Shown piece after piece: positions 1 to 60,960 of a stretch of DNA of 60,960 bases. The DNA is from Candidatus Gastranaerophilales bacterium Zag_111. GTDB lineage: Bacteria; Cyanobacteriota; Vampirovibrionia; Gastranaerophilales; Gastranaerophilaceae. Location: positions 164,370-225,329 of the forward strand of contig MOYD01000060.1 in the NCBI GenBank assembly GCA_001899395.1, read 5' to 3'. How positions within the stretch are numbered: position 1 is the first letter of the stretch; the number at the start of each line of letters is the position of its first letter. A program made the position numbers and the translations under genes. The notes beneath the pieces are model-generated. The model was not told where the DNA came from. It searched no databases and saw only the letters and a program-made list of their open reading frames with translations.

Positions 1-33
1 AATTAAACAACAAGGCAACTCAGCGAAACCGTG

Positions 34-804
34 ATGCAACGAATTTTTCTTCTTTTGGGGATAGTTTCCCTGCTCCTCATGGCCGGCTGCTCCTCCCACC
101 ACGGGGTCGGCGCGTTCGATCCCCAGGACCACGCGGCCATTACCCAGTCCCTGGATGACGACGACGCCTATCTCGACGAGATGCACGCGACGCAACTGGT
201 GCCGGACCCCCTGGAGGGCTGGAACCGCGCCATGTTCGTGCTCAACGACGGGATCATCACTTACCTGGCCCGGCCGGTGAACAAGGCCTATGTTGCCATA
301 ACCCCGGACGCGTTCCGTAGCGGTTTTGAAAATTTCTTCACCAACCTTCTCTTCCCCGTGCGGTTCGTGAACAACCTCCTGCAGGGTAAGGGACACGCCG
401 CGGGGCAGGAATTCGGCAAATTCATCATCAACACCACCGCGGGTCTGGGCGGGTTCGTCAACTATACGGGCCTGAACCACCCCGAACTCGCCGCCCTTGA
501 TGACGAGGATTTCGGCCAGACCCTCGGCGTCTGGGGCGTGAGGGAAGGCGTCTACCTCTATTGGCCGTTCATCGGGCCAAGCAATGTCAGGGATACCGTG
601 GGCAAGGTAGGCGACTGGGCCGCCGATCCCATTACCTGGGTCAACCCTTGGTGGGCGCCCTGGGCCATAAAGGGATTCCGCACCCTCAACGAGCTTGAGG
701 CCATCCTTGACCTCTACGGAGACATGACCTCGTCGGCCATCGAACCCTATACCGCCGTGCGCGACGCCTTCACCCAGTACCGTCGCTCGAAAATCGCGAA
801 GTAA
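34..804 (+). CDS. mlaA: MlaA/VacJ family lipoprotein
   Basis: Outer-membrane lipoprotein of the Mla system, which removes mislocalised phospholipids from the outer leaflet together with the MlaFEDB transporter. A lipoprotein signal ends in the lipobox LLMAGC, with the lipidated Cys near residue 19. The MlaA core follows (DPLEGWNRAMF, then FGKFIINTTAGLGGF, then FGQTLGVWGV and YWPFIGPSNVRD). At 256 residues it is full length for the family. The ATG at 34 is preferred over the in-frame GTG at 31. No other mla gene is in the window. Recognition rests on the conserved family sequence. Confidence 0.92.
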   Translation: MQRIFLLLGIVSLLLMAGCSSHHGVGAFDPQDHAAITQSLDDDDAYLDEMHATQLVPDPLEGWNRAMFVLNDGIITYLARPVNKAYVAITPDAFRSGFENFFTNLLFPVRFVNNLLQGKGHAAGQEFGKFIINTTAGLGGFVNYTGLNHPELAALDDEDFGQTLGVWGVREGVYLYWPFIGPSNVRDTVGKVGDWAADPITWVNPWWAPWAIKGFRTLNELEAILDLYGDMTSSAIEPYTAVRDAFTQYRRSKIAK

Positions 805-933
805 AAAATTCCGGAGACGTTCAAACGTAAGGGCCGAAACGCCCCCGCGCGGGATGCGACCCCTGGAGCCGCATGGGGGCTGGTACACTAAGATGCGTTG
901 CCGTACACCGCGTCTCGACCAAATGGAGTCGTC

Positions 934-1353
934 ATGAAAGAACGCACCCTGTCCATCATCAAACCCGACGCCGTTGAGCGCAACCACATCGGTGAAATCC
1001 TCGCCATGATCGAAAAAACCGGTCTGCGCATCGTGGCCATGAAACGTATCCGGCTTACCCAAGGGGATGCCGAGGGCTTTTATGCCGTGCACAGGGACAA
1101 ACCCTTTTTCGGTGAACTGACCACCTACATGACGTCCGGCCCGGTGGTCGTTTCCGTGCTGGAGGGAGAGAATGCCATCACCCGCTATCGCGACCTCATG
1201 GGCGCCACAAACCCGGAAAAAGCCGCGCCCGGCACGATTCGTAAGCTCTACGCCAAAAATATCGAAGCCAATTCCGTGCACGGTTCAGACGCCCCGGAAA
1301 CCGCCCGCCAGGAAATCGCCTACTTTTTCAACGCACTTGAAATAGCCGAGTAA
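934..1353 (+). CDS. ndk: Nucleoside diphosphate kinase
   Basis: Transfers the gamma-phosphate of ATP to nucleoside diphosphates through a phospho-histidine. The start is the ATG at 934, preceded by GGAG at 925-928 and giving a 139-residue protein, the normal Ndk length; an upstream TTG at 898 would add a non-conserved leader. Visible hallmarks are [13 protein letters not shown] at the N-terminus and the catalytic His in [12 protein letters not shown] near residue 115. It stands alone between mlaA and the reductase gene. Confidence 0.96.
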
Positions 1354-1540
1354 TGCAAATCCTGAAGTGAAGGGAACTTCAACAGGATGACACCGGTCAG
1401 CAAGTTCGCGGCATGCTCTCCTGTCCCTGGCTTTTTGGATTCTTCCGGAGCGCCCGGTCGCTCTCGCCCGTTTCTCTTCCCGCCTTCCATTTTGCCGCAC
1501 GATCGGGTATTGCTGACGGCATAAAAGAGGAGCGGAACAT

Positions 1541-2509
1541 ATGACCGGCACTGGCGGCAGAATTGAGAGCGTGGCACTCGTTGGCCTTGGCGCGATTGGA
1601 TGCGCGTATCTCGGCAAAATTTCTGAAACCCTGCCCCCGGAATCCCTTCAGGTCGTCGCTGAAGGTGATAGAGCCGTCCGCTACAAGAAAGACGGCGTTA
1701 GGCTGAACGGCAAACGAATCGACTTCCCCGTGGTCGGTGGGAACGAGCTTCACCCTGCCGACCTGCTTATTTTCGCCGTGAAATTCAATCAGCTGGAGGA
1801 AGCCATAGAACTGGCCGCCGGTGCTGTCGGACCCGGCACGGTAGTCATCTCGTTGCTCAACGGCATCACCAGCGAAGAACTCATCGCGGCCGCATACGGA
1901 TGGGGAAAAGTGCTGTACAGTCTTTCCCTGGGAATCGACGCCACGAGAAGCGAGAATGGCACCACGGTAACCGTGTACGGCACAATTCCCTTCGGCGAGG
2001 CGAAGAATACGCCCGGAAGCTATAGCGACAGAGTTTTGCGCCTGAAAGAATTTTTTGACCGCGTGAGCTTGCGCAGCGAGATTCCCGAGGACATGATACT
2101 CGCCCTCTGGCGGAAATTCATGCTGAACGTGGGCGTCAACCAAACCTCCGCCGTTGTCGGCTCCCCGTACGGGGCATTGCAGGCAGAAGGTCCCGCCAGG
2201 GACATCGCCGTTGCCGCGATGCGGGAAGTCGTGAATCTTTCCCGGTATGAAGGCGTGAGGCTCGGCGAACAGGATATCGCCCAGGCGATGGCGGTTATGC
2301 CGACCCTCTCCCCGGAAGGCAAATGCTCCATGCTCCAGGATATCGAAGCCCGCCGCCCCACGGAGGTCGCCATTTTCGGCGGCACGGTCCTGGCGCTGGG
2401 TAACAAGCACGGCGTCCCAACACCGGTGAACGACATGCTTTTCCGGATAATAAAAGCGAAAGAGGCGATGTTCGAGAGGGAGAAAAAAGAGACCCGCCGG
2501 GCGGAGTGA
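1541..2509 (+). CDS. 2-dehydropantoate 2-reductase family (PanE/ApbA-like)
   Basis: NADP-dependent ketopantoate-reductase-type protein of 322 residues. It has an N-terminal Rossmann motif GLGAIG (residues 16-21), the family segment ISLLNGITSEE, and a C-terminal helical domain with the conserved WRKFMLNVGVNQTSAV. The start ATG at 1541 follows AAAGAGGAGC. The family includes true PanE (pantoate synthesis) and related reductases. With no panB or panC nearby, the substrate cannot be fixed from context. It converges with mgtE. Confidence 0.85.
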   Translation: MTGTGGRIESVALVGLGAIGCAYLGKISETLPPESLQVVAEGDRAVRYKKDGVRLNGKRIDFPVVGGNELHPADLLIFAVKFNQLEEAIELAAGAVGPGTVVISLLNGITSEELIAAAYGWGKVLYSLSLGIDATRSENGTTVTVYGTIPFGEAKNTPGSYSDRVLRLKEFFDRVSLRSEIPEDMILALWRKFMLNVGVNQTSAVVGSPYGALQAEGPARDIAVAAMREVVNLSRYEGVRLGEQDIAQAMAVMPTLSPEGKCSMLQDIEARRPTEVAIFGGTVLALGNKHGVPTPVNDMLFRIIKAKEAMFEREKKETRRAE

Positions 2510-2588
2510 AGCCTTACGTAAAAAATGCGGCACAAAGGCGGCCCTTGCGAGGAGACCAAGAGATTGATCCCTCGACGCCGAAGGCCTT

Positions 2589-4013
2589 TTATCCCAACAA
2601 AAACAGCGTCGCCAGCCCGAGGAAAAAGAAAAACCCGGCGCCGTCGGTGATGGCGGTAAGAAAAATGCTGGAAGCCTGGGCGGGATCCCGGCCCAGCGCC
2701 TTGAGGCACAAAGGTATGGAAGCCCCGGCCAGAGTGCCGAGCATTATGTCCGCGAGGAGCGCGGCGACCATGACCGTTGGGATGGCCGTTCCGCCGGTGA
2801 ACAGGTATACCACCAGCCAAACCACCGCGCCGATGATGACGCCGTTGACGATGCTGATTTTGCCCTCCCGCCAAACGGCGTGCAGGGCTTTTTTGCGCTC
2901 GAACCCTTCGGTGGCGAGTTGGCGGATCATCACGGCGAGGGCTTGCTGGCCGGTATTCCCGGCCTGGTTGGCCACCATGGGCATGAATACGGCAAGGATG
3001 GCCATCTGCTCGATAGTGCCGTCAAAAAGATAGACCACGGCGGCGGACAGGGCGGAATTGACCATGTTGAGCAGGAGCCAGGGCAGGCGCATGCGGACGG
3101 AATCTTTCCAAGGGGTGTCTACGGATTCATCCTGGCCCGCGCCAACCATACCGAGCATGTCTTCGCTGGCGGTTTCCTGCAGGATGTCCATGACGTCGTC
3201 GTGGGTGACGACGCCGAGGAAGGCTCCGTCTTCATCTACGACCGGCAAGGCCATGAAATTGTAATGGCTGATGACGCGGGCGACTTCACCTTCGTCCGCG
3301 TCGGCCTTGACGGAAATCACGTTCTGCCCGGTAACCCTGTCGGCCAGGAACGTGCCGGGGCGGGCAAGCATGAGGTCGCGCAGAGACAGAACGCCGACAA
3401 GCTTATGGGCGTCGTCCACCACGTAGGCGTAATAGGGAATTTCCGTATCCTCGATGCCGGCGCGCATCACGGCGATGGCCTGATCGACGGTCAGCCGTTG
3501 CTCCAGGGCAAAGACTTCGGTGTTCATGACGCCGCCGGCCGTTTCCGGATCATAGGCCATGAGCGTGCGTATCTCGTCCGCGTCTTCGGTATCCAGGCTG
3601 CTCAGGATTTCGTCGCGGTGGTCCTCTTCGAGCTCATCCAAAACGTCGGCCGCGTCGTCGGGCGACATGGAGGCCAGAAACTCGCCGCCAATTTCGGGCG
3701 GCATGCTTTCAAGGATATCGACCCGCACATGCTCGTCAAGCTCGGTCAATGCCTCGGCGGCCACCTCGGGATCGATGGCGAACAGGATTTCCACCTGGGT
3801 TTGTAAAGGCAGGGATTCGAGAAGATGGGCGATATCCGCCGGGTGGGAAAAATCCAGGGCCTCGAGGATGTGGTCGATGGACTCGGGTTCGATCAGGCGC
3901 TCGGCAGGTGGTATCTCAAAACCGGCGGGGGCGTCGGTCTGATCAGGAGCCGTCACGGACGGTACGCCGGGCGTCTGGTCGTTGGCATCGTGGGAAGTCC
4001 GGTTTTCCGACAT
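2589..4013 (-). CDS. mgtE: Magnesium transporter MgtE
   Basis: Inner-membrane Mg2+ channel of 474 residues. In order: a non-conserved hydrophilic leader of about 35 residues; an MgtE N domain of helical repeats (FSHPADIAHLLESLP, VDILESMPPEIGGEFLASM, DDAADVLDELEEDHRDEIL); a CBS pair (about residues 150-280) that senses cytosolic Mg2+; and five C-terminal membrane helices with the pore-region sequence VFMPMVANQAGNTGQQ. The minus-strand start at 4013 has AGGTG upstream. I saw no M-box riboswitch in the roughly 200-base leader shared with nadC. Confidence 0.94.
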   Translation of the reverse strand: MSENRTSHDANDQTPGVPSVTAPDQTDAPAGFEIPPAERLIEPESIDHILEALDFSHPADIAHLLESLPLQTQVEILFAIDPEVAAEALTELDEHVRVDILESMPPEIGGEFLASMSPDDAADVLDELEEDHRDEILSSLDTEDADEIRTLMAYDPETAGGVMNTEVFALEQRLTVDQAIAVMRAGIEDTEIPYYAYVVDDAHKLVGVLSLRDLMLARPGTFLADRVTGQNVISVKADADEGEVARVISHYNFMALPVVDEDGAFLGVVTHDDVMDILQETASEDMLGMVGAGQDESVDTPWKDSVRMRLPWLLLNMVNSALSAAVVYLFDGTIEQMAILAVFMPMVANQAGNTGQQALAVMIRQLATEGFERKKALHAVWREGKISIVNGVIIGAVVWLVVYLFTGGTAIPTVMVAALLADIMLGTLAGASIPLCLKALGRDPAQASSIFLTAITDGAGFFFFLGLATLFLLG

Positions 4014-4116
4014 ACGGCACCTGGCGACGGAATCCGGTTCCGCCCTGGAAAACAGTGTTGCGGCTCGGCGGGTCGGCCGGCAGACCGAAACCAGCCGCCG
4101 TTAAAACGTTCCCGCC

Positions 4117-4145
4117 TTGACAAAAAGTCTCAAGCACCCTACATA
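4117..4145 (+). promoter_or_regulatory. Putative sigma-70 promoter for nadC-nadA
   Basis: A consensus -35 TTGACA at 4117-4122 is followed 17 bases later by TACATA (a weak -10) at 4140-4145. It lies about 70 bases before the nadC start, in the divergent mgtE-nadC gap. The -35 is convincing and the -10 is not. Confidence 0.45.
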
Positions 4146-4216
4146 AGAGAGAACAATATGTTATCCTCGGCTGTGGCCCCTATGCTCTATCACCTTCTTT
4201 CGAGACTTACAAGAAC

Positions 4217-5128
4217 ATGCCAACCGAATCCAGCGACCCCGCAGACCCATTCGAAAGTTTTTTCGACGACCACGCCCGCCGCTATCTCTTTGACGCCATT
4301 GCCCTGGCGCTCCGTGAAGACGGACCGGACCTGACCTCCAATGCGGTATTCTCCCCACAAGAAACCCTGCACGCCGAAATCGTGGCCAAAACAGACCTGG
4401 TCGTGGCCGGGCTGCCGCTTACACCCATTATTCTGCGGGAATCGCTTCCGGAAAAGGAAAGCGCCTCCTGCACCTGGGAAGGCCATGTCCGCGATGGTGA
4501 TACCGTCCAGGCGGGAACGCTCCTCGCCACTATTCACGGCGGCGCCCGCCGGATTTTGAAATCCGAGCGGATCATCTTGAACTTTCTCTGCCACCTTTCG
4601 GGCATCGCCACCCTGACCGCGCAATACGTCGCGGCCCTCAAGGACACGGGCATCTCTCTGCTGGATACCCGCAAGACCCTGCCGGGTTTGCGGTATCCGG
4701 AAAAATACGCGGTCCTCATGGGTGGGGCCAAGAACCACCGGCGTAACCTGACCGAAATACTGATGCTCAAGGACAACCACATTGACATGGCCGGTTCCAT
4801 AACCCGGGCCGTGGGCAAGCTGCGCGAAACCTATTCCCCCTGCGCGCCCATCGAGGTGGAGTGCCGCAATGAGGCGGAAGTGCGCGAAGCCGTGGCTTGT
4901 AACGTGGACTGGATCATGTTCGACAATATGACGCCCGAAGAGATAACTTCGGCTCTGGCCCTGGTGCCGCGGCATATCGCGACCGAAGTGAGCGGCGGCG
5001 TGAGCCTGGACAATATCGGGAAACTCGCTGCCGCCGGAAAAGCGGGGCTTACCTATATTTCCGTCGGACGCCTGACCCACTCGGCCCCGGCGGCCGATTG
5101 CAGCATGCGCATCGCAAGGGGGAAATAG
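4217..5128 (+). CDS. nadC: Nicotinate-nucleotide pyrophosphorylase (carboxylating)
   Basis: Quinolinate phosphoribosyltransferase: quinolinate plus PRPP gives nicotinate mononucleotide, the third step of de novo NAD synthesis. It has 303 residues. Diagnostic motifs are LDTRKTLPGLRYPEKYAV, GGAKNHR and LMLKDNHI, and, near the C-terminus, MFDNMTPEE followed by EVSGGVSLDNI. It lies one base upstream of nadA, so the two form an operon. nadB (aspartate oxidase) is not in the window. Confidence 0.95.
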   Translation: MPTESSDPADPFESFFDDHARRYLFDAIALALREDGPDLTSNAVFSPQETLHAEIVAKTDLVVAGLPLTPIILRESLPEKESASCTWEGHVRDGDTVQAGTLLATIHGGARRILKSERIILNFLCHLSGIATLTAQYVAALKDTGISLLDTRKTLPGLRYPEKYAVLMGGAKNHRRNLTEILMLKDNHIDMAGSITRAVGKLRETYSPCAPIEVECRNEAEVREAVACNVDWIMFDNMTPEEITSALALVPRHIATEVSGGVSLDNIGKLAAAGKAGLTYISVGRLTHSAPAADCSMRIARGK

Positions 5129-5129
5129 C

Positions 5130-6200
5130 ATGCTTCCGCTTCCCGACCTGAATCCCAAGGCAATGGACGATCGCATTGAGGCGTTGCGGAAAACGCTTGG
5201 CAAGCGCGTCACCATTCTGGGGCACCATTACCAGGACGACTCGGTCATCCGCCACGTCGATCTGCGGGGCGATTCCCTGGAACTCGCCCGCAAGGTCAAG
5301 GATATCGAGTCCGAGCACATTGTGTTCTGCGGGGTGTATTTCATGGCCGAATCGGCGGCACTTCTGGCCCGGCGCGGCCAGAAGGTGCACTTGCCGGAAA
5401 TGAGCGCCAACTGCGTCATGGCCCAGATGGCCCCGGCCGACCTTGTGGAGCGGGTTCTGAGACAATGCAACGAAGCCCGTAAGGTGGTGCCGTTGGCTTA
5501 CGTCAATTCATCCGTGGCTGTGAAGGGCGTCACCGGCAAGTTTGGCGGCGCGGTCTGCACCTCGGCCAACGCGAAGAAAATGATGGACTGGGCCTTTCGG
5601 CAGGCCGAGGCCGTGCTCTTTCTGCCCGATAAGAACCTGGCCTGGAACTCGGCGGATCTCCTCGGCATCCCGGAAGATGCCCGCCACATGGTGAATATCC
5701 GCCATGGCGGAGCCGAGATGGACATGAACGCGGTCAACGACGCCCGCCTCATCATGTGGCCCGGCTGCTGCGCCATCCACGCCCGCTTCAACGTGCGCCA
5801 GATCGAGAGCAGACGGGCCGAGCATCCGGGGGCGCGCGTGATGGTGCATCCTGAATGTTCTCCGGCGGTGGTGGCCAAAGCCGACGCCGCCGGCTCAACC
5901 TCCTTCATCATCAAATACGTGGCCGAGGCGAAAGAAGGCGACACCGTCATCGTGGGCACGGAAATCAACCTGGTGGAACGGCTGGCCGAGCAGTACAAGG
6001 GCAAGGTGACGGTCGTGCCGCTTCTGGAAAGCGAATGCTCGCACATGGACCGCACCAGGCCGGTCCACCTTCTCTCTGTCCTGGAATCCATCGCGGATCC
6101 GGGCAATCCGGCCTGGCCCCCGTGCATAGTCACGGTGGACCCGGGCGTGGCCGCAAACGCCACGTCATCCCTTGACCGCATGCTCAAGGAAATGCAATGA
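5130..6200 (+). CDS. nadA: Quinolinate synthase
   Basis: [4Fe-4S] enzyme that condenses iminoaspartate with dihydroxyacetone phosphate to quinolinate. It has 356 residues. It begins with the family's ILGHHYQDDSVI segment. Candidate cluster cysteines sit in MSANCVMAQM, GGAVCTSANA and ESECSHMDRT, and a further Cys in HPECSPAVV. It follows nadC by one base and is closed by a strong terminator. The iminoaspartate source (nadB or aspartate dehydrogenase) must be elsewhere. Confidence 0.95.
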   Translation: MLPLPDLNPKAMDDRIEALRKTLGKRVTILGHHYQDDSVIRHVDLRGDSLELARKVKDIESEHIVFCGVYFMAESAALLARRGQKVHLPEMSANCVMAQMAPADLVERVLRQCNEARKVVPLAYVNSSVAVKGVTGKFGGAVCTSANAKKMMDWAFRQAEAVLFLPDKNLAWNSADLLGIPEDARHMVNIRHGGAEMDMNAVNDARLIMWPGCCAIHARFNVRQIESRRAEHPGARVMVHPECSPAVVAKADAAGSTSFIIKYVAEAKEGDTVIVGTEINLVERLAEQYKGKVTVVPLLESECSHMDRTRPVHLLSVLESIADPGNPAWPPCIVTVDPGVAANATSSLDRMLKEMQ

Positions 6201-6204
6201 CCTT

Positions 6205-6240
6205 GCGCCCCATGCCGTTCGGCATGGGGCGCTTGTTTTA
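6205..6240 (+). terminator. Intrinsic terminator after nadA
   Basis: A perfect 12-bp stem, GCGCCCCATGCC with GGCATGGGGCGC, has a 4-base loop at 6217-6220 and is followed by TTGTTTTATTT. It starts four bases after the nadA stop codon. Confidence 0.92.
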
Positions 6241-6265
6241 TTTACCGCCCATGAATAACTCAATG

Positions 6266-6295
6266 TTGACATCTTTCTTCATGCAAAAGTATAAT
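6266..6295 (+). promoter_or_regulatory. Consensus sigma-70 promoter for guaB
   Basis: TTGACA at 6266-6271 and TATAAT at 6290-6295 are both perfect hexamers with an 18-base spacer. The guaB start is 57 bases downstream of the -10. It is the strongest promoter-like sequence in the window and sits immediately after the nadA terminator. Confidence 0.88.
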
Positions 6296-6351
6296 ATATA
6301 ATTATCCAAACACGCGGGCGCGCGTGCAGCCACCTTTTCCCGAGAGTCCTT

Positions 6352-7806
6352 ATGAGCATTTCTTTTCCCAAAGCTTTGACCTTTGACGACATCCTTCTTT
6401 TGCCTTCCTATTCCGAAGTAACGCCGGACAAGATCGAGGTGGGCACCAATCTGACTCCCTCCATCACCCTCAACATCCCCCTCCTCTCCGCCGCCATGGA
6501 TACCGTAACTGAATCGGACATGGCCATTTCCATGGCCCGCAACGGCGGCGTGGGCGTAATCCACAAAAATATGAGTATCGAGCGGCAGAAACTTGAAGTG
6601 GAAAAGGTCAAAAAATCAGAAAGCGGCATGATCACCTCACCGATGACCATCTCCCCCACCAGCACCGTCGCCGACGCCCTCAAACTCATGGGCGACTATC
6701 GGGTTTCCGGGCTCCCCGTGGTGCGTGGGGAACGTCTGGTGGGCATCCTGACCAACCGCGACGTGCGGTTTGTCAAGGACCTCGACACAACTCTGGTCAA
6801 GGACGTCATGACCAGCCGCCGCCTGATCACCGTGCCCGTGGGCACCACCCTTGAGGAAGCCAAGGAGCACCTGCACGCCAACCGGATTGAAAAATTGCTT
6901 GTTGTGGACGACAACAAGCGCCTTGCCGGGTTGATCACCATGAAGGACATCGAGAAAATCCGCAAATACCCTGATTCCTGCAAGGACGATTCCGGACGCC
7001 TCCGGGTCGGCGGCGCCATCGGCATCGGCGCGGACTGTCTGCCCAGAGCCGAGGCCCTGCTGGACGCGGGGGCGGACTTCCTGGTCCTGGATTCCGCCCA
7101 CGGCCATTCCAAAAATGTGCTCGACGCCATCCGCGGCGTCCGGGCAGCCTTCCCCAACAGCCAGATAGTGGCGGGCAACATCGCCACTTACGAAGGGGCG
7201 AAAGCCGTCCTTCAAGCCGGAGCCGACACCGTCAAGGTGGGCATCGGGCCCGGTTCCATCTGCACCACCCGCATTGTGGCGGGCATCGGCGTTCCCCAGG
7301 TCACGGCCATCATCGAAGCCACCAGAGCCGCCCGCGAAATGGACCGCTGCCTCATCGCTGACGGCGGCGTCAAGTATTCCGGCGACGTGGTGAAAGCCCT
7401 GACCATGGGCGCCCATTCCGTGATGATCGGAAGCCTGTTCGCGGGAAGCGAGGAAAGCCCCGGTGAAACCATTCTTTACCAAGGGCGCACCTACAAGATA
7501 TATCGCGGCATGGGGTCCATCGACGCCATGAAGGAAGGCAGTTCCGACCGCTACTTCCAAAAAAAAAGCAAAAAGCTCGTGCCCGAAGGCATCGTGGGAC
7601 GGGTGCCGTACAAGGGGCCGGTCAGCGACAGTTTGTACCAGCTCATCGGCGGCCTGCGCGCAGGCATGGGCTACATCGGCGCGCCCAATCTCAAAGCGCT
7701 CCGCGAAAACGCCCGCGCCGTGCAAATTTCCTCAGCCGGGCTGCGCGAAAGCCACGTGCACGACGTCATCATCACCAAGGAAGCGCCCAACTACAGGATA
7801 GAGTGA
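6352..7806 (+). CDS. guaB: Inosine-5'-monophosphate dehydrogenase
   Basis: Oxidises IMP to XMP with NAD+, the committed step to GMP. At 484 residues it has the usual length. The TIM barrel begins [14 protein letters not shown]. It is interrupted by a CBS pair (about residues 95-205, including [21 protein letters not shown]), then the catalytic loop [18 protein letters not shown] with its active-site Cys, then the flap region [10 protein letters not shown]. guaA follows 141 bases later on the same strand. Confidence 0.97.
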
Positions 7807-7947
7807 GCCTTTGTCGACGCAATAACGAAAGAGGAGATTCCCTCACCCCGCAAGAGCTTGCCAACGCGTGTCACGACATTTATTACGCCAGGACTTCTTT
7901 TCACGATATTTCACTAAGGCCCACGACGGCCGATAAGGATCCCCTCC

Positions 7948-9495
7948 ATGAGTGAGACCCATAGCAGCGTTATCATCATCGATTACGGCGCGCAGTATAC
8001 CCAGCTTATCGCCCGCCGCGTCCGTGAGGCAGGGGTGTACTCCGAAATCATCCCCTGCACCGCCCCCATCGAAACCGTTAAAGCGGCCAAGCCCTCGGCT
8101 CTCATCTTGTCGGGCGGTCCGGACGACGTGGGCGAAAAAGGCGCGTTCACCCTAGACATCGGCCTGCTCGACCTGGGTGTTCCCGTTCTCGGCATCTGCT
8201 ACGGCATGCAGCTCCTCGCTCACTACCTCGGCGGCGAACTCTCGCAAGGCACTGACCGCGAATACGGCCGGGCCGACCTGACTCTGACCGCCGAATGCCC
8301 GCTATGGAAAGGGCTTGCCCTGGACACTCCCCATGTCGCCTGGATGAGCCACGGCAATCATGTCAAAAAAGTGCCCGTCGGTTTCCATGCAGTCGCCCGC
8401 ACCCAAACCCTGCCCATTGCCGCCATGGCCAACGAGGAGAAAAAAATCTACGCCGTGCAATTCCATCCGGAAGTGCATCATACCGACTGCGGCACCTCCA
8501 TCCTGCACAACTTTTTGTTCGTGGTGGCAGGGCTGGAACCCGACTGGAGCATGGCCTCTTTCGTGACCAGCTGCATCGAGGAAAGCCGCGAAAAAGTCGG
8601 CGAGGCCAAGGTCGTGCTGGCCCTGTCCGGCGGGGTTGACTCCACGGTGGTGGCGGCGCTCCTGCACCGGGCCATCGGCGAGAAGCTCCATTGCGTATTC
8701 GTGGACCACGGCCTCTTGCACAAGAACGAAGGGGCCGAGGTCAGGGCCATGCTCGAAAAGCACCTGCCCGGCCTGAATCTCCATTACGTCCAAGCCCAGG
8801 ATCTATTCCTGGACAGGCTCGCCGGAGTGGAAGATCCCGAACAAAAACGCAAAATTATCGGCGCCACCTTCATCGAGGTTTTCGAGCGTGAAGCCAAAGC
8901 CCTTAAGGATGTGACCTTCCTCGGCCAGGGCACGGTGTACCCGGACATCATCGAGTCCATCACGCCCAAGGGCAACGTGATCAAGAGCCACCACAACGTT
9001 GGCGGCCTGCCGGAAAAAATGAAACTGAAACTCATTGAACCGGTACGTGACCTGTTTAAAGATGAAGTGCGGAAAGTCGCGGCGGAACTCCATCTTCCCG
9101 AGGAACTCATCTGGCGGCAACCATTTCCCGGTCCCGGCCTTGCCGTGCGCATTCTCGGCGACGTGACCCGAGAAAAAGTCACGGTGTTGCAGGAAGCAGA
9201 CGCCATCGTCACCCAGGAAATGCGGGCCAGCGGGTGGTACCGCAAGGTCTGGCAAAGCTTCGCCGTGCTTCTGCCGCTCCGAACCGTGGGCGTCATGGGC
9301 GACGCGCGAACGTACGAGAACGTCATCGCCCTCCGGGTGGTGGACAGCGTGGACGCCATGACCGCCGACTGGACGACCCTGCCCTATGACCTGCTGGGAA
9401 CCATTTCCCGCCGCATCATCAATGAAGTCAAAGGCGTCAACCGGGTGGTCTACGACGTTTCCTCCAAGCCGCCCAGCACCATCGAGTGGGAATGA
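7948..9495 (+). CDS. guaA: GMP synthase (glutamine-hydrolysing)
   Basis: Converts XMP to GMP using ATP and glutamine-derived ammonia. It has 515 residues. The N-terminal class I amidotransferase has the nucleophile in GICYGMQLL and the His/Glu pair in QFHPEVHHT. The ATP-pyrophosphatase domain has the P-loop LSGGVDSTV. The C-terminal dimerisation domain ends in PPSTIEWE, as in the family. It forms the GMP branch with guaB. Confidence 0.97.
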
Positions 9496-9606
9496 GCTTG
9501 AGCCCCAGGGCCTTTGACCAAACACGCTCTGACAGGATACAAGAAACGCGGTTCCGTGGATACACAACGAAACGTGTTCGAACAAGACGGCGGGATGGGA
9601 AAGCCC

Positions 9607-10005
9607 ATGTTCAATTTCGGCGGCATGGAAATATTGGCCATACTTATGGTGGCGCTTCTGGTCCTCGGGCCGGAGAAGCTTCCCAGGTTCATGCGCACCG
9701 TCGGCAAGGCGGTGGGCGATCTGCGCCGTGTCTCGACTGAATTCCAACGAACCGTGAATCTGGAGATCGACGCCGGCGCCGACAATCTCGAGCCCAAACA
9801 AACCGATCCGGGGACCAGACACGTTGATTCCGCGGCGGCCAAGCCGCACGGGGAGCCGAACCCGGCTCCACACACGGCCGATGCCGTTCCCCTAACGCCT
9901 TTATCCCAACCTTCTCCGAAAAGGAAGTCCATGCCACGAGCCAAACTGGCCCGGCGGCCACGCCCCCGCTCACGTTCCAAAGACCCGGATACGGATACGC
10001 CATGA
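9607..10005 (+). CDS. tatB: Sec-independent translocase component TatB
   Basis: Single-span receptor subunit of the twin-arginine translocase. From the ATG at 9607, MFNFGGMEILAIL leads into one membrane helix, the GP hinge (LVLGPEKLP) and an amphipathic helix. A long polar, Pro-rich tail completes about 132 residues. The early conserved Glu and GPEKLP favour TatB over TatA. An alternative ATG lies at 9595, and longer upstream ORF sequence is not conserved-looking. The stop overlaps the tatC start (ATGA), so the two are translationally coupled. TatA is not here. Confidence 0.85.
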   Translation: MFNFGGMEILAILMVALLVLGPEKLPRFMRTVGKAVGDLRRVSTEFQRTVNLEIDAGADNLEPKQTDPGTRHVDSAAAKPHGEPNPAPHTADAVPLTPLSQPSPKRKSMPRAKLARRPRPRSRSKDPDTDTP

Positions 10006-10886
10006 GCATCCCTGTTTTCCGCAGACGAAAACGGCGGGAACGAAAAACGCCGCTCCCCGAACCCGCTGTTACCAAGATTGCCACCGCCCCGCAAGTCCAG
10101 CCCCAAACCGGAAAGGACGACGAGGAAGCCCGCTCCATGAGCTTAGATGGACACCTGACCGAGCTTAGAACTCGGCTGTTGCGCAGTGTCATCAGCATTT
10201 TCGTGTGCTTCATCGGCCTGTTTTCTTTTGCCCCGTTCATCCGCGGCATTATCAGCTCCGCGCTGAAGAAAACCCTTCCAGCCAGCGGGGCTCTGACCTT
10301 TACAGACGTGACCGAACCGTTCATGGTGGACATGCACTTGGCCTTCGTTCTCGGCTTCTTTCTCGCGAGCCCTTATATATTTTATCAGATATGGGCCTTC
10401 ATCGCCCCCGGTTTGTATGCGTCGGAACGCAGATACGTGGTCCCAGTGGCGCTCTGCTCCGCCCTGTTCTTCATCGCCGGAGGAGCATTCTGTTTCCTTG
10501 TGGTCATCCCTTTTACCTACAATTTCTTCATCGGGTACGGCAGCGGCGAGGCCATGCCCCTGATCACTCTCGCCAACATGTACCGGTATACCTTCAAGCT
10601 CATGCTTGCTTTCGGCGTCATGTTCGAGATGCCGTTGTTCAGCTTTTTCCTCGCCAAACTCCGCATCATCACCGCCGCCCGACTCCGGGGTTGGCGCAAA
10701 TACGCCATTCTCGCCAACTTCATCATCGCCGCCCTGATCACCCCGCCGGACATTCTTTCCCAACTTCTGCTGGCTGGACCGCTGATCCTGCTGTACGAGA
10801 TATCCATCCTTGTGGCCGGGTTCGCCGCTCCCGGCGGCAAAACCGACCCGACTCCCGAAAACGGAGAAACCTCCGCCCCGGCGTAG
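10002..10886 (+). CDS. tatC: Sec-independent translocase subunit TatC
   Basis: Six-helix inner-membrane core of the Tat system, which binds twin-arginine signal peptides on folded redox proteins. It has 294 residues. A basic, non-conserved extension of about 45 residues precedes the family start, LDGHLTELRTRLLRSVI. Further conserved segments are FTDVTEPFMVDM and the C-terminal ALITPPDILSQLLLAGPLI. It overlaps tatB by four bases. Confidence 0.95.
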   Translation: MSIPVFRRRKRRERKTPLPEPAVTKIATAPQVQPQTGKDDEEARSMSLDGHLTELRTRLLRSVISIFVCFIGLFSFAPFIRGIISSALKKTLPASGALTFTDVTEPFMVDMHLAFVLGFFLASPYIFYQIWAFIAPGLYASERRYVVPVALCSALFFIAGGAFCFLVVIPFTYNFFIGYGSGEAMPLITLANMYRYTFKLMLAFGVMFEMPLFSFFLAKLRIITAARLRGWRKYAILANFIIAALITPPDILSQLLLAGPLILLYEISILVAGFAAPGGKTDPTPENGETSAPA

Positions 10887-10897
10887 AGCCCCTTTAC

Positions 10898-11025
10898 CCC
10901 TGAGATTGTCTAACGGCGGGCAACGCACAGAGCCTGTGTCCCCCGCGTCCAAGCACCTCCCGGCCCGGTTTTGCGACGAATCCTTGTGGAGCGTTGCAAC
11001 CTTTTTCAAAGCTAAAATGCTCTAA
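10898..11025 (+). repeat. Dispersed intergenic element, copy A (about 128 bp)
   Basis: Begins CCCTGAGATTGTC and ends TGCTCTAA, about 100 bases before hisB. It aligns along most of its length with copy B (43904-44031) and more weakly with copy C (59156-59282). Shared blocks with B include GCACAGAG, CCAAGCA, GAATCCTTG and TGCTCTA. All three copies are 127-128 bases, intergenic, in the same orientation, and end shortly before the next gene. Confidence 0.65.
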
Positions 11026-11125
11026 AATCCTTGTCCGGCCTCGTGATTGGATATGTTTATCTTGCACTCTTTTTCCAGGCGTGCAAAAGTACAGTGGATG
11101 CAGAAACAACCGCGAAGGATCTACC

Positions 11126-11716
11126 ATGAAGCGCCAGGCACGCGTGCAACGCACGACTTCGGAAACCGACATCACCCTCACCCTGACTCTGGACGGAACA
11201 GGCAATGTGTCCGTGAAAACAGGCTACGGTTTTGCCGACCACATGCTGACCCTGCTCGCTTTCTGGGCCGGGTTCGACCTGACCTTGGAATGCAGGGGCG
11301 ATCTTGAAGTCGACGCCCACCATACGGTCGAGGACGTTGCCCTGTGCCTCGGCCAGGCCATCCTTGAAGCGCTCGGCGACAGAAAAGGCATCGCCCGGGT
11401 TGGATCGGCGAAAGTCCCCATGGACGAATCCCTCGCGGACGTGGTCATCGACCTTTCCGGCAGGCCCTTTCTGGTGTTCCAGGGCGAAGAGCTTCTGCCG
11501 AAGACCATCGCCGGGGAAGAACGCGCCCTGTGGCACGAATTCTTCAAGTCCCTTTCTTCCGGGGCACGCATGAACCTGCATATTGCGTTTCTCTACGGCT
11601 CCAACGGGCACCACCTTCTCGAATCCGCCTGTAAGGGGTTGGGGCTGGCCTTGCGCTCCGCCGTGACCCTTTCCGGAACAACGATTTTCAGCACCAAAGG
11701 AAGGTTAGACTCATGA
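11126..11716 (+). CDS. hisB: Imidazoleglycerol-phosphate dehydratase
   Basis: Monofunctional HisB: removes water from imidazole-glycerol phosphate to give imidazole-acetol phosphate. The ATG at 11126 follows GAAGGA and gives 196 residues, typical of dehydratases without the phosphatase domain. The two metal-binding motifs are present: [10 protein letters not shown] near residue 60 and NGHHLLES near residue 160. The stop overlaps the next gene's start in ATGA, placing it in one operon with the lipoprotein gene and hisA. Confidence 0.95.
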
Positions 11717-12366
11717 CCCAGTCACTTCTCAGAACTACCAGTCGCGTTACTGTTTTGGCCCTCGCCCTCTTCGCTCTTTGTGGCTGCACTTCACAGCGCC
11801 AGGGTCCGGAGCTGCCTCAAGTAAGCATTGCCGTTGCGGAATTCTCGCAGCCCCAGTCCACCATGGACATGCTCGCCGGATACATGGCGGAAAGCACGCC
11901 GCGCGTGCCTGAAAAAGCAATGGCCGCGCTTGACGCGGCGTTCTACGAAGTCCTTACCACCGAGACAAAACGCGACTATTCAGCCACCACGCGTTTCCCG
12001 GAATGCCGCGAGGCCAGGGCGCCGGGCCAGACTACGGGACGCATGGCCGCTCTTAAGCGCTGGGTGGCCGTCGGCACTTGCATGAAGGTCGACTTCCTCC
12101 TCGTGCCTCAGGTCTTTGAACTACGTGAACGGGAAGGCGGAGAAGCCGGCGTGACGCGTCCGGCGGGCGTGGTCATGGATATCTTCTTGATCGACGTGAA
12201 AAATTCCGTTCTGACCAGCAGATCCCATTTTGATGAAACGCAGACCGCGCTCACGGATAATTTGCTGGAAACCGGCAAGTTCATCTCCCGTGGCGGCAAG
12301 TGGATAACGGCTACGGAACTCGCCAAGGAGGGCATGGTCAAAGCGGTAAAGGACCTCGGACTGTGA
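11713..12366 (+). CDS. Uncharacterised lipoprotein between hisB and hisA
   Basis: 217 residues with a lipoprotein signal: a hydrophobic stretch ending LFALCGC, with the lipidated Cys near residue 26. The rest is soluble and periplasmic, with no domain I recognise beyond a loose resemblance to peptidoglycan- or envelope-associated lipoproteins (QVSIAVAEF start, [12 protein letters not shown] middle). It is locked between two histidine genes: its ATG overlaps the hisB stop and its TGA overlaps the hisA GTG. That guarantees co-translation but does not imply a role in histidine synthesis. Confidence 0.8.
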
Positions 12367-13118
12367 TCATCTTTCCCGCTGTCGACATCAAGGATGGTCA
12401 GGCCGTCCGGTTGCGGCGCGGCCAGGCGGATGCGGTGACTGTCTTTTCCCCCGACCCTGTGGCCATGGCCGTCAAATGGCAGGAGATGGGCGCGCGATTC
12501 CTGCATATCGTGGATCTCGACGGCGCGTTTGCCGGAAGCGAGGTGAACCTGCCCTTAATCTCTCGAATGCGGAATGAGCTTTCCATCCCGGTTCAGGTGG
12601 GCGGCGGTATCCGTTCCGAGGCCACCGCGCGCAAGTACGTAGACGCCGGAGCCGACCGCTGCATCATCGGCACAATGGCCCTGGAGGACCCGGACGGATA
12701 TGCCGCGCTGTGTGCTGCATTGCCTGGAAAAATAGGGGTCTCCCTCGACGCGGAGGACGGCAGGCTCAAAACCAAGGGCTGGGTCGCGGATTCCGGGTTG
12801 ACCATCGACGATGTGCTCCCGCGCCTTGAAAAAACGGGAACCGCCTTTCTCGTATACACGGACATCGATCGCGACGGCATGCAGACGGGCGTGAATATCG
12901 CGGCACTGGCGGCGCTGGCGAAAAAAAGCCGCGTTCCGGTCATCGCGGCCGGTGGCGTCGCGACCCTCGACGACATTAAAGTCCTCTATCCCCTAAGTCA
13001 GACGGCCAACCTGGAAGGCGCCATTTCCGGTCGCGCTCTTTACGAAGGGACCCTGGACCTCAAGGAAGCCATGGCCTGGATCGCGGCCCGGGAACAATCC
13101 GCCGGCACGCCCGCCTGA
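12363..13118 (+). CDS. hisA: HisA: ProFAR isomerase
   Basis: 1-(5-phosphoribosyl)-5-[(5-phosphoribosylamino)methylideneamino]imidazole-4-carboxamide isomerase, a TIM-barrel enzyme of 251 residues. The start is the GTG at 12363, overlapping the lipoprotein stop (GTGA). The protein then begins at the family N-terminus [16 protein letters not shown]. Catalytic carboxylates lie in FPAVDI and in [18 protein letters not shown] and VIAAGGVAT bind phosphate. Confidence 0.95.
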
Positions 13119-13130
13119 CTGGAGTAGCGT

Positions 13131-13332
13131 ATGTGGGGCCTTCCGAGATCTGCCAAAACCACGATCCCGTGCAAAAAAATGCGCGACGCCGCTGGACGCG
13201 AAACGGTCTTGCAACAGGGTTTTCCTGACCTGCCCTGTCTGCGGCACCACCCATGAAGTGGCCGAATATCTTGACCAAATGGATGAGAGGCTTGAGGATT
13301 TTATCAGCCTGATGCCGTCCGACCGGACATAA
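13131..13332 (+). pseudogene. Dual-CXXC small protein, frameshifted at an A7 run
   Basis: The ATG at 13131 has GGAG at 13121. Reading frame 1 gives MWGLPRSAKTTIPCKK and then fails. Removing one A from the heptamer at 13173-13179 restores CKKCATPLDAKRSC and then FLTCPVCGTTHEVAEYL, ending in LMPSDRT before the TAA at 13330-13332. The restored protein of about 66 residues has two CXXC motifs, matching small dual-CXXC (seleno)proteins known from Desulfovibrio-type bacteria. Here the internal RSC position is Cys, not selenocysteine. The cause could be true decay, polymerase slippage on A7, or a sequencing error. Confidence 0.7.
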
Positions 13333-13378
13333 GCCTGCGGAGCTGTTAATAGCTCTATGGTCCATTGGAATTAATGAA

Positions 13379-13413
13379 ACGGGAACCCATGCCAGGCACG
13401 GGTTCCCGTTTTG
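13379..13413. terminator. Terminator between the hisA block and the surface-protein gene
   Basis: A 10-bp perfect stem, ACGGGAACCC (13379-13388) with GGGTTCCCGT (13400-13409), has an 11-base loop. TTTTG follows on the plus strand. It sits between convergent genes and could serve both. Confidence 0.75.
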
Positions 13414-13440
13414 CGCATGTTGAAAGGGATAACGACGTGA

Positions 13441-16227
13441 TCAGACCATGCCGGACTGGATGTAGATTTCCAAGGTATCTATGCCGTTCATAACTGTGTA
13501 ACGATCAAAAGACAAGCCGTCGAACCCGTCAAAAATGACATCCTGCCCGGATGCTGTCCACTCTCCGGAATAGCTCACGCTATCGGTCTGATCACCTGTA
13601 AGCACAACGGCGTTGAACGCGTTATCGCCCTTGAACCCTTTCGTGTTCAGGCTCGCCAAAAGCTGGTCGATGTTCAGGTCCCCGGAATTTCCGTCCTCAA
13701 GGTCAAGGTGTAGGGTCTCAAAGTTCACGGTATTCGACGAGGTTATGCCGCCCAAAGCGGTGGAACCGCTCAGATTCGCCGACAGGACGTGATTCAGGGA
13801 AATAATATCCCCAAGCTCCCCTGCCGCCGCGTCAAAGGCGTTGTTATCGCCGCCGTCAAGCTTTGTGTTGCCGAGCAGAACGGAACCTGCGCTGCCGGAT
13901 TCCAGGCGCAGGACGTCATTGCCCAGGCCGAGATCCACGAGGCCGTCCCGGACGGACCCATATATGGCGACCGAATCGTTCCCAGCTCCGGAGAAGACCT
14001 TGCTGCCGCTTGTCATGGCCGCACCGTTTCCGCCTTCGATACGGATATAATCGTCGCCCCCGCCCGTCGTTATTGTCGAACCGTACATGGCGTAATCGTT
14101 TCCGAATACCCACACCTGGTTGTCACCATCTCCAGCGTTGACGGACGCGCTTTCGCTCATGCCGCGCTTTCCGCCGGAAATGTTGATGACGTCGTTCCCA
14201 TCCCCGGCGATAACGGAAGAATTCCAATACATGCCATACTCCTGCGCGCCGCCGATACTGATGGTGTTGTTGCCGTTTCCCGCATCCACGCGTGAGTTTT
14301 CCCGGATACCCCACATATCGCCCGAAACGGTGATACTATCGTCTCCGTCTCCTGAAATGATCGAGGAGTTATAGTACAAACCCTCCCGAGTTCCCTGGAG
14401 GCGCACCTCGTTGTTGCCCTCGCCGGTATTGATGACGGAACTGCCCACTGCATAGCCGCCCCAGCTATTGACGCTGATGCGGTCGTCGCCGTCGCCGGTA
14501 GCGATCGTGCTTTTTTCCATGCCGATTTTACCGGAAAGATAGATGGAATTCTGTCCCCCGCTCGCGTTGATGGAGGAATTGCTGTTCATGGCGTAGCCGT
14601 CCTGGCCGGAAACGCTGATCACATCGTCCCCGTCGCCCGTGCGTATGGAGCTGTATATCTCCATGCCGTGCGTCCCGTCGACTATGACAGAGTTGCGGCC
14701 GTTGCCGACATCGACTTTCGCATAGTTGGACATGGCGGCCTTACCGTTGGAAGCGGACACCTCTACCGCGTCGTTCCCGGAGCCTGTTTTGACCTCGCCG
14801 TAGGAAAGACCGTAGCGGCCGGACTTGCCAGTGACGGTGACCGTGTTGTTTCCGTTGCCGGTGTGCACGAAAGAAGCGTCTTTCTCACTGAACCCGATGG
14901 CTCCTCCGTCTAGGGTTATGAAATTGTCGCCGTCGCCGGCGGTGATACCGCTGCTGCTGTACATGGCCCAGGTGCCTGAGAGGGTTATGTCGTTATCCCC
15001 GTCGCCGAACAGGAGGTGCGAGTTGTTATAGAGCACCGACGATTCGCTGGTCATGGTCACAGTATTGTTGCCGTCGCCGAAATCAAGAATCGTGCGCTCG
15101 GTACCGTTACCTTGGCTATTGAGCACCAAGGCGTCATTGCCTCCGCCGAATTCCACTTCAACATCGACCAGATTTTTATGCACGCTGACCATGTCGTCGC
15201 CGTCGCTGAGCACTATTTCCGGCGTGCCGGAAACCTTGTCACCGCTGACCGGAACATAGAAACCGTGCGTTTCGTCCTCAATCGTATTGTCTGAAACATA
15301 CTGACCGGAGCCGTTCACCTGGCGGACAATCACCACTTCGACGGTCTGTGTGTACAGATCCCCATTGGAATCCATGGCCGTGTAGGTGATGGTATCCGTT
15401 ACCTGACCCGAGCCGGACGGCATTTGGGAGGCCGCGTTCGCATTCAACGTATAGGTGACTTCGCCCGTTTCAGCGTTAATGGAGACGGAGCCGTAGGTTC
15501 CGCCCATGGCGGCCACGAGCTTAGCATCCGTATCGCCGTCGTTGGCGAGCACGTTTCCGGTAATGCTTTGGTTGTTAATGTTCATGGCCGAAGACCCCGT
15601 ATGCATAACAAACCGGTCGCCTTTCGGCCCTTCGGGCTCCTCGGGGTCGGTGGGATCCGTGGGCCGGCCGCCGCCCTGCTCCGCGTTATCGACAATATTT
15701 TCCATAAAGGGCGGCGGCCGAAAAGTCCCGGTTTCCCGGGACCGAAACTCGTCTTCGGTAACAGTGATACTTTGGCCTTCCATGACGGGGAGCATGTCCA
15801 ACGTGGTTATCCCACTGACTGCTCTTTCCGGAACCCCAGCGTACTCCCCGTTTCTTCCTCCGCCACTGTTTCCCGATGCATCCGTATCCGTTTCAGTGAC
15901 TTGAAAGGGATATGCTTCAAAAAATCCTTTGGAAGTAAAAGCATAACCATCATTATAAAATTGAATCCTGTTATCAATATCCTGTGGCAGATTCGCAAAA
16001 TATCCCTTTAAAACGACCTTTCCACCGCCTTCTCCGGCAACCTGCAAGTCCGCTTCATACTTATGAAGCGAGACCTTGTCCATGGGGAACTGAAAATTGA
16101 ACGCCACATCCCCAACAGCATCAAAGACAAGCTGATCGCCTTGCGGGGGCATGATTACCGGGATGACCGGCATCTTCGCTGTGGCTGACTCATTGGTAAA
16201 ATTACCCATCACGGAAGCATAACGCAT
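13441..16227 (-). CDS. Large Ca-binding-repeat surface or secreted protein
   Basis: 928 residues with no classical signal peptide. About residues 1-115 form a beta-rich N-terminal module like those leading large type I-secreted adhesins. After a Pro/Gly linker comes a cadherin-like or VCBS-type domain (about residues 215-305; SITGNVLANDGDTDAKL). About residues 359-776 hold some 18 RTX-like calcium loops (GDGDDVISV, GNGNNTISI and similar) spaced 23-25 residues apart. The C-terminus ends in the hydrophobic DTLEIYIQSGMV, like a type I secretion signal. The start follows AAGGAA. No secretion genes are adjacent. An adhesin or S-layer-like role is inference. Confidence 0.82.
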   Translation of the reverse strand: MRYASVMGNFTNESATAKMPVIPVIMPPQGDQLVFDAVGDVAFNFQFPMDKVSLHKYEADLQVAGEGGGKVVLKGYFANLPQDIDNRIQFYNDGYAFTSKGFFEAYPFQVTETDTDASGNSGGGRNGEYAGVPERAVSGITTLDMLPVMEGQSITVTEDEFRSRETGTFRPPPFMENIVDNAEQGGGRPTDPTDPEEPEGPKGDRFVMHTGSSAMNINNQSITGNVLANDGDTDAKLVAAMGGTYGSVSINAETGEVTYTLNANAASQMPSGSGQVTDTITYTAMDSNGDLYTQTVEVVIVRQVNGSGQYVSDNTIEDETHGFYVPVSGDKVSGTPEIVLSDGDDMVSVHKNLVDVEVEFGGGNDALVLNSQGNGTERTILDFGDGNNTVTMTSESSVLYNNSHLLFGDGDNDITLSGTWAMYSSSGITAGDGDNFITLDGGAIGFSEKDASFVHTGNGNNTVTVTGKSGRYGLSYGEVKTGSGNDAVEVSASNGKAAMSNYAKVDVGNGRNSVIVDGTHGMEIYSSIRTGDGDDVISVSGQDGYAMNSNSSINASGGQNSIYLSGKIGMEKSTIATGDGDDRISVNSWGGYAVGSSVINTGEGNNEVRLQGTREGLYYNSSIISGDGDDSITVSGDMWGIRENSRVDAGNGNNTISIGGAQEYGMYWNSSVIAGDGNDVINISGGKRGMSESASVNAGDGDNQVWVFGNDYAMYGSTITTGGGDDYIRIEGGNGAAMTSGSKVFSGAGNDSVAIYGSVRDGLVDLGLGNDVLRLESGSAGSVLLGNTKLDGGDNNAFDAAAGELGDIISLNHVLSANLSGSTALGGITSSNTVNFETLHLDLEDGNSGDLNIDQLLASLNTKGFKGDNAFNAVVLTGDQTDSVSYSGEWTASGQDVIFDGFDGLSFDRYTVMNGIDTLEIYIQSGMV
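13900..15150 (-). repeat. About 18 tandem Ca-loop units (70-75 bp) in the surface-protein gene
   Basis: Each unit encodes a GxGxD/N turn, a short beta strand (ISV, ITV or VTV type) and a Gly/Met/Ser-rich stretch, recurring every 23-25 residues. Position 5 of the loop alternates Asp and Asn across 11 consecutive units, so the true repeat is a dimer of about 48 residues. DNA identity between units is low, which implies old duplication rather than recent expansion. Confidence 0.75.
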
Positions 16228-16358
16228 AGATTCCTTTCCCTATCTATTAATTTTAGCGTGTGATCCACGTTCAATATTCATACTAAATTAGTGTGATTTT
16301 GTCTACGTCAAGTTAATAGGAACTATTCCTGAAAAAAACTTTTATTTTACCGGAAGTA

Positions 16359-16394
16359 AGCAAAACAAAAACTCCTTGGTGTTACTAAGGAGTT
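16359..16394 (-). terminator. Terminator after the receiver-domain gene
   Basis: An 11-bp stem (16370-16380 with 16384-16394, one G-U pair) has a GTT loop. On the minus strand it is followed by TTTTTGTTTTGC. It separates the receiver gene from the surface-protein gene. Confidence 0.75.
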
Positions 16395-16419
16395 ATTTGC
16401 ACAAAAAATCAAAACAAAA

Positions 16420-16830
16420 TCAGTGTGTTTTTTCCAAAACCAACCCGAGGGAGGTGATTTCTTCAAAAAAGGACTGATTGTGGATAGGTTTAACCATGTA
16501 ACTGGTGGCGCTGCCGAGGAAGAAGGCGTCGTGCACCTCCTTGGCGTCATCCAGCCCGGATACCATGATCACTTTTACGGCCTTGTCTTCCGGGATGTCC
16601 AATTCCTTTTCAATCTCGCGGATTTCCCTCAAGGCTTCTTGCCCGTCTATATTGGGCATAAGGATATCAAGCGTGATCAAATCATAGGGTTCGCCCTGTT
16701 TATGCGCGAACCGGAACGCTTCGACCGCTTCTTCGCCATCCGTGGCCACCTCGGCAACCCCATAAGGGTGCAGTAAGCGTTGAATAAGGCTACGCGCCTG
16801 GAAGTCGTCATCTACCACAAGAAATCGCAT
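16420..16830 (-). CDS. Stand-alone response-regulator receiver protein
   Basis: 136 residues, a CheY-like receiver with no output domain. The start at 16830 follows AAGGAAGG; the longer upstream ORF is not conserved-looking. The acidic pocket is DDD near residues 7-9, the phospho-acceptor Asp lies in TLDILMP, Thr/Ser is in IMVSGLDD, and the conserved Lys is in YMVKPI. No kinase is adjacent; the nearest is the broken hybrid kinase at 36.3-38.6 kb. Its partner is unknown. Confidence 0.88.
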   Translation of the reverse strand: MRFLVVDDDFQARSLIQRLLHPYGVAEVATDGEEAVEAFRFAHKQGEPYDLITLDILMPNIDGQEALREIREIEKELDIPEDKAVKVIMVSGLDDAKEVHDAFFLGSATSYMVKPIHNQSFFEEITSLGLVLEKTH

Positions 16831-16961
16831 GCCGGCACCTTCCTTTGCTTGAACTCCTCCCGCGCCGCGCCGACGCCCGGCTGACAATGCAGACATCTTT
16901 CCGTTTATCCTCGAGTTTTGATAAACAGCTATGAAATATCTCGCAGCTTATTTAGCAATAT

Positions 16962-18593
16962 CTATTTAGCATGCATCAACGCGGCAGTCACCAGTTTTTC
17001 AGCCTGGGTTTGCAGGGCGGTCAGATGTTCGGGGCCAAGAAAACTTTCCGCATAGATTTTATAGACATCTTCGGTACCGGAAGGCCGCGCGGCAAACCAA
17101 CCATTCGCCGTGACCACTTTCAGGCCGCCGATGGGCGCGTCGTTGCCGGGCGCACGGGTCAGGACGGCCGTGATGGGAGACCCGGCCAGTTCTTTTGCCG
17201 TGATGTTTTCCGGCGAAAGGGAGGCTAGGGCTTTTTTCTGCGCCGGGGTCGCCGGTGCATCCTTACGCTCATAGCAGGGTGCGCCGAACCGCGCCGTCAG
17301 TTCCCCGTAAACGTCTGCGGGATTTTTCCCCAGGACCGCCGTCATTTCGGCGGCAAGAAGGCCCATGATCAGACCATCTTTGTCCGTCGTCCAGGCAGAG
17401 CCGTCAAACCGCAAGAAGGACGCGCCCGCGCTCTCTTCTCCGCCAAAAGCGCAACGCCCGGCCATGAGCGGCTTCACGAACCACTTGAACCCAACGGGCG
17501 TTTCATACAATGCGCGCCCCAAAGATTCCGCGACCTTATCCAGCATGCTGCTGGAAACCAGAGTCTTGCCGACGGCCGCGTTTTTGGGCCAGCCGTCCCG
17601 GCGGGAATAGAGGTACCACACCGCCGCCGCGAGATAATGGTTGGGGTTCATCAGCCCTTTGGGGGTGACAATGCCGTGCCTGTCCGCGTCGGGGTCGTTG
17701 CCAAAGGCGATGTCGTACCGCGCCGCGAGATGCAGGAGACCGGACATGGCCCAGGGAGAGGAGCAGTCCATGCGGATTTTCCCATCGTAATCCCGGGGCA
17801 CGAAATGAAAATCAGGGTCAAGTTCCTTGTTCGTCACCGTTAATTTGAGGCCGTATCGGTCCGCAACCGGTTCCCAGTAGGGCAAGGAGGACCCGCCGAG
17901 GGGGTCCACGCCGATGCACAAGCCTGACGCGGCGATGGCCTTCATATCCAGAATCGAAGCCAGTTCGTTGACATATGGAACGATGAAATCCGTTTCCGTT
18001 ACCCCGAGGTGACCCGAAGCGCGTTTCACACCGTTCAGTTTCGCGGCCAGAAGCTCGTTGGCCCGGTTCTGGATCCAGCCGGTGACTTCCGTGTCCGCCG
18101 GACCGCCGTTGGGTGGATTGTATTTAAAGCCACCGTCCGTTGGAGGATTGTGCGATGGGGTAATGACGATGCCGTCCGCCAGCGCGCGCGGTTTGCCAGC
18201 ATTATGGCGCAGAATGGAACGAGAGACCACCGGGGTCGGCGTGGGCTTGCCGCCCTCCTGCACGAATGCCTTAACGCCATTGGCGCTCAGAACCTCAAGC
18301 GCTGTGGCGTTAGCCGCGGAGGACAAGGCATGAGTATCCACGCCGACGTACAGAGGGCCCTCTATTCCGGCCCGTGCGCGGTACTCGCACACGGCCTGTG
18401 TCACCGCGAGCACATGTGATTCGGTGAAGCTGCCATTCAGCGAAGTGCCTCGGTGCCCGGACGTGCCAAACGACACACGTTGTTCGGGATTGTTGGTGTC
18501 CGGGATCGTTGTTGCATAGGCCCGCAACAGCGCCGCAACGTCGAGACGTTCCGACGCGAGGACGAGTTTGCCGGCTTCGGGATGTATAGCCAT
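16962..18593 (-). CDS. pgm: Phosphoglucomutase (alpha-D-glucose phosphate-specific)
   Basis: Interconverts glucose 1-phosphate and glucose 6-phosphate, feeding nucleotide-sugar and glycogen metabolism. Its 543 residues match the E. coli Pgm type. The N-terminal [11 protein letters not shown] is followed by the phosphoserine loop ITPSHNPP, the Mg2+ loop [10 protein letters not shown], the substrate-recognition segment [11 protein letters not shown], and the phosphate-binding ARPSGTED near the C-terminus. It is transcribed toward the receiver gene. Confidence 0.95.
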
Positions 18594-19027
18594 GGTTTCC
18601 CTCCATTTGCTTGGCGCAGGTTATCGTACAGCCCTGCAACCGAAACTTCAAGCGACGCATGCTGCTAATTATTTCATCGGCCTTGCATTCTCCATCGGGG
18701 AGCTATAATACTGCAACCGAACACGCGTTTTGGAGACGATATCCGAGGCCTGGCATGAAAGGACAACAACGGCTATTGTATACCAGACCCGGCAAGCGGT
18801 GCCCTATGAAAACATTAAATGGATATAATTCCTTACGCCCAGAAGGTTAAAATTAGAAAACCTGGCAAAAAACGGCAAAAAACTGCTTCGACTTTCGCAG
18901 TATGTTGATATAATAATATACAAAAAATAACTGAATTGCTGATATTCTGGCTTTTAAGCCCAAGAACAATAATTATATGTTTAAACCGAAGGCGTGCACG
19001 CATTCGATTTTGATATGGAGGGAGCTC
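18594..19027. other. 434-base intergenic region, no gene seen
   Basis: Divergent spacer between pgm (minus) and the GTPase operon (plus). The right half (about 18830-19000) is much more AT-rich than its surroundings, with several TATAAT-like boxes near 18905-18925 and a small palindrome GGCTTTTAAGCC at 18949-18960. It probably carries the operon promoter, but I could not pick a clear -35. Confidence 0.6.
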
Positions 19028-19756
19028 ATGCCCAATTCTACTCAGGACACCTCTTCGATGGAACAGGTCCGTGAACTTTTGATGGGAACACAGTTCAAAG
19101 ATATGGAGAACCGCCTTCAACGGCAGGAAGAGCGTTTCATGCAGGAAATCGCCGACGTGCGTGACACCTTGAAAAATCGCGTGGAATCGCTTGAAAATTT
19201 CATGAAAAGCGAGTCCTCTTCCCTGATGCACCGCCTCCAGGAAGAAAAGTCGGAGCGGGCCGCCGGGTTCAAGAACGAGCAGCGCGAACGCAGCGAGACC
19301 CTCAAAGCGGAACATCTCGAACGTATCGAACACCGGAAGCAGGACAAGCATGAGCGGGATGAAGCCCTCGCGCAACTTTCGAAAGACATGGCCAAGGCGG
19401 AAGAGGCGATCGAGCGTAAGCTGGCCACTCTCTCCTCCACCCTGGATACCGCCGAACGGGAAATGCGCCAGCTGCTCCTGACCGAAAGCGCCCGACTGTC
19501 TGACACGGTGGAGGAAAAATACAAGGAGGCCCTTGCGGCCCTTTCCCGTACCGCGGCCCAGTTGCGCCACGACCTGGTGTCCCGTTCCGCCCTGTCCGCG
19601 TTGTTTACGGAAAACGCCCTTAAATTGGCGGGAGATTTGCCACTTGCCGACGTAAATGACGTTTCCGCCGGCAAAAAAATGTTTCCGCTGGCAAAAAAAA
19701 ACGTTTCTGCCGATTCCCAAAACGGAGCCGACAACGCTGATTCCGCCGGATCGTAG
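19028..19756 (+). CDS. Coiled-coil protein, first gene of the GTPase operon
   Basis: 242 residues, unrecognised family. The start ATG at 19028 follows GGAGGGAGC. Nearly the whole chain from residue 12 to 190 is charged, heptad-like alpha helix (many E, K, R and L; for example HRLQEEKSERA and RKQDKHERDEALAQL), with no signal peptide or membrane segment. The last 40 residues are low-complexity Lys/Ala/Ser. It is likely a cytoplasmic scaffold or rod. It ends two bases before the OmpA-domain gene. Confidence 0.75.
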   Translation: MPNSTQDTSSMEQVRELLMGTQFKDMENRLQRQEERFMQEIADVRDTLKNRVESLENFMKSESSSLMHRLQEEKSERAAGFKNEQRERSETLKAEHLERIEHRKQDKHERDEALAQLSKDMAKAEEAIERKLATLSSTLDTAEREMRQLLLTESARLSDTVEEKYKEALAALSRTAAQLRHDLVSRSALSALFTENALKLAGDLPLADVNDVSAGKKMFPLAKKNVSADSQNGADNADSAGS

Positions 19757-19758
19757 CC

Positions 19759-21684
19759 ATGACGGACTTCGCCGCCATGCCAGGCGCCTCCTCCGGTCAG
19801 ACCTGTTCCGTACCGCCCGAAGACGGAACGGAACAGGCTACCAGCCGCGAGCCAGAAATCGAAGGGGCTAAAGATGCGCCGCTCCCGCCGAGCGATGCGG
19901 ATATCGTCCGTTTGCGGGAGTTGCTTTTTTCGCGCGAAATCGCCCTTATAGACGATCTTCGGGCTGCCCTGGAGAGTCGGCAGTTCGCTGCGCGGAAAGT
20001 CAGCGAGGTGCTGGCCGAGGCCGTGCTCCTGCGTTCCGAGAAAGATCCCGGTCTGTCCATGGCCCTCGAGCCGGTGGTGGATGCCATCGTAAAAACCTCG
20101 CTCAACACGCGCCGCAACGATCTCGTCAACGCGCTCTTCCCCCTCATGGGGCCGACGATCCACAGGTCCATCGCGGAAAGTTTCCGCTCCATGCTGGGCA
20201 GTTTCAGCAAAAGCCTGGAAATGTCCTTTTCCTGGAAAGGGCTAAGGTAGCGGCTGGAAGCTTGGCGCTCGGGCAAACCTTTCAGTGAAATCGTCCTGCT
20301 CAACACCCTGGTCTACCGTGTTGAGCAATTGTTCTTCATCCACAGCGACACGAGCCTCGTGCTCTCGCACATCGCCAGCGAAAGTGTGGAAGCGCAGGAT
20401 GCGGATATGGTCTCCGCCATGCTGACGGCTATCCAGGATTTCGTGCGCGACTGTTTCGCCGGCGGCACGACAGACACCCTTGAGTCTCTGCAGATGGGTG
20501 AATTCACCATCTACATCGAAAAGGGCTCCCAGGCCTATCTCGCCTGCGTCGTCCGTGGAACGCCCCCCGCCGGTTTCCATGCCCAGCTGCGCGCTGCGCT
20601 GGAACTCATGCTCGTGGAATATTCGGACGACCTGGCCGCCTTTTCCGGCGATACCGAGCCGTTCGCCAGCGCGGCCCGGTACCTTGAACCGTGCCTGCTG
20701 TCGCATTACACCGACGACGACAAGCCCCTCCCGGTCTGGGCCAAGGCTCTGCCGCTTCTCCTCGTTCTCCTCACTCTCGCCGGGGCGGGGTACGGCTATT
20801 ACGCGCACGTACGGGCCGAGGCCGCGCGGGAGCAAGCCCTAGCCGAACACGCGGCATTCACCTCAGCCATGCGACTGGCGGTAAAACAGCTGCGCGTGGA
20901 ACCGGGCTTGATGGTTGCGGCCGTGACCGAAAACGTAAACGCGCCTTGGGATTTAACCATCCTGAAAGACGCGCTCTCCCGTTCCCCCGAAGATGTCCTG
21001 CGCGAGCACGGCACTGATCCTTCGCTATTCTCGATAAAAACCATCCCGTTCGTTTCGTACGATCCGTCCATCGTCGTGCGCAGGGTCGCCGAAGCCATAC
21101 AACCTCCGGACACCGTTACAATGCGCTTCGATGATAACGGCGTCCTGACCTTCAGCGGCACGGCTCCCATGGCTTGGATCGTGTCCACCCGCGATGAAGC
21201 CCGCGCCATCCCCGGCGTAGAGCACGTGGATCTCAGCGACGTCCGCGACCCCATGATGGAACGGATAACTGCCATGATCCGGGAAGTGGAAGACACCGTT
21301 ATCGAATTCCCTCTTAGGCGGGACATCCCAATCTCGCAGGATGAGCCGAAGCTGAAAAAGGCCGTCGACACCCTGGTCGAGCTTGATAAAATAACTAAAA
21401 GCATGGGCTTTACCGCCACACTGACCATTTACGGACACGCCGACTCCGTCGGCCAGGAAAAACGCAATTACGAAATCAGCCAGGCCCGGGCCAGAACCGT
21501 GGCGGCCATGCTCTACGCCAGGGGCTCTTCCATGCCCGTGGCCATGTACGGCATGGGGTCGGAGTATCCGCGCGGCGGACGGAGCGAAAATTCCAGCAAG
21601 AACGACCAAGCGAGCAGGCGCATCGAACTGCGCGTGCATTTATCCCTGTCGCCGTCCGCTGATCCGATGATGTTCCGGCGATAA
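19759..21684 (+). pseudogene. OmpA-domain membrane protein interrupted by an in-frame TAG
   Basis: One reading frame of 641 codons. The first part ends SFSWKGLR at the amber codon 20248-20250. The same frame then continues RLEAWRSGKPFSEIVLL with no start codon until 20329 (a GTG- or TTG-type start), so the two pieces were one gene. Order: polar leader; cytoplasmic helical domain; one membrane helix (about codons 323-345, LPLLLVLLTLAGAGYGYY); periplasmic region; C-terminal OmpA/MotB-like peptidoglycan-binding domain with GHADSVGQEKRNYEISQARA. It is flanked by the coiled-coil and GTPase genes. A TGG-to-TAG or CAG-to-TAG change would explain the break. Confidence 0.8.
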
Positions 21685-21706
21685 CCAACTTGAGGTTTCT
21701 GAATCC

Positions 21707-22198
21707 ATGATTAACAAAAAAATATGTATGCTGGGCGGATTTTCCGTGGGAAAGACTTCCCTCGTGGACCGTTACGTGCATTCGCTTTTTTCCGACAATT
21801 ATCTTTCCACCGTGGGGGTGAAGATCAGCAAGAAGGTCCTGGCCGTGGACGGAATCGACGTGACCCTCGTTCTCTGGGATATGGAGGGAAAAGATATCTA
21901 TACCAACGTGAATCTCGCCTATCTCCGGGGAGCCATGGGTTTTTTCGTGGTAGTCGACGGCACGCGGAAAGAAACTCTCGAAATGGCCATCTCCTTGCGC
22001 GAGGCCGCGTTGAACATCGCGGGGAACGTTCCTTCCTGTCTCCTCGTCAACAAGGCCGACTTGCTCGACGAATGGGAAGTGACGGAAGGGATGCTCGTCC
22101 CCCTCGCGGAACAGGGCATGACCATCCTGCACACCAGCGCGAAAACCGGAACCGGCGTCGAGGAAGCGTTCGCCCTCCTAACGCGGAAAATGCTGTAA
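21707..22198 (+). CDS. Prokaryotic Ras-like small GTPase
   Basis: 163 residues, a complete small GTPase fold. G1 is GGFSVGKTSL (residues 8-17), a switch I Thr lies in YLSTVGVKI, G3 is WDMEGKD in place of the usual DxxGQ, G4 is NKADLL and G5 is TSAKTG. It resembles Rab/Ras-like families of unknown function in prokaryotes (Rup-type) rather than MglA. The Gln normally used for hydrolysis after G3 is Lys here, which suggests slow intrinsic hydrolysis and need for a partner. It lies 22 bases after the OmpA-domain gene and before the GGDEF gene. Confidence 0.88.
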   Translation: MINKKICMLGGFSVGKTSLVDRYVHSLFSDNYLSTVGVKISKKVLAVDGIDVTLVLWDMEGKDIYTNVNLAYLRGAMGFFVVVDGTRKETLEMAISLREAALNIAGNVPSCLLVNKADLLDEWEVTEGMLVPLAEQGMTILHTSAKTGTGVEEAFALLTRKML

Positions 22199-22253
22199 TG
22201 TTCCCATCAAGCCGATTTTTGGCGACATTCCCGGCCATCGTGAGGATCGCCCA

Positions 22254-23180
22254 GTGACGGAAAACGAACGCATCGCCCTTAGCCTCCTGCGCTCGTTTGA
22301 CTACGCAGTTCTGCGGCGCGTCGCTCCCCGAGTCTACGACGTTTTCGGGCACGTCCCCGATTACTATAACACGCTTTTCCCTCCCGACGGCTCCCGAAAC
22401 GCGCCCTGCGCGGCCCCTTGGGATCATTCGCCCATGCTGGAATTTTTTCTCGAAGAGGCGGAAACCTTTTTCGAATCCGGCGAAGCCGGGGCCATCGTTT
22501 CCGGTATCTGGGAGGAGGACGGCATGGAGCCGGCGAATTGCGCGCTCATGGCGTATGCCATCCGTCTTGATGAAGCGCAGCTTCTTGTCGTCCGCCTTCT
22601 CCGCGAGGAGCACGCCAGACAGACGGATATCCTGCGAAAGGCCCGCTTGCAGCTGTTGGAGAACCGGCAACTGTCGCTCAATCTCGCCATGTTCAAGGAA
22701 AAGTCGCAAATTGACGGGCTGACCAGTACCCTCAACCGGGCCACCTTCATGGATCTGCTGCAGGACGAGATCAAACGCAGCTAGATTCTGGAATATCCTC
22801 TCGTTCTCCTGATTCTGGACATCGACGATTTCAAAAAAGTTAACGATACCCACGGGCACATGATCGGGGACGTTGTTTTGCGTGGAATGAGTTCCATCCT
22901 TAAAAACAGCCTCCGCCGAAACGATATTGTGGCCCGTTACGGCGGCGAGGAATTCGCCATGCTGATTTCCCACGAGACCGTGGAACAGGCGAAACTGATA
23001 GCCGAAAAAATCCGTAGCAACATCGCCTCAATGCGCCTCCCAGACGCGCCAATGGTTACGGTCAGCATTGGCTGCGCGGTGTACACACCGGATGAAAGCT
23101 CCGACGATTTCTTCAAGCGGTCGGATAAAGCGCTTTACATGGCAAAACGGAGCGGCAAAAATAGGGTTTGCATGCAGTAA
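22254..23180 (+). pseudogene. GGDEF protein interrupted by an in-frame TAG
   Basis: GTG start at 22254 with GAGG upstream. Codons 1-165 form an unrecognised helical N-terminal domain and linker. The GGDEF domain starts SQIDGLTSTLNRATF. An amber codon at 22782-22784 follows EIKRS, and the same frame resumes LILDIDDFKKVNDTHGH, then GGEEF (catalytic signature) with an RRND inhibitory site five residues before it. In homologues this position is a variable residue, so CAG-to-TAG is a simple cause. If intact it would make c-di-GMP. The downstream part has an ATG at 22860, but that start would lose the metal-binding Asp. Confidence 0.82.
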
Positions 23181-23342
23181 CACCCCGGCGCATCTGGCCT
23201 GAGAGCGACCGACGCTCCCACATATTGACCATGCCCGGCAATAGCCTGAAATCCGCTGATTATACCTCTGCATCTTGCTCTTCCGTGCATTTTTTGCTGC
23301 AGTCACTGTTGCCATCTTACCATCACGACACTGGAGGACAGT

Positions 23343-23855
23343 ATGGATGCTCTCACCGTCATCCGCACGCGCAGGAGCGTGCGGGCCTATACGGACGAAC
23401 CCGTGTCCGAGGAACACATCCGGACCATGCTTGGAGCCGCCATGACGGCGCCCAGCGCCGGAAACGGACAGCCGTGGCGATTTGTCGTTGTCGACGACCC
23501 CGCCCTGCTGGAAAAAGCGGCTACCCTGCACCCTTACGCGGGGCCCGCTAAAAAAGCGCCTCTCGGCATCCTGGTTTGCGGCGATCTGAACGCCGAAAAA
23601 TTCCCCGGATTTTGGGTACAGGACTGTTCCGCCGCCATCCAGAACCTGCTCCTGGCCGCGGTGGCCTGCGATCTCGGCGCGGTTTGGCTGGGCCTGTACC
23701 CGCTCGAGGAAAGAGTCACCGCCGCGCAAAAGCTGTTCGGGCTGCCGGAGAGCTTCATCCCCCTGGCCTTCGTCTGCGTGGGACATCCCAGGGCGGAGCA
23801 ACAACCGCAGGACCGCTACGACGAATCAAACGTGAGGCGGAACCGCTGGGCCTGA
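23343..23855 (+). CDS. Nitroreductase family protein
   Basis: FMN-dependent oxidoreductase of 170 residues. It has the N-terminal RTRRSVRAYTDEPV, the FMN-contact stretch TAPSAGNGQPWRFVVV, the middle CSAAIQNLLLAA with GAVWLGLYP, and the C-terminal VCVGHP. The ATG follows GGAGGACAGT. Substrate cannot be told from sequence. It is followed 50 bases later by an ABM-domain gene. Confidence 0.9.
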   Translation: MDALTVIRTRRSVRAYTDEPVSEEHIRTMLGAAMTAPSAGNGQPWRFVVVDDPALLEKAATLHPYAGPAKKAPLGILVCGDLNAEKFPGFWVQDCSAAIQNLLLAAVACDLGAVWLGLYPLEERVTAAQKLFGLPESFIPLAFVCVGHPRAEQQPQDRYDESNVRRNRWA

Positions 23856-23905
23856 AAGTCCACAACTTTTTCTTGCCCTTAACGAAACCTAAAAGGAGAA
23901 AGGGT

Positions 23906-24211
23906 ATGCTCAACGTTTCCGTCATGGTCGAAGTTCATCCCGAGTTTGTCGAACAATACCGCGAAGCGGCGCTGTGGCACGCGAACAATACGTTTACCAA
24001 GGAGGAAGGTTGCCTCGGCTTCGCCGTGCACGTGCACGAAAACGATCCCAATCGGTTTTTCCTGTATGAGTCCTATCGTTTCCGGAAGGACTTTGAGGAA
24101 GTCCACAATGTCGCGCCCTATCTCGCGGAATTCGGCAAAAAGACCGCCTCCTGGGTCAAATCAAAGGAAATCCTGGTCTGGGACAAGATATCCCCGGAAC
24201 AGAAAAAATAG
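23906..24211 (+). CDS. Antibiotic biosynthesis monooxygenase (ABM) domain protein
   Basis: 101 residues, a single ferredoxin-like ABM domain of the YgiN/quinol-monooxygenase type (VMVEVHPEFVEQYREA, EEGCLGFAVHVHENDP, FFLYESYRF). The start at 23906 follows AAAAGGAGAAAGG, an unusually strong ribosome-binding site. Proteins of this type act on quinones or as small oxygen- or redox-linked enzymes; the substrate here is unknown. It is probably co-transcribed with the nitroreductase gene. Confidence 0.82.
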   Translation: MLNVSVMVEVHPEFVEQYREAALWHANNTFTKEEGCLGFAVHVHENDPNRFFLYESYRFRKDFEEVHNVAPYLAEFGKKTASWVKSKEILVWDKISPEQKK

Positions 24212-24343
24212 GCAAGACGCCCTCTCCTGCCCGCTGTACGAAGGACGGAGAATGATGTACAATGCCGCATTCGCAACACCCAATGCGGCGTTGTCATTAA
24301 AACTGTCAGCGTCGGCCGGGTGCGACCCTGGCCGGAGTTCCCG

Positions 24344-25384
24344 ATGATTGAGGTCCGGAATCTTGAAAAACACTACGGCGGGGAGCCGGTTCTTCGCGAT
24401 TTGTCCTTTTCCGTCGAAGCCGGGGAAATCTTCGGCATAGTGGGTCATTCCGGGGCGGGCAAATCGACGCTTCTGCGCTGTTTCAACGGGCTGGAAAAAT
24501 ACCAGGGCGGCAGCGTCACCGTCATGGGCAAAGAAGTGGCCGACCTTGACGAGGGCGGCATAAAATCGCTGCGCCGGGACATGGGCATGATCTTCCAGAA
24601 TTTCAGCCTGATGGGCCGCAAAAACGTCTTCGACAATGTGGCCTTCCCGCTCCAGATATGGGATGAGCCCAAGACCCTCGGAGCCCGGGTCAATTCCGCC
24701 CTGCGCTTCTGGGCCAAGCCCCAACCCGCGATAACGGACCGGGTCATGGAGCTGCTCGAACTGGTCGGCCTCGCGGATAAGCGGTTCGAGCGGGTGCAGA
24801 ACCTGTCTGGCGGGCAGAAGCAGCGTATCGGCATTGCCAGGGCTCTGGCCCTGAATCCCAAGGTACTCCTGTGCGACGAAGCGACTTCCGCCCTTGATCC
24901 CAAGACCACCCTGAACATCCTAGACCTGCTCCAGGACATCAACGCCCGGTTCAACCTGACGCTAGTGGTGGTCACGCACCAGATGGAAGTGGTCAAACGC
25001 ATCTGCCACAGGCTTCTGCTCCTTGACAAGGGCGTGGCCCAATGTCTCGGCAAGACCGAGGAACTGTTCCTCTCCCCAACGGAAACCCTGAAAAAATTCG
25101 TGGACGAGGAATACACGCTCATCCCTTCGGGCACCAACATCCGGATGATGTTCCCCCGGGATATTTCCCAGGACGCGGTGATCACCACCATGGCGCGTGA
25201 CCTGAACATCAGCTTTTCCATCGTGGGCGGCAAGTTGGAGCGCTACCTCGACGACGTGCTCGGCTTTTTGATCATCAACGTCCCGGACGAGCATCTGGAA
25301 GCAGTGTTCCGGTACATGCGGGAAAAAAATCTGCACTGGGAGGTGCTCGGCAATGATCGAAATGCTCTGCAGCGCCCTCTATGA
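24344..25384 (+). CDS. metN: D/L-methionine ABC transporter ATP-binding protein
   Basis: ATPase of the MetNIQ importer, 346 residues from the ATG at 24344. Walker A is GHSGAGKST, the Q-loop is in MIFQNF, the signature is LSGGQKQRIGIARAL and Walker B is VLLCDEATSALDP. The C-terminal NIL/ACT-like domain (about residues 265-340; ISFSIVGGKLERYL) is the one through which cytosolic methionine inhibits transport. It overlaps metI by 32 bases. Confidence 0.94.
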   Translation: MIEVRNLEKHYGGEPVLRDLSFSVEAGEIFGIVGHSGAGKSTLLRCFNGLEKYQGGSVTVMGKEVADLDEGGIKSLRRDMGMIFQNFSLMGRKNVFDNVAFPLQIWDEPKTLGARVNSALRFWAKPQPAITDRVMELLELVGLADKRFERVQNLSGGQKQRIGIARALALNPKVLLCDEATSALDPKTTLNILDLLQDINARFNLTLVVVTHQMEVVKRICHRLLLLDKGVAQCLGKTEELFLSPTETLKKFVDEEYTLIPSGTNIRMMFPRDISQDAVITTMARDLNISFSIVGGKLERYLDDVLGFLIINVPDEHLEAVFRYMREKNLHWEVLGNDRNALQRPL

Positions 25385-25988
25385 AACCTTGTACATGGTC
25401 TTCTTCTCCACGCTCTTTTCCGCCGTTGGCGGGTTCGGGTTGGCGATTCTCCTGATCATGACCGGCCCCCACGGCCTTCGGCCCAACCTCAAAGTTTATG
25501 CCGTGCTCGACGTGGTCGTGAACCTGGTACGCTCTTTCCCGTTTATGATCCTAATGATCTTCCTGATCCCCTTTACCCGGATCGTGGCGGGCGTGGCCTA
25601 TGGAAGCACGGCGGCCATCGTGCCGCTCACCATCGCGGCCATTCCCTTCATGGCTCGGCTCATCGAGGGAAGCCTCCTGGAAGTGGACCCAGGCGTCGTG
25701 GAAGCCGCGCGGTCCTTCGGCGCGTCCGACAGTCAGATCATTTACCGGGTCATGGTCAAGGAAGCGTTGCCGTCCATCGTGCTGAATGTCGCGATTTTGG
25801 CCATCACACTGCTCGGCTATTCGGCCATGGCCGGGGCCATCGGCGGCGGCGGGCTCGGCGCGCTGGCGTACAACGAGGGCTATATCCGGTTCAAAGCCGA
25901 TATCATGATCCTCTCCGTCGTCGTGCTGATCATTGTGGTCCAGTGCATCCAGAGCGGCGGGAACTATCTTTATAAAAAACTGCGCTGA
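25353..25988 (+). CDS. metI: Methionine ABC transporter permease
   Basis: Inner-membrane permease of 211 residues with five to six hydrophobic helices. The coupling loop that contacts MetN reads EAARSFGASDSQI. The sequence AMAGAIGGGGLGALAYNEGY near the C-terminus is a MetI hallmark. It starts inside metN and ends 24 bases before metQ. Confidence 0.94.
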   Translation: MIEMLCSALYETLYMVFFSTLFSAVGGFGLAILLIMTGPHGLRPNLKVYAVLDVVVNLVRSFPFMILMIFLIPFTRIVAGVAYGSTAAIVPLTIAAIPFMARLIEGSLLEVDPGVVEAARSFGASDSQIIYRVMVKEALPSIVLNVAILAITLLGYSAMAGAIGGGGLGALAYNEGYIRFKADIMILSVVVLIIVVQCIQSGGNYLYKKLR

Positions 25989-26012
25989 CGCGCGCAAAAC
26001 CGGGAGAAACAC

Positions 26013-26795
26013 ATGAAACGTCTTCTTCTTGCCCTGATCATTATCGCATCCATCGTGGGCAGCGCTTTCGCGGCAGAGCAAACCAACCTGGCCGTCGGCG
26101 TAACGCCCTTCCCGCACAAAGATATCATGTTGGTAGTCAAGGACTTGCTGGCCAAGGAAGGCATCACCCTGACCATCCGGGAATTCACCGATTACGTGCA
26201 GCCCAATATGGCCCTCGCGGACAAGGCCCTGGATGCCAATTTCTTCCAGCACATCCCCTACCTCGACAACATGAATAAGGAAAAAGACCTCAAGCTCGCC
26301 TGGGTGGCAAAGGTGCACATCGAGCCGCTGGGCCTGTATTCCAAACGGATCAAAAACCTGGATGAGCTGAAAAAAGGCGATACCGTGGCCGTGCCCAACG
26401 ACCCGACCAACGAAGCCCGCGCCTTGCGCCTGCTGGAGACACACGGCGTCATCAAGGTGGATAGCGGCGAGCTGGTGACGGTGCGCAACATCACGGACAA
26501 CCCCAAGGGGCTGAAGTTCGTGGAACTGGAAGCTGCGCAACTGCCGCGCATCCTGCAGGATGTGCGCGCGGCGGTCATCAACACCAACTTCGCGGCCGAA
26601 GCGGACCTGGTGCCGGCCCGCGACGCCATTGTCATCGAAGGCAAGGACTCCCCCTACGCCAACGCGGTGGTCGTGCGCGCCGAAGACGTGGATAAACCCG
26701 CCATCAAGGCCCTTATCAAAGCCTCCAATTCACCGGAAGTAAAGGCGTACATCGAACAGAACCTGATGCCCAAGGGAATCGTTCCCGCTTTTTAA
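26013..26795 (+). CDS. metQ: Methionine-binding protein
   Basis: Periplasmic substrate-binding component (NlpA/MetQ family), 260 residues. A Sec signal peptide (LLALIIIASIVGSAFA) ends before AEQTN. There is no lipobox Cys, so it appears secreted rather than lipidated. Family motifs are GVTPFPHKDIM, the ligand-region sequence DANFFQHIPYLD, and NDPTNEARALRLL. It is the last gene of metNIQ. Confidence 0.93.
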   Translation: MKRLLLALIIIASIVGSAFAAEQTNLAVGVTPFPHKDIMLVVKDLLAKEGITLTIREFTDYVQPNMALADKALDANFFQHIPYLDNMNKEKDLKLAWVAKVHIEPLGLYSKRIKNLDELKKGDTVAVPNDPTNEARALRLLETHGVIKVDSGELVTVRNITDNPKGLKFVELEAAQLPRILQDVRAAVINTNFAAEADLVPARDAIVIEGKDSPYANAVVVRAEDVDKPAIKALIKASNSPEVKAYIEQNLMPKGIVPAF

Positions 26796-26814
26796 GGAAG
26801 ATTTTCAAAACGGT

Positions 26815-26862
26815 CCGGTGGAAGAATCGTGGCAAAGCTCCGGCTCTTTCACCGGGCTTTTA
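26815..26862. terminator. Possible terminator between metQ and glycosyltransferase genes
   Basis: A 10-bp imperfect stem, CCGGTGGAAG (26815-26824) with CTTTCACCGG (26846-26855), is followed by GCTTTTAC. The loop is long (21 bases), so this is only a fair candidate. Confidence 0.4.
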
Positions 26863-26866
26863 CAGT

Positions 26867-27829
26867 TCAACGAGGACGATGCACGCATATCGCCGCGCGG
26901 CAGCGCGAGCGGGCAAAGGCCTCGGGGGTCAGGAACTCTCCCAAAGCGGCGGAAATCGCTTTCGCCTGTTTCCATTTTGGCGGCACGCCGGGCGAGCGGC
27001 TCAACGACGTATCGTGCACCCTGTATTCCAGCAGCGGCTCCATTATATTGCGCATACGTGCGCCGAACGCCGCCATCTGCACCCAAAGCCGCCAGTCTTC
27101 GGCAACATGATCCGGCCCACTGCCCGTATCCGTGAACCCGCCGGTCTGTTCGAACAAGGCTCGGGAAAACACGGCGCAGGTCAGCATATGATTGCCGAGA
27201 ACCAGATCCTCAAGAAGCGGCGCGGGCATGTTCAGGAGGACCTTTTCCGGCATACCCAGCACCTCGTACCCTGCGGAAACCAGGTCGAACCGGCAGTCTT
27301 CGAGCAGGGCCACGGCTTTTTCCAAATATGTGGGTTTGAGGCGGTCGTCGGCGTCCAGGCAACAAATATAACGGCCCTTCGTTTCGGCAATGCCCCAGTT
27401 GCGGTTTTCGCCCGCAAGCGTTGGCCTGTTTTGATAAAGCACCCGCGTGCGCGGACGCTGAAGGCGGGACAGGATATCCGGCGTGCTCCCATCGGTGGAG
27501 CCGCCGTCGACAACCGTAATATCAACATCGCGCAGCGTCTGCGCAAGAACGGAGTCGACGGCTTCACCAACAAACGCGCCGTAATTATAACAGGGAATGA
27601 TAACGGAGACCAGGGGCGTCCCCGCCGCCGTTTCTTCAAGCCGGGCGGAAGAAGGAAACGGGCATTTCGAAGGACGGGTTGGGAACGGGCCGGGGGGAGA
27701 AACCGGGGACCCGCGCAATTTGGTCGAAAACAGCCGCCAACGGAACGCCGCAAGCCGCCCGAGAGGAGCCAACGTGCCCATCCGAAGGCATTGCCGGAAC
27801 CGGAACCATATGTCCTTGAGCGGCGGCAT
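26867..27829 (-). CDS. Glycosyltransferase family 2
   Basis: 320 residues. A variable N-terminal 70 residues precede the GT-A domain (VSVIIPCYNYGAFVGEAVDS, then VDGGSTDGS, with the metal-binding CLDADDR). The later conserved WRLWVQMAAFG region follows. A nucleotide-sugar-dependent transferase acting on a cell-surface glycan is likely; donor and acceptor are unknown. It is downstream of the GT4 gene by 12 bases, in one operon. Confidence 0.88.
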   Translation of the reverse strand: MPPLKDIWFRFRQCLRMGTLAPLGRLAAFRWRLFSTKLRGSPVSPPGPFPTRPSKCPFPSSARLEETAAGTPLVSVIIPCYNYGAFVGEAVDSVLAQTLRDVDITVVDGGSTDGSTPDILSRLQRPRTRVLYQNRPTLAGENRNWGIAETKGRYICCLDADDRLKPTYLEKAVALLEDCRFDLVSAGYEVLGMPEKVLLNMPAPLLEDLVLGNHMLTCAVFSRALFEQTGGFTDTGSGPDHVAEDWRLWVQMAAFGARMRNIMEPLLEYRVHDTSLSRSPGVPPKWKQAKAISAALGEFLTPEAFARSRCRAAICVHRPR

Positions 27830-27841
27830 AACGATGATTCC

Positions 27842-28972
27842 TCACCCCCCGCGGCTTTCCATGCCCACCCCCGCAGCATCCGACACGGAAATATACAGGT
27901 CCGCCATGATCATGGCCATACGTTCCACGGTGTAATTGGCTTTGACATGCTCGAACGCGGCCAGCCCCATGCGTTCTCGAAGCAACGCGTCGTCCATTAT
28001 CCGTTGGATGCAGGCAACGGCGGCTTCCGGATCGTCCAGCGGAAAAAGTAGCCCTGTTTCATCGGCAATGACCGCATCCACGTTGCCGGGCACACGGCTT
28101 ACCACGGCGGGCACGCCTTCGGCCTGCGCTTCAAGCACCGCCAGGGGCAAGCCTTCACCAAGCGACGTCGAAAGATAGCATCCGGCGCCGCGTAGAAAAA
28201 GACGGATTCCGTTCTGAGGACCGGTAAAAAGAAAATACGGAAGCAAGTCCTCAGCGGCCAACCGCGCCTCAAGTTTGGCGCGTCCTGCTCCGTCGCCCAC
28301 CAGGATGAACCGGCAGGCGTCCAGGATGCCGCGCTCGCGCATGGCGCGTGCTATGGGCACCAGGGCATCGCTGTTCTTGGCATCGTCAAAACGGCTAACA
28401 TGCACAATGGTAAATGGGGACGGCACGGGAGAGGGTTTGAAACCGCCGCGCACTTCGACACCGTTGGGAATTATAAGCAAGCGCTTGCCCTGAAGGCCAA
28501 AATTAACGACCAGACGACCTTCGCTCGGTGAAACGGTAACATTGACGCGGCTCACGGAGGCAAGAATGCGCTCCTCCAAAAGGTAGAGGACACGCGGCAG
28601 TGCCGCTTGCGGTACGTGAATCCCATGGAACGAATGCACACAGGGAACGCCCGTCACCAATGAAGCCAACCGCCCGTAAATACCGGCCCCACGCCCGTGC
28701 GAGTGGATGATCTGGATACGCTGCTCACGCAGCCAGTGCACTAAACGCACAAAAGCGGCCAAGGACCAACGGCGCTGCGGTATGGACTGGCAACGGCCGA
28801 GGCCCGCGGACTCCACAAACCGGTCCCAGTATGGTTGCTTCTGCGGGGCGGCGACATAGGATTCGATCCGCTTTTGGGGCAGATGCTGCAATAACTGCCA
28901 AACGTGCTCTGGACCCCCGCCGATCAAGGAGGAAGCGGTGATGTGCACGACGCGCAAAGGCGGGGTCGGCAT
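27842..28972 (-). CDS. Glycosyltransferase family 4 (GT-B fold)
   Basis: 376 residues. The N-terminal Rossmann domain has a glycine-rich acceptor loop (SLIGGGPEHVW) and HSHGRGAGIYGRL. The C-terminal donor domain has IIPNGVEV, VSRFDDAKN and the EX7E-like stretch STSLGEGLPLAVLEAQAEG. It is a retaining sugar transferase, probably for O-antigen or capsule. It is the first gene of a two-gene unit with the GT2 enzyme. Confidence 0.9.
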   Translation of the reverse strand: MPTPPLRVVHITASSLIGGGPEHVWQLLQHLPQKRIESYVAAPQKQPYWDRFVESAGLGRCQSIPQRRWSLAAFVRLVHWLREQRIQIIHSHGRGAGIYGRLASLVTGVPCVHSFHGIHVPQAALPRVLYLLEERILASVSRVNVTVSPSEGRLVVNFGLQGKRLLIIPNGVEVRGGFKPSPVPSPFTIVHVSRFDDAKNSDALVPIARAMRERGILDACRFILVGDGAGRAKLEARLAAEDLLPYFLFTGPQNGIRLFLRGAGCYLSTSLGEGLPLAVLEAQAEGVPAVVSRVPGNVDAVIADETGLLFPLDDPEAAVACIQRIMDDALLRERMGLAAFEHVKANYTVERMAMIMADLYISVSDAAGVGMESRGG

Positions 28973-29323
28973 GGGATACCTCAGACTTTACTCTTACAGC
29001 CCAACTGGCGCGCCTGAGCACGCTTTCGTCCTCTGTACCGAGCATCAAGAAAAATATCAACCAGGGTTGGCTCAACTCCCGCAACCTTGTGGAATATATA
29101 TACACAGCCAAAAAACTGTAAGCCCAAAAAAGTCCATGTTTTTCCCGACGCTGCGCGAAGAGTTACCCTACTGGAAAAGGAAACAGGGGTTTCCAAAATA
29201 CCTCGGCAGGATCTGCCCGTGGAGCTGGCAAGGAATCTCGGGAAACCCGGAGTTCATAAACGCATTTCCCTTTGAAGCTGCGTTCAACACTGTTCTAGGG
29301 TGTTGAGCGGTATACGCGGGCAG
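28973..29323. other. 351-base gap with a possible gene remnant
   Basis: No convincing gene. An open minus-strand stretch at 28981-29196 ends in a basic, protein-like sequence (VEPTLVDIFLDARYRGRKR) and stops nine bases before the GT4 start, as if it were the tail of a lost upstream glycosyltransferase-operon gene. I cannot assign a family. A short inverted repeat (TCAACAC with GTGTTGA) lies near 29285-29307. Confidence 0.4.
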
Positions 29324-31220
29324 CTATACTTCGAGCCGCGTGCCGATTTCCATGACGTTGGCGGGCGGTATGTTGAAGTAGATCGAAGCGTTCCATGCGT
29401 TTTTGCTCAAAAAGTCAAACAGAGCCCTGCGCCAGGGCCGCATAGCGTCCTCCCTCCCGGTCGCGGCCAGCAACGTTTCCCGCCCGAGATAGAAGGCTGC
29501 GTCTCCCAGACACACCGGCGTTCCCCTTGATTCCTCTATGACCTCGAGCATGTCGGGCTTTTCCATATACCCGTATAGGACCAGCATGCGGTAAAAACCA
29601 ACGTCTTTTTCCTTGTCGTCCAGCACGATGCGCTTTCCGGTTCTGACATAGGGCACGTTCAACGTCTTAAAGGTCAGGATAACCACGATTTCGGGCACGG
29701 CATGGACGTGCGCGGAAAAACTCGCCAGCGGAAGCGGGGCCAGATGCTGGCTCATGGTCATGAAAACGCCCGATCCCGGGCTTCTGGCGAACGTTCCAGC
29801 GTGCAATGAGTCCAAAAAACCGGCAATGGGCATGCTGACGCGCTCAAAGCTGTCTGCCAATCGAGCGCGACCTTTCTTCCAGGTCGTCATGATGCTGATG
29901 ATCAGGACCGAAGCCAGCAGGGGCAGCCAGCCCCCGTCGAGTATCTTGATCAGGTTCGCGCCGAGAAACAGCAGATCAAAAAAAAGGAAAAGGCAAAGCA
30001 GCGGAACTGCCTGCCACAACGGCCAGCGCCAGGCAAAGCGCGTTACCGCGAAGTAGAGGATGGACGTCATCCCCATGGCTCCGGTAACAGCCAGACCGTA
30101 CGCGGCGGCAAGGCCGGTTGAGCTTTCGAATATCAGGACCAGGGCGATACAGGCGATCATGAGCATGGTGTTGATCGTCGGCAGATAGACCCGCCCCTTG
30201 GCCGAGGACGAGGTGTGTACCACCCGCATGCGCGGCAGAAAGCCAAAATGCATAGCCTGCTGGGTAAGGGAAAAGACACCCGTGATAAGGGCCTGCGAGG
30301 CGATGATCGTGGCCATGGTCGCAAGCACGAGCATGGGGATGAGAAAACCTTCAGGCACGGCCCGGTAAAAGGGGTTGTGGGCCGCTTCGGGATTGGTGAG
30401 GATCAGCGCGCCCTGCCCGAGATAGTTGAGAACCAAGGCCGGACAGACCAAAAAAAACCAGCCGTTACGGATGGGCAGGCGGCTGAAATGCCCGAGGTCC
30501 GCGTAAAGGGCCTCATCGCCGGTGACACACAGGATGACCGCGCCCAGCACAACGATGCCATGGAGATGATTAACCTGGAAATAGGCCACCGCATAATGCG
30601 GGCTAAGGGCCGTAAGCACCATGGGATGCTTGAGGATATTGCCTATCCCGATAGCCGCCAGGGCGGTAAACCAGAGGAGCATGACCGGCCCGAAGACGCC
30701 GCCGATTTTTTGCCGTGCCGTGCTTCTGCAGCAAAAAGAGGGCGAGCAGGATGCAACAGGTGAGCGGCACAACGAATCTGTCCGCCGCCGTGGTCGCCAC
30801 GGCGAGTCCTTCCACGGCGGAAAGAACGGAGACGGCAGGGGTGATGATGCCGTCGCTATACAGCAGCGCCGCGCTGCCGAGGGCGAAAAAGGGCAGCGCC
30901 TTGAAAAAAGGCTTGCCCGGCGATTTCTCTATGCTCTCGCGCAAAATGGCCAACAGAACGAAGGTGCCGCCTTCGCCATTGTTGTCCGCCTTGGTGATGA
31001 AACAAACGTACTTGATGGTGATGACCACCATGAGACTCCAGAAAATCAGGGAAAGAACCCCAAGCACGTTGACCTGGTTGACCGCCATGGCGTGCGGCCC
31101 GTGAAAGCATTCCCTGAGCGCGTAAAGCGGGCTGGTGCCGATGTCGCCGAACACGACGCCCAGCGCCGTCACGGTCACGGCGGCCATGCGCGGCGAATTA
31201 GTCTTTCTTTTGTCCGACAT
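29324..31220 (-). pseudogene. kup: Kup-type potassium transporter, frameshifted
   Basis: K+:H+ symporter family, about 630 residues when joined. The start at 31220 follows AAAGGA and runs VTVTALGVVFGDIGTSPLYA through the first five helices to QKHGTAK. There a T6 run on the plus strand (30706-30711) carries one base too many. With five T the frame continues KIGGVFGPVMLLWF and then DEALYADLGHFS, as in Kup, to the C-terminal cytoplasmic domain. As written, translation ends about 190 residues into the protein, soon after the shift. Loss of function, slippage rescue or sequencing error are all possible. Confidence 0.85.
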
Positions 31221-31501
31221 TCCTTTCCATCCGTTTGAGGAAATATCCCGCACCCGACGACAGTCAATACGCTGCCTTCGCCCCACCGATGCGAGATTTT
31301 CGTACGCCATATATCTTTTGCCAACGAATGGGAAGTGCAATCCGATACGAGAGGGCTGAAAAACAAATGCCCGCCTACGAGCGGTTTGCTCTTTGACGTC
31401 ACTATCTGGTGCAAGGGGCGTGACTTGGCGGGAAGACGCTGGACATTTCCATGTAAAATGGAACAATTGAAAAAACGGATTTACGCCCAACCGGAGGCAC
31501 C

Positions 31502-31814
31502 ATGACACGCGACGAAGCGCTCGAATTAATCGAGCGGATGGCTTTTATCCCCACGATCAAAGCCCCGAGCAAAAAAAATACTGGCGGATACCTACAGGGC
31601 TTCGGCGGAGTCGGACGATCCTGTGGAATGGGTGAGAGTCGTGAAGTCGTGCTACGCCCGCATGCATTTCGGCGGCCCGGGTCTCGGCGAGGAAGAGACG
31701 GCATGCGGGGAGTCCGCGAAGAAAAAACTCGAGGCCGAGTTGGGAAAAGCCCTCGAACTTCACCCCGATGCGGTCGAAGCGTACATTACCAAGTATATAG
31801 CCGAGAACATTTAG
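31502..31814 (+). pseudogene. Small hypothetical protein, frameshifted at an A8 run
   Basis: ATG at 31502 with GGAGG nine bases upstream. The frame opens MTRDEALELIERMAFIP and reaches KAPSKK at an A8 run (31571-31578). Dropping one A gives KKILADTYRASAESDDP and then VEWVRVVKSCYARMHFGGPG, ending in ITKYIAENI before the TAG at 31812-31814. The repaired product is about 103 residues, soluble and acidic. I do not recognise the family. It is the same type of lesion as in the dual-CXXC and kup genes. Confidence 0.65.
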
Positions 31815-31911
31815 CGTCGTTCCCCACGAACTCGCTGGCCTTTCTGCCGGTTTGGGTTTATATACCCCCTTCTTCATTGACGCACACGTATATCCCGACC
31901 GATGATTGTTC

Positions 31912-32562
31912 ATGACACGCGAACAGAAGGGGTACGCGCTCCGGTACCTCGTTTTTTTCTTCGGCCTTTCCTGTATGGCGCTCGGCATCGCGATCACGAC
32001 TCTGGCGAACCTCGGCACCACTCCCATCTCGGCCCTTCCCTTTGTCGCCAGTTTGGGCTTCAGCCCGAGCATGGGCTTTTTTACCTGCCTGATAAACCTC
32101 TGTCTGGTGTTCCTGCAAATAGCGATACTCCGCCGCAAGTTCCCCAAAGAGCAATATTTGCAAATTCCGGTTTCGCTCCTTTTCGGCTCGCTCATCGATT
32201 TTTGGATGTACCTCGTTCCCTTGCCCGAGGTCATGACATACAGGTTCAGCCTGCTTTACCTGGCAACTGGCGCTGTGGTCCTGGCGTTCGGCGTGTTCGT
32301 GGAAGTCAGCGCCAACGTGGTGGTCATGGCTGGCGAAGGTGCCGTGCTGGTTCTTTCAACCGTCCTGCGTCGGGACTTCGGAGTCACGAAAACGCTTTTC
32401 GACTCCACGCTCGTGCTCCTGGCCGTGCTGCTTTCCCTCGTCCAGTTCGGCGAGCTGCGGGGCGTGCGCGAGGGTACCCTGATTTCGGCCGTTTCCGTGG
32501 GATTTATCGTGCGTTTTTTCTTCCGTCTGCGCGACCGCCTGAAAAAGCACGGGACGCCTTAG
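31912..32562 (+). CDS. YczE/YyaS/YitT-type membrane protein
   Basis: 216 residues with five predicted membrane helices. The first conserved segment (LGIAITTLANLGTTPISALP) and GFFTCLINLCLVFLQIAILR identify the YczE/DUF6198-type family. A 16-bp terminator follows. The function of the family is unknown. The start at 31912 has no good ribosome-binding site; nearby starts are no better. Confidence 0.75.
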   Translation: MTREQKGYALRYLVFFFGLSCMALGIAITTLANLGTTPISALPFVASLGFSPSMGFFTCLINLCLVFLQIAILRRKFPKEQYLQIPVSLLFGSLIDFWMYLVPLPEVMTYRFSLLYLATGAVVLAFGVFVEVSANVVVMAGEGAVLVLSTVLRRDFGVTKTLFDSTLVLLAVLLSLVQFGELRGVREGTLISAVSVGFIVRFFFRLRDRLKKHGTP

Positions 32563-32695
32563 CCGCGCCGGTTCAGGGCCGGACGGGCCGCGGGCAGGCA
32601 TTATTGTATCCATAGCAACCTCGCGAGGAAAGGAGGCACTTTCCCGGGACGCCTTCCACATGATCATCACGAACAGCTGTATTCCACTCAACATG

Positions 32696-32734
32696 AAACA
32701 CCCCTCCCGGCACGACGCGCCGGGAGGGGTGTTT
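32696..32734. terminator. Bidirectional 16-bp terminator
   Basis: A perfect 16-bp stem pairs AAACACCCCTCCCGGC (32696-32711) with GCCGGGAGGGGTGTTT (32719-32734) around a 7-base loop. The stem itself supplies the A and T tracts for both directions, and it sits between convergent genes. Confidence 0.9.
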
Positions 32735-32751
32735 CGCTCGCCAGAATCTAT

Positions 32752-33744
32752 TCACTCGTTGCCGGACGTCGTGGTGCCAAGGTGCCTTTTCTCCTTTCCA
32801 GGCCAAATGAAGGACGCCAGCACGCCCGCGGCCAGCAGTCCCAACACCACGGCTAGGCTGGCCAAGGGCGGGATATGGATCACGCCGGCGACCCCGAGCA
32901 GCATCTTAATGCCGATGTAGGCAAGAATGATGATGACCGCCTTTTCAAGGTGCACCAGCATCTTGGAAGCGGCCGCCATCAGGAAGTACAGGGAGCGCAA
33001 GCCCAGAATGGCGAAAATATTGCTGGTGTATACCAGGAAGGGATCCTGGGTGATGGCGATGATGGCCGGAATGGAATCAAAGGCGAACATGACATCCGCT
33101 ATTTCTATGACCACAAGGCAAAGGAACAGCGGCGTGGCCTTCCAAACGGCTTTGCCGCCGGGCGTTGCCGGTTCCTTCACAAAAAAGTCGTGCCCGTGCA
33201 GTGACGTGGAGACCGGAACGAAACGGCGCGTGAACCGGACGGAAAAATGGTTGGAGTAGTCTTCAATTTCTTCATCGGGCTTTCGCATCTGCTGCCACAT
33301 TTTCCAGGCCGACCAGAGCACGAAAAGCCCGAATCCGGCCAGGGCATACGCGCCGAAAAGCTCGACCAGGGTGTTGCCGGCGGCCACGAAAACCATGCGT
33401 AAAACCAGCGCGCCGAGGATGCCGTAATACAGTACCCTGTGCTGGTAGTTTCCCTTGATGGCAAAAGAGCTGAAGATGGCCATCATAACGAACAGGTTGT
33501 CCACCGAAAGGGACTTTTCCAGGAAATAGCCGGAAAGATACAGCGAGGCGTCGTCCAGACCGTGCGTAAGCCAGATGTACACTCCAAAAGCCAAGGCCAG
33601 CGCGATCCAGATACAGGGCCAGATGGCGGCGTTGCGCAGGGTGATGGGCTCGTCTTTCTTGTGGGCATGCAGGTCGATCCACAAAAAGACCGCGACAATG
33701 ACAAAAAAGCTGATGAGGTTGGCGGTTGAATAATGTCCGATCAC
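32752..33744 (-). CDS. TerC/Alx family membrane protein, probable Mn2+ exporter
   Basis: 330 residues from a GTG at 33744 (AAAGGAGC upstream); the longer ORF to 33876 runs into the riboswitch expression platform and is rejected. There are about eight membrane helices with the metal-site motifs SLSVDNLFVMMAIF and EIADVMFAFDSIPAI. TerC/Alx proteins export Mn2+, and a yybP-ykoY riboswitch in the leader supports that role here. Confidence 0.9.
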   Translation of the reverse strand: MIGHYSTANLISFFVIVAVFLWIDLHAHKKDEPITLRNAAIWPCIWIALALAFGVYIWLTHGLDDASLYLSGYFLEKSLSVDNLFVMMAIFSSFAIKGNYQHRVLYYGILGALVLRMVFVAAGNTLVELFGAYALAGFGLFVLWSAWKMWQQMRKPDEEIEDYSNHFSVRFTRRFVPVSTSLHGHDFFVKEPATPGGKAVWKATPLFLCLVVIEIADVMFAFDSIPAIIAITQDPFLVYTSNIFAILGLRSLYFLMAAASKMLVHLEKAVIIILAYIGIKMLLGVAGVIHIPPLASLAVVLGLLAAGVLASFIWPGKEKRHLGTTTSGNE

Positions 33745-33823
33745 AAGGGGGCTCCTTTCCGAGCCGCCGTCAACGCGCTTCGGCGGGAACGGGGGCCGGA
33801 TGCTCAAAATGTGTTCGTGTGCC

Positions 33824-33966
33824 GGAGAAAAACAAAAGACCTCCGGCATTTTCTGCCAGAAGGTCTCACTAGTCAAAAGCAGAAACTTTTGACGGCAATG
33901 CCGGGTGGTTACGCCATGCTGTCGACATTGCCCGGGTCTCCAGGAACCCAGCTACTCCCCTTACGT
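33824..33966 (-). promoter_or_regulatory. yybP-ykoY (Mn2+) riboswitch with terminator platform
   Basis: On the minus strand, AAGGGGAGTAGC (33963-33952) opens the motif, a paired GGCAATG/CATTGCC arm follows, and the conserved GTGAGACC (to about 33862) closes it. The AGACC end also pairs forward into an imperfect hairpin (33866-33854 with 33848-33837) followed by TTTTGTTTTT. Mn2+ binding would therefore hold AGACC in the aptamer and prevent termination. This is the usual ON-switch design before TerC-type genes. Family recognition is by conserved blocks, not by a covariance search. Confidence 0.85.
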
Positions 33967-34060
33967 GGTTTGGTTCACATAATGCGGCACACACGGGATG
34001 TCAAGCAAAGGCTCCGTTCCAAGACATCGCTCATAATGGCGGGACAACCAACCGAACGGG

Positions 34061-34693
34061 TCAATTATCCCGACGCGCGGCCGCCGGGGGTCTTGCTTCC
34101 GGCTCACTCTTTTTTTGGATCACCATCATGGTGATGCTGGGGATCAGGCCATATCGCCCCCTGTCCAAGAGCGTGAACTTGCTTGCATCCACGAGCGCCT
34201 CCATGTCGAAAGTCGCGGAAAAATGCAACACCTTGGAAAAGGGAGCCAGTTTCTTGTTCAGTTTCTCCCGCATCGGGCCGCGGCTTTCGTGGTTCAGCAT
34301 AAAAACCCGACCGCCCGGGGTCACGACACGGTGCACTTCATCCATGACCGCCATGGGGTTGTCAACGACGCTCAGAACATGCGAAATCACGCAGTAATCA
34401 AAGGAATTGTCGGGAAAATCCAGGTGGCAGGCGTCCATGATACAAAGCTTGCAGTGAGCAGGCGCCTTTTTGCGCGCGTAGTCGAGCATGCCTTCGGAGA
34501 CATCAATGCCCGTCACGGGCTGATGGACGTAATGCGGCAGGTTGTCTCCCCGCCCCACGCCGATTTCCAGCAGGCTCCCTTTTTTTTCACGGTTCACCCG
34601 GGACAGAAGTTTTTTTTTCGGCTCGTGGAGAAAGAGGTCAAAAAGCGGGTAAACCTTGGCAATTTTATTATAAAAATTAGCCACTTGAGACAT
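34061..34693 (-). CDS. Class I SAM-dependent methyltransferase (UbiE/PmtA-like)
   Basis: 210 residues. Motif I is LLEIGVGRGDNLPHY, motif II is VTGIDVSEGML, then DACHLDFPDNSFDYCVISHV and the post-motif VTPGGRVFMLNHE. The N-terminal FYNKIAKVYPLFDLF is typical of phosphatidylethanolamine N-methyltransferase-like and ubiquinone/menaquinone methyltransferase relatives. The substrate is uncertain; a lipid is the best guess. The C-terminal tail is basic and Ala-rich. Confidence 0.8.
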   Translation of the reverse strand: MSQVANFYNKIAKVYPLFDLFLHEPKKKLLSRVNREKKGSLLEIGVGRGDNLPHYVHQPVTGIDVSEGMLDYARKKAPAHCKLCIMDACHLDFPDNSFDYCVISHVLSVVDNPMAVMDEVHRVVTPGGRVFMLNHESRGPMREKLNKKLAPFSKVLHFSATFDMEALVDASKFTLLDRGRYGLIPSITMMVIQKKSEPEARPPAAARRDN

Positions 34694-34786
34694 AGCGGCA
34701 TCCTTTCTGCGACAATAACGGTTAATCAGGCATTCCGACGAACGGAGACACTCGCCGAAGCCGTTTCAATACAAAAACTCCGCAGC

Positions 34787-35194
34787 CTAGCGCGCATTGT
34801 ATATATACGTGATCTCTCCGTTACTCAACGACAAAGTGTCGCCCTGCAACGATACCTTCATGCCCTGACGGAGGAATGAGGCAAACTCCCTTTCCATGTC
34901 GTTCAGCTGCGGATCCGCGCAGAGCATCATGGTGGTGGCCATTTCCGGCACGATCAGCACATCGTCCTTTAACTGTCCTTGGCCCATGAACCGGTTGCAG
35001 ACCTGGCCCGCCACCCGCATGGTTTCGTCGAACTGAATCTCGGGCGTGCGTTCCCGGCTGGCAAAGCCGACGCCATTGATGCTTTGCAGCACATACGTTT
35101 TGTCGGCGAGCTCCTTTGCGTTAACCGCGCCGGACTGCGCCGCGCACGACAAAAGGAGCAACAACGACGCGAATATCGGGAAAATCTTTTTCAT
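34787..35194 (-). CDS. META/HslJ-domain lipoprotein
   Basis: 135 residues. A lipoprotein signal ends LLLLLSC (lipidated Cys near residue 17). The single META domain begins LADKTYVLQSINGVGF and contains VCNRFMGQGQLKDDVL and the typical MLCADPQLNDMEREF. HslJ-like proteins are heat- or stress-linked envelope proteins with unclear biochemistry. The gene is monocistronic. Confidence 0.85.
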   Translation of the reverse strand: MKKIFPIFASLLLLLSCAAQSGAVNAKELADKTYVLQSINGVGFASRERTPEIQFDETMRVAGQVCNRFMGQGQLKDDVLIVPEMATTMMLCADPQLNDMEREFASFLRQGMKVSLQGDTLSLSNGEITYIYNAR

Positions 35195-35337
35195 AACTCC
35201 TCCTCACCGCCTGACGGCATGGCAAGACGTTACGATGGACAATAGCGCATACGGCGCCGACATCATCTGATAATCATCCAACGCGCGGTGGCAAGACGTC
35301 CGCTCAGCGTGAATAAAGGCCCATCACGGTTTATCCA

Positions 35338-36156
35338 CTACCCTATTTTCAGGTCCCGGATAAACCCGTCCACGGCCTTGAACCATTCCTCGGGCTGTTC
35401 GATGTTGGGCAAGTGCCCGCAATGGTCGATACAGTGGAACCGCCCGCGTTGCACGGCACCTGCCATTTCCCGCATGATTTTCGGGGTGTCGCCGTCCTGC
35501 GCGCCCGCTATGAACAGCCCTGGCGCGGCGATATCGGAGAAATCGGCGCTGAAGTCATATTCCTGAAGCGCCCCGACGCAGCCAAAATATCCCTCCGGAC
35601 TGGTGCCCTCGATCATGGTTTTGATCCGCGCCACCACCTCGGGTTTCCTTTTAAAGAAATCCGGCTGGAACCAGCGCCGCACCGTGGGTTCGGCCATGGC
35701 GGCCATGCCGCCTTCCCCCACAACGGCAAGCCGTTCCGCCCACATGGCGGCGCCGCCGGGGGCCGAACGCCAGTGCCCGTCGCAAGGTACAACGGCAAGA
35801 CAACGCGACGGCTCTCGAAAAGCGCAACGCAAAACCGTTGAGGCCCCCATGGAAACGCCGACCAGGACCGCTTTGTCCACTGAAAAGTGCGCCAAAAGGC
35901 CCAGGAGATCGCTGGTGAGATCGTCCATGGTGAACGGCCCGGTCGGGGCATCCGAGCCCCCGTGCCCGCGCTGGTCGTAACGCAAAAATCTGAACCGGCC
36001 AGAAAATGCGGCCACCTGCTCGTCCCAAAGGGAAATGTTGCAGGCAAGGGAATTGCTGAAAACCATCCACGGCGCGTTTTCCGGGCCGTCCACGCGCGCG
36101 TTGAGGCACACGCCATTGACGGGAACACGTACTGCCTGTCCGGTATCGACGCTCAT
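35338..36156 (-). CDS. Alpha/beta hydrolase (3-oxoadipate enol-lactonase-like)
   Basis: 272 residues from the ATG at 36156, which has AGGAGG upstream. The fold is clear: LRYDQRGHGGSDAP (oxyanion region), the nucleophile elbow GVSMGAST, and the catalytic His in DHCGHLPNIEQP. It is most similar in layout to PcaD-type lactonases, but no other aromatic-degradation genes are nearby, so the substrate is open. It lies downstream of the broken hybrid kinase. Confidence 0.85.
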   Translation of the reverse strand: MSVDTGQAVRVPVNGVCLNARVDGPENAPWMVFSNSLACNISLWDEQVAAFSGRFRFLRYDQRGHGGSDAPTGPFTMDDLTSDLLGLLAHFSVDKAVLVGVSMGASTVLRCAFREPSRCLAVVPCDGHWRSAPGGAAMWAERLAVVGEGGMAAMAEPTVRRWFQPDFFKRKPEVVARIKTMIEGTSPEGYFGCVGALQEYDFSADFSDIAAPGLFIAGAQDGDTPKIMREMAGAVQRGRFHCIDHCGHLPNIEQPEEWFKAVDGFIRDLKIG

Positions 36157-36336
36157 ACCAACCTCCTGCGGCAATTGTTTCGATCCCGCCGGCGGAAAGC
36201 GGGGGAAAGGCTCACGTGCCGAGTTCCTGACCGTTTGGTCCATGTTTCCGCCACTATGGCAGGCAAACGGAAAAGGGGCAATACGGAACCCCTTCCCTTC
36301 TCGCTAGAAATAGTGGAGCAATCCCCGGAACCAGAG

Positions 36337-38576
36337 CTAAGCTTCCCGTTGGCTCCAGCGAAGCAGAACGGCGTAGAGAAGATCGGGATCAATCGGCTTG
36401 GTTATGTGGTCGTTCATGCCGTTTTTCAGGCTGGTTTCCCGGTCGCCGCTCAAGGCGTGGGCGGTCATGGCGATGATGGGCAGATCCCTGTATTTCGGGT
36501 TGGCCCGGATACGCGCCGTAGCCGTCAACCCGTCCATTTCCGGCATCTGGATGTCCATCAAAACGAGGTCGAAATCTGCCGCGTTTAGCGCGTTCAAGGC
36601 TTCCTGGCCCGTCCCCACGGTGGTGACGTCGATGCCCTCGGCCGCCAGGAGCTCTTCGGCGATCATCTGGTTGATTTCATTGTCTTCAGCCAAAAGCACA
36701 CGCAGGCCCCGCAAGGGGAGGGCGCCGACCGCGGATGCGTCATCCGCGTTTCCAAAACCCGCCTCCTCCGTTTCGTCATGAACGGCGGCCACCTGGTCGG
36801 CCAAGGGCAGGGTGATGGCGAAGGTAAAGACGCTGCCCTCGCCCGGCGTGCTCTGGCAGGAAATCTCGCCCCCCATGAGCGCGATCAGCCGCTGGCTCAC
36901 GGCGAGTCCCAGGCCGGTTCCGCCATAACGGCGCGTCCTGGAGGAGTCGGCCTGGCTGAACGGCACAAACAATCCGGCTACCTGTTCCTCGGTCATGCCG
37001 ATGCCGGTATCACTCACGGTAAACTGCACCCGGACCTCGCCGGGAAGAACCTCCTGCCTGGCAACGCGGAGCACGATCTTCCCGCCGGGAGAAGTGAACT
37101 TGACGGCATTGTTCAGTAGGTTGAGGATCACCTGGGACAATCGAATAGGGTCACCGAGCAGGTCATCCGAAATTTGATGGTCAACATTGGTATAGAGCCG
37201 CAGGGAAACGGCGCCCGCTTCCATACGGATGACGTCATGCACGTGGAGCATCAGTTTGCGCAGGGAGAATCTCTCACTCATGATCTGCATCCTGCCTGTG
37301 TCCAGCTTGGCATAGTCCAAAATATCGTTGATGATCCGCAAAAGAAGATTGGCGGAACGCTCGGCCTGGCTGAGGTAAGCGCGCTGACTTTCCGAGAGTT
37401 CGGTCTTGCCGAGCAAATAGGACATGCCGAGAATCGCGTTCATGGGCGTACGGATCTCATGGCTCATATTAGCCAGAAATTCGCTCTTGGCCTTGGCGCT
37501 TTCCTCCGCGAGATCGCGAGCCAGGCGCAATTCGTCCTGCGTTTCCTGCATGGCGGCCAGCATGGCTTTCTGCTCGCGCAGGTCGCGGGTATAGCCCACG
37601 ACGATGTAGCCGTTCGCCCGCCGCACGCGGACCAGAGAAACTTCCGTGGGAATCGGCTCCCCGTTCAGTTTCTGGTGCAGCCATTCAAATCGGACTCTTC
37701 CTCCCGCGAAAGCTTCCTGGACTTTCTCCTGGGCGCTTTCGAAAGAAAGGCGCCCATCAGGCTGGTACTCCGGCGACAAAAGAAAAAATTTCGCTAGATA
37801 TTCATCCTTCTCGGCCAGATCGAACAATCTAAGGGCAGCCTCGTTGCAGTCAATGTTGTTGTAGTTTTCGTCCCAAAAAGTACAGCAGAGAGGCGTGGCG
37901 TCGAGCATGATCTGGGTCCGCTGCTCGGCTTCGGCCAGAAATCGCCCGGCTAAGAGCGTGGCCATGTGTGTGCTGACCGTCTGCACCGTTTCCACGTCGC
38001 TGTGTCCGAGCGGCGGCATATATGGCTGCTGCTCGAGAAGCCTGCCGGTCACCAGCACAGCTTCAAGCTCGTTTTGAAGATAGACGGGCGAGGCGATGAA
38101 AAAGGGCAGGGAGAGCGCTTCCCGGAGGAAAACGAAGCGCTCGGCCGGGTCATCGCCGGTGACCAGGACGGGGTTTTGGGATCCAGGAATTCCTGACTCA
38201 AGGCCACACGGCGTTCGGCAATGGCCGTTTCTTCCTCGGCCGGATAGCCCTGAAGCACGGCCGGGCGGAACAACCCGCCGTTTTCCGGCACGAGGATCAC
38301 GGTCCGCTGCATGCCAAGAGCCGCATTGAGCCGGCGGCTCACGGAGAAAAAAAGGTTCTCGTCGTCTATGTGCTTGCCCTGGATGCCGGACAACTCCGCC
38401 ATCAGCCTGAAGCCCCGCCGCTTTTGTTCGAGCTCGTGGCGAATGCGGATGGAGTCGGTGTCAAGACGCAGCATCCTGGCGACGGTCTGTTCGGACAAAC
38501 GGCGTAGGTACTCGACTTCACTGCGCAATTCGTCAAGCTCCCGCTGGGAGATATCCGCTTTAGTGTCTTTTTTCAT
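36337..38576 (-). pseudogene. Hybrid histidine kinase, frameshifted in its GAF domain
   Basis: Start at 38576 (its ATG overlaps the FIST stop). Joined length is about 746 residues: short coiled coil, GAF (about 55-200), PAS (about 220-340), HisKA with the phospho-His in [10 protein letters not shown] near 371, HATPase ([11 protein letters not shown]), and a receiver with Asp in [13 protein letters not shown] near 678. The N-terminal frame reads [10 protein letters not shown] and is then lost at plus-strand GGGG 38170-38173. One more G there restores [12 protein letters not shown] into the rest. As written, only a truncated GAF peptide of about 175 residues and a separate kinase ORF exist. Confidence 0.85.
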
Positions 38577-39779
38577 ACAGGCACACTGAACAGGCAAAAG
38601 ACGCCGGTCCAGTCAAGGACGCGGGGCCTTCCCTGGATGTCGGCGATCTCTACCCCGGTATAAATGCCCAAAAGCGGCGCCCTGCCCGCGACAGTCCTCT
38701 GGACCACCAGGGTATCTTCCATGTCCAATCCTCCGTATCCCGCCGCGCGGCCCGCGCAGTCTATGTACAGGGCGAAAACGGGCCTGCGCCCGTCAATGCC
38801 TGCGAACAGAGCTTCCATTTTGGGCGCCATATAATCAAGGTCAAGGCTGCGATACATGACCTGGAACTCGGTTCCCGCAACCATGTCGGGCTCGAACATG
38901 ACAATCCCGTCCCGTTCCTTGTCGATGCCGAGATAAAGGCGGCTCGCGTAACTGCTTTCGTCGAACTGGCCCCATTTCTCGCTCCCGTTGACGCCGAGAA
39001 TCAGGAAAAATGGATACTGTTCCGGCGTGACGGCGGACCCGAGCAGCTTGTCCATAAATTTCAGGGCCGGCTCATCGTTGATTTCCAGGATGGTCTGCGC
39101 GTCGGATTTAGTCACCGTGTAATAGCCGGTGGCGGGATAACATCCATGCATGATGACGCTGTCGATGCGAACGTCGCCGCCGAAAACCAGCCCCCAGGAT
39201 ACCGTGCTCGCCAACACGGTCGCCAAGCCATTGTCTGGCGGGCGTGCACTGGTAGTCGCCCTGCAGCCCGGCGCCCTTCAGATCGGGGAGAAAACCAAGG
39301 CAATCCTCCATGGCCACCAGGAGGTGGGTAGCCATGACCATTCGCATCTCGCCCTGGGTGCGGTCGATGGCGTCGTAAAAAAGAAGCATCTGCGAATCGG
39401 GCGTTATGCCGAGGGCGGCGAGCTTTTGGCCGAAGCGTTTTCCGGCCTCTGTCTCGCTTCCCGCAAGGCCGCTTTCCGTAAGGATGTCGCAGCGCGCCCC
39501 ATCCAGCCAGAATAAAGCCAGAATTACCTGGTCCCCGGCATAACCGAAGGACGTGTTGCTGATGGCGCCGACGGCTCCGCCCCCGACAATGGGCACATTT
39601 TCGCCGACCACTCCGGCAACGGCGTCGCGCAGGACTTCCGCGTCATGCCGCGCCGTAGCGAACAGCAGAACCAGATCGCAAGGGTCGGTTCGGCCGGCTT
39701 GCTCCAAGGCGGCCCGGGTCGCCTGAAGGCCTGCGCCCCAAGTTACCGGTTTTTCACTATAGCCGACGCCAACACGCAT
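38573..39779 (-). pseudogene. FIST-domain sensor protein, frameshifted
   Basis: About 402 residues when joined, with FIST N and FIST C domains (VGVGYSEKPVTWGAGLQATR; NVPIVGGGAVGAISN; then VIMHGCYPATGYYTVTKSDA and FVLDxTGVF-like end sequence). The N-terminal frame is lost near plus-strand GGG 39240-39242. Removing one G gives CTPPDNGLATVL into the downstream frame. FIST proteins are ligand-sensing partners of signalling proteins, and the four-base overlap with the hybrid kinase gene shows they formed a signalling pair. Both partners are broken. Confidence 0.82.
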
Positions 39780-40089
39780 GACTACTCTAAAACCTCTTCT
39801 TCCCCGAAGGACAAAGCTTCAATCCAGATACACATCGGTTGTTCACAGCACATCCGTTCGGACCGGCCTGCAGCCGCCACGACACGAAGGTACACAAACT
39901 CTCCTAATCTCTGTTTACGTGAAAAAAATAATAATGCAATCGCGGAAAAATGGAAATAAGCGGGCTACCGCATTCGCGCCGTTTTGGCGACGCAGCTCTC
40001 GCTTTCCGAATGGTTCAGGTCTACGGCTTGCCTCGACGCAGGCTCCCTGATATTGAAAGCCAAGGTCCAACGGTCAACGCGGAGGCGCC
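39780..40089. other. 310-base divergent spacer, no gene seen
   Basis: This lies between the FIST gene (minus) and the small membrane ORF (plus). Composition is mixed with an AT-rich patch around 39925-39950. No confident promoter or RNA was recognised. Confidence 0.5.
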
Positions 40090-40257
40090 ATGTCACTTTT
40101 GTTCGGTCTTTTCGTCGTGCTGGCGATTTGTTTACTCACTGTTTTCTTTTTTCCCCAGCCACGCTATGGCCAGATGCGCGGTTGCACGGGCCGCGCTCTG
40201 CAGGCGACCATGGAACAAAAAGCGACAAGTGAGGATGTTGGCTTACGGCGCACGTAG
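40090..40257 (+). CDS. 55-residue membrane microprotein
   Basis: ATG at 40090 with a perfect GGAGG at 40081-40085 and a strong terminator downstream. The first 24 residues are one hydrophobic helix (LLFGLFVVLAICLLTVFFF); the rest is a polar, slightly basic tail of about 30 residues. There is no family I recognise. Ribosome-binding site, helix and terminator together argue that it is real, possibly a YtxH- or YtpI-like one-helix protein, but the assignment stays open. Confidence 0.55.
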   Translation: MSLLFGLFVVLAICLLTVFFFPQPRYGQMRGCTGRALQATMEQKATSEDVGLRRT

Positions 40258-40288
40258 AAAGTCGCCAGGGTAAAACAATATAAATTAC

Positions 40289-40321
40289 AAAGCCCGCCGA
40301 GAAACGGCGGGCTTTGTTTCT
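40289..40321. terminator. Intrinsic terminator after the microprotein ORF
   Basis: An 11-bp perfect stem, AAAGCCCGCCG with CGGCGGGCTTT, has loop AGAAA and is followed by TGTTTCT. On the minus strand it is followed by TGTAATTTATATTG, so it may also end the BON gene. Confidence 0.85.
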
Positions 40322-40417
40322 AGAGGGGCAAAAGTGTAACAAGGCCGAAAGACAGGAGTTGGCGAGTTTGCGACACTCAAATTGGTTAGACAGACGTAAA
40401 AAGTTGCGGACTCAGCG

Positions 40418-40720
40418 TTATCTACCTTCCGGGACATCTATCTCCTCAACGACCGTCTTAACACCGGGAACGCCCATGACGGAACTCCGCACCTTATTGA
40501 TATCGCTATTTCTCTTCATCTGCCCCCGCACGAAGACTTTACCGTCCTCGGCAGTCACGATCAGGTTGGTAGCATCAAAATTTTTGTCGTCCATCAGTTT
40601 TCGAGAAACCGCTTTGGCCAGGGCTTCGTCGGCGGGGGAAGCGGCATCGGAAATTTGGGGGGCCGCGACCAGTATTACCGCAAGCAAAGCGGCGCGAGCG
40701 ATTAAGGAAATGTAACGCAT
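40418..40720 (-). CDS. Periplasmic BON-domain protein
   Basis: 100 residues. A Sec signal peptide (AALLAVILVAAPQISDA) precedes a single BON domain (ALAKAVSRKLMDDKNFDATN, VTAEDGKVFVRGQM, VPGVKTVVEEIDV). BON domains bind phospholipid or envelope surfaces; OsmY is the best-known example. It is probably a stress-related envelope protein. The gene is monocistronic. Confidence 0.88.
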   Translation of the reverse strand: MRYISLIARAALLAVILVAAPQISDAASPADEALAKAVSRKLMDDKNFDATNLIVTAEDGKVFVRGQMKRNSDINKVRSSVMGVPGVKTVVEEIDVPEGR

Positions 40721-40894
40721 GGTGTCATCCTTTTTTCATGGTGAAACAACGCTTTGTCTGCCAGCCTGCCCGGGAGACAAAGCATCCATGCTCCCCGAAC
40801 CGGTAGCATGGACCTACAACCTTTAACACATGTGTCCCAAAGCATGTATTAGGAGGTCCTTTAGACGACAACTATTATCGTAAAAATAAAGCGA

Positions 40895-40930
40895 AAAAAT
40901 AAGCCCCCGCGGAAAAGCTCCACGGAGGCT
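40895..40930 (-). terminator. Intrinsic terminator after metY
   Basis: An 11-bp stem (40902-40912 with 40920-40930, two G-U pairs) has a 7-base loop and is followed on the minus strand by TATTTTTTCGC. It lies 23 bases after the metY stop. Confidence 0.8.
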
Positions 40931-40952
40931 GTCGAGAGATGGAAGGCAACGG

Positions 40953-42230
40953 TCAGATTTGCGCCAGGGCCTGGTCCAGGTCGGCGATGATATCCTCCAC
41001 TTGCTCGATGCCCACAGAGAGCCGGACGAATTCCGGTGCGACCCCCACCGCCCGGAGTTGCTCCTCGGACAACTGGCGGTGGGTGCTGGAAGCGGGATGC
41101 AGGATGCAGGTGTGCGCATCGCTGACATGGGTCGCGATATTGCAGATGGTCAGCTTGTTCATGAACTGTTCCGCCTTCTCCCTGCCTCCAGCGATACCGA
41201 AACTTACCACTCCGCAGGATCCGCCTGGCAGGTATTTTTGGGCCAGTTCGTAATACTCGTTGCCGGGCAGGGAGCAGTATTTCACAAAAGAAATCTTGGA
41301 ATGCGCGTCAAGATATGCGGCCACGGCTTCCCCGTTCTCGCAATGGCGCTTCATGCGCACGTGCAGGCTTTCCAGCCCTTGGCTCAGGATGAAGGCGCTG
41401 AACGGCGACTGCACGCAGCCGAGATCACGCATCAGGTGGGCCGTGGCTTTTGTGATATACGCGCCGGCAAGGCCGAACCGTTCGGTGTAGACAAGCCCGT
41501 GGTAGCTCTCATCCGGCCGTGTCAGTCCCGGGTACTTGTCCGCGTGCGCGTTCCAGTCGAATTTGCCGCTGTCAACGATGGCACCGCCCACGGCCGAGCC
41601 ATGTCCGTCCATATACTTGGTGGTCGAATGGGTCACTATGTCCGCGCCCCATTCGAAGGGACGGCAGTTGACGGGCGTGGCAAAGGTATTGTCTACAATC
41701 AGCGGCACTCCATGGGTGTGGGCCATGCGAGCGAAACGCTCGATGTCCAGCACGGCGGATGTGGGATTTGAGATCGTCTCCCCGAAGACAGCCCTAGTGT
41801 TGGACCTGAATGCTTTTGCCAATTCCTCATCCGGGCAGTTGTTCCGAACAAAGGTCGTTTCGATGCCCATTTGTTTCATGGTGACCGACAACAGGTTGTA
41901 GGTCCCGCCATAAATTTCCGCCAGGCAGATAACATGTCCGCCGCTCGGGCAAATGTTGAAGATTGACATGAAGGTCGCGGCCTGACCCGACCCCGTCAGC
42001 ATGGCGGCGGTCCCGCCCTCCATGGCGGCTATTTTAGCGGCCACGTTGTCGGTAGTAGGATTTTGCAGCCGGGAGTAAAAGTATCCGCTCTCCTCCAGGT
42101 CGAACAGCTTGGCCATGGCGGCGCTGGAATCGTACCGGAAGGTCGTGCTCTGGATAATGGGCACTTGGCGGGGTTCGCCGTTTTTCGGATGATACCCGCC
42201 CTGCACGCAGGTCGTGTCGATATGTGTCAT
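40953..42230 (-). CDS. metY: O-acetylhomoserine sulfhydrylase
   Basis: PLP enzyme of the Cys/Met-metabolism family, 425 residues, making homocysteine (or methionine) from O-acetylhomoserine and sulfide or methanethiol. It has YFYSRLQNPTTDNV, MLTGSGQAATF, IYGGTYNLL, VDNTFATP, and the PLP Lys in THSTTKYMDGHG. An insert in the middle (residues about 230-270) matches MetY rather than cystathionine gamma-synthase. Direct sulfide assimilation suits a sulfidogenic organism. Confidence 0.9.
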   Translation of the reverse strand: MTHIDTTCVQGGYHPKNGEPRQVPIIQSTTFRYDSSAAMAKLFDLEESGYFYSRLQNPTTDNVAAKIAAMEGGTAAMLTGSGQAATFMSIFNICPSGGHVICLAEIYGGTYNLLSVTMKQMGIETTFVRNNCPDEELAKAFRSNTRAVFGETISNPTSAVLDIERFARMAHTHGVPLIVDNTFATPVNCRPFEWGADIVTHSTTKYMDGHGSAVGGAIVDSGKFDWNAHADKYPGLTRPDESYHGLVYTERFGLAGAYITKATAHLMRDLGCVQSPFSAFILSQGLESLHVRMKRHCENGEAVAAYLDAHSKISFVKYCSLPGNEYYELAQKYLPGGSCGVVSFGIAGGREKAEQFMNKLTICNIATHVSDAHTCILHPASSTHRQLSEEQLRAVGVAPEFVRLSVGIEQVEDIIADLDQALAQI

Positions 42231-43166
42231 GGTCTGCCCTCAATGCATATGGTGAAACTCAAAAACCGATTTGCCTGTATACCGTCATCACGGCAGCATG
42301 TATAACCGTATGGCCCGCGCCGTCAACCCGAATCGCCAGGGAATCTCGGTGTAGCAATTCCGGGGCCGTATGGAGCTCTATCCACAAGAAATCCATGCAT
42401 GCCTGCAGATCGAAACGATACGCCGTTCACCGTTCTTTTTATTTTTCCGACAACCATCAACTGCTGCGGCACCCGCTCATGCCGTTACAGCCGACGACGG
42501 TCCGCCGGCATTCCGCGTCCAACGGTACTCATTTATTTTGAAAACGGCCTCTTTTACAACGAAGACCGGTATTATATTATACCAATTCCGTACAGGCCAG
42601 CTCGGGGATCGCCCGCCAGGTAGAAGAAGCGGCGTCCGGCGGAATGGCTCATGCCAAAAGCGATGCTTTCCTCGACAATTTCAGCATATATCTGTTCAGC
42701 GGCACCGACGGTCAAGCCGTGGCTTGGAACACCCTTCTCGACGGAAACATGTGGAAGGACAGCCACAGCGGGGACAGATCCTTTCGCCGGCGATCTGAGC
42801 TGGGGCATAGCCATGGAAATTTATGCCTTCCAGCTCACCTGCCCACATGTAAACCGCGCTAGAAGTTTCACGGACAACCCAAGTCACAAAATTTCGGATC
42901 TATAACTGTAGGACGTATATTTTAATACAGCGAAATGTTTAAAGGACTACGTATCCATCATCGCATAAACTATACATGAACCTTCTCTGTTTCTAACAGG
43001 GGATGACAAACGGTGAATTAATATTATCTTAATATGCGTACGCGTCGCGTCTTAATCAAAATTAAAAACAAAAAATACTTCCATAGAGCTTTAAAAATGG
43101 CGTCGATTTATTTAAACGACCGCTGATCGCATAGCCGACGTAAAATCCAACAGAGGAGCAGCAAAT
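42231..43166. other. 936-base region with no intact gene
   Basis: This lies between metY (minus) and the pirin pseudogene (plus). The left third has no coding signal. Around 42615-42790 a plus-strand frame without a plausible start reads like protein (EEAASGGMAHAKSDAFLDNF, then WNTLLDGNMW) with GC-rich third positions, suggesting a remnant of an unknown gene; the overlapping minus-strand frame is weaker. The right part (42890-43120) is strongly AT-rich, as expected for a promoter region. Confidence 0.5.
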
Positions 43167-43876
43167 ATGATCCGGTATATTGACAGCAAAAAAAAATGGG
43201 AAGATCGTTTCTTGGATGGCTTGACAGCCATTTTCATTTTTCTTTCGCGGAATACTACAACCCTGAAAATATCAATTTCGGCGTGCTGCGGGTGGTGAAT
43301 GACGACATGGTTCAACCAGGGACGGGGTTTGACGCGCATCCGCACCGGGACATGGAAATCCTCTCCTACGTTATTGATGGTGAATTGACGCACGCGGACA
43401 ACATGGGGAACAAGCACGCCCTGACCCGCGGCCAGGTCCAGTACATGAGCGCCGGCGCCGGCGTCCTGCACAGTGAGCACAATCTTGGGGAAAAGATGCT
43501 CCGCTTCCTTCAAATCTGGATACTGCCGGACGCGCGGAGGCACAAGCCCAACTACGGCGATTTTCCTTTCAAAATCGAAGACCGAGAAAACAAATGGCTT
43601 CCCATGGCCACCAGTATAGACAATACGGCGTCGGATGCCCCCATTCGCGTTCACCAGGACATCAACGCCTACGCAACCATTCTCACTAACAAGGAAGCCA
43701 TTGAGTTTCCTGTGGCCAAGGGGCGGTAAGCCTATCTGATCATGATCGAAGGGGCCGCCGACATCAACGAGATCAGGGTAGGCATGCGCGACGCCATGGA
43801 AATAGTAGAGGAAAGCGTTACCATCAAGCCGGACGGCACGGCGCACATCCTGGTGATCGAAATGGCCAAAGCCTGA
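43167..43876 (+). pseudogene. Pirin family protein, doubly disrupted
   Basis: ATG at 43167 with AGAGGAGC upstream, then MIRYIDSKKK and an A9 run (43188-43196). The pirin frame GRSFLGWLDSHFHFSFAEYY resumes one base out of phase. The metal-site histidines (FDAHPHRDMEIL and VLHSEHN) are present. An in-frame TAA at 43727-43729 then interrupts PVAKGR before AYLIMIEGAADINEI, where homologues usually carry a residue such as Gln (CAA-to-TAA). The frame ends at TGA 43874-43876. Two independent lesions make true pseudogene status likely. Confidence 0.85.
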
Positions 43877-43903
43877 ACCGTCGGCTGCAAGTGTTCAGTT
43901 TGC

Positions 43904-44031
43904 GCTTGACTTGTTTACGGTGGGCAGAGGCACAGAGTCTGCTTCCTGCCAACGCCTCCAAGCATCTTCCCGCAAGGATTTGCAGAATCCTTGCCAGAAG
44001 ACGAACTTTTTTTAAAGTTAATTTGCTCTAG
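43904..44031 (+). repeat. Dispersed intergenic element, copy B (about 128 bp)
   Basis: Best match to copy A, sharing ACGGTGGGCA/ACGGCGGGCA, GCACAGAG, CCAAGCA, GAATCCTTG and TTGCTCTA/ATGCTCTA in the same order and spacing. It contains a perfect 9-bp inverted repeat, GCAAGGATT with AATCCTTGC, not preserved in copy A. It ends four bases before the -35 of tRNA-Leu. Confidence 0.65.
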
Positions 44032-44034
44032 CGC

Positions 44035-44063
44035 TTGACAGGAAGCCCTTGGTACCCTAAATC
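44035..44063 (+). promoter_or_regulatory. Putative promoter for tRNA-Leu
   Basis: A consensus TTGACA at 44035-44040 with a 17-base spacer to TAAATC at 44058-44063. The tRNA begins 12 bases after that. The -10 is weak, but position and -35 fit a tRNA promoter. Confidence 0.45.
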
Positions 44064-44074
44064 CGAAAGCACAT

Positions 44075-44161
44075 GCCGGAGTGGTGGAACTGGTAAACGC
44101 ACGGGACTCAAAATCCCGCGCCCGCAGGGGCTTGAGGGTTCGAGTCCCTCCTCCGGTACCA
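44075..44161 (+). tRNA. tRNA-Leu (anticodon CAA)
   Basis: 87 bases including the encoded CCA. The acceptor stem GCCGGAG pairs with CTCCGGT (first pair G-U). The anticodon stem CGGGA/TCCCG encloses loop CTCAAAA with anticodon CAA, reading UUG. A class II variable arm (CGCCCGCAGGGGCTT region) and the T-loop GGTTCGAGTCC are present. Confidence 0.95.
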
Positions 44162-44183
44162 AACTCACATCCGTTTTAGTCGT

Positions 44184-44226
44184 AGAAGGCCGAAAATTCC
44201 TGTGTTAGCAAGGGTTTCGGCCTTCT
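44184..44226. other. 12-bp inverted repeat after tRNA-Leu
   Basis: AGAAGGCCGAAA (44184-44195) pairs perfectly with TTTCGGCCTTCT (44215-44226) around a 19-base loop. There is no strong T-tract after it, so it may be a processing or termination hairpin for the tRNA transcript. Confidence 0.5.
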
Positions 44227-44360
44227 TGGCATGTACGGTATTGTTCAAGAAATTTGTAGACATTGATCTCTTCTCATATGTCTAAGAAAAGCCGCTTAGG
44301 TCAAGACATGGGCGAGACCTTCCTGTGGAATTTCTGACCGTTATCCTCCTCACTTCATGC

Positions 44361-44576
44361 TCAATATTCCGCGCCAGACTCCCGTCTATCTAACCCCGAC
44401 CGTCTTTCAGCTTGCCGCCTGTCAGAGCCGCTACGCCGTTCACCCTCTCGCCTTTCTTCCGCTATGGGCCACTCAAGGTGCACCTTTCGCCGGTCATAAA
44501 AGCGTCTGTCGATGGGGCACCTATCAAAGAAGCGCCTAACGGCATAGCGCCGGTCAAGAAATCGTTTTTGCTGCAT
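44361..44576 (-). CDS. Small Arg-rich repeat protein
   Basis: 71 residues from the ATG at 44576 (GGGGGAGGAAC upstream). More than a third is Arg/Asp/Glu, built from DRR/ERR units (DRRYAVRRFFDR, IDRRFYDRRK, ERREGERRSGSDRR, ERRSGLDRR) about every seven residues. Similar DRR-repeat tails occur in small Desulfovibrio-type proteins; no biochemical role is known to me. The strong ribosome-binding site supports expression. Confidence 0.6.
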   Translation of the reverse strand: MQQKRFLDRRYAVRRFFDRCPIDRRFYDRRKVHLEWPIAEERREGERRSGSDRRQAERRSGLDRRESGAEY

Positions 44577-44832
44577 TGTTGTTCCTCCCCCAGTTCGGCT
44601 CAAATCAGACCCACCTTCAAAACTCCCCCGGCACCTCAACAACCTTATCCAAACATAAAAGATGGAAGATAGTCAACCGGGGAACCGCCGCCTGCCATCA
44701 TATCCCCAAAGCGAGACAAAGCTCGCTCTCCTCAAGAGCTTGCCAGCCCTGTCCCGGCATTCCGGTCGAATTTCAGGGTTCGTCAACAGCCCATATGCGT
44801 TGGCGTCTTTTCCGGTCTCCACGTCCACTCCC

Positions 44833-47462
44833 TTACCCAGCGGAAGCATCATCGCGCGGAATGGTCCAGTTTTCCTTCCTGAACATCGTTCCCCGGACCG
44901 TTGCTTTTTTCGCGGGCGAATACACCGTTCTCCCTTCCACCTCTATCTGCCGCCAGCTCGCGTCAAAGTAATGATCCCGTACCCGGTCCGGGCCGGTATA
45001 CGGCTCCTCGATGTCGGGACAGCCGCCTATCGCCCGGCAGGCGATGGCCAGAACGTCGACGGAACTCATCAACGCATCGCTGGTCCGGAACGGCCTCTTG
45101 TCGCCGAGCGGCTTGACCATCAGAAGCGCGTGCGGCCGGCCGGAATGTTCGTAAGGATCGTCGTCGGCCCTGTCGCGCAGGCCGTCCACCGGCATGTCCA
45201 AGGCGGCCCGAAGGCTTCGGCTGTCCGCCTCGCAGTGATCCGAGACCAGGATAATCGTAGTGTTGTCGTAAGCTTCTTCCGCGCGCAACCAGTCGAAGAA
45301 ATCCGCCAGCATGGTCATGACGTGGATTTCGGTATACACGTGCTCGGGGACGACGCCGTTAACCCGTATGGACTGGCCTTCGGTCTCGGGGTAAGGGTCT
45401 TCCACCGGTATCAAGCTATCCTTGGGCAAGTGCCAGAACATATGCGGTAAGGTGCTGTAAAAAAACGAAAGGTCGGGCGGGAAGCATCCGCCCGGAACAT
45501 CCGGGGCAGGAGCCCGAGAGCCGCGCTCTCATACAGTATCCGGGCCATCTCCGCGCCGGTGACGCTGTGCGCAGAGTCAAACAGCCATTTACCCTCCCGG
45601 TACACCGCTCGTTTGGCCATATGGGGCATCGCCTTGAACAGACCCACGGAGATAAAGAAATCCGTGAAATAGCCGCGATACCCCGCCGCGTAGCCAAGGC
45701 CAATCTTTTGCTCCCATTCTTGCCGGAGATCCCACAAATCGGGTTTGTCCAGGATACGCGGCACGTGTCCCCCGGTTTGGCGCGCAAGAATTTCCCCATC
45801 CAGGGGGTACACAGGATGCATGATGCCCGAGTCAAAACCCTGTTCGCCAAAAGAGCGCGGAAGAACCGCGACGGCCTCGCTGAACTTCTGCAACAGCGTG
45901 GTTTCCGGCCGCTGGTTGAGCTTGCCCGGCGTGAAGTCCGGCCCCCCGAAAATGCTCGGCGCGGAAAAGGAGGTGGCGAATCCCGGGGACATGGTGTCAG
46001 GATACCAGGTGAACCCGGCCAGGCGTTCCGCGAGAGAGGGTTTTTCCGCGAGAACTTCTTCCATGTGCCCGCCGGTGAACATGTCGAGAAAAAATATCAA
46101 TACATTGGGTTCGTTTCGGCTCAGACTAAAAAAATCCCGCCGGGCCTGCGCGGCTTCCAACCCGTCGGATACGATTGGCCGGGAAGCGTTATCGGCCCTG
46201 TACACGCTGAAAGCCGCGTCGACGCACAAAAAGAAAGCAGTTGCCGCCAGGGTCAGCGTCAGTTTTTTGCTTTACCGGAAATGGAAAACAACCGCGATTA
46301 TGAGGACAAGGCCGGAAAAAACGGCGGCGTCGACAAGAAACCCGGAAATGTTCCCCAGGTTGCGGGCCTTTTCAAGAAGAGTCCCGTTGATCGCGCCGTA
46401 GTCGCCGGTAAACAGGGTTGAATGGACCAGCGCAATCAGGGCGGCGAGTAGGGCCGCGAAGGTCAGGACCGGCCTGGCGGGCGCAGGCGTCACCACCCGT
46501 AGTGCGGCGCAAAGTAGCAGCCAGAGCAGCAGATACGGCAGCATGGCCATCAGGATATCCCTCACCGGCAGGTTGAAAAAATCCGGTTCGGACACATATA
46601 GCGCCAGCGGCGAAGCTATCAGAACCAGCAGGCCGGTGACAAGTACCGAGAGGGCGAACAGAGAGGCTTCGCCCCTGGCGGACAGAGCGGCATACACGGA
46701 GGCCGGGCCAAATCCGGCAAATCCTTTTCCCTTGGCGGTCGGGGTGAATGTGAACCGCCGGTCCGGCGCATACAGGCGACGCGCGAGCCCGGCGAATTTT
46801 TCCGGCACCAAGCGCTGCCAGACATTGCCGAGCAGCATCAACGCGTTATTGCCGGTCCAGTAAATCAGTAATGCCGAGGGCGCCGCATACAGCAAGGCCA
46901 AAAACAGAGCCGCCACAACTACGCCCTGCAACCTGTCGCGTCGGCCAAAACCGGAAGCGGTGTACAGAGCGCCCAGGTTGCAGAGGGTCATGAGCAGGGG
47001 AAGCGCGTTGAAGCCACCCAGCAAGCCGTCGGGGCGGGAAAGATCGGGGATGATGCCCCAGGCCAAAGCCCGGATGGGCCCGAATGAACCGATCATGTAG
47101 TAAGCGGCGCACAAAAACGGCACCTGCAGGAGAATCCCCACGGACGATCGCAAGGCCATGAGGGGGTTGTAGGCATAGCGCCTGTATAACGCCCGGATAC
47201 GCGCCTGCCGTTCCCCGCCTCTACTCTCACGTTTTATGGCTGCCAGTTGGGGTGCCATGACCTTTTGCACGACTGCTTCCCGGGCCTGCATGGCCATGGC
47301 CATGTGCTTGAGCGGCACAAAAAGGATCGAGCTGACGAGAGACAGGCCGATCAGGGCCGTTCCGTAGCTACCGGTCAGCTCTGAAAGAAAAATGTACAGG
47401 TGCTTGTAGGCCAGTTCCAAGGGAAGGATACTGACGGAATACAGGAAAGACCCCATGCTCAT
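44833..47462 (-). pseudogene. YidC-like membrane domain fused to a sulfatase-fold domain; TAA and frameshift
   Basis: Start ATG at 47462 overlaps the previous stop (ATGA). Part 1 (396 residues to the TAA at 46272-46274) is YidC/Oxa1-like: MAMAMQAREAVVQKVMAPQL, YNPLMALR, LQVPFLCAAYYM, then extra helices. The groove Arg of true YidC aligns with Ser (near residue 45). After the TAA the same frame gives another helix (KKLTLTLAATAFFLCVDA), then an alkaline-phosphatase-superfamily domain: NVLIFFLDMFTGGH, and a probable Thr nucleophile in GFATSFSAPSIFG. A second lesion (A7 at 45459-45465, one A short) precedes LVSDHCEADS. The joined protein is about 877 residues. Confidence 0.72.
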
Positions 47463-48832
47463 GCCCCCTTCCCCTGTTTCGCTCCCTGCCCCTCCAGGGC
47501 CAGGTATGCGCACTTGGCCATAGCCCAGTCCGCGATGAACGCGCCCGAACAGCCGAAGTTGGCGACGGTCTTATCCCGCAACCCGGCCAGTTCCTCGCTA
47601 TCCATGGCCAAGGCTTCGCGTATCAGGCCAAGAAAAGCCGCGCGGGAAAGGGAGCGCAACTCTTCGGGGGTAAGTACCGGCCCTAGGCAGCGTTCCACCT
47701 CTTCTTCCCAGACGTACTCCAGTTCGGCTATCTCGAACTTCTCCCGGTTCAGCATGGGGATGTCCAGGGTCAACACGGGCCGCTTGTACAGGAACGCGAA
47801 ATCAAACCGCACACCGGACTTGTCCGAGATCATCAGGTCGGCTGCCGCGAGCGAAGGCCCACCGTTCACGTCCAGGTCGAGCATCGCGCCATCAAGGGGT
47901 TCGAACTCGTCGCGTAGGGCCTGGATGAACGGCTGCTCCACCTTCAGGGAAAACGGATGAGGCCGGATGATCACCCGGTACCCATCCTCCAGGAGCCAGA
48001 GGATGAACTCCGTTCCGCAGTAAACAAGGCAGTTTTTCTCTCCCCATGAGGGCGCTACCAGAATGACCGGGGGATCAGACATCCCATTTTTAGGCACTAC
48101 GGCGCGGGCCAGTTCATCGAGACAGGGTACCCCTGCGCTGACGCACTCTCGGGCGGGCAAGCCGCGCTTGCGTTCCAGAAGGCGTACGGATTCCCGGTCG
48201 CCGTCTCCCATGAGCAGAAGCGCATTACAGGTATCGTGGGCATTTTTGTAATACAGGGCGACGCCGCCGACGCCGTGCACTACGTGGGCGAGGCATTTGA
48301 CGTGGCGTGGGACGGGCATGGGATAACCGGGAGTGCCGATGTTGGCTGTGGTTTGCAGCATGACAGCGGCCCTGATTCCTGCCGCCCTGGCAAAGGCCGC
48401 AGGCCCCGTGCCGATATACCGCGAGGCCATGTACGGACTTTCAATGGCCAAACCCGGATCCTCGATGTCCATGCTCAGGTAACGGAACGGGTATGCCTTT
48501 TTTAGCAGCGCCTCCACGATGGGCTTGAAGGTGGACCAGTAGATTCTTCCCTCGGAAAACAGCACCAGGTCCTTGTGGTTTGTCTCCGTTTTCCGGGCGG
48601 GACCCGTCGAAAGCCGGTCACGTAGCCCGTACCAGATGTTTTTGCCGAAATAAAGCGCGGTGGTCAGCAAACTGACGCAGAGGTAGATGAGAATGTTCCC
48701 GGTTCCTGGGTCCAAGTAGGCCCAAGCCAGATCCGGAAGGAGGAGGGATACGGCGAAAAGCAGTCCTGCCAGGCCCGCTCCGCGAAGCGGGCCCGTATGG
48801 CGCGTCCCGGAAAAACGTTGCCCTGGTTTCAT
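47459..48832 (-). CDS. CDP-glycerol glycerophosphotransferase (TagF/TagB)-like protein
   Basis: 457 residues; the ATG at 48832 overlaps the previous stop by four bases. The N-terminus has two helices around the motif AYLDPGTGNILIYL, common in exopolysaccharide operons. The GT-B body has HVVHGVGGVALYY, VAPSWGEKNCLVYCG, IIRPHPFSLKVEQP and the TagF-like ADLMISDKSGVRFDFAFL. The family transfers glycerol- or ribitol-phosphate from CDP-activated donors to build teichoic-type polymers. In a Gram-negative cell the product is probably a decorated surface glycan. Confidence 0.85.
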   Translation of the reverse strand: MKPGQRFSGTRHTGPLRGAGLAGLLFAVSLLLPDLAWAYLDPGTGNILIYLCVSLLTTALYFGKNIWYGLRDRLSTGPARKTETNHKDLVLFSEGRIYWSTFKPIVEALLKKAYPFRYLSMDIEDPGLAIESPYMASRYIGTGPAAFARAAGIRAAVMLQTTANIGTPGYPMPVPRHVKCLAHVVHGVGGVALYYKNAHDTCNALLLMGDGDRESVRLLERKRGLPARECVSAGVPCLDELARAVVPKNGMSDPPVILVAPSWGEKNCLVYCGTEFILWLLEDGYRVIIRPHPFSLKVEQPFIQALRDEFEPLDGAMLDLDVNGGPSLAAADLMISDKSGVRFDFAFLYKRPVLTLDIPMLNREKFEIAELEYVWEEEVERCLGPVLTPEELRSLSRAAFLGLIREALAMDSEELAGLRDKTVANFGCSGAFIADWAMAKCAYLALEGQGAKQGKGA

Positions 48833-50301
48833 TCGATTATGGCCTGCAACCGGCGCAGCATGCGCTTGAGCTTGATGTTCGAATAATCGATGTAGCCCCG
48901 TTCCAGTCCCCACAGGCCCCAGACATAGTCCACCAGACTTTCCATTTCCCAAAGCCGGCTTCCCTCGCCCACATCTGTGATGCCGCGGGAGTTGACGAAC
49001 TGTTCGCGAGCTGTCGCGTCCATGCCAGCTTCCAAGATAAAGCTAGCCGTTTCCCAGAGGGGATGCGCGAACCCCGCGTACTCGAAGTCAATGATCAGGA
49101 GATCCCGTCCGTGATCGCCGGAAACGAGAATGTTCTCCAAGGCCAAATCACGATGGCACAATACCTGGGGCTCGCCGTCAAACACATCCGCCCTCTCCAG
49201 CAGCCACGCCCGCTGGGCGGGCGGCGCCGATTCCCCGGTCAGGGATTCGAATTTCAGGATCTGGTCGCGTATCAGCATGGGCGGCAGGGGGGATTCCGCG
49301 GTATGGGGTATGCTGTTCAGCTTTGCCAGTGTCCTTGCCAGACTGCGGAAAAATCTTGGCTCCAGGTCTTCGGAGACCGCCACCCGATGATCCGCCATGA
49401 AACGCGTCATCTTCAACCCGCCGGGAAAGAAGGCCGTTTCCGGGGTTATTCCGAGGTGCCGGATCAGGTTATAGATCACCGGCTCCTGTTCGCGGTCGAT
49501 GAAGGCGTCCGTGCCGTGGCCCGGAATACGCAGACAGCGCATGACACCGGCGTGATCGCGTACCTGCCATGTGCTGTTGGTCAACCCCTTAAGGCGTACG
49601 GGAGGAAAGTCAACGCTGCTTAGTTGGGCAATTTCCTCATGCGTGATCAGGCCGTAGTGCAGGGCGTCCTTGATGGTGTCCGTCTCTTGCAGAAAGGGCT
49701 CTTCGATCAGGGTGGCATAGACCGGGACCGAAGGCAGAAGTCCGAGGACCGCCTCTTCCCAGTAATCATCCAGCGCACAGTGTTTCAGTCCTTCAGCCAA
49801 AGCGGACGCGGTTTCGCCTTCCCAGTAGGAAAGGCCGCACATGCTGTGGCCGGTAGCGGTCCATTTTTCCACCCGGACGATTCGCCCTGTTTCGTCCGTG
49901 AAGACTTCCCATTCCAGACCGTGGACGGTGGGCTGGCAGACGAATTGCGATTTGCCCGGCTGAACCCGCGAAAGCACGTTTTTGCGAAACACCACGTCTC
50001 CGTCTACCAGGAGCGAGCCTTCAAGCCTGTCGACCGCGAGCAGAAGCGAACTGTGCGTATTACGCGTGTCATGCTCCGGGTTGTGGACGAATTCCACATT
50101 GAACTTGTCCTTGAGGTAGACGAACTTTTCCGCCATGTACCCAACCACCAAAGTGATGCGGTCTATGCCACTGTCCCGCAACAAGCGCAGGGTCTGCTCC
50201 ACGATGGGAACCCCGTTGATGGGAGTGAGCGGTTTGGGACAGGAAAAGGAAATGGGCTGAAAACGCCTTCCGACACCGGCGCAGAAGAGAATGGCGTTCA
50301 T
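48829..50301 (-). CDS. LicC-like nucleotidyltransferase fused to LicA-like choline kinase
   Basis: 490 residues. Residues 1-235 form an NTP-transferase (AILFCAGVGRRFQPISFSCP, then PKPLTPINGVPIVEQ, metal site VDGDVVF) like LicC, CTP:phosphocholine cytidylyltransferase. Residues 240-490 form a choline/ethanolamine kinase (LKGLTNSTWQVRD, the Brenner motif CHRDLALENILV, and IIDFEYAGFAHPLWETA). One chain could thus phosphorylate and activate choline or a related alcohol. It is first in the operon with the TagF-like and YidC/sulfatase genes. No licD transferase is visible; the sulfatase-fold protein could fill that role. Confidence 0.88.
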   Translation of the reverse strand: MNAILFCAGVGRRFQPISFSCPKPLTPINGVPIVEQTLRLLRDSGIDRITLVVGYMAEKFVYLKDKFNVEFVHNPEHDTRNTHSSLLLAVDRLEGSLLVDGDVVFRKNVLSRVQPGKSQFVCQPTVHGLEWEVFTDETGRIVRVEKWTATGHSMCGLSYWEGETASALAEGLKHCALDDYWEEAVLGLLPSVPVYATLIEEPFLQETDTIKDALHYGLITHEEIAQLSSVDFPPVRLKGLTNSTWQVRDHAGVMRCLRIPGHGTDAFIDREQEPVIYNLIRHLGITPETAFFPGGLKMTRFMADHRVAVSEDLEPRFFRSLARTLAKLNSIPHTAESPLPPMLIRDQILKFESLTGESAPPAQRAWLLERADVFDGEPQVLCHRDLALENILVSGDHGRDLLIIDFEYAGFAHPLWETASFILEAGMDATAREQFVNSRGITDVGEGSRLWEMESLVDYVWGLWGLERGYIDYSNIKLKRMLRRLQAIIE

Positions 50302-50920
50302 AAACGGAAGTACCCCAATAGGCTGAGAACGTGGTTGGTTTTTAAATATCGACCAATACCGCGAGTTGACGGGTGCTTACGAATCATGCCATGAAAATGA
50401 CCGCCCCCGGCAGCAAATTTTTTTTCTTCTAAACAACTTTATTCCGCCCTCACCGCTTAGCGGCATAGGGACTCTGGTCGGCGGCGCTGATTTGCGATTC
50501 CAGGTTTTCCTCACGTTTGCCGAGTACAGGCTAAAGCTGGACGTAAGCGATATACTCTCGCCATCTTCACCGCAATAGGTCGTTTTTACCAATTTTTCCA
50601 ATTCCCGCTCAAATACCAGTCCTAACAACACTTTTTGTGAATCAACTAGTTTTCCTGGAGCTATCATATCCGAACGGACCGTTCTGGAGAGCAAAAACCA
50701 AATACGGCAGGCCAAGCTTCGCTTTCATCCAGCGGGAATGAAGTCAGGTAAGGCATAAAGAAGCTTGGTGGGAAATGAATGCTCAAGTGGTGAACATGGA
50801 GCCGCCTGAAAACGGCAGCCTGTTACGTTCACTACGGTGGGAACCGTCTGAAAAGCACAATATGGGCCGTCAACTTGCCCCGATTTACGTTCCTTGGTGA
50901 AGACGCAACACGGAAGGCTG
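50302..50920. other. 619-base gap, no confident gene
   Basis: Upstream of the LicC-LicA fusion (minus), with nfo beyond it. A minus-strand open stretch at 50377-50715 (112 codons) has some protein-like sequence (KLVDSQKVLLGLVFERELEK) but no ribosome-binding site and no recognisable family. The rest shows no coding or RNA signal I can support. Confidence 0.5.
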
Positions 50921-51754
50921 TCAATCCTTCTTGAGTCCACGGAGGAGTGCTATCTCGCGGCTATACCCGTCGTTGTCGTTGGGTGTCTCCAGATAGAACG
51001 GCAAATCTTTGAGCGCCGGGTGATTGACGATACCTCGGAATCCATCGAGGCCGATATGTCCCTCTCCTATTGCCGCGTGCCGGTCCTTGCCGCTTGCCAA
51101 GGGAAACTTGGCGTCGTTGCAGTGAACGGCTCGCAGGCGCTTTAACCCCACCGTCTTATCGAACTGCCGGAGTACCCCGTCCAGTCCGTTCACAATGTCA
51201 TACCCGGCGGCGAACACGTGGGCGGTATCCAGGCAGACCCCAAGCCTATCCTTATGCGCCACGGAATCAATAATGGCCGCAAGCGTCTCGAACCTGCCGC
51301 CGACTTCTGAGCCCTGACCGGACATGGTCTCCAGAAGGACCAGCGTCCGCTGGTCAGACCTGAGAACGGTGTTCAGGATATCCGCCACTAGGCCTACCAC
51401 TTCCTCGGACAGGGGTTCCGGATGGGTGCCGGGATGGAAATTGTAGAGAGCGCCAGGCGTGTGCTCGAGCCGACCAATATCGTCCGCCATGATCTCCCGG
51501 GCGTAATCCTGCTTATGCGCGTCACGCGACGCCGGATTCAGCGTGTACGACGCATGCCCCATGATAGGGCCGAGGCCGTGATCGCGGGCAAAGCCATTGA
51601 AGATGGCGACATCGTCGAGGTCCAGGGCCTTTGCCTTGGCCCCGCGCGGATTGCGGGTGAAAAACTGGAACGTGGTCGCGCCGATGCGGAGCGCTTCCTT
51701 CCCCATACCCATGTACCCAAGGGTCGTGGAAAGATGGCAGCCTATGTTGAGCAT
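50921..51754 (-). CDS. nfo: Endonuclease IV
   Basis: AP endonuclease (Xylose-isomerase-like TIM barrel, trinuclear Zn) of 277 residues for base-excision repair. Motifs are GCHLSTTLGYMGMGKEA, FFTRNPRG, YNFHPGTH, LLETMSGQGSEVG, GVCLDTAHVFAAGYD, AVHCNDAKFPLASGKDRHA with GEGHIG, and the final ETPNDNDGY. All metal-ligand His, Glu and Asp positions of the family appear intact. Confidence 0.95.
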   Translation of the reverse strand: MLNIGCHLSTTLGYMGMGKEALRIGATTFQFFTRNPRGAKAKALDLDDVAIFNGFARDHGLGPIMGHASYTLNPASRDAHKQDYAREIMADDIGRLEHTPGALYNFHPGTHPEPLSEEVVGLVADILNTVLRSDQRTLVLLETMSGQGSEVGGRFETLAAIIDSVAHKDRLGVCLDTAHVFAAGYDIVNGLDGVLRQFDKTVGLKRLRAVHCNDAKFPLASGKDRHAAIGEGHIGLDGFRGIVNHPALKDLPFYLETPNDNDGYSREIALLRGLKKD

Positions 51755-51790
51755 GTTTTCGTCCTCTGATCTCGTCGCTGGTCGCCGGTA

Positions 51791-52330
51791 TTATTTTTTT
51801 TCAATAACCAGACGCAACCTGGTATGTTCCGGGAGCTCGCTGCCCCTGGTGACATACGCCTCGTCCAGCAATATTTCCTGGGTTGCCATATGGGAGTTGA
51901 GCCAGACGAGTTCCGTAAATATCTGGTCGATCCCTTCCATGTGGATCAGCCCATCCTTGATATAGCAGATGCGCCCCTTGTCCTCCGGGATCCCGGCCCC
52001 GAAAGCGGGAAACGTTATGGCGTCGAGAACCAGATGGCGGTTTTCGTCAATATGGTAATACTCATTCCAAGGTATTTTTTCCAAAGAATGGATCCAGCCG
52101 AAGAACAGGCGATTGCCGATCCCGGCCGGAACTTCGGCGTAAACGGCTCCAGTTTTCCAGTCCGTGATGCGGAGTACCCACTCGGTCGTGGGGGACGGAT
52201 GGACACGACACCCCGTTCCAAGCAAAACGAACAGGATAGCGGCCAGAACAATCACGAAACGGTGAGCGCGCCAACGCTCCTCGTTTCGATTGAAAGTTGC
52301 ATTTGAAAAACGCACATTCACCTTCAACAT
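51791..52330 (-). CDS. DUF1850-type membrane-anchored protein
   Basis: 179 residues: one N-terminal helix (FVIVLAAILFVLLGTG) followed directly by Cys, a possible lipobox, then a soluble domain with the DUF1850 pattern (FFGWIHSLEKIPWNEYYHID and ITFPAFGAGIPEDKG). Such proteins are commonly linked to TRAP-TAXI transporters, but none is in the window. It lies 36 bases upstream of nfo on the same strand. Confidence 0.7.
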   Translation of the reverse strand: MLKVNVRFSNATFNRNEERWRAHRFVIVLAAILFVLLGTGCRVHPSPTTEWVLRITDWKTGAVYAEVPAGIGNRLFFGWIHSLEKIPWNEYYHIDENRHLVLDAITFPAFGAGIPEDKGRICYIKDGLIHMEGIDQIFTELVWLNSHMATQEILLDEAYVTRGSELPEHTRLRLVIEKK

Positions 52331-52699
52331 GCCCTTGTCGTTTAGAGTACTTTTCGATCCAAGATAAAAAATATTAGATAAAAGTCAATGAGTTATATCA
52401 TGTTTTCTGTGATGGTACACAGCCCAATAGTTTCTTCGAGTGGGAGGAACAGCCGGAATTCAGGGAGCCGCCTCTGGAAATCATGGAATTTCATCATCTC
52501 TGCGTATTTTGATTCACTGTAACCGCTCGATGCTCGCGAGACCAACACCGGCCTTTGCGGCAAGATCGTCGGCCACATCGTTCGCCACCACGGCGAATTC
52601 GCGAGCGGGATGACAATCACGCGCCCACATGGGACGAACGCGTAACAATGGCTGTGCGCTGCTGCACGAAAACACATTGAAGCTGAGGAATGACAAGTT
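52331..52699. other. 369-base gap, no confident gene
   Basis: Between dnaB and the DUF1850 gene. A minus-strand stretch around 52520-52610 contains REFAVVANDVADDLAAKAG, reminiscent of the FAVVAxEV hallmark of chemotaxis receptors, but without the surrounding hairpin sequence. It may be a decayed fragment or coincidence. Confidence 0.4.
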
Positions 52700-54127
52700 T
52701 TACATGCCGTCCGACGGACCGTGGGGCGCTATATCCTCGAACGCGGTGTAGCAGGGAATGTACATGAGCCGAACGGTCCCCACGGGCCCGTTACGTTGTT
52801 TGCCGATGATGATTTCGGCCTCGTCCATGGCCGGGCGGTCCACCCCTTTTGGCAGATAGGCGGCCTCGCGGTAGATGAACATAATGATATCCGCGTCCTG
52901 TTCGATAGCGCCGGATTCACGTAGGTCCGACAACATGGGACGCTTGTCGGCCCGCTCCTCGACCTTGCGGTTGAGCTGGGAAAGGGCGATGACCGGCACG
53001 TTCATTTCCTTGGCCAGGGCTTTCAGGCTGCGGGAAATTTCCGAGATCTCCAGTTCGCGCGAGTCCACGCGCCGCGAGGAGCGCATGAGTTGCAGATAGT
53101 CCACAACAACCATGCCGATGCCGTGCTCCGATTGCAGGCGGCGCGTTCTGGCGCGCAATTCTAACGGGGTCAGGGCCGGAGTATCGTCTATGAAGATGGG
53201 CGCGGCCGAAAGAACGCCAGCAGCCGCGTGCAAATTCTGCCAATCGCTGTCTTGGAGAAAATTTTTGCGCAGGCGAGACAGGTCCACCTTGCCCCAGGCG
53301 CAAAGCATGCGCTGCATGAGCTGCTCCATGGACATTTCCAAGGAGTAGATGATCACGGGAACGTTGCCCCAGACCGCGGCCCGCATTGCGAGGTTAAGAA
53401 CGAAAGCCGTCTTGCCCATGGCTGGCCGGGCGGCCACGATAATGAGATCAGACGGCTGAAGCCCGGCGGTCATCATGTCGAGTTGGGCGTATTTCGTGGG
53501 TACCCCGGTAATCATGTCGTTCCGGTCCATGCGCTTGGCCAGATCTTCAAAAACCTTGGTGGCCAGCTCCTTGGCGCTGTGAACCGTTTTGCCCGCCGTT
53601 TTGTTGGATATGGCGAACACGGCCTGCTCGGACTCGTCCAAAAGCTCGTTCACGGCCAAAGCCGGATCATAGCAGCGGCCGATGATATCCGAGCACGACG
53701 AGATAAGAGTCCGGGCCAAAGACTTGTCGCGCACCATGGTGGCGAAATATTCCACATTGGCCGTGGAAATGGCGGAATTCATAAGTTCCGCGAGGTATGC
53801 AGCGCCGCCCGCGCTTTCTAGCTTGGACTGGCTTTTCAGATGCGCGGCAACGGTCGCCAGGTCAACGGGCGCGGCAGCATGGGAAAGATCCAGGAACGCG
53901 TTGAAGATATCGCGATGCGCTGGCAGATAGAAATCCTCACCTGCAAGATTTCCGATAAGGATGGTCAGCGCTTCGGGCTTGATAAAAACCCCCCCAAGCA
54001 CGGCCTGCTCGGCCTCTACGCTGTGGGGGGGGACTTGGCGCAACACGTCAACCGGGGCAATGTCGGCGGATTTTTTCCTGCTCCCCCGGCGGACCGGGGG
54101 AGCGTCATTTCCATTAAGACTGGACAT
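52700..54127 (-). CDS. dnaB: Replicative DNA helicase
   Basis: Hexameric fork helicase of 475 residues, from the ATG at 54127 inside the last codons of rplI; the longer upstream frame is rplI antiphase sequence. The N-terminal domain begins VPPHSVEAEQAVLGGV. Walker A is AARPAMGKTAF, followed by YSLEMSMEQLMQRML, the Walker B region MVVVDYLQLM and LSQLNRKVEERADKRP. No intein is present. It is last in rpsF-rpsR-rplI-dnaB. Confidence 0.95.
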   Translation of the reverse strand: MSSLNGNDAPPVRRGSRKKSADIAPVDVLRQVPPHSVEAEQAVLGGVFIKPEALTILIGNLAGEDFYLPAHRDIFNAFLDLSHAAAPVDLATVAAHLKSQSKLESAGGAAYLAELMNSAISTANVEYFATMVRDKSLARTLISSCSDIIGRCYDPALAVNELLDESEQAVFAISNKTAGKTVHSAKELATKVFEDLAKRMDRNDMITGVPTKYAQLDMMTAGLQPSDLIIVAARPAMGKTAFVLNLAMRAAVWGNVPVIIYSLEMSMEQLMQRMLCAWGKVDLSRLRKNFLQDSDWQNLHAAAGVLSAAPIFIDDTPALTPLELRARTRRLQSEHGIGMVVVDYLQLMRSSRRVDSRELEISEISRSLKALAKEMNVPVIALSQLNRKVEERADKRPMLSDLRESGAIEQDADIIMFIYREAAYLPKGVDRPAMDEAEIIIGKQRNGPVGTVRLMYIPCYTAFEDIAPHGPSDGM

Positions 54128-54689
54128 CGGATGCGGCAGGGGCGTTGACTTCAGCCTCATCTTCGGCAGCGTCTTCCCAGGTGGCGTCCGTCTTGACGGG
54201 ATCGGCGGCTTTAGGAGCGGCCTGCTCGTCTTCATAATAGTGATGTTCTTCGGGTCGCACCTTGACGGTAAGTTCCGCGATAACGTCCGCATGCAGGCGA
54301 ATGCGTACCGGGAAATCGCCGATGGTGCGGATGGGCGCATCGAGGATCACGCGACGACGGTCGATTTCGATGCCTTTCTGGGCCAGGGCGTCGGCAATAA
54401 CAGCGCCGGTAACGGAACCGTATAGCTTGTCGTTTTCGCCCACGCGCATGGTGATGGTGATGTCCGCGTTCTTGATACGGGCACCCAGTTCGCCGGCGAC
54501 GGAACGGAGCGCGTCCATCTCGGCCTGGAGTTTCTTGCGTTCGAGTTCAAAGACCTTAAGGTTGGCCTTGGTGGCGGGCATCGCCATGCCCTGGGGCAGG
54601 AGATAGTTGCGGCCGTAACCGGCCTTCACGGTGACGACGTCCCCGAGCCGACCCAGGTTTTCAACGTCTGCTCTCAGAATAACTTGCAT
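54114..54689 (-). CDS. rplI: 50S ribosomal protein L9
   Basis: 191 residues. The N-terminal 23S-binding domain reads VILRADVENLGRLGDVVTV and GYGRNYLLPQGMA. A long connecting helix and a C-terminal domain (GSVTGAVIADALAQKGIEID) follow. A non-conserved acidic tail of about 40 residues (after EEHHYYEDE) makes it longer than the usual 150 residues, as in other delta-type sulfate reducers. It overlaps dnaB by 14 bases. Confidence 0.96.
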   Translation of the reverse strand: MQVILRADVENLGRLGDVVTVKAGYGRNYLLPQGMAMPATKANLKVFELERKKLQAEMDALRSVAGELGARIKNADITITMRVGENDKLYGSVTGAVIADALAQKGIEIDRRRVILDAPIRTIGDFPVRIRLHADVIAELTVKVRPEEHHYYEDEQAAPKAADPVKTDATWEDAAEDEAEVNAPAASDVQS

Positions 54690-54698
54690 GGCGACCTC

Positions 54699-54962
54699 CT
54701 AGAGCACGCTTTTCTTTTTCACGTCACTGGCATGCGCGGCGGTATAAATCATGAGCGCCATCTGACGGGCGCGCTTGATCTGGACCGTCAGACGGCGCTG
54801 ATGAAAGGCGCATGTGCCGGTAATGCGGCGGGCAATGATCTTGCCGCGCTCGGTGATAAAGTCGCGCAAAATGTCGACGCGTTTATAATCCAGAGGCAGA
54901 TCCTTGTCCGCGCAAAAACGGCAGAACTTGCGGCGTGGGGTAAACTTTTTCCTGAAGGCCAT
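54699..54962 (-). CDS. rpsR: 30S ribosomal protein S18
   Basis: 87 residues from the ATG at 54962, one base after the rpsF stop. It reads [17 protein letters not shown], with [12 protein letters not shown] and the S18 signature [20 protein letters not shown]. The CRFC pair is of the Cys-containing, Zn-type S18. Confidence 0.96.
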
Positions 54963-54963
54963 C

Positions 54964-55269
54964 TTATGCCACCTCCTCAACATGGTCCGCGAGCTTCACG
55001 GTGGTGAACTTGAAAATGCCGTCGGCAATGCGGATGTTGCGCTCCAGTTCGGCGATAAGCGCGCCGGGAGCGGCATACTCCAGACGCACGTAGAACCCGC
55101 GCATCTGCTTCTGGACGGGATAGGCGAGGTCGCGCATGCCCCAGGGGTCGGTTGCCAGCAGTTTGCCGCCTTCCCGTTCAATGACGGCCACAAGCGCATT
55201 GATAACGGAATCGCGCGCTTCGACCGTCAGCTCCGGGGATAGGAGCAGCAAAGTCTCAAACTTTCTCAT
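54964..55269 (-). CDS. rpsF: 30S ribosomal protein S6
   Basis: 101 residues from [12 protein letters not shown] at 55269, with AAGGAG upstream; two extra upstream codons are not needed. It has [36 protein letters not shown] and a basic-hydrophobic end typical of S6. It has no long acidic tail. It pairs with S18 on the ribosome and leads the operon. Confidence 0.96.
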
Positions 55270-55328
55270 ACACACTCCTTATGGTCATTGGCCCTTTCCA
55301 TCAAGGGAAAGAGCAAGGTAAACTAAGG

Positions 55329-55357
55329 TGATTAGCCGGTGTGGGGGATCATGTCAA
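55329..55357 (-). promoter_or_regulatory. Putative promoter for rpsF-rpsR-rplI-dnaB
   Basis: On the minus strand, TTGACA (55357-55352) is followed after 17 bases by TAATCA (55334-55329). The rpsF start is 60 bases on. The leader includes a small stem, CTTTCCC/GGGAAAG type, near 55300. Confidence 0.4.
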
Positions 55358-55375
55358 GCTGTCGGGAAGGGACAA

Positions 55376-56554
55376 TCAGTATACCCTCGGGTTTTTGCCG
55401 AGGCTGCAGAAGATTTCGTGGGGGATGGTACCCCAATCCCGGGCAAGATCACCGGGCGTTACTCGACCGGGGCCTTCCCCTCCAAGAAGGTAGGCGATAT
55501 CGCCGAACGAGGCACAGGACACGTGGGTCACGTCCACGACATGCATCTGCATGCAGACGCGGCCGAGCACGGGACACCGTCTCCCCCGGATGCAGACGTG
55601 CCCCTTGCCCGACAGACCTCGCGAAAAACCGTCGGCATATCCCGCACCGATTATTGCGACGCGCATTTTCCGCTCCGCCGTGTAGGTGCAGCCGTAACTG
55701 ACGGTCTGGCCAGAAGTGAGATCGTACACCCCCATGACGGGAGCGGTCACTTCCATGGCCGGAAGAAGCGGTTCGCCGAGATGCTCCCAGCTCGTTCCGG
55801 CGAAGGGATTGCCGCCGTAAAGCGCGAAGCCCAGACGCCCTATATGCGAGGGGAGAGAGGGCAGAAGGACATCCTGGGCGATAAACCCCGCCGAGTTGGC
55901 GAGGGACAAGGCAATGTCCGGCCAGAAGACGCGCATGGCAGCGTAAGCAGTCAAAAAGCGCTCTGCTTGGGCCGCGACCGTGGCGTGCTTGTTTGGATCG
56001 TCCGCCGCCGCCAGGTGGGACAAAAGCAGGCTTGGCTTGAGATTGGCAAAGGAACGCAAGGACCCAATAAATTGTTCCCGCTCATATTCCCTGAACCCGA
56101 GACGGGCCATGCCTGTTTCCACCTTCACTGCGACCGTCAGGGGGGACGCGCCGCTCCAGGCCTGGCTGACAAAGGCGGCCTCCTCCGGAGAACTCACCAC
56201 GGGTAAGAGATTATGTGTTACGGCGGACGCGGCATCCCTGGGGCTAAGCACGCCCAGCAGGGGAATAATGCTTACCGCCTCGCCGCCGCTGTCGGAAAGC
56301 ATGTTCCGCAGCAACACGCCCTCATCCATGCTGCCAACGGCCAAGGTACGGCATCCTGCTTCCACGAGCACCTTGGCCACCGGTCCAAGGCCGTGCCCAT
56401 AAGCGTCAGCCTTGATGACAGCCAGAGGCGGTAGCGTTTTGGCCTTGGAGGCAAGGAACAACCAATTCCGGCGCACATTGTCCAGGCTAATGCGCGTCAG
56501 GGGAAGTCCCGTCGGAAAATCCGGGGGGCTTGAAAAGCGTTGCATATTCGGCAT
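55376..56554 (-). CDS. alr: Alanine racemase
   Basis: PLP enzyme giving D-alanine for peptidoglycan, 392 residues. The PLP Lys lies in AVIKADAYGHG near residue 48. Further motifs are VEKVETGMARLGF-like KVETGMARLGF, the substrate-side Tyr in VSYGCTYTAER, and VCMQMHVVDVTH. The start at 56554 is kept, although a downstream Met at residue 4 is equally possible. It is divergent from lptD. Confidence 0.94.
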   Translation of the reverse strand: MPNMQRFSSPPDFPTGLPLTRISLDNVRRNWLFLASKAKTLPPLAVIKADAYGHGLGPVAKVLVEAGCRTLAVGSMDEGVLLRNMLSDSGGEAVSIIPLLGVLSPRDAASAVTHNLLPVVSSPEEAAFVSQAWSGASPLTVAVKVETGMARLGFREYEREQFIGSLRSFANLKPSLLLSHLAAADDPNKHATVAAQAERFLTAYAAMRVFWPDIALSLANSAGFIAQDVLLPSLPSHIGRLGFALYGGNPFAGTSWEHLGEPLLPAMEVTAPVMGVYDLTSGQTVSYGCTYTAERKMRVAIIGAGYADGFSRGLSGKGHVCIRGRRCPVLGRVCMQMHVVDVTHVSCASFGDIAYLLGGEGPGRVTPGDLARDWGTIPHEIFCSLGKNPRVY

Positions 56555-56699
56555 GATGCAATCTCCATGTCAAAAGGTGGATACCCAGTCCGAAACTATG
56601 AAACGGAGGAAAACTTTTGCCCTTCAGGGCAAGTCATGATAGCTTCGCCGTTGTTTTCCTACGCTTTTATCTGCTCACATTCAACCTTTTGGGGTGACG

Positions 56700-59027
56700 A
56701 TGATCCGCGTGGCATACCGGCTTCTGTTTTCCTTTGCCTGTCTTTCCATCGCGCTGGCTTTCCTGACCTCTCCCGCGATGGGGGCCGGACAGAGCGATCT
56801 GGCTATGCGGGCGGAGGACGACAGGGACGTCACCTGGACCCTGAATGCCGACAAGGTCACCTCCCTGAGCCCCAGCGAAGTCATCGAGGCCGAGGGTAAC
56901 GTTGTGCTGCGCCGCGGCGACGAATACCTGAAAGCGGATTACGCCCGCTATTACGCGAGCACCAAATGGGTTTTCCTCAAAGGGAACGTGTCCGCCCGCA
57001 TGGGTAGGGATGACATGGCGGCCGAGGAAGCGGAATTCGACCTCCGTAGCCGGGTTGGCTGGCTGAAACGCGGCCAGATATATATGGACGGGCCCCATAT
57101 GTACCTCGCGGGCCAGCGCATCGACAAACACTGGGGCGATGTGTACAGTTTTCAGCAAGCCAAGATCACGGTCTGCGACGGCGAGATTCCGGCTTGGTCC
57201 CTGGAGGCCGAGGAAGCCGTTGTGGAAATTGACGGCTATGCCCAGCTCTGGCGGCCTCGCTTCCAGATCAAAGACGTGCCGGTCCTTGTCAGCCCCTGGA
57301 TGATCATCCCGGCGAAGAAAGAACGGCAAACCGGTTTCCTGACGCCCGAATACGGCAGAAGCACGAGACGCGGCGTGTACTATGATCAGCCGTTTTTCTG
57401 GGCCATCGACGAAAGTCAGGATATGACTTTCAATGAATATTTCATGGAAAAACGGGGCCTGATGCAGGGCATTGAATACCGTGCGCGCCCTTCCGTGCGT
57501 GAGTCCGCCTGGATTAGAATCGACTGGCTCCATGACAAAATCAAGGTTGACAACGACGCGGACGATGATGTCAACTCAAGGGACGGCCTGGTCCGCAACA
57601 ACAGTGACCGATATTGGCTGCGGGGCATGTACGAAGGGTATGTTCTGGACCCGAAATGGAAGTTTAGAGCGGACCTGGACTTCGTCTCCGACCAGAACAT
57701 GCTCCACGAGTTCAAAACCGGCTATGCTGGCTACAACAGGAGCCGGAGCGAGCTGTTCAACCTTTTCCACCGCGACATTCAGGAAAAGGACCTTAACCGC
57801 CAGAGCGGGTTTATGCTGTTCCGCGACTGGAACCGCGTCTCCGCCGCCCTCTCTTCGCGCTACCTCCAGGATCAGACCCTTGGCCACGGCAACAAGCCGA
57901 GATCTTTGGACAACACTGTACAGCACCTCCCCCAGTTCGACATTTTCCTGAACAAGGGCGGCATTCTCGACGCCCTGCCCCTGGAAATAGCGGCCAGCGC
58001 CGAAACAGGTTATATGTACCGCCGTGAAGGCACCCGGGGCATGCGCTACACCATGACCCCTCTCATGTCCTTGCCCTTTCACGGCAAATACGGCTCCATT
58101 ATGGCCACGGCCGGGCTGCAGCAGACCCTTTACGGGACGGACACCCATTCCAAAACCGACGGCACGGCGATCCAGGACGGGAAAAGCCAGACCATCCCCA
58201 CCTTCCAGGCGGACAGTTCGACCGAACTTTCCCGAGTTTTCAATATCGCTCCGTCTCTTGTTCCTTCTAAGGAAACCGTGGGCAAGAGCCGCTGGACGTC
58301 CGTCCGTCATGCCATCCAGCCCCGTCTTCGCTACAGAAACATCCCGCTCAAGGATCAACACGAAAATCCCCACTATGACGAGAATGATCGGATTCGGCCG
58401 CGTAACGAGCTTACCTATTCCGTCACCAACATCCTGACCCGCAAATGGGACCGGGTCGTGCCCCAGATGCCGGCCAAGCAGGGAGAAGAGGCCACTCCGG
58501 TGGTCACCACGGATTACCTCGATTTCTTCCGCTTCTCCCTCGAACAGTCTTACGATTTACGTGAAGCCACGCGCACGGACGAGCGCGACAAATACGAGCG
58601 CCGCCCTTTCCAGGATCTTATCGCGGAGACGACCATCAGTTTTGACGAGTTCATCTCCCTGACCAGTCGGTCTTACTGGTCGCCCTACCTGGACAAGTTC
58701 ACCCGTCATGACCACGGGGTCACATTTACTTACGCCCCTTGGGGTTCCCTTTACACGGGCTTTGGCTTTCGCGGGAAAGTGGACGAATACCTGCGCGAAC
58801 GCCGAGACGAAATTAAAACAATCAATCTAAGCGGCAACCTGAATCTTTATGGGCCCCTTTCCGTGAGCTTCTATTATAGCCACGATTTCGAACGCAGCGA
58901 AAACGTGGAACGCAATCTGTATCTCATTTATAATCATCAGTGCTTCCAGATCATGGGCGTCTTCAGTAAGGACGCATACGAAGAAAATTACGGCATGCGC
59001 ATAGTCCTCACCGGTCTGGGCGAGTGA
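56700..59027 (+). CDS. lptD: LPS-assembly protein LptD
   Basis: Outer-membrane beta-barrel that inserts LPS with LptE. It has 775 residues from the ATG at 56700 (a GTG at 56694 is alternative). A Sec signal peptide (LLFSFACLSIALAFLTSPAMG) precedes an OstA/LptA-like jelly-roll (about residues 45-170; ADKVTSLSPSEVIEAEGNV). The barrel follows, with PVLVSPWMIIPAKKERQTGF and GFLTPEYGRS, the classical plug-adjacent sequence. The end at TGLGE is shorter than in enterics but normal for this lineage. Confidence 0.93.
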   Translation: MIRVAYRLLFSFACLSIALAFLTSPAMGAGQSDLAMRAEDDRDVTWTLNADKVTSLSPSEVIEAEGNVVLRRGDEYLKADYARYYASTKWVFLKGNVSARMGRDDMAAEEAEFDLRSRVGWLKRGQIYMDGPHMYLAGQRIDKHWGDVYSFQQAKITVCDGEIPAWSLEAEEAVVEIDGYAQLWRPRFQIKDVPVLVSPWMIIPAKKERQTGFLTPEYGRSTRRGVYYDQPFFWAIDESQDMTFNEYFMEKRGLMQGIEYRARPSVRESAWIRIDWLHDKIKVDNDADDDVNSRDGLVRNNSDRYWLRGMYEGYVLDPKWKFRADLDFVSDQNMLHEFKTGYAGYNRSRSELFNLFHRDIQEKDLNRQSGFMLFRDWNRVSAALSSRYLQDQTLGHGNKPRSLDNTVQHLPQFDIFLNKGGILDALPLEIAASAETGYMYRREGTRGMRYTMTPLMSLPFHGKYGSIMATAGLQQTLYGTDTHSKTDGTAIQDGKSQTIPTFQADSSTELSRVFNIAPSLVPSKETVGKSRWTSVRHAIQPRLRYRNIPLKDQHENPHYDENDRIRPRNELTYSVTNILTRKWDRVVPQMPAKQGEEATPVVTTDYLDFFRFSLEQSYDLREATRTDERDKYERRPFQDLIAETTISFDEFISLTSRSYWSPYLDKFTRHDHGVTFTYAPWGSLYTGFGFRGKVDEYLRERRDEIKTINLSGNLNLYGPLSVSFYYSHDFERSENVERNLYLIYNHQCFQIMGVFSKDAYEENYGMRIVLTGLGE

Positions 59028-59046
59028 CCGCATTGCCCTTGCCATG

Positions 59047-59080
59047 AAAAACCGACCGGACAACTGTTCGGTCGGTTTTT
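59047..59080 (+). terminator. Intrinsic terminator after lptD
   Basis: A 12-bp perfect stem, AAAAACCGACCG (59047-59058) with CGGTCGGTTTTT (59069-59080), has a 10-base loop. It begins about 20 bases after lptD. Confidence 0.88.
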
Positions 59081-59155
59081 CATGCCCATGGACTATCCAG
59101 CTGGCAAAAATGATGGTATCCTAGAAAAGTTCTTGCATTTTTCAAAACAATTTCT

Positions 59156-59282
59156 CCCTGAGATTGTCTTAACGGTGGACAAAAAAGCATAAGCCTGACT
59201 CGCCCACGCCAATCTTGAGGGCATTGTGAAGCGAAATATAAACACGTCCTAAATGCCATATTGATATGTGAAAAGGCTCTAA
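59156..59282 (+). repeat. Dispersed intergenic element, copy C (127 bp)
   Basis: Begins CCCTGAGATTGTCTT, almost identical to copy A at 10898, and ends GGCTCTAA. The interior has diverged more than between copies A and B, but length (127), orientation and position just upstream of a gene agree. Confidence 0.55.
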
Positions 59283-59338
59283 GGGCAGGGCGATGCGACG
59301 GTTTCCCGTCGGCTTTTCCGTCCACTGCCGGAGGTTGC

Positions 59339-60937
59339 ATGCACAACTCTTTCCCAGCTCTTTTCTCCACGCTCGTGAGATTGTTTTTTCTCGTCGTCTC
59401 GTTTTCCGCCGCTGCCGCGGGATGCGGCAGCGCGCAGTACGCCGCCGGGCCCGACTATACCCCCGACCAGCACGATTACCTCAGGGCCGACGATAGCGCG
59501 GCCTATGCCTCGTGCCGTGCTATCTGTTCAGAAAAAACCTCCCTAGCTCTTGTCACCCGCACCGGCTGCCTGGAAGGCTGCGAGGAGGCACGGCGTTCCT
59601 TCCCTCTGAACGGTAGGGCCTATTCTTCACGCGTGGACTGCCTTGACTCCTTCGTCCATCAAAATCTTGCCAAGGCCGACCGTATACGGGAATTGCGGGC
59701 TTGGTGCGATGCGAACTGGACACACGTTCATAACCGCAAAGGCTGTTACCGGGGAATCGACGCTTTTTACGCAGCCCTGGAACCCGCCTCCATATGCGGC
59801 AGCGACGGTAACGACGTCCCCTTCTATAGCACACCCTCGAACTTGCTGCGGGAAGATATGGCCGTTCCCTCTTCCTCGCCCGCGGCGCTTGACCCGACCG
59901 TTAACATCCCGGTTTCCGAAAGTACGGATGTACCGGTTCCCGCGCCGAAGGCCGCAACGGCCCGGCCATCGCTGCCCACCGGGTCAATGCCCGCCAGCCC
60001 CTTCCTGCCGCCTCCCTATGTTCCGGAACAACCCTTGGAAAATTCCGCTAACAAACCCATGGCGACACCCGGTCCGCTGCCCGCCGAAACGCAGACCATA
60101 CTCCGCGACACGCCCAAATACCAAAAGATTCCGTCGGCGAAACAAGCCAGCACCACCTCAAAACTAGATGAACCCGTTTCGACTGAAAACACAACCCCGC
60201 CTGTCACTCCACAACCGGTCACCGTGCAGACCACATCCCCGGTTTTGAAACCCGCAAAGCCAGAAGCACCGGGAAAAACATCAGCCGCGCCAACACCACC
60301 TGAATCGCCCGCATCACCTTCGGTTCCGACAATGCTGCAACATCCCGCGACTCCGAAAACACACCCGCCAGTCACCCCAGCCCCCGCTGACTCAAGGCCC
60401 GCGCCGTCAGAACCGTCGCTTCCTGCGATACCGTCTCTTCCGTCTTTGGAACCGGCAGGGTCGGCATCGGGCGAGAGCACTCCACTTCCCTCCATCGCGA
60501 CTCCCCAGTCGGAATCTCCAGACATCCCAAACCCGGAAACGACGCCGAGCCCGCCGGAAGCGCCCACAGCGACGGCGCCTGTGGCACACCCCGCACCGCC
60601 CCTGAACCTCGACACATCCGAACCCGCGCATGAGGAAATTCCTGCGACGCCAGTAGTGAAGGAACCGCATCCTGTTCCGCCACCGGCACTCCCTAAAAAC
60701 ACCAGCCCGGCGGAAACGCCGGAACCGTCCGACAGGACACAAACGCCAACGCGCCAGGGGCCACCCATGCCGGGCCTAAACGCTAACCGCCCCGTTCCGC
60801 CCGCTCCGGAACCGTCGCAGACAACGCCGCCGGCCTTGATGCCGCCCGTTCCATCCATGCTGAACCGGCCCTATAACGCGCCCGCCATCATAGCACCGCA
60901 AATTGACATCCCCGAGGAAGAAGTCGGTGACCGTTGA
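59339..60937 (+). CDS. Cys-rich, Pro-rich lipoprotein of unknown function
   Basis: 532 residues from the ATG at 59339 (GGAGG at 59330). A lipoprotein signal ends SAAAAGC, with Cys near residue 29. Residues about 40-170 form a compact domain with ten or more Cys (YASCRAICSEKT, GCLEGCEEA, DCLDSF, RAWCDAN, KGCYRGID), probably disulfide-bonded. The remaining 360 residues are a Pro/Thr/Ser/Ala low-complexity tail with many PP and PxP steps. I do not recognise a family. It is likely an outer-membrane lipoprotein whose tail spans the periplasm or the surface glycan layer. Confidence 0.72.
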   Translation: MHNSFPALFSTLVRLFFLVVSFSAAAAGCGSAQYAAGPDYTPDQHDYLRADDSAAYASCRAICSEKTSLALVTRTGCLEGCEEARRSFPLNGRAYSSRVDCLDSFVHQNLAKADRIRELRAWCDANWTHVHNRKGCYRGIDAFYAALEPASICGSDGNDVPFYSTPSNLLREDMAVPSSSPAALDPTVNIPVSESTDVPVPAPKAATARPSLPTGSMPASPFLPPPYVPEQPLENSANKPMATPGPLPAETQTILRDTPKYQKIPSAKQASTTSKLDEPVSTENTTPPVTPQPVTVQTTSPVLKPAKPEAPGKTSAAPTPPESPASPSVPTMLQHPATPKTHPPVTPAPADSRPAPSEPSLPAIPSLPSLEPAGSASGESTPLPSIATPQSESPDIPNPETTPSPPEAPTATAPVAHPAPPLNLDTSEPAHEEIPATPVVKEPHPVPPPALPKNTSPAETPEPSDRTQTPTRQGPPMPGLNANRPVPPAPEPSQTTPPALMPPVPSMLNRPYNAPAIIAPQIDIPEEEVGDR

Positions 60938-60960
60938 CAAAATCCCCCGTCCGAACGCGC
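60927..60960 (+). CDS. Possible start of a downstream gene (partial)
   Basis: A GTG at 60927 overlaps the end of the preceding gene by 11 bases, with GAGGAAG about eight bases before it. It opens a frame VTVDKIPRPNA that runs off the window. Too short to identify. Confidence 0.35.
   Translation, partial: MTVDKIPRPNA

Follow-up and report, generated by a model that had tools for sequence, protein, structure and literature searches.

LtaS/EptA-type phosphotransferases carry, behind membrane helices, a sulfatase-fold domain with an Asp/Glu, Thr, His and Asp-His residue set. Sulfatases employ a Cys or Ser as nucleophile, which is converted to formylglycine, and in the YidC insertase an arginine of the groove has a functional role. 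YidC itself has been described in a preprint to scramble lipids in vitro (PMC10491306). For the Pnt pathway, the steps following CMP-activation, by which CMP-aminoethylphosphonate-like donors are attached to bacterial surfaces, have been called enigmatic (PMC6697681), and the terms sulfatase, YidC, CDP-glycerol and glycerophosphotransferase do not occur in the main text of this paper.

The window analysed here (60,960 nucleotides) is a Desulfovibrionaceae-like contig that is joined over an N gap to a low-GC stretch belonging to another organism. The first-pass annotation of this DNA had described three consecutive minus-strand genes with two ATGA overlaps, and we found both the genes (50301-48829, 48832-47459 and from 47462 downward) and the overlaps (48829..48832, stop of gene 1 and start of gene 2; 47459..47462, stop of gene 2 and start of gene 3) in the sequence. 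Its domain assignments were reproduced by Pfam, which returned NTP_transf_3 plus Choline_kinase for gene 1, Glyphos_transf for gene 2 and 60KD_IMP (YidC) followed by Sulfatase for gene 3. We lean slightly towards reading these genes as a head-group decoration cassette, in which gene 1 would supply the head group and genes 2 and 3 would transfer it.

Gene 1 (48829..50301, minus strand, 490 aa) fuses a LicC-like part (about residues 1-215) to a LicA-like part (about residues 225-490), as judged from Pfam, PDB matches, choline-binding residues and the orthologue in locus L143. The best PDB match of the nucleotidyltransferase part was the CTP:phosphocholine cytidylyltransferase 1jyk (E 1.9e-24), the next nucleotidyltransferase following at 6.4e-9, and the kinase part matched best the choline kinases 3dxq and 4r77. 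These closest PDB matches bear out the assignment as LicC plus LicA. Grouping of the two parts with nucleotidyltransferases for sugars or with unrelated kinases had been named as the outcome that would speak against it, and was not observed in them. The NCBIfam search of gene 1 gave no LicC match, and the models ranking first there (sugar-nucleotidyltransferase and other kinase models) scored far under their cut-offs. When the LicA residues were placed by counting along the alignment, which left Y268 unplaced, gene 1 retained the equivalents of the choline-binding residues T29, D176, Y197, E213, W251 and W254, and V178 was replaced by Ala. The LicC pocket is mixed, with an Asp at the place of D105 as in LicC and a Glu at the place of D192 as in PntC. 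Elsewhere, LicC, LicA and gene 2 are joined in one 981-aa frame (locus L042), and a BCCT-type transporter lies between LicAC and gene 2 in locus L047. Gene 1 would phosphorylate choline, possibly ethanolamine, and subsequent activation with CTP would yield CDP-choline.

CDP-choline formed by LicCA might alternatively be used for phosphatidylcholine synthesis, with genes 2 and 3 as unrelated passengers. LicCA proteins serve the CDP-choline route to phosphatidylcholine in Treponema denticola, and three CDP-alcohol phosphotransferase matches were obtained in genomes G149 and G157. However, the D. piger genomes (n = 2) gave 2 such matches, compared with 2, 1 and 0 in three relatives lacking genes 2 and 3, and the genes of the cassette, which overlap in the window, are kept together elsewhere. 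Since D. piger carries no extra CDP-alcohol phosphotransferase, we rejected this route, and phospholipid synthesis appears very improbable as the purpose of the locus.

Gene 2 (47459..48832, minus strand) encodes a membrane-anchored Glyphos_transf protein of 457 aa. According to simple hydropathy it involves two predicted membrane helices with the sequence AYLDPGTG between them, followed by a 394-aa domain predicted to be cytoplasmic. The Pfam Glyphos_transf model scored 26.7 bits (cut-off 22.1), and only its positions 143-290 of 367 were matched by the window protein. When 48 of the listed gene 2 ORFs were aligned (alignment A4), 44 members matched this model, and the family profile matched the structures of Cps3D, TarL and TagF.

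Gene 3 is present in the window as three pieces on the minus strand. Piece 1 (46272..47462) carries the YidC-like domain (Pfam 60KD_IMP, E 1.7e-17) plus further membrane helices and runs to an in-frame TAA (46274-46272). Piece 2 (45411..46271), which continues in the same frame, contains the N-terminal half of the sulfatase fold, including the Asp of the metal site and the conserved Thr; it gave no Pfam match and was assigned by alignment and by blastp matches to loci L043, L044, L045 and L051. The frame changes between about 45459 and 45441, and piece 3 (44833..45441), in the other frame, holds the C-terminal half of the sulfatase fold with the Asp-His motif (Pfam Sulfatase, E 5e-4, below cut-off). 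Thus, the first-pass annotation was right about the YidC and sulfatase-fold content of gene 3, but the single open frame it had assumed is not found in the window. In the nearest relative (locus L143; 74% identity for gene 2, 81% for gene 1), the orthologue is one 871-aa frame that is colinear with all three pieces, piece 2 corresponding to residues 398-666 and piece 3 to residues 675-870. The cassette is unbroken both in L143 and in Desulfovibrio piger ATCC 29098.

The stop and the frame change raise the question of whether the locus in the window is decaying or mis-assembled and has no present function, and we give this reading a sizeable chance, somewhat short of even. Two among the other window genes looked at are likewise divided over different frames, one for a kup K+ transporter (29324-31508), the other a FIST gene (38573-39779), so that the break may reflect decay or an assembly error and tells nothing particular about gene 3. 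The N gap and the GC jump at the scaffold junction point in the same direction. On the other hand, comparison with L143 gave pN values of 0.15, 0.23 and 0.15 for the three gene 3 pieces, 0.12 and 0.16 for genes 1 and 2, and pS values of 0.54-0.61 throughout these genes and pieces. The pieces of gene 3 are constrained much like genes 1 and 2, and thus any loss would be recent, or the break is an assembly error. The interruption leaves the cassette as a type unaffected.

For the gene 3 family we aligned 45 proteins chosen from 78 candidates (alignment A3). The 60KD_IMP model matched all 45 of them and the Sulfatase model 29 at E 0.001. The best PDB matches of the sulfatase-fold domain were sulfatases (8.6e-8, 2.2e-7), with LtaS close behind (2.8e-7, 9e-7), and the domain profile also matched MCR-1 (4e-4). 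Among the aligned proteins, the Asp and the Asp-His motif are present in all 45, the His in 44, and the putative nucleophile is Thr in 41 and Ser in 4; the window pieces hold the Asp, the Thr and the Asp-His motif, the His falling at the frame change. Since the significant PDB alignments cover the His and Asp-His part but not the Thr, the nucleophile was assigned by invariance and spacing. At the position so assigned, the family does not show the sulfatase-type nucleophile, and it carries the LtaS/EptA-type residue set behind membrane helices, the Thr being placed by invariance and not by structure alignment. At the position corresponding to R366 of E. coli YidC, none of the 45 aligned proteins has an Arg or Lys. 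The most likely reading is that gene 3 moves or transfers phospho-groups at the membrane. In locus L113, gene 2 is followed by membrane helices and then by a domain that resembles a sulfatase fold by eye only; Pfam and PDB searches with this domain were empty, the YidC domain is separate, and this case was left uncounted.

A first scan of close-relative genome contigs with the window gene 2 alone gave 15 pattern matches, none of which was confirmed. The locus search with alignment A1 yielded 164 confirmed gene 2 loci, and the best 80 of these 164 were kept. Their record titles include Desulfovibrio, Treponema, Brachyspira, Cloacimonadota, Gastranaerophilales, Synergistales, Sutterella and Lachnospiraceae, and in 69 of these best 80 a gene 3-type ORF lies at most 320 bases from gene 2. 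The tallies for the 80 loci include near-copies such as L045/L051, nothing having been dropped, and L082, L084, L099 and L114 repeat the contigs of L017, L018, L016 and L019. In the D. piger family set (199 genomes), gene 2 was found in 13 genomes, gene 3 in 14 and both in 13; the two are adjacent in 12 of these 13, the exception being G271, where gene 2 is located at a contig end. The Treponema putidum family set (195 genomes) gave gene 2 in 121, gene 3 in 124 and both in 118, which leaves three genomes with gene 2 only and six with gene 3 only. Fisher p-values are inflated here by common ancestry. Weak gene 2-type (2.9e-9) and YidC-type (4.5e-9) matches were also obtained in control segments. 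The expected co-occurrence of the genes elsewhere is supported by both family sets and by the 80 loci. In contrast, the remark that the combination is unusual in a Gram-negative was too narrow, as gene 2 loci spread from Desulfovibrio to Lachnospiraceae. Plasmid-borne cassettes were set aside, since the plasmid collection gave no match to gene 3 of L094, the only query tried. Among the papers listed in searches of the open-licence PMC literature, none linked these families, which is weak evidence of novelty.

The constancy of this pair bears on another explanation, in which gene 2 by itself would directly decorate a lipid-linked glycan in the cytoplasm, in the manner of LicD, and gene 3 would be an independent exporter of this glycan or a phosphotransferase acting on it. 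The donor chemistry would be the same as that of LicD, and LicD was found in none of the seven Desulfovibrio genomes with LicCA and gene 2 (two of them D. piger isolates). However, in almost all genomes of two families gene 2 comes with gene 3, irrespective of the supply genes, and four genomes (2 Firmicutes, 2 Spirochaetes) carry both LicD and the pair. We consider such a division of labor unlikely.

The genes beside the pair vary. The profiles used for LicC, LicA, TagD, Ppm and Ppd derive from loci found in this analysis, and only a sample was checked with Pfam or NCBIfam. A phosphonate, TagD-like, LicA or LicC gene was present within 7 kb of gene 2 in 51 of the best 80 of 164 loci; the remaining 29, which include a block of the tree made up mainly of Treponema, had no recognised supply gene within this distance. 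Control sequence (the remainder of the window and 179 kb from elsewhere in G000) gave one LicC-type match and no LicA, TagD, Ppm or Ppd. Ppm was located at most 7 kb from gene 2 in 17 of the best 80 of 164 loci, and this links the gene 2-gene 3 family, but not the window, to the Pnt pathway. The phosphonate label was assigned to 19 loci, for L052 and L054 by a Ppd-type profile match only. In the T. putidum family set, 62 of 195 genomes carry Ppm, and 55 of these also gene 2; seven Ppm-bearing genomes lack gene 2 and seven lack gene 3. Among the matches listed, and with nominal gene lengths, the mutase domain is at most about 0.7 kb away from gene 2 in 25 of these 55 genomes; the smallest gap (G523) is 237 from an incomplete Ppm match and about 465 by the listed ends. 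Scores above the NCBIfam cut-offs were obtained for PEP mutase and phosphonopyruvate decarboxylase in L019 and for 2-aminoethylphosphonate aminotransferase in L098; importers, TagD-like enzymes and Fe-ADH were under theirs. Ppm fused to PF12804 and/or PF01467 adjoins gene 2 in loci such as L113, L073 and L098. In L094, a TagD-like gene is accompanied by an importer of the 2-aminoethylphosphonate type (below cut-off), and mutually similar genes of comparable size occupy the corresponding place in L071, L076 and L083; the permease was typed in L136, the contig of L076.

The gene 2 tree comprised 93 rows (103 loci, minus 2 without gene 2 and 9 duplicates or fragments, plus the window). LicA-type supply is scattered over this tree, with six changes by a quick method, at least four of them forced by starred branches. 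The phosphonate and LicC labels were unclustered (83 and 500 of 500 shuffles were as low), which fits supply exchange, but also noisy labels.

These supply genes are relevant for the polyol-phosphate chain that the first-pass annotation had proposed. In a teichoic-acid-like polymer, gene 2 would polymerise polyol phosphate as TagF/TarL do, gene 1 would add choline, and gene 3 would be LtaS-like or an export factor. The structures matched by the gene 2 profile and the presence of LtaS among the PDB matches of the gene 3 domain are consistent with this scheme, as are 13 of the best 80 of 164 loci in which no supply other than a TagD-like cytidylyltransferase, which could point to CDP-glycerol, was recognised. 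However, the window gene 2 matches just the mentioned part of Glyphos_transf, and the TagD-like gene of L094 has the importer described above beside it, with the like-sized genes in three further loci. Moreover, choline phosphate and aminoethylphosphonate have no second hydroxyl to extend, and thus LicA or phosphonate supply cannot provide chain units. For this reason we regard the chain as unsupported and rejected an ordinary teichoic acid polymerase as main reading; a polymer of this kind is decidedly unlikely.

Under the preferred reading as a decoration cassette, genes 2 and 3 would be a transfer module for CMP-activated head groups, in the window probably choline. Because the pair recurs beside phosphocholine- or phosphonate-activating enzymes in many bacterial groups, it is a good candidate for surface attachment machinery and also a candidate for the unassigned late steps in phosphonate tailoring. 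What we propose for the reactions, for the sequence of the gene 2 and gene 3 steps, for flipping and for the acceptor is predicted from the genes. Gene 2, anchored on the cytoplasmic side of the inner membrane, would accept a CMP-activated group as donor and put the phospho-group on an acceptor in the membrane, for which a lipid carrier or lipid-linked glycan is the simplest choice. The YidC-like part of gene 3, adapted from an insertase, may pass or present the lipid-linked intermediate across the membrane, and the extracytoplasmic, Thr-dependent sulfatase-fold domain would then move the phospho-group to the final surface acceptor, like EptA/LtaS-type enzymes. Genes 2 and 3 would remain constant and the supply part would be exchangeable. 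Choline would come from LicCA, phosphonates from Ppm-Ppd together with an aminotransferase or alcohol dehydrogenase and fused cytidylyltransferases, and a third supply would be a TagD-like enzyme, which some loci combine with an importer of the 2-aminoethylphosphonate type.

More tentatively, the pair could be a widespread two-protein machine for any CMP-activated head group (choline phosphate, aminoethylphosphonate, hydroxyethylphosphonate) that loads a lipid carrier, crosses the inner membrane via a repurposed YidC domain and transfers the group to surface glycans. It would then account for the late phosphonyl-tailoring steps and for a LicD-independent route to surface phosphocholine, but we hold this generalization to be possible rather than probable. 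If it is true, the machine occurs in oral treponemes as well as in D. piger, which inhabits the human gut, and a YidC-like domain would become part of a head-group transfer enzyme. Phosphocholine, a host-mimicking group, is predicted on a human gut sulfate reducer that lacks the usual LicD transferase. With the pair beside phosphonate activators and LicCA in several phyla, there are concrete candidates in culturable organisms for the surface-attachment step.

When compared with the CDP-polyol polymerases TagF, TarL and Cps3D (PF04464), gene 2 shares the C-terminal donor half with aligned Arg/His and Asp-x-Ser motifs, but its N-terminal half is without match; it has its own conserved N-terminus with a membrane hairpin and AYxDPGTG, and it occurs with other CMP-activating genes. 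Gene 3 resembles LtaS, EptA and Neisseria PptA in its alkaline-phosphatase-superfamily domain with Asp, Thr, His and Asp-His after membrane helices. In contrast to these enzymes, this domain follows a YidC-like one in the same protein, and the partner of gene 3 is a CDP-dependent transferase predicted to be cytoplasmic; sulfatases match the domain profile about equally well. With YidC/Oxa1 insertases it has the 60KD_IMP domain in common, but it lacks an Arg or Lys at the R366 place and is fused to a phosphotransferase-type domain. The Pnt pathway (Ppm, Ppd, AEPT, PntC) follows the same CMP-activation logic and Ppm stands beside gene 2 in some loci, whereas the supply in the window is choline and not phosphonate. 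Finally, the cassette shares with the Lic-1 pathway (LicA, LicC, LicD) a choline kinase and CTP activation by homologous domains, but LicA and LicC are fused, LicD was absent from the seven Desulfovibrio genomes searched, and the pair of Glyphos_transf and YidC-sulfatase proteins stands in its place.

The first-pass annotation placed the window in the Desulfovibrionaceae, and our data bear this out. The window, 60,960 bases long, lies at the very end of a 225-kb scaffold, and two N stand directly upstream of its first base (positions 164368-164369 of scaffold C60 in assembly G000; 4369-4370 of locus L033). Sampled scaffold stretches upstream of the two N had a GC content of 37-39%, compared with 58% for the window. 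The DnaB protein of the window shared 87% identity with its counterpart in G168, the genome of the nearest relative, and 64% with the D. piger protein, whereas two further DnaB pieces from its own assembly reached 39 and 53%. Taken together, junction, GC jump and DnaB identities indicate that a Desulfovibrionaceae-like contig, the window, was wrongly joined to low-GC sequence of another organism in a metagenome assembly. LptD and MlaA were both found in the window, as had been reported. On the minus strand (26867-28972), we also observed two adjoining glycosyltransferase genes, which may belong to the surface glycan genes of this organism.

The three minus-strand genes joined by two ATGA overlaps are present in the window sequence. 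Gene 1 (48829-50301, LicCA) matched Pfam NTP_transf_3 and Choline_kinase, and gene 2 (47459-48832) matched Glyphos_transf at model positions 143-290 of 367 only. Gene 3 starts at 47462, runs downward and is interrupted by a TAA at 46274-46272 and by a change of frame somewhere between about 45459 and 45441. In G168, a genome that the database groups in the D. piger family, gene 3 is one intact frame of 871 aa (locus L143) that aligns colinearly with the three window pieces, and the gene order is unchanged. Identities between window and L143 were 81% for gene 1, 74% for gene 2 and 75, 61 and 76% for the gene 3 pieces, and pN was similarly low across all of them. Two other minus-strand genes, the kup potassium transporter (29324-31508) and a FIST-domain gene (38573-39779), are each split over two frames, as is gene 3; these splits may reflect decay or assembly error.

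To characterize the gene 3 family, we aligned 45 proteins drawn from 78 candidates. Here, 60KD_IMP matched all 45 proteins and Sulfatase 29 of them. Asp433, Asp715 and His716 (D. piger numbering) were invariant, His643 was present in 44 proteins and Thr473 in 41, the other four carrying Ser. At the place of R366 of E. coli YidC, the groove arginine of the insertase, none of the 45 proteins had Arg or Lys. When the sulfatase-fold domain was compared with the PDB, two sulfatases scored best and LtaS followed closely. In gene 2, the matched Glyphos_transf half also aligned with TagF, TarL and Cps3D structures. Simple hydropathy predicted two helices around a short loop with the motif AYLDPGTG; since this loop lacks Lys and Arg, the 394-aa domain should be cytoplasmic.

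Co-occurrence of the genes elsewhere, a check proposed in the first-pass annotation, was found for genes 2 and 3. In the D. piger family set (199 genomes), all 13 genomes with gene 2 were among the 14 with gene 3 (Fisher p 2e-19), and in the T. putidum family set (195 genomes) gene 2 was found in 121, gene 3 in 124 and both in 118 (gene 2 only 3, gene 3 only 6; p 3e-41), both p-values being inflated by shared descent. In the low-GC host family, gene 2 matched in 9 of 146 genomes, counting the window as one; a YidC-sulfatase gene (851-914 aa) adjoins it in seven of the other eight, and the last one has a contig that stops at gene 2. When species genomes were scanned with the gene 2 alignment, 164 loci were confirmed; the best 80 span, by record titles, Desulfovibrio, Treponema, Brachyspira, Cloacimonadota, Synergistales, Lachnospiraceae, Sutterella and others. 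A gene 3-type ORF lay within 320 bases of gene 2 in 69 of the 80 loci and within 7 kb in 71. Among the nine others, gene 2 lies near a contig end in L058 and L096, and in the L041 genome gene 3 sits close to the end of a different contig. One Treponema putidum chromosome stretch (L080, 1-18832) carries a long tandem array of gene 2 and gene 3-type ORFs, several of them fragmented. In a Clostridiales MAG (L113, 1060-11940), the domains are rearranged in two tandem copies: gene 2 continues in one frame into membrane helices and a domain resembling, by eye, the sulfatase fold, and the YidC domain is a separate gene. The gene 2 units are followed by phosphonopyruvate decarboxylase (Ppd) and then by a PEP mutase (Ppm) to which two cytidylyltransferase domains are fused.

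Within 7 kb of gene 2, 51 of the 80 loci had a gene for supply or activation, and the other 29 had none. Phosphonate genes were present in 19 loci (Ppm in 17); of the remainder, 10 had LicA, 9 LicC and 13 a TagD-like gene. For 12 further D. piger-family genomes, 11 of 13 gene 2 loci had such a gene. As a control, we searched the rest of the window together with 179 kb from elsewhere in G000; one LicC-type, one weak gene 2-type and one weak YidC-type match appeared, and no LicA, TagD, Ppm or Ppd match. A sample check found PEP mutase and phosphonopyruvate decarboxylase (L019) and a 2-aminoethylphosphonate aminotransferase (L098) above NCBIfam cut-offs. In the T. putidum set, 55 of the 62 genomes with Ppm (of 195) also carried gene 2 (p 8e-8, inflated by shared descent), and among the matches listed the mutase domain lay within about 0.7 kb of gene 2 in 25 genomes, a gap with room for Ppm's own fused N-terminal domain. 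In L070 (5850-7910), L106 (4298-6118) and L111 (7174-8979), LicC and an aminotransferase I/II domain form one fusion protein, the latter domain being CobD-like by sub-cut-off NCBIfam matches in L106 and L111; with no Ppm nearby, a route to CDP-ethanolamine or CDP-aminopropanol is possible. In L094, a PhnS2/T2/U2-like importer (below NCBIfam cut-offs) lies beside a TagD-like gene and the pair.

On a gene 2 tree (quick method), the LicA label required 6 changes, of which starred branches force at least 4; for the phosphonate label the figures were 16 and at least 10. Compared with shuffles, LicA and TagD labels were clustered beyond chance, whereas phosphonate and LicC labels were not. Our interpretation is that the pair persists and its supply genes are swapped; noisy labels would blur the tree pattern too. 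Other neighbors were also seen. An HD-domain response regulator immediately precedes genes 3 and 2 in L060 (5201-6262), and similar-sized genes stand ahead of the pair in L062, L065, L067 and L107, none with a nearby supply gene. A small gene, methyltransferase-like by eye, adjoins a TagD-like gene and gene 2 in L016/L099 (same contig) and gene 3 in L021; its product might methylate a phosphoethanolamine-type group.

LicD was absent from all seven tested Desulfovibrio genomes with LicCA and present in 4 of the 12 genomes tested overall. The CDP-choline that LicCA makes calls for a transferase. Linked candidates for this role are genes 2 and 3, and the same pair recurs with phosphonate supply. 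The polyol-phosphate chain proposed earlier finds little room here: a polymerase role for the family as a whole is unlikely because neither choline phosphate nor aminoethylphosphonate can serve as a chain unit. The pair probably handles CMP-activated head groups. Gene 2 is predicted to be a cytoplasmic enzyme using the activated donor, and gene 3 a Thr phosphotransferase acting outside the cytoplasm and fused to a YidC-like domain. This combination suggests a membrane intermediate, a reading that we consider somewhat less likely than not. YidC, like other insertases, has lipid-scrambling activity in vitro (PMC10491306).

As to the head group in the window, the nearest solved structures of gene 1 were S. 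pneumoniae LicC (1jyk, E 1.9e-24) and the LicA-type choline kinases 3dxq and 4r77; against NCBIfam, it matched sub-cut-off models only. The choline-site residues of LicA named in PMC4364537 include T29, D176, V178, Y197, E213, W251, W254 and Y268. Counting along the 4r77 alignment, with Y268 left out, we found gene 1 to be identical at T29, D176, Y197, E213, W251 and W254 (window T241, D385, Y408, E424, W461 and W464) and to carry Ala at the V178 place. Choline is a likelier substrate than ethanolamine. LicCA proteins with an additional N-terminal stretch of about 65 residues occur in L078 (5309-7084), L087 (7179-8954) and L090 (7183-8955); in the first two the extension matches Pfam helix-turn-helix models, perhaps for self-regulation of the operon. 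The LicC pocket of gene 1 is mixed: Asp occupies the D105 place and Glu the D192 place. In T. denticola PntC, each of these positions holds Glu (PMC6697681).
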